IMG/VR virus record: IMGVR_UViG_3300021963_000230 | Coordinates: 1-44,165 of that record | Length of the DNA stretch: 44,165 bases | Source of the DNA: a virus | Direction: 5' to 3' (one strand) | In this document: positions 1-44,165 of the stretch, piece after piece | How the letters are laid out: each line of letters begins with the position of its first letter | How positions within the stretch are numbered: position 1 is the stretch's first letter | Position numbers and translations under genes: made by a program | Notes under the pieces: model-generated | What the model was told of the DNA's origin: nothing | The model's database searches: none | Seen by the model: the letters and a program-made list of their open reading frames with translations, nothing else

Positions 1-2
1 AC

Positions 3-128
3 AGAATGGCTGCGTTTTTGGAGTGGGCGCGGCAAATTCGGCAGGGTTGCGCCAAGCAGAGGGGTGGGGCGAGGCGGGCGCAGTCCAACGCGTGGCGGAA
101 AAAAGTGGACGACGATATTCGGTGGTGA
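3..128 (+). CDS. C-terminal part of small basic protein, 5' truncated
   Basis: The reading frame is open from the first bases of the window and ends at TGA 126-128, leaving about 41 residues. It is the homologue of the complete gene at 43156-43365: both end with the residues NAWRKKVDDDIRW, and the DNA is about 87% identical over 114 bases. The tail is rich in Arg and Lys. Function is unknown; a nucleic-acid-binding role is only a guess from charge. The gene is cut by the window start, and its presence at both ends indicates that the ends represent one locus. Confidence 0.75.
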   Translation, partial: RMAAFLEWARQIRQGCAKQRGGARRAQSNAWRKKVDDDIRW

Positions 129-299
129 TTACCCGACGCCGTGCCCACATTGGAGCAGCAAAGCCTCGGCCTCTTCTTCTGTCGGTGATTCGATGACGGC
201 GACAGGTTTGCCGCAAGCGGTGCAGTAGTACCAATGGGTAGTACGTTCGCCGCCGATGCCGTAACTGGCTTTGCAGCAGGGGGTGGAATACTCGGACAT
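129..299 (-). CDS. Small zinc-ribbon protein (56 aa)
   Basis: ATG at 299 leads to a 56-residue protein with Cys9-Cys10 and a CTAC knuckle (Cys26, Cys29), an arrangement that could bind one zinc, and an acidic Glu-rich C-terminal half. It is encoded opposite to its neighbours; its stop abuts the stop of the gene at 3-128, with no intergenic base. In the second copy of this locus, at the right end of the window, the same interval is occupied by an HNH endonuclease instead, so this gene looks exchangeable. No catalytic domain is visible. Confidence 0.55.
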   Translation of the reverse strand: MSEYSTPCCKASYGIGGERTTHWYYCTACGKPVAVIESPTEEEAEALLLQCGHGVG

Positions 300-324
300 G
301 GTGCGTGTCTACTGTTTCTCAGTA

Positions 325-339
325 TGATACTATGTATCA
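325..339. promoter_or_regulatory. Perfect inverted repeat upstream of the RHH gene (operator candidate)
   Basis: TGATAC and GTATCA are separated by TAT, giving a perfect 6-bp inverted repeat. It ends 16 bases before the ATG of the ribbon-helix-helix gene at 356. RHH proteins commonly bind short palindromes and regulate themselves, so an autoregulatory operator is a reasonable inference. Confidence 0.4.
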
Positions 340-355
340 GACTAGACCACGTACC

Positions 356-631
356 ATGCCGCTGAAGCACGGATCGAAGCTGTATTGCCAGTTGCTGCTG
401 GACCCGCATCGGTACAAGCTGGCGGAAACTCTTGCGGCTGGGGAAGGTAAAAAGGTGACGGCGCTCCTGCGGGAGATGGTTTATACGGCGCTCGAAAAAG
501 CTCTGCCGGCCTCGGAGTACAAGGCGGCGGAGGCTGCGGATGAAGCCCTGTGGCGTGAGTCGGTGAAAAAGCGGGTGGAGGGAAGGATGCGCTCCAGGCA
601 AGAACCGCCGAAAGCAGAACCGGACGCATAA
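356..631 (+). CDS. Ribbon-helix-helix (CopG/Arc-like) DNA-binding protein
   Basis: The product is about 91 residues if translation starts at ATG 356. I chose this start because the homologous copy at 43979 begins there (MPLKHGSKLY) behind a clear GGGAG. An in-frame GTG at 305 would add 17 residues. The N-terminal 50 residues fit an RHH fold: a short strand (KLYCQLLLD), then two helices separated by a GEGKK turn. The C-terminal half is charged (KAAEAADEAL, KKRVEGRMRS). Role inferred: dimeric transcriptional regulator, possibly acting on the palindrome just upstream. Confidence 0.65.
   Translation: MPLKHGSKLYCQLLLDPHRYKLAETLAAGEGKKVTALLREMVYTALEKALPASEYKAAEAADEALWRESVKKRVEGRMRSRQEPPKAEPDA
430..542 (+). 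repeat. Left copy of 113-bp exact direct repeat
   Basis: These 113 bases are identical to the last 113 bases of the window (44053-44165). Upstream of position 430 the two copies diverge sharply at synonymous sites. This is probably where the circular assembly closes. Confidence 0.9.
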
Positions 632-709
632 GACTCAGTTAGATGTCTTCATAGTCTGGGCTGGTGCGGTACAATCCAGTAGTCTTACACAGTAATTCAA
701 TTACAACTG

Positions 710-937
710 ATGACTCGTTATGTGGTGATGGCCGGGGATCGCTGGGTTACGGCGGTTTATGGTCCAGGGAATGGAATTGGTTTTACGGCGACCAAGGAGG
801 ATGCTTCCAGCTGGGTCACCTACGAAAGGGCTGTCGCTGCGGCGAGAGTTGTTGCTAACTGTGTTGATGACCTTGTTGCTGTACACAGCGTTGAAGAACC
901 CAACTACCCCAGGTCATGGAAAGGCTGTACGAATTGA
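710..937 (+). CDS. Hypothetical phage protein (75 aa)
   Basis: ATG 710 gives a compact protein with strand-like segments (RYVVMAGDRWV, GIGFTAT) followed by a helix (YERAVAAARVVANCV), resembling small alpha/beta phage proteins that I cannot assign. Its end overlaps the next gene start (916) by 22 bases, so the two are probably co-translated. A TACAAT hexamer lies about 40 bases upstream (670-675) and could serve as a -10 element. Function unknown. Confidence 0.6.
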   Translation: MTRYVVMAGDRWVTAVYGPGNGIGFTATKEDASSWVTYERAVAAARVVANCVDDLVAVHSVEEPNYPRSWKGCTN

Positions 938-1155
938 AGATTTGGTTGCCGGGCCAGGGTGCTATGCGTGATCTGGTGCGGGCTGAGTCGGTGAACCAGG
1001 CGATCCAGTTCGCAAGGAATCGTTACCCGAATTGTGTGGTGGAGGTGCCGTCAGCGCCGGCGCCGAAGCCTAGGCTGGCGCGGTCAAATGTCGGACCTCG
1101 GGAAGCCGAGCGCCGGCGTCTCAGACTCGTGGAGAAAAAACGTGACAATCCCTGA
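916..1155 (+). CDS. Small protein related to the ORF after DNA polymerase
   Basis: 79 residues from ATG 916. The N-terminal part (ELKIWLPGQGAMRDLVRAES, then ARNRYPNCVVEV) has the same plan as the 56-residue protein at 42989-43159 (YRVRMYRLHGPMHDVYVV, then QYPGCLVQS): two strands, a helix and a final strand ending after a YP-G/N-C motif. The C-terminal tail is strongly basic (RREAERRRLRLVEKKR type). It overlaps the genes on either side, as in the rightward early operon. Function unknown. Confidence 0.6.
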   Translation: MERLYELKIWLPGQGAMRDLVRAESVNQAIQFARNRYPNCVVEVPSAPAPKPRLARSNVGPREAERRRLRLVEKKRDNP

Positions 1156-1315
1156 CTGGGCGCAAGATGCCTGGAGACGCACCAGTGCAGATCAAGCACG
1201 GGCGGATTTCCTGGAGCAGTTGTATCTGGAAGACGGCCGCGATAAGCCGGAGCATCCGATGCACTGTCTGTACACCGGGTTGTACCAGCAGTATTTAGGC
1301 CGAGTCGCGGTCTAG
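1142..1315 (+). CDS. Hypothetical protein (57 aa), GTG start
   Basis: I chose GTG 1142 because GGAG lies 7 bases upstream and the start overlaps the preceding stop by 14 bases. An ATG at 1088 in the same frame would lie deep inside the previous gene. The product (MTIPDWAQDAW onward) is helical, with an acidic middle. Its 3' end overlaps the converging minus-strand gene at 1295-1516 by 21 bases. This is the last rightward gene of the early arm if the genome is read as a circle. Confidence 0.5.
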   Translation: MTIPDWAQDAWRRTSADQARADFLEQLYLEDGRDKPEHPMHCLYTGLYQQYLGRVAV

Positions 1316-1516
1316 GCCAAATTGCTCGGTGAGGTTTTCTGCGGCTTCGCGGATTGCCCACCGGGCTTTTGTTTGCTCCAGCTGGTGGAGCGTGTTCAGG
1401 ATGAGGGCGGCTTCGAGGAGGCCGCGGTAATCACCGGAGTTGAAGCGGTCGATTAGCCACTGGTCGGTGGCGGCCTTGTGGAAGCTGGATTCGGTGGTGT
1501 GCTCTATAGGACGCAT
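1295..1516 (-). CDS. Hypothetical helical protein (73 aa)
   Basis: The preferred start is ATG 1516, preceded by GGTAGG; longer in-frame starts reach 1573 but would run through the conserved hairpin. The sequence is alpha-helical (LIDRFNSGDYRGLLEAALIL, then LEQTKARWAIREAAENLTEQ) and resembles the small helical proteins at 6183 and 40249 only loosely. It is the last leftward gene, converging on the rightward gene that ends at 1315. Function unknown. Confidence 0.55.
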   Translation of the reverse strand: MRPIEHTTESSFHKAATDQWLIDRFNSGDYRGLLEAALILNTLHQLEQTKARWAIREAAENLTEQFGLDRDSA

Positions 1517-1527
1517 TGACCTACCGA

Positions 1528-1590
1528 GTAGATTTGTGTGAGTCAGCGGGTTGCCGCCCCTGACTCTGACCAACCTGCGGTACCAGGCTG
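1528..1590 (+). ncRNA. Conserved hairpin leader of homing endonuclease (copy C)
   Basis: Order: a flank GTAGATTTGTG; stem GAGTCAG (1540-1546) with CTGACTC (1560-1566); a bulged C (1547); inner stem GGG/CCC; loop TTGCCG; then a 24-base spacer TGACCAACCT...CCAGGCTG leading into ATG 1591. The same architecture, flank and spacer occur before the endonucleases at 43424 and 33645. Stem bases differ but stay paired, which is the signature of selection on RNA structure. Function unknown; a translational or transcriptional control element is inferred. Confidence 0.65.
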
Positions 1591-2043
1591 ATGACTACCA
1601 CACTAGAGCAGTGGCGCCCTATTGAAGGGCTGGAGAACATTTACGAAGTCAGCAATTTAGGACGGGTGCGAAGCCTTCCTAGAGAAGTGCTGGTGCTGAG
1701 GAAAGGGAAACCAGTTATTTGTCGCTACGCGGGAAAAATACTAAAACCGGGGCGCACTAAAAACGGGTATTTAGTTGTAAATATCGGCCATACGGGAGAA
1801 CAAAAAGTGCGTACTGTTCATTGTTTAGTCGCGTACGCTTTTTTACCGCCTTGCCCAGGTTGCCATGGAAGAAGTGGCTGGCACATTGACCATATAAACG
1901 AAAATAAATACGACAATCGTGCGGAAAATCTTAGGTGGTTAACTCACAAAGATAACAATTCAACGCCTGGGGTAAAAGCACGGTTGCGTGCTCGCCCGCG
2001 TAACGCTTTAAGGAATCGTTTCGTTAAGGTCGAATCTTCATGA
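1591..2043 (+). CDS. Homing endonuclease, NUMOD4 plus HNH_3 (150 aa)
   Basis: Residues 5-30 match a NUMOD4 motif (EQWRPIEGLENIYEVSNLGR VRS). A beta-rich stretch follows, then the HNH core: His77 in RTVHCLVAYAFL, HIDHINENKYDNRAENL at 98-114 (Asp100, His101, Asn109). It should make a double-strand or nick break at a specific site and spread by recombination. It is more AT-rich than its neighbours, which suggests acquisition. It points against the surrounding late genes and its last 20 bases overlap the endolysin gene end. The conserved hairpin leader precedes it. Confidence 0.9.
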   Translation: MTTTLEQWRPIEGLENIYEVSNLGRVRSLPREVLVLRKGKPVICRYAGKILKPGRTKNGYLVVNIGHTGEQKVRTVHCLVAYAFLPPCPGCHGRSGWHIDHINENKYDNRAENLRWLTHKDNNSTPGVKARLRARPRNALRNRFVKVESS

Positions 2044-3148
2044 ACCAGCCGGTATCGTCACCATCAATAAGCCAGCGAGGAAGCCAGTTTTTGCGGGAGT
2101 AAGCTACACCGGCACCTCCTTTGTGGCTTATATAACCGCCCTTTACAAGATCTGCCTCACCATACGGATCATTTTGTATAAAGTGCGTAGGCGTAAAACC
2201 TATAACCACACTCCAGTGGCCCGTCCCACCAGGATTTGATACGTGATTTTTGTGGAGCCAACCAACAGGAACAGGATGCCCATTACTAACTTCATTTTCT
2301 AACTCTTCGGCTGTACCATCCATCTCAAATGTGGCAGTTAACCCCAAGGCTTTTAAAGTTGCGATTTGCGCTTTCGGATCGGTAGTATCGCCAAAACGAG
2401 CACGTAGGCGGTTGTATTCGTAGTCGCCCGAGATCTTGCCGTAGTAGCGGGCCACCATCGCGCAGCTGGAGCTGAAGCACTGGCGGTAGCCGGTGGCGCC
2501 GTCGTCCGGTCCCAGTTGATATTCGTATGCAACCTTTAGGACCTTTTCTTTTGGTTTTACGAGAGGTTTAGCTCCCGCGTGCTGGGTCATCAGTTGGATC
2601 AACTTACTGGCGTAAGTCGGGTCGGTTGCATAGCCTTCTTTCACCAGCCAGTGGGCAGCATCTTCGCGGGTGCTGGCGTTGTTGCAACCTTTGTAGTTTT
2701 TGAAGTCTTTGTACCAGTGGTCAACGAGATAGATGACGCAGGACAGTAGGTCGGGGAAGTCGATGAAGCTGTCGGTGATTGTTACCCACTGATTGTTAAT
2801 AAATTCTTGAGTTTTGGTGTCGGTGCCTTCGCCTTTGAGGCCGAAGAAATTGTTGCGGCCTGAGACGTGTTTGCCCCAGGCAGATTCCAATGCCCATTGG
2901 GCGGCGACAAGTTCAGGGAATTTGGCGCCAGCGACGCGGGCGGCTTCGAGTACGCCTTCCCAAGTGTTGGGGAAGTTGGTTTGTTTGCCGGCCACGCTCC
3001 AGGTCTTGAACCAGCCTTGGTCTCGACCGAGAATGTTGGGATTGGCCTTGTTGATGGCCTGCTCCAGCTCGGTGATCGCGGCCATCTGGTGAGGGAGGGC
3101 CTTGTAGTACCGGAACAAATCGCCGAGGCGGATCTTGTTGGTTGCCAT
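2024..3148 (-). CDS. Endolysin: glucosaminidase domain plus C39-like peptidase domain
   Basis: 374 residues. Residues about 60-190 resemble a glucosaminidase/muramidase domain of the FlgJ/LytG type, with likely catalytic Glu88 in AAQWALESAWGKH and NNFFGLKG at 99-106. Residues about 205-374 resemble a C39-like papain-fold peptidase: YRQCFSSSCAM at 221-231 (nucleophile Cys224 or Cys229), GHWSVVIGF (His311) and NDPYG (Asp327). Together they would cut a glycan strand and a peptide bond of host peptidoglycan at lysis. No signal peptide is seen, so export probably depends on a holin such as the adjacent small membrane proteins. Confidence 0.88.
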   Translation of the reverse strand: MATNKIRLGDLFRYYKALPHQMAAITELEQAINKANPNILGRDQGWFKTWSVAGKQTNFPNTWEGVLEAARVAGAKFPELVAAQWALESAWGKHVSGRNNFFGLKGEGTDTKTQEFINNQWVTITDSFIDFPDLLSCVIYLVDHWYKDFKNYKGCNNASTREDAAHWLVKEGYATDPTYASKLIQLMTQHAGAKPLVKPKEKVLKVAYEYQLGPDDGATGYRQCFSSSCAMVARYYGKISGDYEYNRLRARFGDTTDPKAQIATLKALGLTATFEMDGTAEELENEVSNGHPVPVGWLHKNHVSNPGGTGHWSVVIGFTPTHFIQNDPYGEADLVKGGYISHKGGAGVAYSRKNWLPRWLIDGDDTGWFMKIRP

Positions 3149-3167
3149 AGCAAGGCCCTCGTTGGTA

Positions 3168-3311
3168 TTAGCGGCGGCGCTTGGGAAATGCCAGGCGCAG
3201 TGCCTGCAGTCCCAGTTGGATCCAGCTGTTGGATTTCAGCTTGCTCATGCCGATCAGTTCGCTGCCGGCGGCAACGATGATGGCAATGACGGCAATGGTC
3301 TTGTCGTCCAT
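3168..3311 (-). CDS. Small membrane protein, holin candidate (47 aa)
   Basis: ATG 3311 leads to a short acidic N-terminus (MDDK), one hydrophobic helix (TIAVIAIIVAAG, residues 5-16) continuing amphipathically, and a very basic tail (FPKRRR). It lies 19 bases upstream of the endolysin in the same direction, the usual position for a holin. A positively charged C-terminus after a membrane helix fits, but one short helix alone does not prove pore formation. It could equally be a regulator of lysis. Confidence 0.6.
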   Translation of the reverse strand: MDDKTIAVIAIIVAAGSELIGMSKLKSNSWIQLGLQALRLAFPKRRR

Positions 3312-3410
3312 ACAAAATCAGTAGGTCCACTGAAGTTTAGCTGTAGTAGACGAGAGCACCAGAGCACGTAATAGTTTCTACCGCTACCGTTCCAGTAGCC
3401 ACTGCTGGGT

Positions 3411-3737
3411 ATGGACCATCGCATCGAAGATGGCGAATACTTAAATAAAAAGGAGGCGAAAGCTCGATTTAGGCAAGAAATCCTTAATAGTTGGCAGCAC
3501 ACGTGTGCTTATTGCGGAGACGATCTCGGAAGACTTGCCACGTTGGATCACGTATATCCAAAGTCCAAAGGGGGTTTGACGCACAAAACCAATCTTGTGC
3601 CCGCATGTTTTCCCTGCAACATATCCAAGTCAGACGCGCAACCTTTTTCTGCTTGGTACCAGCAGCAGCCTTTCTTTTGTCAAGAACGCGAAAAACGCAT
3701 CTTGGATTGGATAGCCGCTATGTCTGATGCAGCTTGA
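3411..3737 (+). CDS. HNH endonuclease (McrA-type, 108 aa)
   Basis: Classical zinc-containing HNH: Cys32-x2-Cys35 (CAYC), LDHVYPKSKGG at 45-55 (Asp46, His47), Asn61, and CFPCN at 66-70. ATG 3411 is the first start; no conserved hairpin leader like that of the three HNH_3 genes is present. It is transcribed against the lysis genes and its end overlaps the endonuclease VII gene (3718-4632) by 20 bases in convergent orientation. Most likely a free-standing homing endonuclease, though a phage-encoded packaging or defence nuclease is possible. Confidence 0.85.
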   Translation: MDHRIEDGEYLNKKEAKARFRQEILNSWQHTCAYCGDDLGRLATLDHVYPKSKGGLTHKTNLVPACFPCNISKSDAQPFSAWYQQQPFFCQEREKRILDWIAAMSDAA

Positions 3738-4632
3738 GATAATCCATCGCGTTATTAAGCAGGAGTATGGAATCTTGGAAAAACCCCAAGCCTACATTGC
3801 AATTTTTGCATAAAATACCTCGTACAGACCCCGTTGTGTGGCAATGATCGACAGCAACATTTTTTGTCCTTTTTATGCCATCAGCACTAATCTCTAAATC
3901 TGCTTTGCATATTGCACACTTTTTACTTTGTTTCGCCACTAAACTTTCAAACTCTTTAACCGTTATGCCATATCTATAACGTAGAAATGCTTTTGATGTG
4001 CAGGTGCTGCAACGAAATGAATACTCGCCTTCCGAAGCCTTATGAAACGATTGCAGAGGCTTAGTCTCTCCACATACTGAACACTTGCGCTTGCCGGTAC
4101 GGGCTTCTTCATGCTCTCGATGTTTTTTACGCTGCACGGCAAACTGCCCTTTTCCCGGAACGAACCACGCAGGAAAGGGTTCCAGTTCTAGGGCTTGTTC
4201 GGGACTCAGACCTTTTTTCACGCGGTTGACAAATTTTTGATAGGGAAACTGGTATGCATCAGCGGCTTTTTTATACGATGTATAACTTTGGTTATTTACT
4301 ACTACGGCGTTCCACTTAGTAGTCGGCGTATTTATTACACGTACTTGCCTGGGTTTAGGACTGAGGCCAAAAACTTGTTCGGGCGTCCAACCTCTCCTAT
4401 GTCTGTTTAGTGCTGTTGTAGTAGCCACTTTGTACTCTTTACACGCTGCGGCAAAAGAAGCGAATGTTTTACCGTTCACTGTTACCGCTTTATGGGCAGC
4501 AAAATTTATCGTCACAGCCTCTTCCAGAGAGATATTTCGATCCAAGCGGTGCAGCAGTGTCGTATATGGAATTTTGTGTGCTTCGGCTACTTCACGGAGG
4601 CTCTTGAACGAACGCCCTTCTACAAAATACAT
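3718..4632 (-). CDS. Endonuclease VII-fold homing endonuclease with N-terminal DNA-binding repeats
   Basis: 304 residues. Three related repeats lie at about 1-40, 48-90 and 108-150; each has an aromatic/Gly-Ser strand (GRSFKSL, GKTFASF, NQSYTSY), a helix, and an ending like GWTPEQVFGL. They look like NUMOD/IENR-type DNA-recognition modules. Residues 184-211 form a zinc ribbon (CSVC, CSTC). Residues 239-285 are the recombination endonuclease VII core: CAIC, VDHCHTTGSVRG (Asp262, His263, His265), CKNCNVGLG. T4 gp49 of this fold resolves branched DNA. Here the added repeats favour a site-specific homing enzyme. Confidence 0.85.
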   Translation of the reverse strand: MYFVEGRSFKSLREVAEAHKIPYTTLLHRLDRNISLEEAVTINFAAHKAVTVNGKTFASFAAACKEYKVATTTALNRHRRGWTPEQVFGLSPKPRQVRVINTPTTKWNAVVVNNQSYTSYKKAADAYQFPYQKFVNRVKKGLSPEQALELEPFPAWFVPGKGQFAVQRKKHREHEEARTGKRKCSVCGETKPLQSFHKASEGEYSFRCSTCTSKAFLRYRYGITVKEFESLVAKQSKKCAICKADLEISADGIKRTKNVAVDHCHTTGSVRGILCKNCNVGLGFFQDSILLLNNAMDYLKLHQT

Positions 4633-4665
4633 ACGATTTAAAAACGGTCTACCTAGTATACCAGA

Positions 4666-4839
4666 TTAGCTGCTGGGATCCCAGCCCATGCCTTCGAGGT
4701 ACATCATGGCGATGTAGTGATCTTCGGCGTAGCGGCACACGCTGTCTTTGCAGGCGCGATAGTAGATGTCGCCGGAATCGCCGATGAGTTGATCCAGGGA
4801 ATAGCCGCCGTCGTATTCGGTGGTGTGGATGACGGACAT
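4666..4839 (-). CDS. Hypothetical protein (57 aa) coupled to the membrane protein gene
   Basis: Its ATG at 4839 shares the A of the preceding stop (TGATG), so translation is probably coupled to the gene at 4839-5081. The product is acidic and aromatic-rich (TTEYDGGYSLDQL, DIYYRACKDSVCRYAED) with two cysteines five residues apart. No known domain recognised. It is the last gene of this leftward run before the inserted endonucleases. Confidence 0.55.
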   Translation of the reverse strand: MSVIHTTEYDGGYSLDQLIGDSGDIYYRACKDSVCRYAEDHYIAMMYLEGMGWDPSS

Positions 4840-5081
4840 CAGCGTCTCAGCTCCAGTTTGATGATGCGGACGTCGTGATCTTTAACGGTGTCTTCCAGTT
4901 CACCCACGCGGGCTTTGAACTGTTCTTGATTTTGGATGACTCGTTCCAGCTGGGATGGGACTGTGTAAACGAGATAGCCGATGCCAGTGATTGCGCCACC
5001 GGCAAGGAGTACGACGAGGCCGGCGGCGGCTTCTTGCTTTACACCCCGCCAAAAACTAGTGTCAGACGGGGTTTGGGACAC
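4839..5081 (-). CDS. Single-span membrane protein with coiled coil, lysis candidate (80 aa)
   Basis: GTG start at 5081. A short polar N-terminus is followed by a hydrophobic helix (AAAGLVVLLAGGAITGIGYL, residues 18-37) and then a heptad-like charged region (LERVIQNQEQFKARVGELED). One membrane span plus a coiled coil recalls XhlA-like and spanin/holin accessory proteins. It lies in the same leftward unit as the endolysin, with two endonucleases inserted between. Holin, antiholin and spanin-like roles cannot be separated from sequence alone. Confidence 0.55.
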   Translation of the reverse strand: MSQTPSDTSFWRGVKQEAAAGLVVLLAGGAITGIGYLVYTVPSQLERVIQNQEQFKARVGELEDTVKDHDVRIIKLELRR

Positions 5082-5099
5082 CGCAGGGAAATGCTCTAC

Positions 5100-5249
5100 C
5101 TACAGTTTATTGGATATTGAACCGGCATCTGGATCGACGCCGGTTCTGATAATTGCGGCGGCACGCTTGTAAAAGTAGGAGTCAGTCTTGCCGGCGGCTT
5201 CAAGAGCCTCCTTGACTTTTTTCCAGTTTTCCAGCGTGCGCGAATCCAC
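5100..5249 (-). CDS. Hypothetical protein (49 aa), GTG start
   Basis: Its GTG at 5249 overlaps the upstream TAG by one base (TAGTG). The product is amphipathic helical (LENWKKVKEALEAAGKTDSY, then FYKRAAAIIRTG). It is too short for domain assignment. Tight coupling to the conserved basic protein upstream supports it being translated. Confidence 0.5.
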   Translation of the reverse strand: MDSRTLENWKKVKEALEAAGKTDSYFYKRAAAIIRTGVDPDAGSISNKL

Positions 5250-5386
5250 TAACTTTTACCTTGGCCGCGCATCTTTTTCCTGCCGTGGTTAGGCAAGCTG
5301 TGTTGACCTTGACCTTGACGGGTGCGCTTGGGTTTGCCGGGCTTGTGCTCGATGCGGGCGGTGCCGACCTTGCTTTTTACTGCCAC
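5249..5386 (-). CDS. Conserved small basic cyanophage protein (45 aa)
   Basis: GTG at 5386 overlaps the end of the previous gene by 10 bases. The sequence (AVKSKVGTARIEHKPGKPKR, then TRQGQGQHSLPNHGRKK, ending RGQGK) is Lys/Arg/Gly-rich and lacks acidic residues. From memory it resembles a family of short basic proteins recurrent in cyanophages, whose function I do not know. The charge suggests nucleic-acid association or virion content. This is one reason for assigning the genome to a cyanobacterial host. Confidence 0.6.
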   Translation of the reverse strand: MAVKSKVGTARIEHKPGKPKRTRQGQGQHSLPNHGRKKMRGQGKS

Positions 5387-5706
5387 GGCACACCTGCGGC
5401 CTTACTGGGGTGGCGTTGCTCATCCAGTTGAGCCTGAAGGGCAGCCTGGATTTCGTTGACTTTTTCCTCGCCGCCAAGGGCTTCCTGCACCCAAGAAACC
5501 ACAAGCTCCTGCGTCAAATCCGCGAACGGGATCAGATTTTCGGGACGCTCGAAGCCGATGGAGCCGTACGCACCAGAGGAATAGGTGCCGTCTTCGGCGG
5601 TGACGGTGTAGTGAGCGGTGAAGACGAAGCCGTCGGCGGTTTCGCGCTCCAGGTTGGCAATGCCCCAGGTAAATACCGTGGTGGGCGCGTCGGCAGCTTT
5701 GGGCAT
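5377..5706 (-). CDS. Conserved hypothetical phage protein (109 aa)
   Basis: Starts at ATG 5706. The first 75 residues alternate strands typical of a beta-sandwich (TTVFTWGIANLE, FVFTAHYTVTAEDG, YSSGAYGSIGFE). A helical tail follows (LTQELVVSWVQEALGGEEKV). The pattern is familiar from cyanophage and marine phage proteins of unknown function encoded near tail-fibre genes. I cannot give a mechanism. It overlaps the downstream basic protein gene. Confidence 0.65.
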   Translation of the reverse strand: MPKAADAPTTVFTWGIANLERETADGFVFTAHYTVTAEDGTYSSGAYGSIGFERPENLIPFADLTQELVVSWVQEALGGEEKVNEIQAALQAQLDEQRHPSKAAGVPWQ

Positions 5707-5710
5707 GGTG

Positions 5711-5839
5711 TTAGCTGTTTCTGTTGGAGTTTAATGGAGGTGGCAAGTCGAGGCACTGCCGGATCTCCGCCTTGCGTTGCTCGATGCGCTCCCGGCGCTC
5801 AGGGTCGAAGCCCTTGGTGAGGTCTGAAAAAGGACGCAT
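5711..5839 (-). CDS. Charged micro-protein (42 aa)
   Basis: ATG 5839; sequence MRPFSDLTKGFDPERRERIE then a Lys/Arg-rich helix. The F-x-P-E-R-R-x-R-I-E pattern resembles the C-terminal helix often following XRE-type HTH domains, but no HTH is encoded upstream in frame. The stop lies 4 bases before the next gene start. Function unknown. Confidence 0.45.
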   Translation of the reverse strand: MRPFSDLTKGFDPERRERIEQRKAEIRQCLDLPPPLNSNRNS

Positions 5840-5887
5840 AATCGGATTTTGTCCGATCTTTTCGTTGTTTTTAAGCATCAGAAGTGA

Positions 5888-6043
5888 CTACTTGGTCCAT
5901 TCAGTAAAGATCTTGGCGCGAATGTCACAGCAAATCTCCTCTTGGCGGTTTTTGGATAAGCCGCAGGCGATCTCAGGGTCGTAAGGCGAGTATTTGTGAA
6001 GGGCTAGCCAGACAACCCTGATTTCGTCCTTGGTAAGTTCCAC
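5888..6043 (-). CDS. Hypothetical protein (51 aa), GTG start
   Basis: Open from GTG 6043; no upstream in-frame ATG. The product is helical and mixed-charge (LTKDEIRVVWLALHKYSPYD, then NRQEEICCDIRAKIFTEW). The ribosome-binding site is weak. It sits in a run of similarly small leftward genes and is kept on that basis. Confidence 0.4.
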   Translation of the reverse strand: MELTKDEIRVVWLALHKYSPYDPEIACGLSKNRQEEICCDIRAKIFTEWTK

Positions 6044-6064
6044 TGGCGTTAGTGAAGGTGGTTA

Positions 6065-6169
6065 CTACGCCTGGCAGCGATGCAATGGAAGGCGGATCAG
6101 TTGAAAGAACCGACCAACCCACCCAATCTGTTCACCGCAGTGCTGGCAGCAGTAAAAGGGATAGACCAT
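6065..6169 (-). CDS. Zinc-ribbon-like micro-protein (34 aa)
   Basis: ATG 6169 directly follows an in-frame stop. The product begins MVYPFYCCQHCGEQIGWVGR, with CxxC and a further Cys near the end (LHRCQA), so one zinc could be bound. No Shine-Dalgarno sequence is visible, and a 52-codon frame exists on the opposite strand, so this is tentative. Confidence 0.35.
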   Translation of the reverse strand: MVYPFYCCQHCGEQIGWVGRFFQLIRLPLHRCQA

Positions 6170-6182
6170 TTAGTGGGAATGG

Positions 6183-6425
6183 TTACTGGGCTTCGAGTTC
6201 ATCTGCTATTGCGTGCAATGCGTCACGCGACCAGTTAATGCCGAGACTGTGGGTTGTATCAGGCTCTATTCGCCCTTCCCATTCAACGGCTAATACCTGA
6301 TCCGCAGCAGCACGAAGAACGGCAGCAGCACAGCGATGATCTTTTTCAAACGGACCATCGAGCCAGCCACAGTTATTCATATAGGCATCCAAAACTGCTT
6401 CTGCGGCGAGTGATAGTTTATTCAT
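6183..6425 (-). CDS. Small helical phage protein (80 aa), paralogue of the ORF at 40249
   Basis: ATG 6425 is preceded by GGAGG at 8 bases and overlaps the upstream stop by 8 bases. The N-terminus (LSLAAEAVLDAYMNN), the middle (CAAAVLRAAADQVL) and the end (ALHAIADELEAQ) all have counterparts in the 71-residue protein at 40249-40464 (LSPAAQAILDAYQ, TAAVLRTVVKQL, LLAIADELERLD). So this family is present once on each arm of the genome. Function unknown; the helix arrangement is consistent with a small helical bundle. Confidence 0.7.
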   Translation of the reverse strand: MNKLSLAAEAVLDAYMNNCGWLDGPFEKDHRCAAAVLRAAADQVLAVEWEGRIEPDTTHSLGINWSRDALHAIADELEAQ

Positions 6426-6600
6426 TGAGCAGTCCTCCATCAATGAGACCGTCGCACCATTCTTTGAATGGGGCCTCAATCTGAGCCATGGCCTTGTTGT
6501 CGATAGTCTTAGGCTTGCGGATCATGCTGATTGCCAAGCCCAAAGCATCGCCAAGGCGATTCTCCAGCGTGTTCAGTGGCACAAACTTGTAATCAGTCAT
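6418..6600 (-). CDS. Hypothetical protein (60 aa)
   Basis: Preferred start ATG 6600, whose ATGA overlaps the upstream stop; GAGGC lies before it. The product (MTDYKFVPLNTLENRLGDAL) is helical and ends with EWCDGLIDGGLLNE. The N-terminal MTDYKF resembles the MTDYKA start of the neighbouring gene at 6597-7091, perhaps because the overlapping junctions have been copied. Function unknown. Confidence 0.6.
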   Translation of the reverse strand: MTDYKFVPLNTLENRLGDALGLAISMIRKPKTIDNKAMAQIEAPFKEWCDGLIDGGLLNE

Positions 6601-7091
6601 TGGTTTGCCTCTTGCTCCAGCCAACGAGCGGCTGTATAACCGACTTCGTTCTCGCGCATCCACGCCGCCACCTCGCGGATTGCAGCACGGGCTTCGTCGC
6701 TGTAATCATCGCCATCGCCATTGTTAAAGATGGCTTTTCTTACCCGCTCCACCAGTAAATTTCCAATTTGGGAGGAATTAGGAGATGGCTTGGAGTTGGG
6801 TGCGAGCAGATCCCTAACCTGTTGCGCTTGCTCCGGGGTGAGCTTGAGCGGTTTGCTGATTTGATAGACCTTTGAGGCCTGGCGTTCGGCAGCTTCCAGA
6901 GACTCGACCCTGCTCGCCAAAGCCAAGATGTTGCTGCTGGTTTCGGCGATGTGCTTGCGGGCCGCAGCTTCCAGTGTCTCGACCCTGGCGCGGAGTTCAA
7001 GGATGCAAGCATCACTGGCACCCACAACGGAACTACGTACCCAGTCTTCGCACTGTGCCCACTGCTCGGGCGTGGCTTTGTAGTCAGTCAT
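6597..7091 (-). CDS. Coiled-coil phage protein (164 aa), YKATPEQW family
   Basis: Start ATG 7091 within GATGACTGA, overlapping the upstream gene by 8 bases. The N-terminal module (DYKATPEQWAQCEDW, then ACILELRARVETLEAA) is shared with the 97-residue protein at 39782. Residues about 30-90 are heptad-like (RVETLEAA, RVESLEAAERQ), implying oligomerisation. The C-terminal part carries an acidic patch (NNGDGDDYSDE) and a helix (AAIREVAAWMRENEVG). No enzymatic motif is visible. Confidence 0.65.
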   Translation of the reverse strand: MTDYKATPEQWAQCEDWVRSSVVGASDACILELRARVETLEAAARKHIAETSSNILALASRVESLEAAERQASKVYQISKPLKLTPEQAQQVRDLLAPNSKPSPNSSQIGNLLVERVRKAIFNNGDGDDYSDEARAAIREVAAWMRENEVGYTAARWLEQEANQ

Positions 7092-7449
7092 CGAGAGCTT
7101 CCAGTGCACGGCGGATAATCTTTACTTGGTCCGTATCAAACACAATAAGTTCTTTAGCGTCTTCAGGTTCTTCTTCAAGAACTGCCAGCGCTTGCTCCTT
7201 CAAGCTCGGCGGCTTGGGGCGGCGGGCGGCGCGGAGTGACGGGATCAGTTCGGAATGCGTGGCCAGGTTCTGCCAGTGAAGCCATTCGCATATCGCCTCC
7301 AGCTCCTGGTCGGCACCGTATTTGGCGGCTTTGGCGCAAACAGAGAAAAACCAGCGTGGAGATGATTTAATTTCTTCTCCGTCTTCATAGCACCATTTGC
7401 TCACCAGCTCCGGCGGTGGGGTGAGTGGGTGCTTGCAATCTTGAGTCAT
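7084..7449 (-). CDS. Conserved hypothetical phage protein (121 aa)
   Basis: ATG 7449 follows GGAGG at 8 bases, a strong site for the first gene of this leftward cluster. The sequence starts MTQDCKHPLTPPPELVSKW, has QELEAICEWLHWQ in the middle, and ends LKEQALAVLEEEPEDAKELI and IIRRALEALDD. The C-terminal 40 residues are shared with the protein at 39782. I recognise it as a type of protein common in cyanophages without known function. Confidence 0.65.
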   Translation of the reverse strand: MTQDCKHPLTPPPELVSKWCYEDGEEIKSSPRWFFSVCAKAAKYGADQELEAICEWLHWQNLATHSELIPSLRAARRPKPPSLKEQALAVLEEEPEDAKELIVFDTDQVKIIRRALEALDD

Positions 7450-7704
7450 CGTCGATCCTCCAATCGGCGGTCATGGGGCAGGCAGGTCGCACTGCGCCGC
7501 TCCACCAACATACCATGTGCTACAGTGTTGCGGCTGACCAGAAAGCAGCAACGCAACGGTCGTGATATTCCGTTGCATGGGGGCAGGGGTGAGATCCTGT
7601 CCCTTTTTAATGCGAGTGAGTGGGTGTTGTGTTAACAATATCTCATTCTGTTAACAGAAGGCGTGGTTCGCGTTAACAAAAGCCACGCCTCTTAACGAGT
7701 AGGA
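7450..7704. other. Non-coding gap between fibre gene and small-gene cluster
   Basis: 255 bases without a supportable gene. It holds three GTTAAC sequences (7630-7680), the hairpin described separately, and upstream of the gene at 7449 a stretch that probably contains its leftward promoter; no consensus -35/-10 pair is convincing. Confidence 0.5.
7659..7690 (-). terminator. Hairpin after the fibre gene
   Basis: AGGCGTGG and CCACGCCT form an 8-bp stem with a 16-base loop, 15 bases downstream of the fibre stop in the leftward direction. The following sequence is only moderately T-rich, so termination efficiency is uncertain. Confidence 0.45.
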
Positions 7705-10700
7705 CTACGACGCCTCAAGGGCTGCAACTTTGGCTTCTAGTTCTTCAATGCGGATCTGAGCTTCTTGGAGAGCCTTGATGGCCATCCACATCATTTGTTG
7801 CTCCTTCACTGCCATCCGCACGACTTCTTCTTTCGCTGGCTCAATCTCGTTACCTTCTTCGTCCAGCTTTGCGGGTTCAGCTTTTTGCTTGATCCATTCA
7901 GAGATGACTTCTGGGCAATAGTCGGCAACCTGCTGAGCAATGACCCCATAGCGAAGATCGTCGGTGTTAGCGTCTTCGTTGTAATGGAATTTTTTGAGTT
8001 CCCAGTGCTTGAGGCAATCCCAGGTGCTGTCCAGATTTACAATGTTCTTCTTTTCGCGCTCGTCGCAAAGGTTGACGTTGTTGCCGCTGTAATTAGCAAT
8101 GCCGCCATTGCCTCTAACGGTCATTCGTACGGCGCCAGAATCGTTGCAATAAATGTATTCGTCAGCTGTTGACGAGCTTTTACTTTGTTGGTCGTAAGTT
8201 ATTTGGATCCCATAAATAGATCCTGAGCTGGCGTTGTGATTAAACAAATGCACAACGTTGTTCACATAGCCATTTCGAGATTCGTGATAATTGCTATTTG
8301 CACCATAAAAACTACCAGTAGTAGTGAGCTTGGTTGCTCCATTATTTTGAATCCTTACTCTCTCCGTCGGGCTGCTCGCTCCATCGGCGGTAGTGGAGAA
8401 CACTAAAGCGCCCGGATAGTCATTCGCTGCCGGCGTACCATCACAGAACGCTTTTATCTGAGCATGAGCGTTCCCACTTGCATTCGTAAAATTGATGTAG
8501 CCAATGTCGTCAGTATTACCAAGACTTGACCTACGCAGTGCGATGCTACCTGGAGCTGTAGACGAAGTGGAAGCACCTTGGATCTGAATTAACTCTGTGC
8601 CACCAGCACTAGACGTGCCAACTAATAGGCGTCCCGAGCTGTCGATGCGGGCGCGTTCTTGGGCGTTTGTTCCCAGAATTAAAGGTTGCGCAGCATTGGT
8701 CCCAATTCCCAGCGGAACTGATGCGGTATTAAAAATAACTGAAGCGGCTTGACTGGCCTGTCCAAAAAGTGTTCCGCCAGATGCACCTAAATACAGGTCG
8801 TAGCCACCACCCGAGATCAAAGTTTGCTGTAAGCCGCTTCCGGCTCCAACTTGTAAATTTGCGCTAGGCGCAGTAGTGCCAATCCCTACTCGGCCTGAGG
8901 AGTCGATACGAAGGCGCTCAACATTGCTTGAACCATTGTTGTTATAGAAGCTTAAATATGTATTGGTGACACCTGCTGGGTTATCAAACCCAAGTCGTAC
9001 AAGCCCGTAAGGAGTTGAACCGCTACCAAATCCTAATTGCGCGTAATCATCAGCCGAACTTAGTCCGGTGATGCCAACAAACAACTGGCTTGTGTTTTTT
9101 GCGGCGCTAATGTGCGCTGCAAAGCTAGGGCTACTAGTCCCCAGACCTAAGCGGCCACTGGAGTCCAGGCGCATCCGCTCGCTGCCGTTGGTAACAAAAG
9201 CAGTTGGAACAGTTGATTTACTTTCAAGATAGAATATGTCGCCAGCGTTGTAAATAGACCCCTGAATTGTCGACCCTTTTAAAAAGTCAATTTCAGCGCC
9301 CGAGGTATCTGCAAGTGCAAGAGTGACAAAATTCGCATAGTTAGCCGGCGAGTTTGTTCCAATACCAACATTTCCATTGGAGTCCAAGCGCATCCGCTCG
9401 GTAAAGCTGATAGTGGAGTCAGCTGCCCCAGAACCTGAAGTTGACCAGCTGAAATAAGTATCTTGGTAATACTGAGTTGCACTGCCGGTGAATATACGTT
9501 TGTCGAAACCGGTACTAGCGTCCCAATAGCCGTTTTGATAAATGCTGAACGATGTTTGGCCACCACGTAAAGTGTTTCTTCCGATCTCTAACGTACTTAC
9601 GGAGGAGTTGGCTGAAGATTTAGGGGTAACACCGATGCCAATGCTGCCACTTTCAGAGATCCGGAGTCTTTGGGTGGGAATGTTGGTGCCGGTCGGTGTT
9701 GTATAGAAAACAAGCGCACCAGGCATACTGGTGGAGCTGACAGTGCCAGCGGTATCAACCACGCTGCCGATTTGAGCCGTTGGCTGCAGCGTGGTGCCGT
9801 TAGCACCAAAGAAGTAAATGTCGCCGGTGCTATCGCCGGTTACAACAGTTGTGCTGGAACCAGCTGTGGTGCCGCGAGATTTAGCCAAGCCCCAGGCAGG
9901 GCCGGAGGTGTCATTGCCGTAGTAAGTGATGCTTCCAATAGCGGCGTTCCCTGTGCCCTCTATTTGGAATGTGGGGATTGTGCCAGGGGCGGCAATGAAG
10001 TTAGAGCGGGCTGTAGTAAGACCTTTGAGGAGGTTGCCGTCTTTATCAATGCGAAGTCGCTCGGTGCCTTCGGTGGTGACTTTGAAATGACCGTCGGTGC
10101 CAGTGTCAACGACCTCGGCTTCGGTGTTGCCCTCGCTGATCTTGTCCCCAGCAGCAGTGCCCCAGCTGAGTGTGCCAGCACCGTCGGTTTTTAGAACTTG
10201 ATCGGAGGTGCCGTCAGCACTGGGCAGCGTCCAGGTGACATTGCTGGCGACCGTGCCAGGTGCTTGGAAGGCCACCCAGTTGCTGCTATCGCTATCGCCA
10301 AAGCGCAGGTCGCCTTGAGCGTTGACCGTGATGTTGCCAGTGGTGGTGACGTTCTGGCTGCCAAAGTCTGGGCTGATCTTGGTGCCAGCGATGGCAGCTG
10401 ATGCATTGATGTCAGCGTTCAGGATCGTTCCATCAGCAATCATCGTGCTGGTGACGGTGCCGGTGTCACCTGCGGTGATTGCGGTACCGCTGATTTTGGT
10501 CTTGTCGATTGCTGCCGAAGCACTAATGTCGGCATTGACGATGGTGCCGTCGGCAATCATCGTGCTGGTGACGGTGCCGGAATCGCCGGTAGATACCAGC
10601 GTTCCAGTGGCGTCGGGCAGCGTCAGAGTTTTGTCGGATGCAACAGATGCCGGAGCCTGGATGGCGATGTAGTTGGTGCCGTTGGCCGTGGTTTCCCGGA

Positions 10701-11067
10701 AACGGACCTGCTGCTGGTTGTCCATGACCAGGGCGCCGGTCATGGTGTCGCCCGTAACGTTTACAAACTCGCCGGCTTCACTGCGCCAGGCGGTTCCGTC
10801 CCAGATTTTTAGGTTGTAGGTGCCGCCGGTGGTATCGAGCCATTGCTCGCCGACGGTGTTGCCGGTTTCACCGCCGCTAGCCGGCGATGCGTTTGGAGCG
10901 GTCGTACCAACGTGGACTGGGCCAACTTTGACCAGGGTGCCACTGGCGTTTTTGAAGAACAGGCCGGGACTGGTGGCCTCCGTGTTCATTGCGAGCTGGC
11001 CTTCCGCCATCGCGGCGGGGGTAGGCCGCTTGTTGGCGGTGCTGCTACGCAGATGCTGGAGAGCCAT
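7705..11067 (-). CDS. Tail fibre/tailspike with C-terminal S74-type chaperone domain
   Basis: 1120 residues. Residues 1-120 are a particle-anchoring part with the phage-typical GGETGNTVGEQWLD and WDGTAWRSEAGE pieces. About 160-235 contain a 39-residue tandem repeat. The middle is a long beta-rich shaft in which a motif like RLRIDSSGRVGIGT recurs at least six times. From residue 1001 an intramolecular chaperone (peptidase S74-like) domain follows: CDEREK at 1001-1006, then YGVIAQQVADYCPEV. In endosialidase-type chaperones a Ser-Lys pair five residues apart performs autocleavage; here the Ser is Cys. A coiled coil (IRIEELEAKVAAL) ends the protein. Role: host receptor binding. Confidence 0.88.
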   Translation of the reverse strand: MALQHLRSSTANKRPTPAAMAEGQLAMNTEATSPGLFFKNASGTLVKVGPVHVGTTAPNASPASGGETGNTVGEQWLDTTGGTYNLKIWDGTAWRSEAGEFVNVTGDTMTGALVMDNQQQVRFRETTANGTNYIAIQAPASVASDKTLTLPDATGTLVSTGDSGTVTSTMIADGTIVNADISASAAIDKTKISGTAITAGDTGTVTSTMIADGTILNADINASAAIAGTKISPDFGSQNVTTTGNITVNAQGDLRFGDSDSSNWVAFQAPGTVASNVTWTLPSADGTSDQVLKTDGAGTLSWGTAAGDKISEGNTEAEVVDTGTDGHFKVTTEGTERLRIDKDGNLLKGLTTARSNFIAAPGTIPTFQIEGTGNAAIGSITYYGNDTSGPAWGLAKSRGTTAGSSTTVVTGDSTGDIYFFGANGTTLQPTAQIGSVVDTAGTVSSTSMPGALVFYTTPTGTNIPTQRLRISESGSIGIGVTPKSSANSSVSTLEIGRNTLRGGQTSFSIYQNGYWDASTGFDKRIFTGSATQYYQDTYFSWSTSGSGAADSTISFTERMRLDSNGNVGIGTNSPANYANFVTLALADTSGAEIDFLKGSTIQGSIYNAGDIFYLESKSTVPTAFVTNGSERMRLDSSGRLGLGTSSPSFAAHISAAKNTSQLFVGITGLSSADDYAQLGFGSGSTPYGLVRLGFDNPAGVTNTYLSFYNNNGSSNVERLRIDSSGRVGIGTTAPSANLQVGAGSGLQQTLISGGGYDLYLGASGGTLFGQASQAASVIFNTASVPLGIGTNAAQPLILGTNAQERARIDSSGRLLVGTSSAGGTELIQIQGASTSSTAPGSIALRRSSLGNTDDIGYINFTNASGNAHAQIKAFCDGTPAANDYPGALVFSTTADGASSPTERVRIQNNGATKLTTTGSFYGANSNYHESRNGYVNNVVHLFNHNASSGSIYGIQITYDQQSKSSSTADEYIYCNDSGAVRMTVRGNGGIANYSGNNVNLCDEREKKNIVNLDSTWDCLKHWELKKFHYNEDANTDDLRYGVIAQQVADYCPEVISEWIKQKAEPAKLDEEGNEIEPAKEEVVRMAVKEQQMMWMAIKALQEAQIRIEELEAKVAALEAS
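10372..10587 (-). repeat. Tandem repeat within fibre gene
   Basis: Two copies of about 33 residues with a 39-residue period (fibre residues 161-193 and 200-232), each reading GTVTSTMIADGTI, NADI, SAAI, TKIS. The DNA is nearly identical around GGTGACGGTGCCGG, so this stretch is prone to recombination or assembly collapse. Confidence 0.75.
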
Positions 11068-11108
11068 TCCTTAACGTCCCAGGTGAGACCGGAATTTACT
11101 CTTGCAGT

Positions 11109-11294
11109 TTAGTAAGTGCCGTCGTCAAAAACGTAAGCGAGACTTGTCCATGTAGTCGTTCCGTCGCCGACTTTCCACTTGCCGGTATCGGATTCAATGC
11201 CGATTTCGCCTGCCAGTAGCAGTGTGTTGGCACTGGTCCAGTTGCTAGCAGTGTCGCGGCGCTGCTTCTGTAGTGCAGTAAGTGTGATGCTCAT
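11109..11294 (-). CDS. Short fibre-base-like protein (61 aa)
   Basis: ATG 11294, with ATGA overlap to the gene at 11291. The sequence (ALQKQRRDTASNWTSANTLL, LAGEIGIESDTGKWKVGDGT) matches the short N-terminal module found at the start of many phage fibre and receptor-binding proteins, where it mediates attachment and trimerisation. It ends DDGTY, similar to the collagen-like protein end (TNDGTY). It may be a stand-alone adaptor for the large fibre encoded next. Confidence 0.65.
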   Translation of the reverse strand: MSITLTALQKQRRDTASNWTSANTLLLAGEIGIESDTGKWKVGDGTTTWTSLAYVFDDGTY

Positions 11295-11794
11295 AGTGCT
11301 CCTCCAGGGCTGATGATGTATCCCCTGGCTGGTACAGCGGCAGCAGCGCCTCCATCTAGGGTATAGGTTCTGGCCGGAGACGTCCCAGCTAGACCGGCAT
11401 CAAAGACAAGATCGCCGGTGTCGATTGGGGCGGTCTGTAGAGACACTTCGACTGTAAAGCGATTTACGCCTTCGTCTGTAACAGTGGGGGTATTGAGATA
11501 GCGCCAGGCGTAGTCACTTAACAGGGGGATTGGCGGAGTTGTGTAGTCCGCCCACACTTCCGCGGATAGGTAAAAAAGGTTGTAGGTGCCGTTACTGTTA
11601 AAAAAGTGGTCTTTTATGAGGTTCATTTGAGTTTCGGTAAGGCATATAAATGACATTTCAAGTGTTTGATTTACGCGGCGATTGCCTCTGCGGAAACCTG
11701 TCGTGTTACCTGCCAGGCTTACGTTCAAGTTGCGTGGGACGTCACCGGCAACGAAAACGCGAGTATTGGGCTTTAGAGCGGGAAAAGCAGCCAT
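11291..11794 (-). CDS. Minor tail protein, paralogue 1 (167 aa)
   Basis: Homologous to the next gene upstream (11797-12168): both begin MA-FPA(L/I)-PN-R, have a central LTET/LTETNVNAIYNHF-type segment, a W-(A)-(D/G)Y-(T/S)-x-P-I-P/S segment, a D-Y-x-WRY-N-T segment, and a beta strand FTVEVSL/FNVTVELES. This copy has an extra 40-residue C-terminal tail. Position between tail tip and fibre suggests a tip component. It is similar in plan to lambda-type minor tail proteins, but I cannot assign it firmly. Confidence 0.7.
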   Translation of the reverse strand: MAAFPALKPNTRVFVAGDVPRNLNVSLAGNTTGFRRGNRRVNQTLEMSFICLTETQMNLIKDHFFNSNGTYNLFYLSAEVWADYTTPPIPLLSDYAWRYLNTPTVTDEGVNRFTVEVSLQTAPIDTGDLVFDAGLAGTSPARTYTLDGGAAAAVPARGYIISPGGAL

Positions 11795-11796
11795 GG

Positions 11797-12168
11797 CTAG
11801 ATAATGTCGCTCTCCAGCTCTACCGTTACGTTAAAGCGGCCCGGTGCAGTCGGGGTGATGCTTAAAGTGTTTGCGTACCGCCATTGATAGTCCAGCACGC
11901 TAATCGGAACGCTGCTGTATCCGGCCCAGATCGCTGCTGGTAACGGGAAAGGGATTAAAGAACCCTGCTGGCCGTCAAAGTGGTTATAGATTGCGTTGAC
12001 GTTTGTTTCCGTCAGGCTGTTGTAAACAAGACTTAGACGCTGTTGGACGCGTTTTGTGTTTTGAAGGAAGCGCACTGGTACGCCGCTTGTACCAACGTAC
12101 TCCAGCTGGGGGTAGTCCCCCAAGGCGAGGGAACGGCCGTTAGGTGTGATTGCCGGGAAAGTAGCCAT
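11797..12168 (-). CDS. Minor tail protein, paralogue 2 (123 aa)
   Basis: ATG 12168 overlaps the stop of the tail-tip gene by one base. The product is the shorter member of a tandem-duplicated pair with 11291-11794 (shared N-terminal FPAITPNGRSL type, TETNVNAIYNHFDG, DYQWRYANTLS). Beta-rich. A tail-tip or distal-tail role is inferred from context and from the general pattern of short minor tail proteins in siphoviruses. Confidence 0.7.
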   Translation of the reverse strand: MATFPAITPNGRSLALGDYPQLEYVGTSGVPVRFLQNTKRVQQRLSLVYNSLTETNVNAIYNHFDGQQGSLIPFPLPAAIWAGYSSVPISVLDYQWRYANTLSITPTAPGRFNVTVELESDII

Positions 12169-14255
12169 CAGACCACGGTAAAAGTGCCGTTCACAATATC
12201 GTCGCTGATTAAAGCTACATCGGTTGCGTCGACGGGGAACTCGGCAGCTTCGATGGTGCTAATGCCGTCCGTACTGTGCGTAACTTTAGTGACTTGATAC
12301 CAGTGGGTTTCTGTGCGGTTGTCGCCGCGGGTGTTGATGCGCTGGCGCTCCACCTTAATGACTTGGGTGGGGATCAAAGAAGTCGTCAGCAGAGGTGTTG
12401 CAAAGTTAATGGCGTGCGTGGAGTAGCGGCGACGTGCCAGCTCGTACTTCCCGTACAGTGCGGCGTGGGTAGAAGTGGTGCAAAAGTCCGTCATGTCAAA
12501 CTGCACGACGGGGGCGTTGGCGTCGGTTTCTGGGTAACGGACGGTCGTGGTGCGTTGGATGCTTACGGTAGTGGGGTCGGCCTCGCGCCAGAGCAGAGAT
12601 ACGACAATCGCACGGCGCTCATCGGCAGAAAAATACTTTTTCTGGAAAGAGCCCGGCAGTATTTCGGCTTCGGTAAATGTCAATACAGGTGTTAAAGGCG
12701 TGGTATCAATGTTTAGAGAAACATCGGCCGGAAGAAGAGTTTGCAGACTGTACTGGCCATTATCGGAGACAAAAGCTAAGAAGAAGTATGGAGCAGTTGT
12801 GGTTATGTAGTCTATTACGTTGACGGCCTGGTCGACTAGGCCGTTAAAAAACATATTGTTGTTGGTACAAAAAACCGCTAGCTGTGCAAGATTATCAACT
12901 TTGATTGGCGACGCTAAATCAAAAGTGCTGGCGCCGTTGGCGCGTTTCATAAGGGTAAATAAGTACATTGCCAGGTCGACAAACTGACGACTTGACCCTG
13001 TTAAGTATGCCCCCGACACTAAACCAACGCTGTACAAATCAACTATTACACCGAAGGCGTAAAAAATCGATAATTGCTTAAAGTTTGCGGCGTCGGGGTA
13101 GTCTGCTGGAAAATAACTAGTAAATCTGTTGCCTTCATTTGGATCGAATAGATTTGCCCAAATCTGCAAAAAAGTTATGTCTGCGTAATTTGTAAAATTT
13201 TCGGTTGGCGGCGGCGAGTTAGGGTTGGCATAAGGGCTGATTCCCCATTCCGTCGTAATGCCGTATAGCGTGCCAGTATCGGCCGGAAGTGCGGGGTTTA
13301 TTTGTTTAATAAGAGTGCCGTTGCCATAAACAAAAACCACAGGTCCGGTGGAATAAGGCACCGGCCCCGTTGGTGGTACGTATACAAGGGGTCCGGGTGT
13401 TATATTTTGGTCAGTTCCTACAGCTCTTCCACCTACTATTGTGCTGCCAGAATAGACAGCGTTGATGTAGGTGTATGTTCCAACGGGGTTGATACCTACG
13501 TATGCCCAGTAGGCAGCGGTGACGTCGTTTCCGGTTTTACTGTCGTAAATATAGGTATCGCTGTTGTTGTAGCGAATTACTGAGTTGTCAGTATCTCCAG
13601 TGCCTAGTGTTAGTTCTCGTTGGCGATAATAGTTGTTAGCGATGTCGGGAAGTCTTACAGTACCGCCGTTAACCGACTGGGTATTTCCGGCAAAGCTATA
13701 TACATCAAAATCGCAAAATATGCGTCCGCCGATTGGGCATGTTGTAGGTGACGCGGCGCTTGCAGCTGCACTTATGTAGTCCTGGAATACAGGTGCAGTG
13801 TCTAAGTATTCGGTGTACTTAAAATTGCGGTTGCCGGTCCACATCCGGGAAAGGTCCCAGGATCCTGCCAGATTGCCTTGGGATACTGCAAATACGTTGA
13901 TAGCGGTAAATAGCTGGGTGCCTGTTTTTATAAGGGAAGGCTGGACCCAGACGCCGCCTACATCACCCACGCGAGTACCAAAAACGATTGGTACGGTGTC
14001 GCCGGCTTGGGCAACAACTTGCTGCTCTCCTAGTACCGGCCGGGGTTTTTTGCTTTTTTCAGGGGCTTCGTCGTTGCGGGCAGAAGTTGCTCCAGGGGAG
14101 GAAGCACGTTGCCTGCTACCTCCTCCGCTGCGAGAAGGCTTAAATGTCCAGCCGGAAACCCAGCGGGCGCCGTAGCCGTAGCTGTACTGAGGTTCCCACT
14201 CGCCAGACGATGTTTTGACGTTGGGTGTGCTGAAGTCGTAGCCGCTGGGAGACAT
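12168..14255 (-). CDS. Tail-tip / host-specificity protein (695 aa)
   Basis: The first 90 residues are low-complexity, Ser/Arg/Lys-rich. From about residue 75 (LGEQQVVAQAGDTVPIVFGT) the sequence resembles the N-terminal region of lambda J-like tip proteins (GEQ...PIVFG, then a WV-P-L pattern). Long aromatic and Gly/Asn-rich regions follow, with a C-terminal part (YPETDANAPVVQFDMTDFCT, ARRRYSTHAINFATPLL) similar to tip-attachment proteins with a beta-barrel hub. Its position directly after tape-measure-associated genes fits a baseplate hub or J-like protein. AT-rich blocks occur in the middle. Confidence 0.7.
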   Translation of the reverse strand: MSPSGYDFSTPNVKTSSGEWEPQYSYGYGARWVSGWTFKPSRSGGGSRQRASSPGATSARNDEAPEKSKKPRPVLGEQQVVAQAGDTVPIVFGTRVGDVGGVWVQPSLIKTGTQLFTAINVFAVSQGNLAGSWDLSRMWTGNRNFKYTEYLDTAPVFQDYISAAASAASPTTCPIGGRIFCDFDVYSFAGNTQSVNGGTVRLPDIANNYYRQRELTLGTGDTDNSVIRYNNSDTYIYDSKTGNDVTAAYWAYVGINPVGTYTYINAVYSGSTIVGGRAVGTDQNITPGPLVYVPPTGPVPYSTGPVVFVYGNGTLIKQINPALPADTGTLYGITTEWGISPYANPNSPPPTENFTNYADITFLQIWANLFDPNEGNRFTSYFPADYPDAANFKQLSIFYAFGVIVDLYSVGLVSGAYLTGSSRQFVDLAMYLFTLMKRANGASTFDLASPIKVDNLAQLAVFCTNNNMFFNGLVDQAVNVIDYITTTAPYFFLAFVSDNGQYSLQTLLPADVSLNIDTTPLTPVLTFTEAEILPGSFQKKYFSADERRAIVVSLLWREADPTTVSIQRTTTVRYPETDANAPVVQFDMTDFCTTSTHAALYGKYELARRRYSTHAINFATPLLTTSLIPTQVIKVERQRINTRGDNRTETHWYQVTKVTHSTDGISTIEAAEFPVDATDVALISDDIVNGTFTVV

Positions 14256-14479
14256 TACTGCTGGCTCCGATACTGTTCGATGGCTTGGGCGACGATGTTA
14301 GGTGGCATCAAGAAGCTGCCCGCATCAATCATCGTTACGGCGGTGTCCCCTTTGAGTTCCGTTCCATCCGGCTTGGAGTAGATGACGGTTTCGTCAACGA
14401 TCTTCAGTTCCACGCCCTCGTGCTGGCTGCCGTCGAGGCAGGTCACTTTGAGGTCAAATGCCAGGAAAGTCTCGGTCAT
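14255..14479 (-). CDS. Hypothetical tail-associated protein (74 aa)
   Basis: ATG 14479 overlaps the previous gene (14476) by 4 bases, and the stop overlaps the tip gene start. The sequence is beta-rich (FLAFDLKVTCLDGSQHEGVE), then DGTELKGDTAVTM and a short helix (IVAQAIEQYRSQQ). Position corresponds to the small proteins between tape measure and tip in siphovirus tails. Function inferred from position only. Confidence 0.6.
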   Translation of the reverse strand: MTETFLAFDLKVTCLDGSQHEGVELKIVDETVIYSKPDGTELKGDTAVTMIDAGSFLMPPNIVAQAIEQYRSQQ

Positions 14480-14985
14480 TTGCCTCGTTTTTTTGTCAGC
14501 ATGTCTGCTGTGATTTTACGGGTAGGGACTTGGGCGTTCAACTTATCGATGCCTGGGTTGACGGTCCAGGTGACGGAGGTGTCGTCCAGGCTGGCTTCCA
14601 TGATGCTGCCGATGTAACGGCTGATTAGCTGAGCACTGGCGTCTTCGTCGAAAGTGTCCAAGCCTGCGTTTTGTACATACAGCGATGCGATGACCAGGTT
14701 GTCGGAGGTCATGGCAGCGTCGGTTATATCGACCAAACTAGCCAGTGCGACAGCGTTGATGGCAAGGTCGTTAAGCGCTGAGGCGTAGGCCGAGCCAAAA
14801 CCCTCAGCAGTAAACGCCAGATAGGAAAACTCGCCGGCGACATTGGGGTCGGGCGTAAGGACTTGGCTTGTTTGGTAAAAGTTTTGCCATTGGGCACTCG
14901 GAGTGCGGAGACCGCTTACCGGGTCAGTCATGCTGTCCCGATCTTGGTAATACTCCAGGAAACACACAAGGTCGTAGTTAGCCAT
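14476..14985 (-). CDS. Tail protein encoded after the tape measure (169 aa)
   Basis: Start ATG 14985 overlaps the tape-measure stop by one base. Mixed alpha/beta sequence with aromatic N-terminus (YDLVCFLEYYQDRDSMTDP) and a helical centre (SALNDLAINAVALASLVDI). In siphoviruses this position is taken by a distal tail or baseplate-initiating protein. I see no diagnostic motif, so the assignment rests on synteny. Confidence 0.6.
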   Translation of the reverse strand: MANYDLVCFLEYYQDRDSMTDPVSGLRTPSAQWQNFYQTSQVLTPDPNVAGEFSYLAFTAEGFGSAYASALNDLAINAVALASLVDITDAAMTSDNLVIASLYVQNAGLDTFDEDASAQLISRYIGSIMEASLDDTSVTWTVNPGIDKLNAQVPTRKITADMLTKKRGK

Positions 14986-17513
14986 CAGCGGAAGCCCGTT
15001 CCGTTACGTACGCCGATGTCGGTGCCGATTAGGCGGAGGGTTTGTTCGATGCCGGCGCGGACGGCGCGAGTCATCTCCTTGGTGGTTACGTAGTTGTTGC
15101 CGTCCATCTGCATGACCGGGCCGGTCTCGATGGACACCGTAATGCCGTTTCCGTAGCTGCCGCTGCTTGATGCGGAACTCGGGATGGCGGATGCACCACG
15201 GGCACCGGCCAGGTAGTTCATGGAGAAGTTTTTGGCCTTGGAGGCTGGGACGATGTACTCCGATTCACCGCCTTCGCCAATCAGACCCAGCGTGGGACGA
15301 CTGACGATGCCGCCTCGGGCGAAAGCCTTGAAGCCACCGGCCCAGAAAGCGCCAGCGGCTGCTGTTTCTGCTGTAACAGCACCGCCGGTAGAGCCGGATT
15401 GCTTAGCTGCGTTGAGTTGTAGTTGTGCGCGGAAAGCATCGAGGATGCGGGCGGCGGCATTGCTGGCTTCGGCAGCAACATCGCTCATAGCGCCGCCCAG
15501 TCTCTGCGTCTCAAGGACGCCGGTAGCGAGCGCACCAGCGAGGCGGTCGGCTTGCTCTTTGGACATGCCGATTTCATCGCTGGAGAGTTTTTGCGCGAGG
15601 GCGCTTTCTGCTTGAATAACTTTTGTCTGGAATACTGCTTCCGCGACTTTATTTTGGTTGGCAGCAATTTCACTGGTGGCTTGCAGTTGTTTGTACGACT
15701 CTTCGACAACAGATTTTTGAAGGCTTAGCCCTTTATCGTAACCAGCGGCAAGCTGGCTCAGAATTTCGGGGGTGGCGCCACGGGACTTGGCGTAAGCCAG
15801 GGCAATCTGTTTTTCTGCCTCAATTTGCTGGTACTTAATTTCGGTGAGCTTAGTTTCAAGCTCAGTTTTTTGTATGAGAAGTTGATTATTGGCTAGAGCT
15901 TGATTGTATTCAATTTTAGCAGCATTTATTTGCTGATTAAACATTTTTAGTGCAATTTCAAATCGCTGGCCTTCCGTTGTTGCCAGTTCGTATTGACGCT
16001 CCAGTTGAGCGCCGTATAGATCGTTGAGTGCGGCCTCTACGCCGTAACGGGACTGCGTAACTTGATTGCCGCGATCCAGGGAGGCAATCTGGTTCTGTAC
16101 AGCCGTGGCGGCTTCGTTGTACTTTTGAGTGTTGGCTTCGATGGCCAAACCTTGGTCAGTAAGGCTTTGTTTGATGGTTTGTTGTTTCAGAGCTTGACTT
16201 TCAAGCGCGGCGTTTTGCGCTAAGGCAAGATCCAGCTCACGTTGCCCAGCGGCGCTTGTGATATTTCCGTATTCCTGGCGTAGTTGCTTGGCTTTTTCCG
16301 CGTAATCCTGGCGGATTTTTTCTCGGGCTAGCTCGTTATCGATAGAAGCGTTTATTTCTTTTTCGGCTTGAGTGCGTCCTAGCTGCCTGTTTTTCTCTAG
16401 GTCTGTGATTTTTTGGAGGTTTTGCAACTCAATATGCTGTTTGTCCGTGAGGGCTTGGAGAGCAGCAACACGTTGTTCATCGTTTTCCAGAACAGCTTTT
16501 GTTTTTTCTTTAATAGATTCAAGAAGTTGGGCTCCACCAGGTAGCAAACTTATGAGTTTTTCTATACCTTTTGCTATGCCGGTAGCAAGACCGCTGGCGA
16601 TAAGGTTTACAAGCTGTAGAATTTTTGCGGCACCTTGCAAAATGACAGTTAGGGCAGTTACAAAAGGAGCGCCAATAATCGAAAGAGTGCCGGAAACAGC
16701 ACCGAGGAACTCGTTCCAGGTGTTGCCGAGAAGGTTGACGTTGTTGGTGATGTTTTGGACGGCTTCTGGGACGAGGCCGGTTTGGAGTGTTACTTGATCG
16801 GCGATTGCAGCACGGGCTGCTTCGGCCTGACCGGCCGCTTGCAGCAGTCGGACTTGGTTAGTGAGTTCTGCGGTTACGGTGATGGCACTGTCGCGCAGCG
16901 AATCCATATTCAGCTGCTTGGTCGCATTGCCGATCTCTGTGATGCGCCGTTGGGCATCTTCAAGTTGTTGGCCGATGGCTGATCCAAGGATTTGGCCGCC
17001 GAATCCTTCGCCAAAAAACGAACCAGCGAGGCCGCCGGCTACTTGTCCGGCGCCACCGCCAAATAGCAGCGGGAAACCGGCGCCGAGAGCCAAGTTCTCG
17101 CCGGTAGCTTTGGGGTTAAAAGTAAGGCCGCCTTTAGCGGCAGGGGGCAGTTTGGGCCCTTGCTCGCCGAAACCTGCGTTTGCCGTAGCGACAATACGCT
17201 TTTGTGCTAATTCTTCTTTTGCAATAAGACTGTTTAACCGTTCTTGTACTGCTAACTGGTTACTTTTTGCACGTACCAGGTCTTCGACGGCTTTTAATTC
17301 TTCCTTGGACCCAAGGGCAGCTTTATTGATGTTGTACCAGGCTTTTTCTAGTTGCGCGTTGTAGGTGTTTATGTTTTGGATATTGAAGCCGGCTTTAACT
17401 TGCTTAGCATTGATTACATCGACAGCGTTGCTAACTTGATTTAGTGATTTTTGGAGCGTGCCTATTTGGCCGATGCCGACAACGCCGATTTGGATTTCCG
17501 CCTTGTAGGCCAC
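14985..17513 (-). CDS. Tail tape measure protein (842 aa)
   Basis: Long, mostly helical protein, the longest in the tail module after the fibre. Residues 20-110 and 330-640 are rich in Gln/Lys/Glu/Ala coiled coil (e.g. LQNLQKITDLEKNRQLGRTQ, AEKEINASIDNELAREK). A Gly/Ala-rich hydrophobic block at about 125-185 and membrane-like helices at about 270-330 (GTLSIIGAPFVTALTVIL) are typical of tape measures, which set tail length and may insert in the host membrane at DNA entry. The C-terminal FARGGIVSRPTLGLIGEGGE is the recurrent G-x-G-E motif near the end of such proteins. Confidence 0.9.
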   Translation of the reverse strand: MAYKAEIQIGVVGIGQIGTLQKSLNQVSNAVDVINAKQVKAGFNIQNINTYNAQLEKAWYNINKAALGSKEELKAVEDLVRAKSNQLAVQERLNSLIAKEELAQKRIVATANAGFGEQGPKLPPAAKGGLTFNPKATGENLALGAGFPLLFGGGAGQVAGGLAGSFFGEGFGGQILGSAIGQQLEDAQRRITEIGNATKQLNMDSLRDSAITVTAELTNQVRLLQAAGQAEAARAAIADQVTLQTGLVPEAVQNITNNVNLLGNTWNEFLGAVSGTLSIIGAPFVTALTVILQGAAKILQLVNLIASGLATGIAKGIEKLISLLPGGAQLLESIKEKTKAVLENDEQRVAALQALTDKQHIELQNLQKITDLEKNRQLGRTQAEKEINASIDNELAREKIRQDYAEKAKQLRQEYGNITSAAGQRELDLALAQNAALESQALKQQTIKQSLTDQGLAIEANTQKYNEAATAVQNQIASLDRGNQVTQSRYGVEAALNDLYGAQLERQYELATTEGQRFEIALKMFNQQINAAKIEYNQALANNQLLIQKTELETKLTEIKYQQIEAEKQIALAYAKSRGATPEILSQLAAGYDKGLSLQKSVVEESYKQLQATSEIAANQNKVAEAVFQTKVIQAESALAQKLSSDEIGMSKEQADRLAGALATGVLETQRLGGAMSDVAAEASNAAARILDAFRAQLQLNAAKQSGSTGGAVTAETAAAGAFWAGGFKAFARGGIVSRPTLGLIGEGGESEYIVPASKAKNFSMNYLAGARGASAIPSSASSSGSYGNGITVSIETGPVMQMDGNNYVTTKEMTRAVRAGIEQTLRLIGTDIGVRNGTGFR

Positions 17514-17564
17514 GGTTATCGACGCCTTGTAGGTACTTCAGTTTAGTAGGGAAAGCCGCCGGGA

Positions 17565-17786
17565 CTAGCGGCGGCCTTTCCGGGCTTTTTCCATTGCCTT
17601 GCGTTCCTCGTCGGCCTGGATGTTGAAGTAGGCGTTCCAGCCGAGGATTTCCGTGTCCGTCATGCGGGTGCGGAGTTCGTTCAGCGGGAGGCCCAGTTCT
17701 TTGGCGACGAAGAACTGGAGCATTAGGTAGTTGTCCTTGCGGAGCTGGTCCTCAAGTGCTTTTGGTGTCAAGCTCCTCCGAATCAT
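17565..17786 (-). CDS. Tail assembly chaperone T-like protein (73 aa)
   Basis: Overlaps the end of the upstream chaperone gene by 35 bases in the +1 frame. Its own ATG at 17786 lies just after an in-frame stop. Sequence: ALEDQLRKDNYLMLQFFVAK, ELGLPLNELRTRMTDTEILG, then a basic helix (ERKAMEKARKGRR). L-P-L-x-E-L/M-T-x-E-I is characteristic of GpG/GpT-type proteins that pair with the tape measure. It may be made as a separate protein or as a frameshift extension of the gene upstream. Confidence 0.7.
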   Translation of the reverse strand: MIRRSLTPKALEDQLRKDNYLMLQFFVAKELGLPLNELRTRMTDTEILGWNAYFNIQADEERKAMEKARKGRR

Positions 17787-18102
17787 CGGTCAGGATTGCC
17801 AGCATCAGGGCCTGGAGGTCCTTGTCCTTGACTTCGTTCTTGAGGACGTCGATTTCGCCGGCCTTGAACAGCTTGGTGCCGTTTTCGTCGCAGGCTTTGC
17901 TGATCAGCAGCTGGAGGGCGAAGGCGGTAGCGTCGTCGGACTTAGCTTGCTTCTGGGCGCGTTCGCGCTCGGCCATCGTCAGTGGGGTGACCCACATCTC
18001 AAAGATTGAACCGTCGCTGAGTTCAACTTCTTTCTTGGCCGGCTCCAGGTTGGCTGCTTTACGCAGGCGGTCCAGGGGGCTTAGTTGGGCTGAGGCAGCC
18101 AT
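17752..18102 (-). CDS. Tail assembly chaperone G-like protein (116 aa)
   Basis: ATG 18102. The protein has a beta-type start (VELSDGSIFEMWVTPLTM), then a helical half (AERERAQKQAKSDDATAFAL, DVLKNEVKDKDLQALMLAIL). Encoded directly after the major tail protein and before the tape measure, where lambda G lies. Near its end the codons ACC AAA AGC contain AAAA, on which a +1 slip would enter the downstream frame and yield a fusion protein of about 180 residues. A strong terminator separates it from the tail-tube gene. Confidence 0.75.
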   Translation of the reverse strand: MAASAQLSPLDRLRKAANLEPAKKEVELSDGSIFEMWVTPLTMAERERAQKQAKSDDATAFALQLLISKACDENGTKLFKAGEIDVLKNEVKDKDLQALMLAILTDDSEELDTKST

Positions 18103-18144
18103 GAGTTAAACATTTGGGACAGGGTTAGTGTAGCGGAGTACAAA

Positions 18145-18172
18145 TAAAAAACCCCGGCGGTGAGGCCGGGGT
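18145..18172 (-). terminator. Rho-independent terminator after the tail-tube gene
   Basis: ACCCCGGC (18151-18158) pairs with GCCGGGGT (18165-18172) around a 6-base loop. Leftward transcription then meets the complement of AAATAAAAA, i.e. a T-rich tract. It lies between the highly expressed tail-tube gene and the chaperones, as expected where lower downstream expression is wanted. Confidence 0.85.
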
Positions 18173-18198
18173 TGGCGGTTTCGTCCGGCAGCAGACTA

Positions 18199-18945
18199 TC
18201 AGGACTTGCTGAGGTCGAAGGTGGGAGCGGCGCTGGGGCGGAAGGCGATTTCCACGCTTTGGCCGTCGTCCGGGTTCACGGTCAGGCTGGCCGAGGTCAG
18301 GATCACAGGCACCGTGATCGAGCGGCTGGTGGTGTCGTTCACGGTGCCGCTGGTGACAACACGGTCGATGTAGAGCTTCATCGACGCACCAGTCTGGGTG
18401 GCCTGGATCACGTCCTCGATCATCCGGCTGGACAGGTTGGTGTCGTCGTCGGTGGTGTACACCGTGGCGGAACCAGAGCCGTCAGCAAAGCCGGTGATAT
18501 AGCTGCGGAAAGGCGCGTACTGCCCCACCTCTTGGCCGATCGTGGTGACGTCAATCTCGGCGCGAGTAATTTCAAAGCTCCACTCACGCACGGAGCCCAC
18601 AACTGCGGGGGCGGTGTACGTGATGCTGGCGAAGCTGGCGCCAAAACCGGAAGGCTGAGCAGTGGCGGTAGCAGCAGTGCCACCAGCGGTCGAGCTGATG
18701 GTCATCACGCCAGTGCTGGCGTTGTAGGTCTTGACGAAATACGCACCAGCGGCAATGGCGTTGGTGGTGGTGGCACCCACGGGGTAGGCCAGGGTCACAG
18801 GATCGTTGACCTTGAAGCCCAGGTAGGAGCCAACAGTGATGTTGGAGCCGCTAGAAGGGAAAGCGGTGGCGGTCAGCGTGGTGACGCTCGTGCCAGCAGG
18901 GGTGTAGTACAGGGCGCCGGAGGTGCCCGAAAGGACGGTGGCCAT
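18199..18945 (-). CDS. Major tail tube protein (248 aa)
   Basis: Beta-rich protein, Thr/Ser/Gly-rich with few charges in the first 110 residues (an Ig-like or decoration part with GVMTISSTAGGT). The C-terminal half fits the tail-tube fold: REWSFEITRAEIDVTTIGQE, FADGSGSATVYTTDD, and KLYIDRVVTSGTVNDTT. The F-E-x-x-x-A-E-x-D-x-T pattern is common in phage major tail proteins. Position between tail terminator and chaperones, with a terminator after it, supports the call. Confidence 0.8.
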   Translation of the reverse strand: MATVLSGTSGALYYTPAGTSVTTLTATAFPSSGSNITVGSYLGFKVNDPVTLAYPVGATTTNAIAAGAYFVKTYNASTGVMTISSTAGGTAATATAQPSGFGASFASITYTAPAVVGSVREWSFEITRAEIDVTTIGQEVGQYAPFRSYITGFADGSGSATVYTTDDDTNLSSRMIEDVIQATQTGASMKLYIDRVVTSGTVNDTTSRSITVPVILTSASLTVNPDDGQSVEIAFRPSAAPTFDLSKS

Positions 18946-19020
18946 TGGTAGTACCTATGGATGGACGGTTTTGCGGGCACTGCCCGGCTTAATACAGGTT
19001 AGCTCCAGTGCAGTTACGTA

Positions 19021-19488
19021 TTACGAAATAACTTGTGCCTGGAATCCTGCTTCCATTCGTGAAACAAAAAATGGAAGAAAAGCGCGGCGGGATTGTTGAT
19101 CGGGAGTCGTTCCACCGAAATCAGGGCTGAATGAAGGGCCGCTGATGGAGTTGGTACGCATGTACACGCCGGTGGAAGGTTTGGCGGTGCTGTTTATGTT
19201 CTGTAGAACAGTGAAGGCGGTGTTGACTAGGGTTTGGTTGCGGGCGGGGCCTTTGCCTTTGGGGGTGTAAGTACGGATGACAACGACGCCGCGCACTTGA
19301 TCCAGGCTGGTGGTCAGCGTTGATTCTGTTGTTAGGCCGAATTGGATATTGACGTGGACAAATTCTTCGGTGCTGTCGGCGTCGTCGTCGATAACATTAT
19401 CGAAGTAAACGGGGACCGCTGGCGATAGGCCGTTGTATGCGGCAACAAGTGGACCTTCTAAGGCGGCGCGGATTGCTTGGTAGTTCAT
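19021..19488 (-). CDS. Tail terminator protein (155 aa)
   Basis: ATG 19488 overlaps the upstream gene by 4 bases. The sequence has the pattern of DUF4128/GpU-like tail terminators: an N-terminal helix (YQAIRAALEGPLVAAYNGLS), VPVYFDNV, then FVHVNIQFGLTTEST and VRGVVVIRTYTPKGKG. These proteins cap the tail tube and join it to the head. Placement after the HK97 gp10-like gene and before the tube gene is canonical. Confidence 0.75.
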   Translation of the reverse strand: MNYQAIRAALEGPLVAAYNGLSPAVPVYFDNVIDDDADSTEEFVHVNIQFGLTTESTLTTSLDQVRGVVVIRTYTPKGKGPARNQTLVNTAFTVLQNINSTAKPSTGVYMRTNSISGPSFSPDFGGTTPDQQSRRAFLPFFVSRMEAGFQAQVIS

Positions 19489-20012
19489 TTGCCGAATCCT
19501 CTAGCGGTTCCAAAGCCGCGGCGGAAACCTTTGGCTAAGTCTGCCTGCAGTTCGCCGGCAACGCTGTACTTTGACCACCAATCCAATGGTGCGGTGCTGG
19601 TGTTGCGGCCGGCGCCGGCGATCTCGCCTCGGGTACCGCCAGGTGGGCGAGTGCCTGTTCTTTGAGGTTTTACGGCGTCCTGTTTTGTATAGTTTTCGTC
19701 GTAAGTAAAGGGCACCAGATCCATTGCTTCATCGGCGTATTTCATGCCATTGACAATGTGATACCAGGTGCCTTCTTGGAAGCGGGCCAGGGGGACGTTA
19801 CGTTTGTCGTAGGTGTAGATTCTGCCGCTGCTGCGGGCACCGCCGACGGCGCCGCCGCGGGGGACGGCATACCAGGCGGAGGAGAAACGGCCTGTGTACG
19901 CGGGGCCTGCTTGTGCGAGGCCGTTCATGATTTGGACGCAGGCTTCTTGGGCGCCTTTGATTGTGGCTGTTTCGATGTCCTTGACTAGGAATTTGAGGTC
20001 GTTGCGGGGCAT
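19485..20012 (-). CDS. Head-tail/tail completion protein, HK97 gp10-like (175 aa)
   Basis: The N-terminal helix (LKFLVKDIETATIKGAQEAC) is followed by AGPAYTGRFSSAWYAVP. T-G-x-F/L-x-x-S/A-W at about 40 is typical of gp10-like minor tail proteins. The C-terminal half is basic and Gly-rich (TGTRPPGGTRGEIAGAGR, GFRRGFGTARGFGK). It overlaps both neighbours by a few bases within the connector operon. Confidence 0.7.
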   Translation of the reverse strand: MPRNDLKFLVKDIETATIKGAQEACVQIMNGLAQAGPAYTGRFSSAWYAVPRGGAVGGARSSGRIYTYDKRNVPLARFQEGTWYHIVNGMKYADEAMDLVPFTYDENYTKQDAVKPQRTGTRPPGGTRGEIAGAGRNTSTAPLDWWSKYSVAGELQADLAKGFRRGFGTARGFGK

Positions 20013-20389
20013 TACTGCGGCCTCAAGAGGATGGTGTGGACGATGGGGTTTTCGCCGCGGGATGTTTTGCAGCTGATGATGCGGCCGGTTTTTGTTGCTG
20101 AGTTTTCGGTGTATTGGATGCGGTCGCGGACGCTGGGGGAATACGCTCCAAGCTCGGCGTTGCCGATGATGACTTTCAGGTCGTTTGTTTGATAAAAACT
20201 TTCAAATTCTTCGGGATTGGCCGAAAAAATTAGGGCGCGGACTGTCAACGTGGTGTCTGCGCCAGAGACTTCGCCGGTGGTGGCGTTGTACGTGGGGCTG
20301 GTGGCGGCTTTTAGGTAGGTGACGTTTTGGCCCCAGTCGGCGAGGAGTTGGGCGGGGAGGGCGGCAAAGGTGTCGTCTACAAGGCTCAT
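20012..20389 (-). CDS. Head-tail stopper/adaptor protein (125 aa)
   Basis: Beta-rich protein with LLADWGQNVTYLKAAT and a segment VRALIFSANPEEFESFYQTN, resembling small head-closure (stopper, SPP1 gp16-like) proteins that often begin with an 'adwG..vty' segment. One-base stop/start overlap with the gp10-like gene. The assignment depends on gene order (adaptor, stopper, gp10-like, terminator). Confidence 0.65.
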   Translation of the reverse strand: MSLVDDTFAALPAQLLADWGQNVTYLKAATSPTYNATTGEVSGADTTLTVRALIFSANPEEFESFYQTNDLKVIIGNAELGAYSPSVRDRIQYTENSATKTGRIISCKTSRGENPIVHTILLRPQ

Positions 20390-20390
20390 G

Positions 20391-20921
20391 TCAACCTCGG
20401 TACAGACGGACTGCGTAGTTGGCGGCGCCGCCCATGCAGTAGGCGCCTAGGTAGGACTGGAGCCAGGGGTAGACGTCGAAGACGTTGTTGATGACGCCGC
20501 TGGTCTGGCTGGATTTGTTGTATTTGACTTTGAGGTCGCCCAGTTCCACTTGGTCGTAGATACCGGTGGTGCCAGTGCTGCCCGTGATGGCGTCGGTGTC
20601 GTTGGCCAGGGCGCGTGCCAGCTCGTAGGTGGCGGTTTTGATGCCGTCAGGAATCAGGGTGCAGGCCAGGTCGATGCCGTCGACGGTGTAGTCCTCGCGG
20701 GGCCACTTCAGGGCTTGGGTGTCGGTGCAGCGGTCACCGTAAAAGCTCAGCGCGTCGATCCAGCGGGTGGCGGAGATCAGAGCGCGGTTTTTTTGGTCGG
20801 TAGTCTTGTTGGTCCAGGTGCTGGAATCCGGCACCGTTTCGAAGTAGGTATCGGCAGCCGCCAGCGTTACGTAGCTGTTGGAGGAGGCCCCGCTCAAAGT
20901 GGCATCAATGACAGCGGGCAC
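20391..20921 (-). CDS. Head-tail connector/adaptor, DnaT-like domain family (176 aa)
   Basis: Sequence has the adaptor pattern: SNSYVTLAAADTYFETVPDS, then QKNRALISATRWIDAL and ALKWPRED, followed by helix IKTATYELARALAND. This is typical of the putative DnaT-like/gp6-like phage connector family, which forms the ring under the portal. Position right after capsid-associated genes supports it. Confidence 0.8.
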   Translation of the reverse strand: MPAVIDATLSGASSNSYVTLAAADTYFETVPDSSTWTNKTTDQKNRALISATRWIDALSFYGDRCTDTQALKWPREDYTVDGIDLACTLIPDGIKTATYELARALANDTDAITGSTGTTGIYDQVELGDLKVKYNKSSQTSGVINNVFDVYPWLQSYLGAYCMGGAANYAVRLYRG

Positions 20922-20924
20922 GGC

Positions 20925-21119
20925 TTAATACAGTCTTTTCTTGAGTTTAGCTCCAGAAGTAGATCTTCTTGTTTTGAGGGGTGGATTCAAGATGACGGCG
21001 TGGTAAACGTGGGCGCCGGCCATTTCGAGGTCGGCTTGGGCTTCGGTGTGGTGGCCGTATGGGACGTCAACCATGTGGCGCGAGTTATCCTGTAGTACGA
21101 AAAGACGGACCAGTTTCAT
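20925..21119 (-). CDS. Small protein in connector operon (64 aa)
   Basis: Preferred start ATG 21119 (MKLVRLFVLQDNSRHMVDVP). It has a His-rich centre (YGHHTEAQADLEMAGAHVYH) and a basic C-terminus (LKTRRSTSGAKLKKRLY). A longer in-frame extension to 21218 exists but would overlap fully with the divergent HTH gene. The GGAG before the ATG is only 2 bases away, so the start is uncertain. Function unknown. Confidence 0.5.
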   Translation of the reverse strand: MKLVRLFVLQDNSRHMVDVPYGHHTEAQADLEMAGAHVYHAVILNPPLKTRRSTSGAKLKKRLY

Positions 21120-21390
21120 GACTCCGCGTAGATCGACCGCCGTGGACTCCAGCGTAGAGGCACCGGAAGTGCAGCAGGTGGGCACCAGGCAGCCTCGGGT
21201 GTGGGCTGATGTGGCCAAGCAAATTCAGGCCATGCGGGCTGAAGGTGCTTCGGTGCCAGAGATTTGTGAAAAGCTGGAGGTTTCCTATGTGTTGGTGAAC
21301 CAGCTGATTCTGCAGTCGTACAAGATGGCGATTGCAACGGATCAGGTTTTTGAGAGGCAGGAGAAGATGCGGTTGGGGATTGAAGGATAA
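21118..21390 (+). CDS. Helix-turn-helix protein, divergent (90 aa)
   Basis: ATG 21118 overlaps the start codon of the minus-strand gene at 21119 (CATG shared). The second half contains a HTH: VAKQIQAMRAEGASVPEICE then KLEVSYVLVNQLILQSYKMA. It is a rightward gene inside the leftward structural block and ends exactly at the neighbouring HNH gene stop, with no spare base. It may be a small regulator, or part of a mobile unit with the HNH gene. Confidence 0.6.
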   Translation: MTPRRSTAVDSSVEAPEVQQVGTRQPRVWADVAKQIQAMRAEGASVPEICEKLEVSYVLVNQLILQSYKMAIATDQVFERQEKMRLGIEG

Positions 21391-21900
21391 CTACACGTGC
21401 TTCCAAGTCTGCCTAAGCAGGATTTTGGACACGGTGGAAGCACTGATCCCGTATTTGATTCCTAGACGCTCTAAGTAACCTGGCGTGCGGTCTGTTTCTT
21501 CCCGCAACGCCAGGACTTTTTCTGTCGTCATTTTTGCTAGGTGCTTAAGGGCTTCTCCGTACCGTGTAGGTGGTTTAGGGCTAAGCCCGGTCGCGTAGGA
21601 GTGCTTCATATTTTCTGTTTGTGTTACATACTCCAAGTTTTCTAGGCGATTGTCGGTTTTGTCTCCGTTTTTATGGTTGGTGACCATACCTTCTGGACGC
21701 GGACCTACCCATGCCTCCAGTACCAGCAGATGGACTAGCCGTGTCCTAAAACCTTTAGGTGTTTTCAGGTTTACCTGTCGGTAGCCCTGCATATGGGAGG
21801 TCTGTTTTAAAGGAAACGGCTCGTATCTGTGATGGCTGTAGATCTGGCCGTCTTCTGTGGCGCTGTAGCCAATTACTGAGGGGATGGGACGCATATCCAT
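21391..21900 (-). CDS. HNH_3 homing endonuclease with C-terminal HTH (169 aa)
   Basis: ATG 21900 (MDMRPIPSVI) lies just downstream of the capsid-gene terminator, whose descending arm supplies GGAGG about 10 bases before the start. The HNH core is VHLLVLEAW (His57), then NHKNGDKTDNRLENLEYVT (Asn75, His76, Asn84). The C-terminal 45 residues are a HTH for target recognition (TEKVLALREETDRTPGYLER, YGISASTVSKIL, QTWKHV). It lacks the hairpin leader of the other HNH_3 genes. Inserted directly after the major capsid gene, a common homing target. Confidence 0.88.
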   Translation of the reverse strand: MDMRPIPSVIGYSATEDGQIYSHHRYEPFPLKQTSHMQGYRQVNLKTPKGFRTRLVHLLVLEAWVGPRPEGMVTNHKNGDKTDNRLENLEYVTQTENMKHSYATGLSPKPPTRYGEALKHLAKMTTEKVLALREETDRTPGYLERLGIKYGISASTVSKILLRQTWKHV

Positions 21901-21901
21901 G

Positions 21902-21925
21902 AAAAAAGGGCCTCCGTAGAGGCCC
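21902..21925 (-). terminator. Rho-independent terminator after major capsid gene
   Basis: In the leftward direction GGGCCTC, loop TACG, GAGGCCC and then six Ts. It is 28 bases after the capsid stop. The T-tract ends 2 bases before the HNH start codon, so the endonuclease depends on read-through or its own promoter. Confidence 0.92.
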
Positions 21926-21952
21926 GTATCATACCGCAAGTAAAGCGGTTTA

Positions 21953-23056
21953 TCAGTACACCGTTTGGTCGAACGGCGTATTTACGAGCAGACGGGCCAC
22001 GGGCACTTGCTTGGTGGAGCTGTACACCAGGTTCCAGCTGGCGGTGGCGGCCAGGTTGCCGGTGGTGGCAGCGTTGCTGGGGTTGTCGCCAGCGGCGGCC
22101 CACTTGGTGCCGGTCACGTGGTAACCGTAGTGGTAATCCACGGCGATCACGTCCTGCATGGAGAGGATGTTCCGGTCGGCAGCCAGGCGCAGGTCCTGTT
22201 GGATGCCCTCGGAAATCACACCGCTCTTGAACAGGTACACCGGGTACTTCACCAGGTGGGTGGCGGTACCGCCGGTCAGGTAGGTCAGCTGGTCGTCGAT
22301 CACAACCTTCAGGCCGGCGAACATCGCCACTTCAGGTTGGGTCACGCCCACGCCGCCACCGCCCCAGGTGATGGCACCAGCTGCGGCCAGAGCGGAGGTG
22401 CTGAAGGTCAGCATCCCGACTTGCTGCAGGTAGTAAGCCACGGCGGAGTGCATGGCGATGGAGTCAAGCTCCTCGCCGCGCTCACCCAGCTTGTTCTTGG
22501 TCTTGATGACGTTGGCGACCGAGATGTAGTTCGCCTCGGTGGCGGTGGTGGTGCCGGTGGCGTCCACCTGGTTGGGGCCGAGCACGCCAGCGCCAGAGAT
22601 GCCACCGAACAGACCCAGCAGTTGGGCCTTCAGGGTGGAGGTCTTCAGCTTGTTGATGGCGGCGGTCAGCTGGTTGCGGACATGGGCCAGCGGATCTGCA
22701 CCGGAGCCGAGTTTCGAGAGGTCGTCGGCGGCGTAGGCGAAGCCACGGTGCAGGATCGTCATGATCTGCTCGTCGGCGGTCGACTTCTGAGGGGTCAGAT
22801 AGCCAGCGCCAGAGGTGCCCCAGGCAGCCGAGGAGAGGATTTGCTCTTCGGTCGGGTTGATGGGGTCAAAGAAGGGCACGCGCACGCGGGTGCCGCCGCT
22901 GCGGGCGTCAAGGGCAGCGTTGCGCTGCACAATGCCGCTCTGGATCCACTTCGATTGTTCGAAGATGCCCTCGCTGGTGTAAGCGAGGAACTCGGGACGT
23001 GCGACGAGATCCGACAGGAATGTACCGCCGGAATAGTTTTCGAGAGAAGCAGCCAT
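21953..23056 (-). CDS. Major capsid protein (367 aa)
   Basis: ATG 23056 after a good AGGAGCCC-type site. The sequence is typical of HK97-fold coats: N-terminal (FLSDLVARPEFLAYTSEGIF, SGIVQRN), VRVPFFDPINPTEEQILSSA, then a DDLSKLGSGADPLAHVRNQL helix (spine) and a C-terminal VKYPVYLFKSGVISEGIQQD region. It lies between scaffold and connectors and is followed by a strong terminator. Codon choice is heavily GC-ending and uniform, consistent with high expression. Confidence 0.9.
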   Translation of the reverse strand: MAASLENYSGGTFLSDLVARPEFLAYTSEGIFEQSKWIQSGIVQRNAALDARSGGTRVRVPFFDPINPTEEQILSSAAWGTSGAGYLTPQKSTADEQIMTILHRGFAYAADDLSKLGSGADPLAHVRNQLTAAINKLKTSTLKAQLLGLFGGISGAGVLGPNQVDATGTTTATEANYISVANVIKTKNKLGERGEELDSIAMHSAVAYYLQQVGMLTFSTSALAAAGAITWGGGGVGVTQPEVAMFAGLKVVIDDQLTYLTGGTATHLVKYPVYLFKSGVISEGIQQDLRLAADRNILSMQDVIAVDYHYGYHVTGTKWAAAGDNPSNAATTGNLAATASWNLVYSSTKQVPVARLLVNTPFDQTVY

Positions 23057-23098
23057 TGTGGGCTCCTAGTTGGGTTTGCGGAGGGCGCCCCACAGGGG

Positions 23099-23809
23099 CT
23101 AGTTGGCGCCTGCTTCGGCTTTCAACAACCTGGCTTTGTCGGGATCCTTCGAGAGAAGAATCATTTGCTGGGTTACGTTCCAGCTGTCCTTGAGCCAGGG
23201 GTTGGATTGGCCGGGCAGGGAGGTGGCGCGGGCACTACCCGTGACACCCATGCCGGCGCGGTTCGTGGCGGCAAAATGATGCTCGTAACCGCTGCCGGGG
23301 TTTTTTAAGTTGGCGATATACTCGCCAATCGGAACTTCCACGCCGCCGACATAAGCCACAGGCTGTCCTTCTTTGGCGCGTAAGTTCTCCTGCACCAAAC
23401 GATACAGCTGATCGGGTGCCAGTGCACCAGCAGAAGAGAGTTGGGCGATGGTACCGGCGCGGAGTTGTTCCTGTGAATAACCCTGGCGCACTTGCTCGAC
23501 TTCCGATTCTTTTTCGGCCAGCTGTTGTTTGAGGGTGGCAACAGTTTGTTGGGCCTCTTCCCAGAGGGTTTTGAATTCGCCGGATTCGGCCAATTTGGCG
23601 GTTTTGGCGGATTCCTGTGCTTGGCGCAGTTCTTCGATTTGCTGCTGCAGGGATTCGCGGTTTTCGCGGTCCTTGCGGCGCTCGGCGATCAACTCTTGGT
23701 TTTTCGCACGCAATGCTTCGAGTTGGGCGGCCAGATCGGAGCTTTCAGCCACAGGCTGAGGGGCAACAGGCTCCACAGGAGTGACTGCTGCTTGCTGTTC
23801 TTCAGGCAC
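23099..23809 (-). CDS. Capsid scaffolding protein (236 aa)
   Basis: Acidic Pro/Gln-rich N-terminus, then about 100 residues of heptad coiled coil (LAAQLEALRAKNQELIAERR, ESLQQQIEELRQAQESAKTA, LKQQLAEKESEVEQVRQGY). The C-terminal part is basic and ends KARLLKAEAGAN. Such a composition and its place directly before the coat gene define a scaffold, which is removed during capsid maturation. No protease domain is seen here or nearby. Confidence 0.85.
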   Translation of the reverse strand: MPEEQQAAVTPVEPVAPQPVAESSDLAAQLEALRAKNQELIAERRKDRENRESLQQQIEELRQAQESAKTAKLAESGEFKTLWEEAQQTVATLKQQLAEKESEVEQVRQGYSQEQLRAGTIAQLSSAGALAPDQLYRLVQENLRAKEGQPVAYVGGVEVPIGEYIANLKNPGSGYEHHFAATNRAGMGVTGSARATSLPGQSNPWLKDSWNVTQQMILLSKDPDKARLLKAEAGAN

Positions 23810-23851
23810 GGTTGTGTATCACTTGGACGGTTTTAGTTTACAAGAGAAGAG

Positions 23852-24565
23852 TTAATACGTTCCATCATTAGTTGAGGCGGGATCGCCGGGGTCGCCTTTG
23901 TCGCCTCGGGGAATGGTGAAATTCAGGATTGCGGCGGTGCTGGTGCCACTGTTGGTGACAATGACGGTGGTGCCGGGGGAGCCGGTGTTGACGGAGCCGA
24001 TGGTGATGGTGCCGGCGGGGCCGGTGTCGCCGGTGGCGCCCGTAGCGCCTGTTGCTCCAGTGGGGCCTGGGTCGCCTTGGGGGCCGGCAGGTCCTGTTTC
24101 ACCTTGCGGGCCTTGCTCGCCTTGGGGGCCAGCGGGGCCGGTTGCACCAGTTGGACCGGCAGGGCCGGTGGCGCCGGTTTCGCCTTGTGGGCCCTGGGGG
24201 CCGGTGGCGCCTGCAGCGCCGGCAGGGCCTGCTTCGCCTTGGGGACCTTGGGGGCCGGTCGCGCCAGCGGGGCCGGCGGGACCTTGAGGGCCGGGTTCAC
24301 CCTGGGGGCCGGGTTGCGCTTCGCCGACGGTTAGTCCGCTGACCTGGGCGCGGGTGGCAAGTTCCACGCCGGTGGGCCAGCTGGCGGCCTTGGGGCCGTA
24401 GAGCGTCAGGCTTTTGGTGTCGATGTACCAGTCGCCGGTGGTGCCTAATTTTGCGGGCGGGGGGCCCTTGCCGGCGTGGATGGTGTTGATGCTGTCGACA
24501 CGCTTGGTGAGGCGTACCAGTGAGGTGATCTGGGCGAGCGTGAGTTGCTCGGTGTAGGTGGCCAT
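23852..24565 (-). CDS. Collagen-like virion protein (237 aa)
   Basis: Residues 1-80 are a non-collagen head ([39 protein letters not shown]). Residues about 86-185 are Gly-X-Y repeats rich in [13 protein letters not shown] and [10 protein letters not shown] beta-type domain follows ([20 protein letters not shown], then [14 protein letters not shown]), ending TNDGTY. Such proteins form trimeric triple helices. Encoded between portal and scaffold, it is more likely a head or neck fibre than a tail fibre. Its ATG overlaps the portal stop by one base. Confidence 0.85.
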
Positions 24566-26044
24566 TAGCGGGACAGCAGCTCAATCAGACGGTCCACGCG
24601 GTCGGGCGTCATTTCGGCGCGTTCGTTCATGTCGTCCTCGCCGGTGTTTTCGTTGGCCTCGATCAGCTCCGGGGCTTCCATGCTGTCGCTGGCTTCTTCG
24701 GCCTCGTCCTCGACGTTGATGTTGTCGGGGAGGACTTCGCCGCGGCGCAGGATCTCCAGCAGCATGGCGTCGCTGATCTTGCCCATCTGGTTCAGTTGGG
24801 TCAGCACCGAGACGTCTTGGCCGATAAGGCGGTAGTAGTCGAAGTCGCGGTCGATGGTGATTTCGGGTGGTTCCATGCCGACGTACTCGGCGGCGAAGGC
24901 GAACGCTTGGTTGAGGGCGCTTTCCAGTTCTTGGCTGATGATCGAGAGGACGCTGTTGGCTTGGGCTTGGTCGATGCGCTTGGCCTCGGCAGACTCGGCG
25001 ACGAATTTTTGGCCGAAGAGTTTGGTAACGCCAAGCGTCGACATTTGGCTCTCCAGGGATTGGAGTTCGGCCATTTGGGCTTCGAAGCTGGTGGCATCGG
25101 CCTGTACGTAGTACGCCTTGTTGCCCGGTTGCATGGCGATGGCGTAGTTGACGCCCATCGTTGCCGAGCCGGTCGTGTCGTCCCAGCCCTCTAGGACGAG
25201 GGTGGGCATGGCGGCGATGTGGAGGGCGTGGATAAGGTCGGCTTGGCGCTGGTAATGGGTGATGTTGAGGTTGGCGATGTCCAGCAGCGGGGGTTGGGAG
25301 ATCAGCAGGCCGCGGCGGTTGCTGTAGATCGGGACCAGGGGGATTTCGTCGAGGCTGTAGCCGCCGGTGGAGCTGAATTCGACGACTTCTTGACCCAGCG
25401 TGTAGAGGTCGTAGCGGCCGGGGTAGATCACCCGCATTTGCTCGATCTGTTCTTCGCCGAATTCGTTGATAGGGGCGGACGTCGTAGTCGTGGATGCGGA
25501 CTTGGGTGAGACGGTTGGTACCTGGTTCCTTGCGCCAGCCCCAGATCTGGGGAGCGTCGACGTGGACGAAGTAGGGGCGGCGGCCCATGGCACGCTCTTC
25601 TGCCAGGTTGATCGCGCCAGCGGCAGGGGGGTAGTCGACCAGGATGGCGCTGTGGCCGTAGGTAAGACTACTTACTAGGGCGCGGCGGGCGTATTCGTTG
25701 ATGTTCGAGCCCAGGCCGTCGATGTTTTGGGCGAGTTCCAGCCAGTAGGGGTCGCCTTCGATGTGGATGGGTTTGCGGAGGATGGCGCCGGCGGCGGTTT
25801 CGATTAGGCGGTTGGTGTAAGGGCTGAGGACGCTGCGGTCGACGCGGGTTTGATAGGCGTCGTCGTCTTCGCGGGGTTCTTGGGGGAGGTATGTTTCGCT
25901 CAGGTCACGTAGGTAGTTGGTGCCGTTAGTGACGGCGGCCATGACGCTCCAGTCGGGCATCATGGCGATGACTTCCAAGCTGCGGACAAACGGGGATTCG
26001 CTGACTACAGCTCCAGTCGGTGGGATGTTGGCGCTGTAGACCAC
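24565..26044 (-). CDS. Portal protein, DUF4055-like, with a frame break near 25472
   Basis: Frame 1 from ATG 26044 encodes about 191 residues of good portal sequence ([78 protein letters not shown]). It then turns into a low-complexity Arg/Pro frame. The continuing portal sequence ([80 protein letters not shown]) is in the +1 frame and ends at 24565. Omitting one base of the CCCC run (25472-25475) restores one protein of about 490 residues, normal for this family. A sequencing/assembly slip is the simplest explanation. The portal is the dodecameric DNA gate of the capsid. Confidence 0.85.
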
Positions 26045-26097
26045 GGCTTGACTCCTACTTTGTACCTATTTTGGCACTAGAGATCTAGGTGTGTCTC

Positions 26098-26286
26098 GTG
26101 CGCGAGTGGAATACGCCCGTGCGGGAACCGTGGAACGCATTGATTCATCAGTGTTTGAAGGGCGTTGATAATCACATGCACCAGTACATGGAGACTGGGA
26201 ATGTTTGGCATTTAGAGAAGGCGGATACGTTGAGAAAATATGTGTTGGAGTTGAAGATGTGGATTCATAAAGTTGAGGGAAGATAG
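26098..26286 (+). CDS. Conserved small phage protein, rightward (62 aa)
   Basis: GTG 26098 preceded by TAGG; a GTG at 26089 would add three residues. The sequence (VREWNTPVREPWNALIHQCL, HLEKADTLRKYVLELKMWIH) is alpha-helical. I recognise its pattern from small proteins recurrent in cyanophages, of unknown function. It is encoded against the structural operon, filling exactly the gap between the portal start and the stop of the gene at 26287. Confidence 0.6.
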   Translation: MREWNTPVREPWNALIHQCLKGVDNHMHQYMETGNVWHLEKADTLRKYVLELKMWIHKVEGR

Positions 26287-26559
26287 TCACCATTTCACCT
26301 TGGCGCTCCACCAGGCAGCGCTCATTTTGCCTTTGGCGATATTTTGGGCGTGGCGTGCTTTGAACGATGCCCTTCTGGCCTTGTCTGCTGCTGACTCTCC
26401 TTTTTGTGCTGGTGAGCCAGATACGCCCTGTTGGCCGAAACGGATGAGTTTTACCGTGTCGCCTTCTTTGGCGAGGACGACGTGGGACTTTTTCGGGTGG
26501 TTGGGGGTGCGCTTGGGCTTGTTGTAGCCCTCGAATTTTTCGCCGCGGTACTCAATCAT
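26287..26559 (-). CDS. Basic protein, DUF6321-like (90 aa)
   Basis: ATG 26559. Sequence: EYRGEKFEGYNKPKRTPNHP, then VLAKEGDTVKLIRFGQQGVS and RRASFKARHAQNIAKGKMSA, ending AAWWSAKVKW. The VKLIRFGQQGV and SFKARH...GKMSA(A)YW pattern belongs to a family of small phage proteins of unknown function. Strong positive charge and location among virion genes suggest packaging with DNA. Its start overlaps the upstream acidic protein gene by 8 bases. Confidence 0.7.
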   Translation of the reverse strand: MIEYRGEKFEGYNKPKRTPNHPKKSHVVLAKEGDTVKLIRFGQQGVSGSPAQKGESAADKARRASFKARHAQNIAKGKMSAAWWSAKVKW

Positions 26560-26749
26560 CGTCCTCTTCCTCGTCTTCGGGGTTTTCGATGGGCACCAGC
26601 ACTTCGATGCCGAGGGCAAGCATCTTGATGAAGTTGCCCAGGGTGTCAGGCACGGAAGGGGTTTTGAAAACGAAGGTGGCGTGCGTGATGCCCTCCTCGC
26701 CGTCAATTTCGATGTGCAGGCAGCTGCCGGTGATGGTCTGGATCGTCAT
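26552..26749 (-). CDS. Acidic small virion-region protein (65 aa)
   Basis: ATG 26749 shares its A with the preceding stop (TAATG). The product is beta-rich (TIQTITGSCLHIEIDGEEGI, THATFVFKT) and ends in a run of Glu and Asp (NPEDEEEDDD). The opposite charge of its neighbour (26287-26559) may be relevant, but no interaction is shown. Unknown function. Confidence 0.6.
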   Translation of the reverse strand: MTIQTITGSCLHIEIDGEEGITHATFVFKTPSVPDTLGNFIKMLALGIEVLVPIENPEDEEEDDD

Positions 26750-27099
26750 TAGCCGTGGTAAGCGACGGCAATGTGGGGGGTGACGCTGGGTGTGCCAGAG
26801 CTGATGGAGGAGATGCGGACGCGGATCTTGGCGGCGGGTTTGCCGTCGTAGAAATAGGCGTATTCGCCGTTGGAGTTGATGGTTTTGCCGTTATCGATGG
26901 TGAACCAGTTGCCGTTGCCGTTGAAGCTGCACTCCAGGGCGAGTTGGAAGTTGGCGCCGCCGGTGACGGTTACGGCAAAGGTGTAGCTGGGGGACTGGGC
27001 GGGGACTTCCATCCAGTCGTTGACGGCAGTAAGGGTGCCGCCGGTGTACTCAACAAGGTTGGTGAAGTAGTCCTTGGCGGTTAGAGCGACGGCGGCCAT
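26749..27099 (-). CDS. Beta-rich virion protein candidate (116 aa)
   Basis: Sequence alternates strands with Gly/Asn turns (YTFAVTVTGGANFQLALECS, FNGNGNWFTIDNGKTINSNG, KIRVRISSISSGTPSVTPHI), the look of a jelly-roll or Ig-like decoration domain. Located between the terminase-linked basic proteins and the portal. Possible head decoration protein; the assignment is by fold impression and position only. Confidence 0.6.
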   Translation of the reverse strand: MAAVALTAKDYFTNLVEYTGGTLTAVNDWMEVPAQSPSYTFAVTVTGGANFQLALECSFNGNGNWFTIDNGKTINSNGEYAYFYDGKPAAKIRVRISSISSGTPSVTPHIAVAYHG

Positions 27100-27101
27100 G
27101 G

Positions 27102-27257
27102 TTATTTGCTCCGTTTTTTGGCGGTTTTGGCGGCAGCTTTGAAGGCGGCGGCGGTTGGGGCGCCCTTGGTGCCAGGCTTACGCATTTTTTCGCCGCTGCC
27201 GGCTGCGATGCGCTTGCGTTTGGCCTGGATATTGCTGTAGAGACCGCGTTTGGCCAT
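27102..27257 (-). CDS. Small Lys-rich protein (51 aa)
   Basis: ATG 27257 overlaps the preceding stop by one base. MAKRGLYSNIQAKRKRIAAG is followed by SGEKMRKPGTKGAPTAAAFK and a Lys-rich end. This is a recurring type of short basic protein in phages, of uncertain function, likely nucleic-acid or capsid associated. It forms a tandem with the basic protein 27257-27445 between TerL and portal. Confidence 0.65.
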   Translation of the reverse strand: MAKRGLYSNIQAKRKRIAAGSGEKMRKPGTKGAPTAAAFKAAAKTAKKRSK

Positions 27258-27445
27258 TACTTCTTACCTTTTTTGGTGGATTTTTTGGGTTTTGCCATGC
27301 CGGCTTCGCTCATGGCGATGGCGATTGCCTGTTTGCGGGACTTCACCACGGGGCCTTTCTTGCTGCCCGAGTGCAGTTCGCCTTTGCCGTACTCACGCAT
27401 GACCTTGGCGACCTTTTTCTGGGCTTTAGTTGGTTTTTTGGCCAT
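27257..27445 (-). CDS. DUF6496-like small basic protein (62 aa)
   Basis: Start ATG 27445 (MAKKPTKAQKKVAKVMREYG), chosen over an upstream in-frame ATG at 27469 that would lie inside the terL coding end. The segment SGSKKGPVVKSRKQAIAIAM then SEAG is the signature of DUF6496, a family of short basic phage and bacterial proteins of unknown function. It overlaps the next gene by one base. Confidence 0.7.
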   Translation of the reverse strand: MAKKPTKAQKKVAKVMREYGKGELHSGSKKGPVVKSRKQAIAIAMSEAGMAKPKKSTKKGKK

Positions 27446-27458
27446 GGTTTTCCAGCTG

Positions 27459-28709
27459 TTACCACACACGATAGGAGGTCTTTCCGAGGTTCTCTGGCTT
27501 GGCGAGGTTGAAAGTTTGGAGGCATAGGTAGCCCAAAGCGTCGAATGCGTGGTCTACGCCGAGATTTTTGTTGGGGAGGCCGGTTCCAGGGGCATAAGTC
27601 AAGGTGCGGAGGGATTTGATGAGTTCTTTGCAGCGGGGGTGGATGAAGAGGCGGCGGGTTCCAGAGGCATCCAGCAGGGCGGTGTTGACGCAGGTGATTT
27701 TGTCGCGGATTTTCCAGGGGTTTCGGGGGCTGGAGACGGTAAATCCGCTCTTGCGGAGGATGTTGTGGTCGGTGGCGCCAACGCCCGATGTTTTGCGGGC
27801 GCCGCCGGTGGGGTCCGGGCAGGCGATGATGCGGCGCTCCACGCCGTAGCGGGTCTGGATTTCTTCGCAGAGGTCCCAGGTGGTGGCGCCGCCGGTCATG
27901 ATGATTTCGTCGAAGACCCAGAGCACGTCGCCTTTTTTGACCGCGCAGACCGCGGACATGGGGTCGACGTTGAAGTCCACGCCAAGGAGTAGGGGGAGGA
28001 CCGGGAGGTCTTGCACCACGCTGTCGATGTTGTCGTCGCTGAATGAGACGGCGACGAGACCGCTGAGATTTTCGAAGCTGGCCTCGAATTCTTGGCGGAA
28101 GGTGCGGGCGTCGAGTTGGGCGCGGGCAGCCTCGATTTCCTCCGGGGGGACGTTATCGCCGTCGATGGTCGTAAATTGCCAGCGGCTCCAGTCAGAGTCG
28201 CCGCTGTCGGCGTATTGCCAGAGTTCGTAGAACCAGCTGGCGGTGCCGTCTGGGGTGGAGATGAACAATGCCCAGCCTTGTTTGTCGGCGAGGGCGGGGC
28301 GGATGACTTCGAACCAGACTTCGCTGGACATGAACGCGGCTTCGTCGAGCACCACGCCAGCCAGGCTGCGGCCTCGTAGGGCCATGGCGTTTTCAGTGCC
28401 CTTCAGTTCGATGGTTGAGCCGTTCACCAGCTCGATTTTCAGGTCGGTCTCGTTCTTGGACTTGATCCAGGCTTTTGGGACTAGCTTTTTCATTACCTTC
28501 CAGGCAATGTCTTTCGCCATCCGGTATGTAGGGGCCGCATAGAAGAATGTTTCGCCCGGCCTTTCGATCGCCCCACGCAGCAACTCGATACATGACAGGT
28601 AGCTCTTGCCGAAGCGGCGGCCGGCTACCAATACTCTGAAGCGTTTACGGCTGGAGAAAACTTGTCCCTGGGCGTAGCGGAGGGAGAGCGTTCCAGCCGT
28701 TTCGGCCAT
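27459..28709 (-). CDS. terL: Terminase large subunit (416 aa)
   Basis: ATPase domain: Walker A AGRRFGKS at 29-36, Walker B GVVLDEAAF at 118-126 (Asp122, Glu123), coupling motif FISTPDG at 149-155. RNase H-like nuclease domain: LGVDFNVDP at 242-250 (first Asp), FDEII at 266-270, CPDPTGG near 294, and DHAFDALGY near the end. It cuts concatemeric DNA and drives packaging through the portal. Length of 416 is slightly short but complete. The downstream small basic genes follow within 15 bases. Confidence 0.93.
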   Translation of the reverse strand: MAETAGTLSLRYAQGQVFSSRKRFRVLVAGRRFGKSYLSCIELLRGAIERPGETFFYAAPTYRMAKDIAWKVMKKLVPKAWIKSKNETDLKIELVNGSTIELKGTENAMALRGRSLAGVVLDEAAFMSSEVWFEVIRPALADKQGWALFISTPDGTASWFYELWQYADSGDSDWSRWQFTTIDGDNVPPEEIEAARAQLDARTFRQEFEASFENLSGLVAVSFSDDNIDSVVQDLPVLPLLLGVDFNVDPMSAVCAVKKGDVLWVFDEIIMTGGATTWDLCEEIQTRYGVERRIIACPDPTGGARKTSGVGATDHNILRKSGFTVSSPRNPWKIRDKITCVNTALLDASGTRRLFIHPRCKELIKSLRTLTYAPGTGLPNKNLGVDHAFDALGYLCLQTFNLAKPENLGKTSYRVW

Positions 28710-28929
28710 TTTGTAGGTGACGGGTACCTTCTAGGGTATTACAGGAATTGAACCCCTGCCCCCGGGTGTGTAACAGGGGAAGGAAATGGGAATGTGTCAG
28801 CAGGTTCCCTGGTCCCCGCCCCGTGCGGCCAGGATCCGAACCCCACCCCGTGTTACGGTTTGTTACAGCCCGGGCACCGTGGGGGCGTGGTGGTGTTACA
28901 CTTAAGGGGTCAAACAGGCAAGCCCCGCC
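28710..28929. other. Divergent regulatory gap between terL and a rightward ORF
   Basis: 220 bases without a gene. Several GTTAC/TGTTAC repeats occur (28851-28900), and an extended -10-like TGTTACACT (28894-28902) lies about 28 bases before the rightward ATG 28930. Two stretches resemble tRNA T-arms (GGTTCAATTCC and GGTTCGGATCC on the minus strand) but no complete tRNA can be folded. Confidence 0.45.
28894..28902 (+). promoter_or_regulatory. Extended -10-like element
   Basis: TG-T-TACACT matches an extended -10 promoter 27 bases before the ATG at 28930. No -35 match is present 17 bases upstream, as is usual for extended -10 promoters. Inferred only. Confidence 0.35.
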
Positions 28930-29118
28930 ATGACCTCCGTTCGCATCGCAGCCGAAGCCCTTCGTGCTCACGGCATCCACTGCCGCCGCGATCCTCTCGC
29001 TGTTGGCCGCTGGCTCGCTGAGGTCGACATGGTGCAGTATTGCGTAGGCGGCCTGGCCCTGGTTGCAGCCGCCGCCAGTGATGACCCCATAGCCTCACTG
29101 GAAGCGGCCTGCAGCTGA
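28930..29118 (+). CDS. Small HTH-like protein (62 aa)
   Basis: ATG 28930. An alpha-helical sequence (IAAEALRAHGIHCRRDPLAV, GRWLAEVDMVQYCVGGLALV) is followed by an Ala-rich helix. The first 40 residues could fold as a minimal winged helix, but the match is loose. It is a monocistronic rightward unit between the two terminase genes, with its own promoter-like element and terminator, so it may be expressed at another time than the late genes. Confidence 0.55.
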   Translation: MTSVRIAAEALRAHGIHCRRDPLAVGRWLAEVDMVQYCVGGLALVAAAASDDPIASLEAACS

Positions 29119-29133
29119 TCGGCAGGCACAAAG

Positions 29134-29157
29134 AAGGCCCCCCGCAAGGGGGGCCTT
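29134..29157. terminator. Bidirectional Rho-independent terminator
   Basis: AAGGCCCCCC, loop GCAA, GGGGGGCCTT. The 10-bp stem with a GNRA loop is followed on the plus strand by TTGTTGTG and on the minus strand by TTCTTTG. It ends the rightward gene at 28930 and the leftward gene at 29171. Confidence 0.9.
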
Positions 29158-29170
29158 GTTGTGTGCGGAC

Positions 29171-29308
29171 TTAGCGGCTGGCGTCCAAGTAGAGGGCACC
29201 AGCACCAGCCAGCACCAGCAAGCCGGTAAGGGGAAAGAAGCTGCAGCAGGCCGCGCCAGCGAACAGCAGGCCGGCGGCAAGCTTGGGGTTGATGGGAGGG
29301 TGAGCCAT
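29171..29308 (-). CDS. Small hydrophobic membrane protein (45 aa)
   Basis: ATG 29308 with AGGAC 8 bases upstream. After a short polar start (MAHPPINPK) almost the whole protein is apolar: LAAGLLFAGAACCSFF and LTGLLVLAGAGALYL. These could be two short spans or one kinked one, ending DASR. It is separated from the lysis genes by 24 kb, so a holin role is only one option; membrane-stress or superinfection functions are others. Confidence 0.6.
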   Translation of the reverse strand: MAHPPINPKLAAGLLFAGAACCSFFPLTGLLVLAGAGALYLDASR

Positions 29309-29393
29309 GGGTCGGTGTCCTTTGGTTGACTTACACAGTAGAACATGGCCGGCAGCCGGGCCGATGTTCAACGTGTTACAAAGTAATAAACCG

Positions 29394-29897
29394 TCATGAT
29401 CGCTTGTCGTCGATCTCCACCCGAAGCACCGGGGCCGCGGCGGCCTGCGCCTCCGGCCCGGCAACTTCCCCAACGACCTTGCCCAGGCTGTCGAGCACTT
29501 GGGCCGCAGTCTGCAGCTGGCCCTTCCGGATCGCGGCGTTGAACAGCTTAGTCCGCATGGTCTGCAGCCTTGCGAGCATGTTCTCCCTATCACGGTTCCA
29601 GTCTTCCGCGTTCCACTTGTTGACAGCTTCCCAGTCCCGCCAAGCTGTCGCCACAGAAACACCCTCACGATCAGCGTGTTCTAGAACCAGCTGGCGAGCA
29701 CTAAGTCCGTCAAGCTGTCGCCGATAAAGTCGCTGTTGCCGCTGTTCGATCAGCGCGTTAGGGTTTCGCACCCCATAGGGTCGCTGTTTGTTTTCTACAG
29801 TTTCCGCCGTAACTTCCGGCGCTTCGGTGTTAGCTTCCGGCTGTTCGGTCACTGTTAAGATCCCCAGGCTGTTTGCTTCAATCTTAAGCGCAGCCAC
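29394..29897 (-). CDS. Terminase small subunit candidate (167 aa)
   Basis: GTG at 29897, directly at the foot of a terminator; no clear Shine-Dalgarno. After a variable acidic N-terminus there is a helix-turn-helix-like region at about 55-95 (QRLYRRQLDGLSARQLVLEH, REGVSVATAWRDWEAVNKWN), then a helical oligomerisation part (RENMLARLQTMRTKLFNAAI, TAAQVLDSLGKVVGE). This layout fits small terminases that recognise the packaging site. Position upstream of terL supports it, though two small genes lie between. Confidence 0.7.
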   Translation of the reverse strand: MAALKIEANSLGILTVTEQPEANTEAPEVTAETVENKQRPYGVRNPNALIEQRQQRLYRRQLDGLSARQLVLEHADREGVSVATAWRDWEAVNKWNAEDWNRDRENMLARLQTMRTKLFNAAIRKGQLQTAAQVLDSLGKVVGEVAGPEAQAAAAPVLRVEIDDKRS

Positions 29898-29922
29898 AAA
29901 AAAGCGCCCCGATGGAGGGCGC
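29898..29922 (-). terminator. Rho-independent terminator upstream of terS
   Basis: Leftward: GCGCCC, 7-base loop, GGGCGC, then six Ts. It ends the transcript of the gene at 29945-30604 and isolates the terminase/structural unit. The T-tract touches the GTG start of the terminase small subunit. Confidence 0.85.
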
Positions 29923-29944
29923 CCTTAATCGGTGGCGGTGCTGG

Positions 29945-30604
29945 TCACACTGCACGGAACACCAGCCACTCACCGCCGCCGATGCTGTGCAGCCGGTAAC
30001 CGTCGCCAATCACCAGCTCACCCCAAGCCGCTTCCCAGTCAACGCAAGTTAGCGGCCATTCCATCTGATCCAGCTTGACGCCAAGGTCTTCGGCCAACTG
30101 CTGGGCATAGTCTGCCCCGGCCCGTTCCTCATTCCAGCCTTCGGCGCGGCCACAGTAGGAGTCTTCCACCGTATCGGGGTCGATTCCATCGGCGTCAAGT
30201 TCGGCAATTAGCTCAGCCCAGCCGGTGGGGTCATCGTTGCCCATGCCGAAGTGCCCCAGTGCTTCGGCCCAGCCTTCGTCAAGCCAAAAGCCAAAACAGG
30301 CACCGTCGCCTTCTTGGCTTCCGAAGTTAAAGCCGGTTGGCGCCAACTCCTGCAGGGCTTCCGTCAGTTCTTCCAGGGTGTGGCAGGCTTCGGCATCATC
30401 CCAATCCGACTCTCGGGAATCCTCGCCGACTAGTTTCTCCAGACTGGCCAACGTGGCAGGGCTGAGGGCTTCCGGCTTGTTTGCCGCCAGGGCCAGAACT
30501 TCGGCAACTGACCAGAACTTCGGCAGGAGATCCTCCGGCCGCAGGGTGTCGCAGCTGGCAATCCACGGGAAATGCGCCAGGGCTTCGGAGTTGTAGCGAG
30601 TCAT
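29945..30604 (-). CDS. Acidic protein with ArdA-like C-terminus (219 aa)
   Basis: The protein is very rich in Asp/Glu (e.g. DSRESDWDDAEACHTLEELT, IAELDADGIDPDTVEDSYCG). Near the end, WPLTCVDWEAAWGELVIGDG followed by GGEWLVFR resembles the C-terminal block of ArdA-type antirestriction proteins (…Y/C-V/I-D-x-E-A-x-x-x-E-L… then V-F-R). ArdA mimics DNA and blocks type I restriction enzymes. That function is inferred; the N-terminal 130 residues have no clear counterpart. Confidence 0.55.
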   Translation of the reverse strand: MTRYNSEALAHFPWIASCDTLRPEDLLPKFWSVAEVLALAANKPEALSPATLASLEKLVGEDSRESDWDDAEACHTLEELTEALQELAPTGFNFGSQEGDGACFGFWLDEGWAEALGHFGMGNDDPTGWAELIAELDADGIDPDTVEDSYCGRAEGWNEERAGADYAQQLAEDLGVKLDQMEWPLTCVDWEAAWGELVIGDGYRLHSIGGGEWLVFRAV

Positions 30605-30662
30605 GTGGTGAGCCTATGGGTTGGGTCTCGTGTGCAATGGTAGAACCGCTAACGCCCCGGCG

Positions 30663-31274
30663 TCAAGCCAGGGCCGTGGGGTACTCGTTAAGGTTCTCCA
30701 GGATCATCTCCCGCAGCCGGTCGAAACCGTCGCGCCAGGGTGCGGCATCATCCCGGGCCGCGAACACGCACAGCCCCAGCTGCTGCAGCGTCCGCACACG
30801 GTCGGCAATGCTTTCGCCGCCCCAGTCTGCGCTGATGCCGTCACACTCCAGCTGACTGTGGTCGTCTTCTGAGATCAGCGGATAGTGCTCCAGGGCTTCC
30901 ACTGTCTCGATCACGTCAGCCGGAACCCGCAGCAAGTCCAGCACCACGCCGCGACCGTTCCAGCCGTAGCCAACTTCAAGGATCCCGCCATGGGGGTCTG
31001 GCGTGCTGGCAGGATCCGTGAGCACGCGGAAGTTCGAAAGCCCCACCAGCCCCGTGCGGCTGTAGTCGCTGTAGCCGCAGTAGGACGGCACGAAACCTAG
31101 GGAAACACCGCGCCAGCGTTCTGCTAGGCAAGTCTGGAGGTGTTCCTCGGGGGACTGGTGCCACTGGTGGCTGCAGTCTGTTTCGGGCTGGCCGTCGCGG
31201 ATCAGGACCCAGTGGCCGGAGCATCCGGCAAGACGGTCGACGCGCTCCAGGAGAGCGGGAGAGGCGGTTGGCAT
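30663..31274 (-). CDS. Hypothetical protein (203 aa)
   Basis: ATG 31274. Compact mixed alpha/beta protein with a Trp/His/Cys-rich start (RLAGCSGHWVLIRDGQPETD, CSHQWHQSPEEHLQTCLAER), a Gly/Tyr-rich middle (VPSYCGYSDYSRTGLVGLSN) and an acidic second half. No family recognised. It is the first gene of the leftward pair with the ArdA-like gene, 58 bases apart, so a host-takeover or antirestriction role is possible but unproven. Confidence 0.6.
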   Translation of the reverse strand: MPTASPALLERVDRLAGCSGHWVLIRDGQPETDCSHQWHQSPEEHLQTCLAERWRGVSLGFVPSYCGYSDYSRTGLVGLSNFRVLTDPASTPDPHGGILEVGYGWNGRGVVLDLLRVPADVIETVEALEHYPLISEDDHSQLECDGISADWGGESIADRVRTLQQLGLCVFAARDDAAPWRDGFDRLREMILENLNEYPTALA

Positions 31275-31344
31275 GGCAGGGTGTGCCGAAGTGCTCCCAT
31301 AGTGTATGTCACGGCTGGCGATTCCGCAAGCTTGCGCCCGGTGC

Positions 31345-31356
31345 TACTGTTACAGG
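31345..31356 (+). promoter_or_regulatory. Promoter-like element before the gene at 31390
   Basis: TACTGTTACAGG lies 34 bases before the ATG. It resembles the element TGTTACACT before the gene at 28930. Both precede rightward small genes and are followed by purine-rich ribosome-binding sites. No good -35 is visible. Confidence 0.3.
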
Positions 31357-31389
31357 TGAAGCCCTCAACCCAACCTAGGAGGCTCCCCA

Positions 31390-31602
31390 ATGAACCGACC
31401 CCTCGGGCCGCTCCAGCGGAACATGTTGGCCTTCTGCCAGCGCCACCCCGGACGCCACACGATCCACCCCGACCGCAAGACAATTAGGATCGCCCGCTCT
31501 CTTGAGGCCCGCGGGCTGCTGCATGTGACCGATTGCGGCATGTGCACCGCCAGCGGATGCCCCGTGCTGATGGTCCAGCTGGCGGAGGGGTGCCAGCCGT
31601 GA
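31390..31602 (+). CDS. Winged-helix-like small protein (70 aa)
   Basis: ATG 31390 with AGGAGG 7 bases upstream. Sequence GPLQRNMLAFCQRHPGRHTI, then TIRIARSLEARGLLHVTDCG and PVLMVQL: helix, helix, recognition helix (IARSLEARGLL) and wing, as in small wHTH regulators. Two Cys near the wing (CGMC) might bind metal. First gene of a two-gene operon ended by a strong terminator. Confidence 0.65.
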   Translation: MNRPLGPLQRNMLAFCQRHPGRHTIHPDRKTIRIARSLEARGLLHVTDCGMCTASGCPVLMVQLAEGCQP

Positions 31603-32021
31603 GCAACGGGGAATGGGCCACCGCCAGAGAACGGAAGCGTTCCAGGGAAGCGGAGCGGGAAGCTGCCCGCCGCCTGAAAATCGAGTGGGCTGACAAGCTG
31701 TGGTTAGCCCAGAACCACCCCTGTGATGATGCGGTGCTGGCGTGGCTGGCGGAGAATCGCGCCGAAGCTAGCAAGATCGGTTCCAGCCGTTGGAACCTGG
31801 AGACCTTGCCGGATTTACACGACCGGCAGCGGAAGCTACGGGCCGCCGAAGCGTTCCAGGCTGTTCTAGATCGCGCCAGTATCAGCCACCAAACCCTCAC
31901 CGCTGAGGCGGTGCTAGCGGCCGGCGGTTTTCCACAGAATCCCCAGCCGGAAGTTGTGGAAAACAAAAAACGCCGCGCACATGCCGGCAAGGCCCAGCCC
32001 TCCCGCAAACGTTCCAGCTGA
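31599..32021 (+). CDS. Hypothetical basic helical protein (140 aa)
   Basis: GTG 31599 overlaps the preceding stop (GTGA); the frame is open further upstream but the overlap start fits coupling. Strongly charged helices at the start (ARERKRSREAEREAARRLKI), a Trp-rich middle (EWADKLWLAQNHPCDDAVLA), and a basic tail (NKKRRAHAGKAQPSRKRSS). Function unknown; binding to nucleic acid is a guess from charge. Confidence 0.6.
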   Translation: MSNGEWATARERKRSREAEREAARRLKIEWADKLWLAQNHPCDDAVLAWLAENRAEASKIGSSRWNLETLPDLHDRQRKLRAAEAFQAVLDRASISHQTLTAEAVLAAGGFPQNPQPEVVENKKRRAHAGKAQPSRKRSS

Positions 32022-32027
32022 TGCCCC

Positions 32028-32056
32028 AGCCCTCACCCTCAGCGGTGGGGGCTTTT
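32028..32056 (+). terminator. Rho-independent terminator of the rightward two-gene operon
   Basis: AGCCCTCACC pairs over 10 bp (one G-U) with GGTGGGGGCT around loop CTCAGC, followed by TTTTGC. It starts 7 bases after the stop at 32021. Confidence 0.85.
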
Positions 32057-32075
32057 GCGGATCTCACAATGAGAC

Positions 32076-32240
32076 TCAGTTGCGACGCTTGCCGATGCTT
32101 TCCAGCTGCTGACCGTCGGGCTCCGCATCACCCGCCAGTTCATACAGGGCCGCAATGCCTAGGAACGCACCAGCGAGAACTAAAGCCGTGGCAAGTAGGC
32201 CCATGAATGGCTTTTCGTCGAGGCCGTTAGGCCGAGACAT
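32076..32240 (-). CDS. Single-span membrane protein (54 aa)
   Basis: ATG 32240. Polar N-terminus (MSRPNGLDEK), one hydrophobic helix PFMGLLATALVLAGAFLGIA (residues 11-30), and a charged acidic-then-basic tail ending SIGKRRN. The upstream region carries three copies of CATGAATGG, and a fourth lies inside the coding sequence. A reading frame on the opposite strand (32021-32206) is low-complexity and judged a shadow. Function unknown. Confidence 0.55.
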   Translation of the reverse strand: MSRPNGLDEKPFMGLLATALVLAGAFLGIAALYELAGDAEPDGQQLESIGKRRN

Positions 32241-32292
32241 GAATGGCGATTAGTCCCAGCATGAATGGGTTTCTTTCATGCTGCATGAATGG
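32202..32292. repeat. Four direct copies of CATGAATGG
   Basis: Copies start at 32202, 32238, 32260 and 32284, so spacing is 36, 22 and 24 bases. Three lie in the promoter region of the gene at 32240. Right after them GTCTCAG-G-CTGAGAC forms a perfect inverted repeat. Likely regulatory binding sites or iterons; see findings. Confidence 0.6.
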
Positions 32293-32296
32293 CGTC

Positions 32297-33139
32297 TCAG
32301 GCTGAGACTTGAGTGGGATTCTGGAGAGCGGAGTAATACTGCTCTACCCGTGCGAGGAACGAGCACTCGGCCTGCTGCAGTTCTTCGGGGGTCATCCAGT
32401 GAATGTTTGGCGCTCCACAGCGGCGGGCTAAGACAATCACAGCTCCTGTCGGTTCCAGTCCGGTCAGGTGTTTGAGGCCGAGGCTGTAAGCCCCACACTG
32501 GTCGATATAGCTATGGCCGGGTGGTAAACGTTCCAGGCCATCTTCATCTTTTTTAGTTTTACGCCCGACGCTGGTTTTCCAGTCAGCAACAACGATGGAG
32601 TTGTTTTTGAATCCCAGCAGGGCATCTGCCGTTCCAGCAAAACCTGCCGGGTGGTGAATGGAAAATTCGCTGGCGAAAATTTCGGTGACGTTTTCGGCGA
32701 TCCAGTCGGAGAGACTGCGGGCGTAGCCGGATGCGCTCCAGCCAACACGGGGGACGTTTGGCCTCACCCGTTTGAGTGCCCATTGCGTGATTGGCGAGGG
32801 AATCCGGGCCAGCCCTTGATCGTCCCAGCGGATGGCGTTGCGCTTGTTTGCAGTGGAGCGTGCCAGCTGTTGGGCAGTTTTGAGGAGATACTCAGCCTGG
32901 CTGTGGGCCATGTTGCCTCGGGTGGCGGCAACGTTGCGCTGGCAGCTTGCTTCCACTGGTCCCAGGCGAGCTTCCCAACGCTCCAGCCCGGTTTTGTCGC
33001 TTGTTTCCTTCAGGATGTGTGTAACACTATGGTATACATTACCTTTGATGTCCCGGTAGACCCGGAAGGGGCCACTGTTGTCTTGCTCCAGCCTCCATTT
33101 ACGCAGTCCTGCCAAGGTGTCTTGCGTATTGGAAGGCAT
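32297..33139 (-). CDS. PD-(D/E)XK exonuclease (RecB/Cas4-like, about 280 aa)
   Basis: ATG 33139 preferred; TTG 33157 would add six residues. Catalytic core: helix with HSQAEYLL, GFAGTADALLGF at 172-183 (Asp178) and IVVADWKTS at 188-196 (Asp192, Lys194), numbered from TTG. Then a QCGAYSLGLKH helix with the conserved Gln/Tyr of RecB-like nucleases. Probably a 5'-3' exonuclease for recombination or replication, working with the nearby candidate ssDNA-binding protein. The HNH gene upstream sits between the two. Confidence 0.85.
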   Translation of the reverse strand: MPSNTQDTLAGLRKWRLEQDNSGPFRVYRDIKGNVYHSVTHILKETSDKTGLERWEARLGPVEASCQRNVAATRGNMAHSQAEYLLKTAQQLARSTANKRNAIRWDDQGLARIPSPITQWALKRVRPNVPRVGWSASGYARSLSDWIAENVTEIFASEFSIHHPAGFAGTADALLGFKNNSIVVADWKTSVGRKTKKDEDGLERLPPGHSYIDQCGAYSLGLKHLTGLEPTGAVIVLARRCGAPNIHWMTPEELQQAECSFLARVEQYYSALQNPTQVSA

Positions 33140-33162
33140 TTGAATAGTTTGTCCCAAAACTA

Positions 33163-33645
33163 CTATACCACTGCAAATTCGCCGTAAAGCTCGATGGCGG
33201 CTTTTTTATACGCGGCGTGAGCTTCCTCTGGGGTTGCATAGCTTCCCAAAGGGACCCACTTCAAATTCACCCGGATTCGGGCGTACCAGCGGTTTCCGGT
33301 TTTTACATAGCCTTTTGCCGCTCTGTTGTGTCTGTTTTGTGTGCCAGTAGCTAAACGTAGGTTCCAGTGCCTGTTGTCGTGTTTGATGCGGTTGATGTGG
33401 TCGATGTGCATTACTCCAGGATCCGCGCCCGTAACCCACTTCCAGACGATTCTGTGATTTGTGTAGTTACGTTGCCTCCAACAAATTTCGTAGTAACCAC
33501 GGGGTTTTAGGCATCCGGCTACATCACCGGCACGAACACGCCTGCCTGTGCTTACTCGCCAGATAAGTTCGCCGGTTAAAGGCTTGTACTCAAACAGCTC
33601 CCACAACTCTTCCGCAGTCGGTAGGGGCTTGTATGCTTTCGCCAT
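33163..33645 (-). CDS. Homing endonuclease, HNH_3 plus AP2 domain (160 aa)
   Basis: ATG 33645 at the conserved AGGCG-ATG after the hairpin leader. HNH core: NHRIVWKWVTGADPG (His64), MHIDHINRIKHDNRHWNL at 79-96 (His80, Asp82, His83, Asn91). AP2-type DNA-binding domain at 112-155: GYVKTGNRWYARIRVNLKW, VPLGSYATPEEAHAAYKKAA. N-terminal 45 residues match those of the gene at 43424 (KPLP..E, L-G-E/K-L-I/Y-W). Inserted between exonuclease and ssDNA-binding genes, typical of homing near replication genes. Confidence 0.92.
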   Translation of the reverse strand: MAKAYKPLPTAEELWELFEYKPLTGELIWRVSTGRRVRAGDVAGCLKPRGYYEICWRQRNYTNHRIVWKWVTGADPGVMHIDHINRIKHDNRHWNLRLATGTQNRHNRAAKGYVKTGNRWYARIRVNLKWVPLGSYATPEEAHAAYKKAAIELYGEFAVV

Positions 33646-33709
33646 CGCCTATTCCTGGTAGGTGGTCGGGGGCAGGGTGTTGGAAGCACCGCTGCCCCAC
33701 CATTTTACC
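33646..33709 (-). ncRNA. Conserved hairpin leader of homing endonuclease (copy B)
   Basis: Read leftward: flank GGTAAAATGGT, stem GGGGCAG (33698-33692) with CTGCCCC (33675-33669), bulged C, inner stem GGTG/CACC, loop CTTCCAA, then 23 bases CGACCACCTACC...AGGCG and ATG 33645. Compared with copy A at 43361, two base pairs have changed on both sides (T-A to A-T, C-G to T-A), so pairing is kept. It starts directly after the stop of the ssDNA-binding gene. Confidence 0.7.
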
Positions 33710-33711
33710 TA

Positions 33712-34293
33712 CTAGGCAGGCTTAAACGGATTGGCGCCTGTTAGTAAGCGCGAAATGTCGAAGCCTTCCGATTTGGCCTCAATCCAGGCCGAATCAATGT
33801 GTTCCTGTGAACCACGCTTGCGGGGGACGGGGCGGACGGTGTACTCGGTGAGCAGGCCGCTGCCCTTCTTACTGATCGTGAAGTCCCACTCCAGCAGGTT
33901 TTCGTAGTCCTCCATTTGGGAGATCTGGTCGATTTCCTTGAGGATGGACTTCTGGGTGATCTGCAGGACCTGGACTTTGCCGGACTCGTAGTTGTAGACC
34001 GGGCAGGCGATGGCGAACTTCACGTCGGCGGTGCCAGGGCCGCCGCGGCCTTCGCGGGGCTCGAACTCGCCCATCTCAGTCGTCACGTCCTCGATGGTGG
34101 GCTCGTAGTCGAAGCGGAAGGGCTTCGAGGCGCCGTTGGCTTGGCCCCAGCACTCGTAAAACTCCAGGGGTTCGTCGGTAAGGAGGGCGAACCGCACGGA
34201 GCCGCCGTCGGGGAGCTTGCTGAGGCTGAGGTAGCCGCCGCCGGTGCTGTTGGAAGTAACAGCAGCAGAGGCTTGCTTGGAAAGGAAAGGCAT
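33712..34293 (-). CDS. Candidate single-stranded-DNA-binding protein (193 aa)
   Basis: ATG 34293 after AGGAAAC. The sequence has a zone of alternating strands (DGGSVRFALLTDEPLEFYEC, VKFAIACPVYNYESGKVQVL), then TQKSILKEIDQISQMEDYEN, WDFTISKKGSGLLTEYTVRP, and an end GFDISRLLTGANPF. The VQVL-I-T-Q-KSI and W-D-F-T-I-S-K-x-G pattern resembles phage OB-fold SSB proteins related to T4 gp32-type cores. Neighbouring exonuclease and primase-helicase fit. No acidic tail of bacterial SSB type is present. Confidence 0.6.
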   Translation of the reverse strand: MPFLSKQASAAVTSNSTGGGYLSLSKLPDGGSVRFALLTDEPLEFYECWGQANGASKPFRFDYEPTIEDVTTEMGEFEPREGRGGPGTADVKFAIACPVYNYESGKVQVLQITQKSILKEIDQISQMEDYENLLEWDFTISKKGSGLLTEYTVRPVPRKRGSQEHIDSAWIEAKSEGFDISRLLTGANPFKPA

Positions 34294-34439
34294 TGGTGTT
34301 TCCTGTGTTTTGGTGGTCGCCCGAGGGCAACGTGCAACACACTAACACGGGATTGACGCCGCGGCTAGCCTAGTAAAACGCCCCAGCCGCGGAAGGCGGC
34401 CAGGGCGCAAGTCAAACATTCCTGTAGGAGTCTAACACT
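34294..34439. promoter_or_regulatory. Divergent promoter region between SSB-like and primase-helicase genes
   Basis: 146 bases separate leftward and rightward starts. Rightward, TTGACG (34353-34358) could be a -35 but a matching -10 (TAAAAC at 34374-34379) is only 15 bases away. A hairpin (GCCGC/GCGGC with outer CGCCC/GGGCG, 34379-34407) follows. TAGGAG 9 bases before GTG 34440 is a clear ribosome-binding site. Confidence 0.4.
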
Positions 34440-36863
34440 GTGTCTCGTGCGACGCAAGATTTGCTGGCTTTTGTGCGCCAGTTACCTGACGGCTTTGCTT
34501 ACGCCCCTATTTACGCCAAGGGTGAGGTTCTGCCTTCAGGCTCTGTAAGCAAGGGTAAGACCCCAACAAAGCGCAGCCATGACACGGTGATGAGCCCGGC
34601 TGACGTTGCGCTTCAGATCGAGCGGCAACCCGGAGTGTTCCAAGCGGTTGGTGTTTTTACCGGCGGTCGCAGCATGGGACTTGTGATTCTTGATGTGGAT
34701 CGCAATCTCAGCCGTCTCAAAAAGAAGTGGGGAGAGACGCTGGAAGGTGCGCCGGTGGTTACGAGCACCAAGGCCAATGCGGCGAAGTATCTGTTCCGCG
34801 TCCCAGAGGCTCTGTGGGGCTCGGTGCAAGGTTTTGGGTTGTCGGATACCGGCGCGGGCTACGAGGTCCTCTGGGGCCGTCAGGGGGTCATCTACGGGGC
34901 TTATCCGGGCTCCAGCGATGGGAAGGCGCCGGAAGGTTCTTATGGCTTTCAGGGCGATCTGGAGGCCATCCCAGAGGCTCCAGGGTGGTTGTTGGCGGAG
35001 ATGAAGGAGCGGGCGGGCAAAGGTATTGAAGATGCTGGCTTTATTCGGAATCGCAAGGCGCTTGATTTTTCGGATCGGGATCCAGCTGAGGTGGCTGAGA
35101 TTATCCAGTCCGCTTTGAAAGTCATTCCGGGGCAGGGCGCTGGCAGCCGGGACCACTGGGTGAAGGTGGGGATGGCGATCCACAGCGAACTGCCGAATGA
35201 TCTCGGTTTAACGCTGTGGTCAGCTTGGTCTGCTGAGGATCCAGAGTTTTCACAGGATTGGCAAGAGGGCAATCCCTGTGACGCTGCGTGGAAAAGTTTT
35301 CGTAAGGGGCCGGTGAGCCTGGGGACGCTGTTCTGGATGGCGGACCAGCAGATGCCGGGCCGGCTGTGGTTGGCGGAGGATCTGCGGAAGGTCGTGATGC
35401 AGCTGGAGGTGGATGCCTCACCCGAACAGCTGCCGCGATTTACCGAAATCATGCTGGCTACTCGGGAGGCGCTCCAGCTGGAAAATCCGGCTGAGCAAAA
35501 GTACGAGCTTCACAAGATCGCGTACAAAGCCAAGATGCGCGACGCTTTTGAGCTGGAGAAGATGTATGTCGATCAAGTCCAGTATGAGTCTCAAGCTGAG
35601 ACGATGACGGTGGCTGAGTTGCTCCAGCAGGATTTTGAGCGCAGCTACTTGATCCCGGATCTGTTGCCTAATCCTGCGGTGGTGCTGATTTACGGCGCTG
35701 GCGGTGATGGCAAGTCGATGGCGGCTTGGACTCTTGCGAAACACGTTGCGACTGGCGCTCCCTTTGTCATCAGGGGGCATCACGTTCCGGTGCAGCAGGG
35801 TCCTGTGTTGCTTCTGAACGGTGATCAGCCGCTGGTGCAGATGCAGGAGCAGCTCCAAGAAATTGAGATGCCGGCTGATGCGCCTGTGACTTTGAGGACT
35901 GATTGGACGCTCCAGTCGTATGCGCGTTTCCAGCGGCTTATGGAGCGGCTCAAGCCCAAGTTGGTGGTGATCGACTCGCTGATTGGCTGCTCTGGTGGTC
36001 GGGCTTTTGATGAAAACAAGTCCGACTTCGCTACGCCGCTGTACTGGCTGACACGTAACAACGGCGTGTTGTTTCCGGCAACCACCATCCTGATCATTCA
36101 CCACGCCAACAAAACCGGCGGGTTTAGGGGAACCAGTGCCATTCGGGATGCCGTTGATGAAACCTGGAGCTTGAAGCGGCCCAGTGACAAGCAGGTGGAG
36201 CAGACCGGGCCTAACACCCGGATTATCACCATTGAAAAATCCCGGTCTGGTCGTGGTGGCACCAGCCTGCTGCTGCGTCAGGAAGCCGATCTGAGCTTCA
36301 CGCTGTCCGATTGGACCCCGGAGGTCGATCCGGCTGAATCGACGCCTTCTGGGGTCACTGACAGGGTGCTCCAGCGCCTTCGTGTGGTTTACCCGGCCGG
36401 TAAGACCCGTGAGGAGCTGAATAGTGATGCAGTGTGCGGCGGCAGCGTGGCCGCAATCAGGAAGTCGCTCCAGCGTCTGGAGAAGCGTGGGCTCATCCAA
36501 GTTTCTGAGGTTTTGCCTGCTGGAAAGGGAGGTCGTCCAGTCAATGTGTACCAGGCAGTAGTAGCTCTCTCGCGGGGAGAGGGTGAAAAAGAGTGTCCCC
36601 TAGACCAAACCACCAGTATTTGCAGTGGATCTGCAATGGGACACACCCCTGTTTCGGAGGCAGAGTGTCCCACATCAGAAAGCACAAGGAAGACTGGTGG
36701 GACACGGGCTCGAAAATCCAAGCCCTGTCCCATTGCTGATCCGTTGCAGGACAAGGGATCTGAGCAAGTGGACACCTCTGAGATATATCCCCGCGTGCGC
36801 GAGGAGCGTTCGGAGGCAGAACTCAGCACCCTGATGGAGGAAGCCGCACGGCTTTGGGACTGA
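34440..36863 (+). CDS. Primase-polymerase / RepA-like helicase fusion (807 aa)
   Basis: GTG start with TAGGAG. N-terminal about 170 residues resemble a bifunctional primase-polymerase (Prim-Pol) domain: GVFTGGRSMGLVILDVDRNL, KYLFRVPE, YEVLWGRQGVIYGAYP. A PriCT-2-like linker (DHWVKVGMAIHSELPNDLGL, LWSAWSAEDPEF) spans about 230-300. The RecA-fold helicase has Walker A YGAGGDGKSMA (Gly419-Ser426), Walker B LVVIDSLIG (Asp512) and IIHHANKTGGFRGTSAIRDA. A winged-helix part follows (TREELNSDAVCGGSVAAIRK). The last 120 residues are disordered, Ser/Thr/Glu-rich. Initiates and unwinds at the replication fork. Confidence 0.85.
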   Translation: MSRATQDLLAFVRQLPDGFAYAPIYAKGEVLPSGSVSKGKTPTKRSHDTVMSPADVALQIERQPGVFQAVGVFTGGRSMGLVILDVDRNLSRLKKKWGETLEGAPVVTSTKANAAKYLFRVPEALWGSVQGFGLSDTGAGYEVLWGRQGVIYGAYPGSSDGKAPEGSYGFQGDLEAIPEAPGWLLAEMKERAGKGIEDAGFIRNRKALDFSDRDPAEVAEIIQSALKVIPGQGAGSRDHWVKVGMAIHSELPNDLGLTLWSAWSAEDPEFSQDWQEGNPCDAAWKSFRKGPVSLGTLFWMADQQMPGRLWLAEDLRKVVMQLEVDASPEQLPRFTEIMLATREALQLENPAEQKYELHKIAYKAKMRDAFELEKMYVDQVQYESQAETMTVAELLQQDFERSYLIPDLLPNPAVVLIYGAGGDGKSMAAWTLAKHVATGAPFVIRGHHVPVQQGPVLLLNGDQPLVQMQEQLQEIEMPADAPVTLRTDWTLQSYARFQRLMERLKPKLVVIDSLIGCSGGRAFDENKSDFATPLYWLTRNNGVLFPATTILIIHHANKTGGFRGTSAIRDAVDETWSLKRPSDKQVEQTGPNTRIITIEKSRSGRGGTSLLLRQEADLSFTLSDWTPEVDPAESTPSGVTDRVLQRLRVVYPAGKTREELNSDAVCGGSVAAIRKSLQRLEKRGLIQVSEVLPAGKGGRPVNVYQAVVALSRGEGEKECPLDQTTSICSGSAMGHTPVSEAECPTSESTRKTGGTRARKSKPCPIADPLQDKGSEQVDTSEIYPRVREERSEAELSTLMEEAARLWD

Positions 36864-37207
36864 TGGACAAGTTCAGACCGCCTAACTTTTTCCTAGGGCT
36901 CATGCGGGTTGCCGCGTGGCTGATCTGGAGAGACACCGTGGCTAAACCTGAACCGCCTCAGCCGAAGCGCCCCAGGAAGCCAACATTGGGTTACACCGTC
37001 GGTGACATCCCCTTCGACCTGCTGGCCGTGGTCCGCGTTCAGTGGTATCGGAGGGGCCGGGCGTACGAGGTTGAGGAGTACCAGATCGAGGAGTGCCCTG
37101 ATGCCCATGGGCAGTTCCACTACATCGTTGGAACGGCGCTGAAGCAGGGTGCTGACGTCTGCGTTCTGACCCAGTACCAGCCAGAAGACCTGGGGGTGCC
37201 GACGTGA
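36863..37207 (+). CDS. Hypothetical protein with N-terminal apolar helix (114 aa)
   Basis: ATG 36863 shares its A with the primase-helicase stop (TGATG). Residues 7-23 (PNFFLGLMRVAAWLIWR) are amphipathic or membrane-associated. A basic linker KPEPPQPKRPRKPTLGYTVG is followed by a beta-type domain (FDLLAVVRVQWYRRGRAYEV, then EEYQIEECPDAHGQFHYIVG). Function unknown; coupled to the replication gene. Confidence 0.6.
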   Translation: MDKFRPPNFFLGLMRVAAWLIWRDTVAKPEPPQPKRPRKPTLGYTVGDIPFDLLAVVRVQWYRRGRAYEVEEYQIEECPDAHGQFHYIVGTALKQGADVCVLTQYQPEDLGVPT

Positions 37208-37290
37208 TTCCGCCGGTGGTGGTCTTCGGGCTGACGTGGCTGCTGGGGATGCTGGCGGCCACCATCTACCTCACCCAATGGGCCACATGA
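37204..37290 (+). CDS. Tiny membrane peptide (28 aa), GTG start
   Basis: GTG 37204 overlaps the previous stop (GTGA). Sequence IPPVVVFGLTWLLGMLAATI plus a short end: one apolar helix. It is followed by a terminator, so it closes the operon. Length is minimal, but the coupling and composition support translation. Confidence 0.4.
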   Translation: MIPPVVVFGLTWLLGMLAATIYLTQWAT

Positions 37291-37341
37291 AGAATTGCAA
37301 CAGCCCGGCTGGACGCTCAGCTGGCTGTGTGCAACAGTAAG

Positions 37342-37370
37342 GGCACGCCCGCAACGGCGTGCCTTTTATT
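37342..37370 (+). terminator. Rho-independent terminator
   Basis: GGCACGCC, loop CGCAAC, GGCGTGCC, then TTTTATT. It ends the primase-helicase operon 52 bases after the last stop. Confidence 0.9.
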
Positions 37371-37380
37371 ACTGATTGAC

Positions 37381-37626
37381 ATGGACGATTTCACCTGCAC
37401 CAAAGTCGACAACACCAAGCTGAGCCCGTGGTACTTCGCCGTCCACTGGGCCGGAATTTACCTCCAAGAAAAAATCGTCGAAAGCGAGCGTCTTGGTTTG
37501 GTAGAACCGACCTATGACGTGCTCCAGCTCAAGCAGCTTCAAGACTTGGAACAGTTTTTGAAGATGAGCTGGGATCAGTGGATGGATGCCATTGAAGCCC
37601 GCCAAACTGCTACGGAGGCCAAATGA
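37381..37626 (+). CDS. Hypothetical protein (81 aa)
   Basis: ATG 37381 just downstream of the terminator; upstream in-frame starts would lie in the hairpin. Sequence DDFTCTKVDNTKLSPWYFAV then HWAGIYLQEKIVESERLGLV and a helical end LQDLEQFLKMSWDQWMDAIE. No good Shine-Dalgarno sequence is visible. Overlaps the next gene by ATGA. Function unknown. Confidence 0.6.
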   Translation: MDDFTCTKVDNTKLSPWYFAVHWAGIYLQEKIVESERLGLVEPTYDVLQLKQLQDLEQFLKMSWDQWMDAIEARQTATEAK

Positions 37627-37886
37627 GCCAGGTACTAGAAATTGAGGATCTGTGGTTTGAGGATGGCGGCACCCGCATTGTTGTTGATGCCGTTGTTGAC
37701 GGCATGGTTGTGGTCCACGCGCAGACGCACCTCGATCCACCAGAGTGGGGGCCTGCCTTGTGCCGAGGCTCCTTCTACCTTCACGAAGAGGATCTGATCC
37801 CCGCCAGCGATGACGGACTCCGCAAACTCCTCTCCGAGCGAATCGACGACTGGGCCCCGCTCGACACGTCTGATTGGGACGACTGA
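37623..37886 (+). CDS. Hypothetical acidic protein (87 aa)
   Basis: ATG 37623 overlaps the preceding stop (ATGA). Beta-rich first half (IEDLWFEDGGTRIVVDAVVD, GMVVVHAQTHLDPPEWGPAL), then an acidic helical end (KLLSERIDDWAPLDTSDWDD). Function unknown. Part of a run of six closely overlapping micro-genes in the early arm. Confidence 0.6.
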   Translation: MSQVLEIEDLWFEDGGTRIVVDAVVDGMVVVHAQTHLDPPEWGPALCRGSFYLHEEDLIPASDDGLRKLLSERIDDWAPLDTSDWDD

Positions 37887-38136
37887 AGCCCGCGAGCTTC
37901 GGAACGAGCCCGATTACGACGACTGGGAATACGGCACCGAGCCGATCCCCGGCGACACGCACTGGGTCCGCGCCAAAACGTTGACCCAGCTGTATCGTCA
38001 CCTGATCTACGTGTTTGCCACCAGCGACACGATCTGCTCCAGCAGACTCGCCAAGCTGGCCATCCACGAGATTCTCAAGTTGCGTCTCACGGATCTCACC
38101 CGGTTACGCCACCAAGACCCAAGGTATTTCGCATGA
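37810..38136 (+). CDS. Hypothetical protein with long upstream overlap (up to 108 aa)
   Basis: The only ATG in frame (37810) overlaps the preceding gene by 77 bases. The first 25 residues (TDSANSSPSESTTGPRSTRL) look like shadow sequence, so translation may start at a non-ATG codon near 37870-37890. The part TEARELRNEPDYDDWEYGTE, then HWVRAKTLTQLYRHLIYVFA and AIHEILKLRLTDLTRLRH, is clearly protein-like. The exact start is unresolved. Confidence 0.5.
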   Translation: MTDSANSSPSESTTGPRSTRLIGTTEARELRNEPDYDDWEYGTEPIPGDTHWVRAKTLTQLYRHLIYVFATSDTICSSRLAKLAIHEILKLRLTDLTRLRHQDPRYFA

Positions 38137-38327
38137 ACTTTGACTGGTACAACGATTACTATCGGCAGTCCCGGGGTTACGGCCCCGGTGAAATCGCCGA
38201 TTTCTATCGGCAACCTGCTAAACCCTCCACCTCCGTTCCAAGGGAATTTCAAGGGCGTTTTGCGACGCCTGCTGAATACGACGCTTGGGTGCGCGAGCGT
38301 TGGAGCCTCTACACCAACGGCTATTGA
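38133..38327 (+). CDS. Hypothetical protein (64 aa), Tyr-rich
   Basis: ATG 38133 overlaps the preceding stop (ATGA). Aromatic-rich: MNFDWYNDYYRQSRGYGPGE, IADFYRQPAKPSTSV, ending ERWSLYTNGY. Function unknown. Neighbour overlap at both ends argues for real translation. Confidence 0.55.
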   Translation: MNFDWYNDYYRQSRGYGPGEIADFYRQPAKPSTSVPREFQGRFATPAEYDAWVRERWSLYTNGY

Positions 38328-38584
38328 TGACTGAAAACAATCTGGTTCCGTTCTACAGGTCCTTCCTGTTGAGCCAGACCGTCTACTTGGACAAGATCAA
38401 GGAGATGCCACTTCGAGACTTGGAGCTGCTCAACGTGGAAACGCTGGCAGCCCTCAACGAAGCTCGGCATAACTACGCCGCGATTGAGGACAAGCAAAGC
38501 GAGGATGCCAGCAATGAGTTCCGGCGCATGAAAATCGCCGGTTACTTCCAAGCTGCGCTCCAGATCGAGCTTTCTTCTCGCTGA
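38327..38584 (+). CDS. Hypothetical helical protein (85 aa)
   Basis: ATG 38327 shares a base with the preceding stop (TGATG). Helical throughout: VPFYRSFLLSQTVYLDKIKE, LELLNVETLAALNEARHNYA, EFRRMKIAGYFQAALQIEL. No domain recognised. It ends 29 bases before the HTH regulator, where a TACACT (38590-38595) could be a -10 element. Confidence 0.55.
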   Translation: MTENNLVPFYRSFLLSQTVYLDKIKEMPLRDLELLNVETLAALNEARHNYAAIEDKQSEDASNEFRRMKIAGYFQAALQIELSSR

Positions 38585-38613
38585 TCCTGTACTACACTCT
38601 CACCGTTCTACTG

Positions 38614-39015
38614 ATGAACATGCACATCCTTTCTGACGAACAGTTCCAGCAGATCACCACTGCCCTGGAGCAAGCCTTTGTGGCGATCAATGCGTGCCAG
38701 CACATCGAGCTGGATCTGACCAAGCCCAAGCAAACCATTCCGCTGCCCGCCGGCGAACGGCTTGTACGTACAACTGCCGTACAAAAGCCGGAGTCTCAAC
38801 CTAAGACTCGTAAGTCCAGCCGCAAGGCGAGGGCGGCGTTGACGGAGAAGAAGGTGCTGGAGATTAAGCGCCAGCTGCAGGCTGGGGGCAAATCGGTCGC
38901 CAGGATTGCCAAGGAGTTTGGCGTCCACAGCACCACGATCAACTGCATCAAGTGGGGCAAGACGTGGAAACACGTGTCGCTCCAGCAGGATCAGCCCGCC
39001 ACGGTGGTGATCTGA
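38614..39015 (+). CDS. HTH DNA-binding protein (133 aa)
   Basis: ATG 38614. N-terminal 35 residues are helical (LSDEQFQQITTALEQAFVAI), then a basic linker (SQPKTRKSSRKARAALTEKK). The C-terminal HTH, at about 85-130 (KVLEIKRQLQAGGKSVARIA, KEFGVHSTTINCIKWGKTWK), is closely similar to the C-terminal DNA-binding part of the HNH endonuclease at 21391. It may be a regulator that reuses an endonuclease recognition domain. Confidence 0.7.
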   Translation: MNMHILSDEQFQQITTALEQAFVAINACQHIELDLTKPKQTIPLPAGERLVRTTAVQKPESQPKTRKSSRKARAALTEKKVLEIKRQLQAGGKSVARIAKEFGVHSTTINCIKWGKTWKHVSLQQDQPATVVI

Positions 39016-39016
39016 G

Positions 39017-39529
39017 GTGTCGATCCTGTGTGACCACCAGATTGTGTCGCTGGTGCGGCGCAAACTGGTTAGCCCCTACGACCAAGAGCTGTTGAATCCC
39101 GCGAGTCTCGATGTGAGACTCGGCGAGAACATCATGGTGGAGTCACCGTTGACTAGCCAGTTAGTCCACCGTTCGATTGCGGGGCACACGCAGGAGGAAC
39201 CTTTCTTGCTCCAGCCGCATGAGTTCATACTCGCGGAGACGTTGGAGGAGTTCCAGCTGCCTGACTGTATTGCCGGGCAGCTGGCGCTCAAATCCAGCCG
39301 GGCGAGGGAGGGGATTGAGCATTTGCTTGCTGGGTATATCGACCCCGGTTACAAAGGACGGTTGACGCTGGAGCTGCAAAATGCACGCGCTATGCACCCA
39401 GTTGCGTTGTGGCCTGGGATGCGGATTGCACAGATTGTGTTCCACCGCATGTCGATGTTGCCGGGCAAAGACTATTCAATGACTGGCCGTTATTACGGCG
39501 ACACTGCTGTTCAGGCTTCTAAAGGATGA
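39017..39529 (+). CDS. dcd: dCTP deaminase (170 aa)
   Basis: GTG 39017, one base after the preceding stop. Trimeric dUTPase-fold enzyme: NPASLDVRLGENIMV at 27-41, FILAETLEEFQLPDCIAGQL at 70-89, KSSRAREGI at 92-100 (Ser, two Arg binding phosphate), GYIDPGYKGRLTLELQN at 106-122 with catalytic Glu119. It converts dCTP to dUTP, feeding dTTP synthesis, or acts as dCTP/dUTP control during phage replication. No thymidylate synthase is encoded in the window. Confidence 0.93.
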   Translation: MSILCDHQIVSLVRRKLVSPYDQELLNPASLDVRLGENIMVESPLTSQLVHRSIAGHTQEEPFLLQPHEFILAETLEEFQLPDCIAGQLALKSSRAREGIEHLLAGYIDPGYKGRLTLELQNARAMHPVALWPGMRIAQIVFHRMSMLPGKDYSMTGRYYGDTAVQASKG

Positions 39530-39789
39530 ACGACTTTCAGTTCCAAGTCAGTGATGCCGTGCATCACCCCAGTCACTACACCGCCGGCAAGATAGAAGTC
39601 ATTGACATCTTGGAGGATTGGGTCCAGCACGCGCCAGATGCTGTGGTTGGCTCGCTCCAGTGGCAATGCCTGAAGTATCTAAGCCGGATGTGGCTCAAGA
39701 AGGATCCGCTGGAGGATGCGGAAAAGTGCCGGTGGTATCTAAACCGGCTGATTAACACCCTTGCAACTGAGGCTTATCGGAATGAGTGA
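39526..39789 (+). CDS. DUF3310 protein (87 aa)
   Basis: ATG 39526 overlaps the dCTP deaminase stop (ATGA). Signature: VHHPSHYTAGKIEVIDILED, then WQCLKYLSRMWLKKDPLEDA and EKCRWYLNRLINTLATEA. DUF3310 proteins are widespread in phages beside nucleotide-metabolism genes; some annotations call them nucleotide kinase-like but the activity is not established. Coupling to dCTP deaminase fits a role in nucleotide handling. Confidence 0.85.
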   Translation: MNDFQFQVSDAVHHPSHYTAGKIEVIDILEDWVQHAPDAVVGSLQWQCLKYLSRMWLKKDPLEDAEKCRWYLNRLINTLATEAYRNE

Positions 39790-40075
39790 CTACAAAGCAA
39801 CGCCCGCACAGTGGCAGCAGATTGAAAACAGCCAAGTTTTTAATGGGAGCTTTCAAGCGTGTGTTCTTGAGCTTCGTTCCAGGGTTGAAAAACTTGAGTT
39901 GGCCACCAGTATTCATGATGCCGTAACTAAGGAAGTAAAAAACATGTACTTCCCAAGCATTAAAGAGCAAGCCCTGGTTGCGCTTCACGCAATCGCTACA
40001 GGGGCTGACGATACCCGCGAGTTGCACCAAGACCTCGACACCATCCGCCGCGCACTGGAGCAGATCGATGACTAA
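39782..40075 (+). CDS. Mosaic small protein (97 aa) related to two left-arm genes
   Basis: ATG 39782 overlaps the upstream gene by 8 bases. Residues 1-40 (MSDYKATPAQWQQIENSQVF, ACVLELRSRVEKLELA) match the start of the protein at 6597-7091. Residues about 58-97 (PSIKEQALVALHAIATGADD, LDTIRRALEQIDD) match the end of the protein at 7084-7449. So this gene combines the N-terminus of one and the C-terminus of the other. Function unknown. Confidence 0.7.
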   Translation: MSDYKATPAQWQQIENSQVFNGSFQACVLELRSRVEKLELATSIHDAVTKEVKNMYFPSIKEQALVALHAIATGADDTRELHQDLDTIRRALEQIDD

Positions 40076-40256
40076 CGAATCACCCATTTCACTAGCCTTT
40101 GATTACAAGCCGCCGAAAATTAACTGCCCGAAACATGGCGTTCACGGTTACATAATTCATAGCAGTATTCCTGGTTACGAAGGTGATTGGTGCCAGCTTT
40201 GCTCGCTTGAGACTCTCGGTCCTTCACTTGATCTTGTAACTGAGGACGATGACTGA
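40068..40256 (+). CDS. Small Cys/His protein (62 aa)
   Basis: ATG 40068 overlaps the preceding stop (ATGACTAA). Contains INCPKHGVHGYIIHS and DWCQLCSLE: one Cys/His pair and a CxxC knuckle, consistent with a zinc ribbon. The acidic end (LVTEDDD) overlaps the next gene. Function unknown. Confidence 0.6.
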   Translation: MTNESPISLAFDYKPPKINCPKHGVHGYIIHSSIPGYEGDWCQLCSLETLGPSLDLVTEDDD

Positions 40257-40464
40257 CCTCTCGCCCGCCGCGCAGGCAATTTTGGATGCCTATCAGTTTG
40301 CACCAATCGACGATCACCTTACAACTGCTGCTGTTCTTCGAACTGTTGTGAAACAGCTTGGTTACTCCAACGTGCCTGAAGAATTTGCTCACCTAAGGCC
40401 GCTTGTCATTGATTCCGATGACCTCCTTGCCATCGCCGATGAGCTGGAGCGGTTAGATGCGTGA
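40249..40464 (+). CDS. Small helical protein (71 aa), paralogue of the gene at 6183
   Basis: ATG 40249 (ATGACTGA overlap). LSPAAQAILDAYQFAPIDDH, TTAAVLRTVVKQLGY and LLAIADELERLD match the protein at 6183-6425 segment by segment, lacking about 10 residues in the middle. Function unknown, but presence on both arms suggests duplication or repeated acquisition. Confidence 0.7.
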   Translation: MTDLSPAAQAILDAYQFAPIDDHLTTAAVLRTVVKQLGYSNVPEEFAHLRPLVIDSDDLLAIADELERLDA

Positions 40465-40675
40465 GCCGAAAAGACCGCCGACTAGGACGTCGTTTCGGGA
40501 GGGGTCGATTCCGGGGACGGCAGTGTTGACGCCGCAGAACGCGCTGGATTTGAGGCATCTTTATGCCTCGGGCACTTCCATTTCGGAGTTGGCCAAGGTG
40601 TACGGGATCTCGTATCAGCACGCCTGGTGCATTGTGAAAAACAGGAAGTGGCGTAATGCGTTGCGCCAGGTGTGA
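40457..40675 (+). CDS. HTH DNA-binding protein (72 aa)
   Basis: ATG 40457 overlaps the preceding stop. A basic N-terminus (REPKRPPTRTSFREG) is followed by a HTH: LTPQNALDLRHLYASGTSIS, ELAKVYGISYQHAWCIVKNR, KWRNALRQV. Same HTH style as at 38614 and in the HNH gene at 21391. Probably a small regulator; overlaps the next gene by 20 bases. Confidence 0.65.
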   Translation: MREPKRPPTRTSFREGSIPGTAVLTPQNALDLRHLYASGTSISELAKVYGISYQHAWCIVKNRKWRNALRQV

Positions 40676-40865
40676 TTACAAGCGGATGGATGTGGATCGC
40701 ACTTGCCGAGATACGGCGGAGTCGATCTTGCGCCAGCGAAAATGCCCGCAATGTGGTCACAAAGTATTTACGGTCGAGGTTGAGTTGCCCGATGGCGCAG
40801 CTCAACACACAAATCAAGGCGTGATGAGACGCCTTCCAGGATTTTTACGTGTTCGTTTTTTCTGA
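40656..40865 (+). CDS. NrdR-like zinc-ribbon protein (69 aa)
   Basis: ATG 40656 within the preceding gene. Sequence RCARCDYKRMDVDRTCRDTA, then ILRQRKCPQCGHKVFTVEVE: CxxC, a V-D-R segment, R-x-R-x-C-x-x-C-G and F-T-V-E, which is the arrangement of the NrdR/Ogr-type zinc ribbon. NrdR represses ribonucleotide reductase genes in bacteria. Here only the ribbon is present, with no ATP-cone, so the role may be different (host regulation or structural zinc). Confidence 0.65.
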   Translation: MRCARCDYKRMDVDRTCRDTAESILRQRKCPQCGHKVFTVEVELPDGAAQHTNQGVMRRLPGFLRVRFF

Positions 40866-41137
40866 TGCAAGTTCCAATCAACAGTCGCCGCTGCATCCAG
40901 TGCGGCGCCATCACCACCAATGCCGTCTACTGCTTTAAGTGTTATCGCTCCAGCGATGCAGGAAAAGCGGAGTTGCGGCTGCAACATTTGTTGAAGAAGC
41001 ACAAGCCGTTGCCGGATGGCGGGGAGTGCCGGACCTGTGTGCATTGGTACCACCGCTGCACGCTGGGGATTCCAGAGGGTGGGACGGAGCTGGCTGCGCT
41101 GTGTGCGGCCAAAGAGCTTGAAGGTGTGTTAGAGTAA
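40865..41137 (+). CDS. Two-zinc-finger small protein (90 aa)
   Basis: ATG 40865 shares a base with the preceding stop (TGATG). First finger: RRCIQCGAITTNAVYCFKCY (CxxC...CxxC). Second: GECRTCVHWYHRCTLGIPEG (CxxC, His, Cys). Between them a charged helix (AELRLQHLLKKHKPL). Likely nucleic-acid or protein binding; function unknown. Last gene before DNA polymerase, 22 bases upstream. Confidence 0.65.
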   Translation: MQVPINSRRCIQCGAITTNAVYCFKCYRSSDAGKAELRLQHLLKKHKPLPDGGECRTCVHWYHRCTLGIPEGGTELAALCAAKELEGVLE

Positions 41138-41159
41138 TACAGAACACGCCCTACCCGGC

Positions 41160-42992
41160 ATGAACATTCTTCAGGGGATCGAGCACCTGCACACGCTCGA
41201 CGGCGCCAGTTTTGTGGCGTTTGACGTGGAGACCACCGGGCTCCAGCCGAAATTTGGTGGTCTGCGGCTGCTGCAGCTGGCCACCGTGGATCAACCGCCG
41301 GTCGTATTGGACTGCTGGCAGTTCAGCGATGAGGACTGGATCACGCTGGAAAACTTTTTCACCACGGAGCGGACTTGGCTGGCGCACAATGCGGTGTTTG
41401 ATCTGGGCTGGCTCCAGGAGCATGAGATTTACCCGGAAGGGCAGGTGCTTTGTTCGATGCTGGCCAGCCGGATCTTGACCAACGGCTTGGCCAACGTGAA
41501 GAACGGGCTCCAGCACGTGGTCCGGCGGTATCTGGGCTACGAAATTTCCAAGGAGGAACAGCGCAGTGACTGGTCGGGGGACTTGTCGGCGAGCCAGCTG
41601 GAATATGCGGCGAAGGATGTGGTGGTGTTGACGGAGTTGTGGGCGCCGATCATGCAGCGGATGGCAGCTGCGTCGCCGCCGCTGTTGCCGGCTTGGCACC
41701 TGGAGTGCAAGGCGTTGCCGGCGATGGCGCAGTTGTGGCGCACCGGTCTTCCTTTCGACAAGGACTCCTTACAACAGCTGATCGAAGACCTCGATATTGA
41801 GCACAACGAGGTTGGCGCCAAGTTCATCGAGGACTTTGATGCCGCACTGCCCGAGCACGCCAAACTCAGCCGCGGGCTCGACGGGAACCTGCTGTACCAG
41901 ACAAAGCCTGGGGCGAAAGGTAAGAAAACTGATCCTGATGTTTTCAACCTGAATAGCCCGGTGCAGTTGCTGGCAAAATTCACCGCGTTGTTGGGTGAAG
42001 CGCCCGTGGATATGAAGACTGGCAAGAAAAGTGCAAGTAAGTCTGCGCTCCAGGAATACATCGGGGAGCACAAACTTATTGCCGATTATTTGCGGTGGAA
42101 ACGTGTAGAAAAGCGGCGGCAAATGGCGGAGACTTTGTTAAAGAATTTGTCGAGTGATGGGTTTATTCGTGCCAGCTATCTGCAGATGGGGGCTGACACA
42201 GGCAGGATGAGTTGCATGAGTCCCAACCTGCAACAGGTGCCTCGGGACGTGCGTTTTCGGGCTTGCGTGCAGGCACCAACTGGTTGGCGACTGGTTGTAG
42301 CGGACTATGGGCAGATGGAGTTGCGGCTGGCGGCGGCAGAAGCTCAAGATCCTCTTATGACTCAGGTGTTCCAGCAGGGGAAAGACCTGCATACGATTAC
42401 AGCGACGCAGATCTACGGGGTCAAGGAAGAGGATGTTACAAAAGAGCAGCGGCAAGTTAGTAAATCAGCCAACTTCGGTTTGTTATACGGAAGCGGTGCA
42501 AAAGGACTCAGAAATTATGCAGCAGCGATGGGAATCCAGATGGATCTTGATGAGGCTGCGACGGTGCGGGAAAAGTTCCACGCTGCATATAAAGGCATCT
42601 CGACATGGCAGCGCAACAATGCTCGCGCTGCTGATGCGGCTCCGGACAATCCATCTATCCGCATACGCAAATCGGGCTTGCGGCGGTTTTTACCGGGCGA
42701 GAACAATAAACTTACGACCCGTTGCAACACCCCAATCCAGGGAGCTGGTGCCGCCGTCCTCAAACTTACGCTCGGCAAACTGTGGCCGTTCCTTAAAGCA
42801 GACGGAGAAGACCGGGTGCGCTTGGCCGGCGTGGTGCATGACGAGATCATCCTGCTCGTGAAAGAAGAACACGCCGACGTTTGGGCTGCTCAGCTCCAGG
42901 CAATCATGGAAGAAGCTGAAGCTAAGTGGCTTGGCGATATTCCACCGCTGGCCGAGGCTAAGGTCGGGTTGAGCTGGGACCAGGCAAAGTGA
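41160..42992 (+). CDS. Family-A DNA polymerase with 3'-5' exonuclease (610 aa)
   Basis: ATG 41160. Exonuclease: FDVETTG (Asp22, Glu24), LAHNAVFDLGW (Asp81), Y149-x3-D153 (YAAKD). Polymerase: motif A VADYGQMELR (Asp382), motif B RQVSKSANFGLLYG at 431-444 (Lys435), motif C VVHDEI (Asp561). No 5'-3' exonuclease domain, so like T7 polymerase in composition, and no thioredoxin-binding loop is evident. The main replicative polymerase of the phage, working with the primase-helicase 5 kb upstream. Confidence 0.95.
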   Translation: MNILQGIEHLHTLDGASFVAFDVETTGLQPKFGGLRLLQLATVDQPPVVLDCWQFSDEDWITLENFFTTERTWLAHNAVFDLGWLQEHEIYPEGQVLCSMLASRILTNGLANVKNGLQHVVRRYLGYEISKEEQRSDWSGDLSASQLEYAAKDVVVLTELWAPIMQRMAAASPPLLPAWHLECKALPAMAQLWRTGLPFDKDSLQQLIEDLDIEHNEVGAKFIEDFDAALPEHAKLSRGLDGNLLYQTKPGAKGKKTDPDVFNLNSPVQLLAKFTALLGEAPVDMKTGKKSASKSALQEYIGEHKLIADYLRWKRVEKRRQMAETLLKNLSSDGFIRASYLQMGADTGRMSCMSPNLQQVPRDVRFRACVQAPTGWRLVVADYGQMELRLAAAEAQDPLMTQVFQQGKDLHTITATQIYGVKEEDVTKEQRQVSKSANFGLLYGSGAKGLRNYAAAMGIQMDLDEAATVREKFHAAYKGISTWQRNNARAADAAPDNPSIRIRKSGLRRFLPGENNKLTTRCNTPIQGAGAAVLKLTLGKLWPFLKADGEDRVRLAGVVHDEIILLVKEEHADVWAAQLQAIMEEAEAKWLGDIPPLAEAKVGLSWDQAK

Positions 42993-43159
42993 TCCAGGAG
43001 GACTTCGAGTATCGGGTCAGGATGTACCGCCTCCATGGCCCGATGCACGATGTTTATGTGGTGGCGCCGGATGCGTTCCAGGCGCACATGCAGGTCAGGC
43101 AGCAGTATCCCGGCTGCCTGGTCCAATCCATCAAGCGAGTCTCAGAGTTGTACTCATGA
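42989..43159 (+). CDS. Small protein after DNA polymerase (56 aa), GTG start
   Basis: GTG 42989 overlaps the polymerase stop (GTGA), and its own stop overlaps the next ATG (ATGA). Sequence FEYRVRMYRLHGPMHDVYVV, FQAHMQVRQQYPGCLVQSIK: same plan as the protein at 916-1155. Translational coupling on both sides supports it. Function unknown. Confidence 0.6.
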   Translation: MIQEDFEYRVRMYRLHGPMHDVYVVAPDAFQAHMQVRQQYPGCLVQSIKRVSELYS

Positions 43160-43365
43160 GTCCAGCCCGCACGGGAAGGGAACTTGTGATGGAGTGGCTC
43201 CAGCGGGAGATACGGCTGGCGAAGACGGCGGATTTGCAGCGGGCGGCGAATTTTTTGGAGTGGGCGCGGGGGATTAGGGCTGGGTGCTCCAAGCAGAGGA
43301 GTGGGGCGAGGCGGGCGCAGTCCAATGCGTGGCGGAAAAAAGTGGACGACGACATCCGCTGGTAA
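43156..43365 (+). CDS. Small basic protein (69 aa), complete copy of the gene at 3-128
   Basis: ATG 43156 with overlap to the preceding stop. Helical, strongly basic: GRELVMEWLQREIRLAKTAD, LQRAANFLEWARGIRAGCSK, ending NAWRKKVDDDIRW. The left window end carries the last 41 residues of an 87%-identical copy. It stops at TAA 43363-43365, immediately at the start of the conserved hairpin leader. Function unknown. Confidence 0.7.
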   Translation: MSPARTGRELVMEWLQREIRLAKTADLQRAANFLEWARGIRAGCSKQRSGARRAQSNAWRKKVDDDIRW

Positions 43366-43423
43366 ATTTGTGGGGCTGCGGCGCTCCAACGCCCAGCCCC
43401 TGACCACCTGACCTTCCCAGGCG
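43361..43423 (+). ncRNA. Conserved hairpin leader of homing endonuclease (copy A)
   Basis: Flank GGTAAATTTGT (including the upstream stop TAA). Stem GGGGCTG (43372-43378) with CAGCCCC (43394-43400), bulged C, inner stem GGCG/CGCC, loop CTCCAA. Then 23 bases TGACCACCTGACC...CCAGGCG to ATG 43424. Copies B (33646) and C (1528) share flank, architecture and spacer. Covarying pairs support a conserved RNA fold. No T-tract follows, so it is not a classical terminator. Confidence 0.7.
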
Positions 43424-43939
43424 ATGCCTAAGTGTAAGCCGCTGCCTCCTGTCGAGGTACTTAACCGCTGGTTTGAGCTTGACCGCGAAACCGGCAAGCT
43501 GTACTGGAAAGAACGTCCCAGCTCAAAAATTCGCATCGGCGATGAAGCCGGCTGTATTGCCCGTCTCACGTCTGGTCTGCGTTGTGTTATCAGGGTTCCT
43601 GGTTACAAGGGAATGTTTTATCGCTACCGGCTGGTATGGAAAATGGTGCACGGCGCTGATCCTATTTCGGATGCCATGGACCACCTTGACCAAAACAGCC
43701 TTAACGATCGACCAGAAAACTTGGTGGACGGCGGAAAGTCTTGGAACGGGCGTAACAAGGTAATTACGGCTAAAAGCGGCTATCGGGGTGTCATTGCGAT
43801 GAACGGGCGCTGGCGCGTCTCGTACACGGACCACGGAAAAAGCGTCTACGTCGGCATTTACGACACGATTGAGGAGGCCGCTGAGGCTTACGAAAAAACT
43901 CGGCAGAGTCTTTGCCCGTTGCAAGGTGATACAGTGTAG
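43424..43939 (+). CDS. HNH_3/AP2 homing endonuclease, partly degenerate (171 aa)
   Basis: ATG 43424 at the conserved AGGCG-ATG. N-terminal segment KPLPPVEVLNRWFELDRETG and GKLYW parallel the gene at 33163. HNH core: MDHLDQNSLNDRPENL (Asp86, His87), but the earlier His of YRYRLVWKMVHGADP is Tyr and the first His before the MDH is Ala, so catalysis may be impaired. AP2 domain at 118-160: GYRGVIAMNGRWRVSYTDHG, KSVYVGIYDTIEEAAEAYEK. Replaces the zinc-ribbon gene found at the left copy of this locus. Confidence 0.85.
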   Translation: MPKCKPLPPVEVLNRWFELDRETGKLYWKERPSSKIRIGDEAGCIARLTSGLRCVIRVPGYKGMFYRYRLVWKMVHGADPISDAMDHLDQNSLNDRPENLVDGGKSWNGRNKVITAKSGYRGVIAMNGRWRVSYTDHGKSVYVGIYDTIEEAAEAYEKTRQSLCPLQGDTV

Positions 43940-43978
43940 ACTACTGCAGTACAGCACAACCGGGAGTTGTTTACACAA

Positions 43979-44165
43979 ATGCCTCTAAAACACGGCTCAA
44001 AACTCTACTGCCAGCTGCTTTTAGATCCTCATAGGTATAAATTAGCGGAAAATCTTGCGGCTGGGGAAGGTAAAAAGGTGACGGCGCTCCTGCGGGAGAT
44101 GGTTTATACGGCGCTCGAAAAAGCTCTGCCGGCCTCGGAGTACAAGGCGGCGGAGGCTGCGGATG
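43979..44165 (+). CDS. Ribbon-helix-helix protein, 3' truncated second copy
   Basis: ATG 43979 with GGGAG upstream; 62 codons reach the window end. The protein matches the gene at 356-631 except for one residue (Thr to Asn). In the first 25 codons 18 differ, almost all silently. From 44053 to the end there is no difference. The start in this copy defines the start of the left copy. Confidence 0.85.
   Translation, partial: MPLKHGSKLYCQLLLDPHRYKLAENLAAGEGKKVTALLREMVYTALEKALPASEYKAAEAAD
44053..44165 (+). repeat. Right copy of 113-bp exact direct repeat
   Basis: Identical to 430-542. Joining the window here would give a circle of about 43,623 bp in which the left 1-542 is an alternative version of 43240-44165. 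Confidence 0.9.

Follow-up and report, generated by a model that had tools for sequence, protein, structure and literature searches.

What is the structured segment that lies directly before three homing endonuclease genes of a tailed phage linked to cyanobacteria, and on which strand does it act? The window, meaning the whole stretch of DNA analysed here, is the 44,165-base virus record IMGVR_UViG_3300021963_000230, which carries tailed-phage genes for a terminase, a major head protein, a tape measure protein, PolA and a Prim-Pol. The first-pass annotation had placed one and the same element before endonuclease ORFs at 43424, 33645 (minus strand) and 1591. All three copies were located at these places, and each has the architecture it had described: a 7-bp stem with a one-base C bulge, an inner stem of 3-4 bp, a loop, the motif YGACCAMC and the ATG. 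The ORFs behind them are, in the same order, AP2-HNH, AP2-HNH and NUMOD4-HNH. Our analysis suggests that the element specifies a small antisense RNA, not represented in Rfam, that lies over the starts of unrelated mobile-DNA enzymes and probably lowers their production.

Three copies of the element in the window

The features of the three copies are given below; P1 is the stem with the bulge and P2 is a second hairpin between P1 and the start codon. Bit scores are those of covariance model R1.

Copy 1
43372..43423, minus strand: candidate antisense segment, P2-GGUC-P1 as read on the minus strand; 71.8 bits
Fold energy: -33.0 kcal/mol on the antisense strand vs -27.1 on the ORF strand
43372..43400, minus strand: P1 hairpin of 7 bp, one-base bulge and inner stem; ORF-strand stems GGGGCTG/CAGCCCC
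43405..43423, minus strand: P2 hairpin, last base at -1 of the AUG
43363..43368, plus strand: sense -10-like hexamer TAAATT, 3 nt before P1
43431..43436, minus strand: antisense -10-like hexamer TACACT, within codons 3-5
43424..43939, plus strand: AP2 + HNH_3 homing endonuclease ORF, 171 aa, phrog_99

Copy 2
33646..33698, plus strand: candidate antisense segment, read on the plus strand with the ORF on the minus strand; 79.6 bits
Fold energy: -29.7 kcal/mol antisense vs -22.4 sense
33669..33698, plus strand: P1 hairpin; ORF-strand stems GGGGCAG/CTGCCCC
33646..33664, plus strand: P2 hairpin
33702..33707, minus strand: sense -10-like hexamer TAAAAT
33632..33637, plus strand: antisense -10-like hexamer TATGCT
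33163..33645, minus strand: HNH_3 + AP2 homing endonuclease ORF, 160 aa

Copy 3
1540..1590, minus strand: candidate antisense segment; 53.2 bits
Fold energy: -26.2 kcal/mol antisense vs -21.6 sense
1540..1566, minus strand: P1 hairpin; ORF-strand stems GAGTCAG/CTGACTC
1571..1590, minus strand: P2 hairpin
1529..1534, plus strand: sense -10-like hexamer TAGATT
1600..1605, minus strand: antisense -10-like hexamer TAGTGT
1591..2043, plus strand: NUMOD4 + HNH_3 homing endonuclease ORF, 150 aa

Elsewhere in the window, an ORF at 3718-4632 (minus strand) has both endonuclease VII and HNH-type PHROG matches and is possibly a fused or invaded gene.

Relatives in other phages

A covariance-model search, the check proposed with the first-pass annotation, recovered about 60 relatives of the element. 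With a degenerate pattern, 64 IMG/VR stretches were found, the majority of them true elements, of which nearly all lie before HNH-type ORFs; one element precedes a DUF3223 protein. These matches exceed chance, which answers the objection that the hairpin might recur by chance frequency. A second pattern that omitted the AGGCNATG end yielded ten further loci, mostly of the zf-His_Me/HNH family, with nearly the same hairpin. The homing endonuclease families found directly behind the element in these related IMG/VR phages are AP2-HNH, NUMOD4-HNH, zf-His_Me and DUF3223. Model R1 gave 47 strong matches in 43 of 44 records, the covariance-model E-values being rough, and in record G033 the same search detected a copy that has diverged and lies ahead of a tyrosine integrase gene. 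Among the viral loci examined, a structure test places the element at 83 of 114 HNH-like places, and the places without it mostly belong to other phages. The association with homing endonuclease genes stands, but it is not exclusive, since integrases, a resolvase and RHH genes carry the element too.

Other searches were negative. For the element in cultured phages, blastn returned chance matches only; HNH relatives in seven annotated phages lack the element; a loose pattern search of genome contigs gave no true element among the matches listed; and the NUMOD4 protein, used as a query, recovered no loci.

At three loci (L080, L096 and L061) the element directly follows a terminator, and the hairpins are nearly identical while the endonuclease ORFs behind them differ, which suggests that ORFs have been exchanged behind an unchanging leader. 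Where a phage record has two or more copies (the window, L004, L062 and G033), these are unlike in their P1 stems or loops, the exception being G749, which has two identical P1 hairpins in one record; such differences might keep antisense RNAs from cross-pairing. A more distant HNH gene (L012:2880-2985) is preceded by a -10-like hexamer, a long hairpin and CCTG..CAGG just before the ATG, an arrangement that R1 misses, and in Xanthomonas phage Valrath (L342:520-604) an unrelated long hairpin lies about 20 nt before the ATG of an HNH gene.

Structure and covariation

The compensatory change reported for the stem was borne out in P1, where 8 of 11 pairs vary on both sides among 27 aligned copies. 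The covariation score of these copies is 0.350, compared with 0.102 for shuffles and at most 0.141 for slid controls. With cyanobacterial copies added, double-sided changes are seen in 9 of 11 pairs and the score is 0.560 vs 0.129. Double-change cells in P1 number 61 vs 17.3 in shuffles, shuffle counts that are not probabilities, because the later alignments had been made to fit the structure and their sequences are relatives of one another; the weight of the covariation evidence lies in the slid controls and in the variety of the double changes.

The region originally described as a spacer of 23-24 nt does contain the GACCA motif, but the spacer is itself the second hairpin, P2, which had been missed. 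P2 begins in the GACCA motif, and its 3' arm ends at -1 of the AUG. It has a mean of 5.3 anchored pairs vs 3.0 when the arms are permuted between groups (0/5000). The element is a real, covarying, conserved structured element.

It had been considered to belong to no described RNA class, and indeed no Rfam 15 family matches it on either strand; the Rfam covariance model for RNA-OUT likewise has no match at the element on either strand. It had also been distinguished from an ordinary terminator by the lack of a U-tract directly after the hairpin, which was found to be correct. An intrinsic terminator was considered for either strand and rejected: the ORF strand continues with YGACCA, and on the opposite strand there are several intervening nucleotides and many copies have no U-run.

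The strand that folds better

The imperfect pairs in P1 and P2, when read on the ORF strand, comprise 43 A·C and 3 G·U, with the G·U at the outermost pair. An A·C on the ORF strand is a G·U wobble on the complementary strand, and on that strand all 25 of the elements checked adopt the same two hairpins, with 402 Watson-Crick and 83 G·U pairs. The order of the antisense fold is P2, the GGUC linker, and P1 (7 bp, a bulged G, 5 bp and a 4-nt loop). Of 39 elements, 38 fold more stably on the antisense strand than on the sense strand, beyond the effect of composition (Wilcoxon p = 5e-11, relatedness not corrected). Taken from sequence, these observations argue strongly that selection has acted on a structure of the antisense strand, either as RNA or as single-stranded DNA. 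By itself, the A-C/G-U asymmetry fits both an antisense RNA and a folded single-stranded DNA. A palindrome in double-stranded DNA is disfavoured, because it would give no such asymmetry. An alignment of structures that is rich in A·C can thus show that the folded RNA is on the opposite strand.

Promoter-like hexamers on both strands

The AT-rich flank reported in the first-pass annotation is present before P1, but we reread it as a -10-like hexamer of the form YANNNT. Of 40 elements, 33 have such a hexamer on the sense strand 2-7 nt ahead of P1, compared with 1-7 in other windows and a shuffled mean of 8.3. On the antisense strand, 24 of 26 endonuclease ORFs have a YANNNT that starts 4-9 nt into the ORF, in almost every case at 7-9 nt, with 0-4 in control windows. 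Nearly all endonuclease starts have an antisense TANNNT 7-9 nt into the ORF, irrespective of protein family. Counted by ORF type, the antisense hexamer is at 7-9 nt in 11 of 15; it is there in none of 14 element-free HNH relatives and in 2 of 35 other window genes. The peptides encoded at the ORF starts under this hexamer are unrelated (MAKAYK, MPKCK, MTTTLE, MDQSIG, MGAILR and MTESYG), and protein conservation therefore does not explain it. Only 2 of 13 non-endonuclease copies (integrase, recombinase, RHH and other) have the antisense hexamer at this position, one of these being the phage integrase.

At the usual gap of 6-7 nt, the sense transcript of the main phage group, in which the hexamer is 3 nt before P1, would start inside the P1 stem, and the antisense transcript is predicted to start opposite the AUG. 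A search for a terminator for the antisense RNA found none, and P1 is without a clean U-tract after it.

The likeness to a T4-like leader in the sense mRNA, drawn in the first-pass annotation, is not supported: no Shine-Dalgarno sequence is sequestered, and the pairing pattern together with the promoter-like hexamers points to an antisense RNA. A Shine-Dalgarno match is present in only 14 of 40 genes of the window phage. Shine-Dalgarno sequestration in the manner of T4 was set aside, there being no such sequence to hide and a fold that favours the opposite strand.

A mobile cassette

When 80 relatives were compared at one site, L255 was found to be occupied and L259 empty, so that, as expected of a homing endonuclease cassette, occupied and empty alleles exist at the same site. 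The sequence common to L255 and L259 runs through a terminator to the base before GGCAAAAT, and the cassette therefore starts at the sense -10-like hexamer. At the 3' end of the cassette, the endonuclease ORF supplies a new -10-like hexamer before the downstream gene. The -10-like sequences TATAGT and TAGACT occur next to or overlapping the stop codons of endonuclease ORFs (33150-33170 on the minus strand and 43925-43945 in the window; about 4622 in L255) and apparently rebuild the promoter of the downstream gene. In L069 (6396-7080), the endonuclease ORF behind the element covers the first 24 bases of a tRNA-Leu(UAA) gene, which suggests insertion at a tRNA gene.

Copies in cyanobacterial genomes

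With models R2 and R3, the element was found in 2 of 386 genomes of the phylum, 4 of 31 of one genus and 12 of 400 of one family, the phylum being assigned from a search set centred on a Cyanobacteria MAG and the counts being lower bounds because searches of more than 40 genomes used strict filters. The genes behind these copies encode RHH_5 proteins, tyrosine integrases (phrog_1) and a resolvase (serine recombinase), and one copy precedes the gene of a small protein, with an integrase gene two genes further on. Some neighbourhoods contain terminase or capsid genes and two copies adjoin tRNA-Pro; at least some of the cyanobacterial copies are therefore prophages or integrated elements. At L371:6459-8001 and L375:3676-6423 the order is tRNA-Pro, element and an integrase of 416-451 aa, with two small ORFs between in L375. 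The integrase of these two loci falls under the Pfam cut-off, yet matches PHROG 1; for the 416-aa protein, PDB and Pfam gave little, and identification came from PHROGs.

Most chromosomal copies do not have the antisense hexamer where the phage copies have it; they have an additional hairpin in ORF codons 5-12, with a mean of 5.1 bp vs 3.5 in shuffled sequences. In L353, L357 and L360-L367 this GC-rich hairpin varies in sequence between copies with the pairing kept. In 250 Burkholderiales genomes R2 gave three weak matches of 29.5-31.5 bits, which we regard as noise. A set of 297 genomes from a single class, chosen around an Arthrobacter MAG, gave no match to R3, a result that proves little.

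Proposed antisense control and its alternatives

We consider it probable that two promoters directed towards each other give rise to an mRNA and to a structured antisense RNA, which overlap across the 5' UTR and the start codon. The sense promoter, with its -10-like hexamer just before P1, would give an enzyme mRNA starting at or within the base of P1. In the phage copies, a second promoter facing the other way, with its -10 within the first codons of the ORF, would give an RNA that starts opposite the AUG and runs in the opposite direction, so that both transcripts would cover the structured segment. The antisense RNA would fold as P2, GGUC linker and P1, and would be fully complementary to the 5' UTR of the mRNA up to the start codon. 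Pairing, which probably begins at the hairpin loops, would therefore keep ribosomes from entering and hold a DNA-cutting enzyme at a low level, in the way that RNA-OUT acts on the IS10 transposase. The segment ends at -1 of the AUG and is thus complementary to the translation initiation region. The A·C mismatches of the ORF strand would weaken folding of the mRNA, as suits a message that must be translated. The sequence itself shows both hairpins, their covariation, the strand bias, the two hexamers and the tie to these genes; we infer promoter function, accumulation of the antisense RNA and repression alike, and repression by pairing appears to be the most likely function. Against the proposal count the sense start predicted inside the P1 stem for the main phage group, the negative search for a terminator of the antisense RNA, and the rarity of the antisense hexamer among the non-endonuclease copies. 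The antisense RNA of a resident cassette or prophage may conceivably also act in trans, by pairing with the message of a related endonuclease or integrase that newly arrives, although we hold this to be doubtful; if it does, the outcome would be copy-number control or exclusion between unrelated kinds of mobile DNA that have this one regulatory part in common.

A structured 5' UTR on the sense strand, binding a protein or ligand or stabilising the 5' end, could instead control translation of the mobile-element enzymes. The fixed distances of the -10-like hexamer before P1, the single orientation, the nearness of the AUG with P2 abutting it, and the hairpins before homing endonuclease genes of T4 and relatives (PMC2988022) would all agree with this. 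However, the ORF strand has A-C rather than G-U pairs (43 to 3) and folds more weakly in 38 of 39 elements, and the antisense hexamer in unrelated ORFs is left unexplained, which makes such a leader unlikely. We think it quite improbable that the element is a signal in folded single-stranded DNA of the bottom strand (for recombination, replication or a single-stranded DNA promoter) in the manner of integron attC. The bottom-strand bias would fit this also, and several carriers are recombinases near tRNA genes, but the element is also before homing endonucleases, which need no such site; the distance to the AUG is short and nearly fixed; and the antisense -10 hexamer points to transcription. 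An operator in double-stranded DNA, that is, an inverted repeat to which the enzyme or a repressor of the phage binds, would account for a repeat adjoining a promoter-like hexamer and has a precedent in I-TevI, which represses itself by binding its own promoter (PMC2988022), but it is very improbable, as a palindrome predicts neither the A-C/G-U asymmetry nor a one-sided bulge, and near-identical elements precede unrelated protein families. That recent copying of the cassette accounts for the conservation, with no selected structure, is scarcely credible, for although the main-group phage copies are nearly identical, compensatory changes extend across divergent groups and unrelated downstream genes.

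The proposed antisense RNA would represent one covarying RNA architecture over the starts of genes for HNH endonucleases from several families, for recombinases of the tyrosine and serine types and for RHH proteins, in phages and elements linked to cyanobacteria. If this is true, DNA-cutting genes would have in common a control part by which they become tolerable and portable. The proposal predicts an antisense 5' end opposite the AUG, abolished by synonymous changes in one hexamer.

Comparison with known systems

In T4 and relatives, hairpins precede homing endonuclease genes, and one of them does not sequester the ribosome binding site (PMC2988022). Those of I-TevI, segB, mobE and seg43(25) of T4 and Aeh1 lie just upstream of the start, with a promoter nearby (PMC2988022). 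The likeness to our element is this position just before a homing endonuclease start with a promoter close by. The difference is that the T4 and Aeh1 hairpins work as part of the sense mRNA, where most of them mask the Shine-Dalgarno sequence, whereas the element hides none and has its conserved fold on the opposite strand.

Integrase elements that lie near tRNAs and serine recombinases have recently been described from marine picocyanobacteria in a preprint (PMC10187409). The setting of these tyrosine-recombinase elements, as far as the consulted part of the preprint describes it, is like that of L371, L375 and L372, with integrases of weak domain match, tRNA genes and serine recombinases; unlike here, no RNA element is described in that part. 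Intrinsic terminators before phage HNH genes, such as those in ETEP102 and VIPECOTPH05A, are likewise hairpins directly before an HNH ORF, but they have U-tracts after them, and R2 has no match in them.

No antisense RNA that controls a homing endonuclease is known to us, and none was described among the titles and abstract openings that a literature search listed. Antisense control of transposases, in contrast, is classical. In IS10/Tn10, RNA-OUT, which is stable and structured, covers the site where translation of the transposase mRNA, RNA-IN, begins, and the two promoters face each other. The element is alike in that a structured antisense RNA would lie over the start of a mobile enzyme between putative facing promoters. 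RNA-OUT is one hairpin, whereas the element has two hairpins, a bulge and a conserved GGUC linker, without an Rfam match. We conclude that the element, most likely an antisense RNA, resembles the RNA-IN/RNA-OUT pair but would be a different RNA rather than a member of the RNA-OUT family in Rfam. Unlike RNA-OUT, it is common to several unrelated enzyme families, in phages and elements linked to cyanobacteria.
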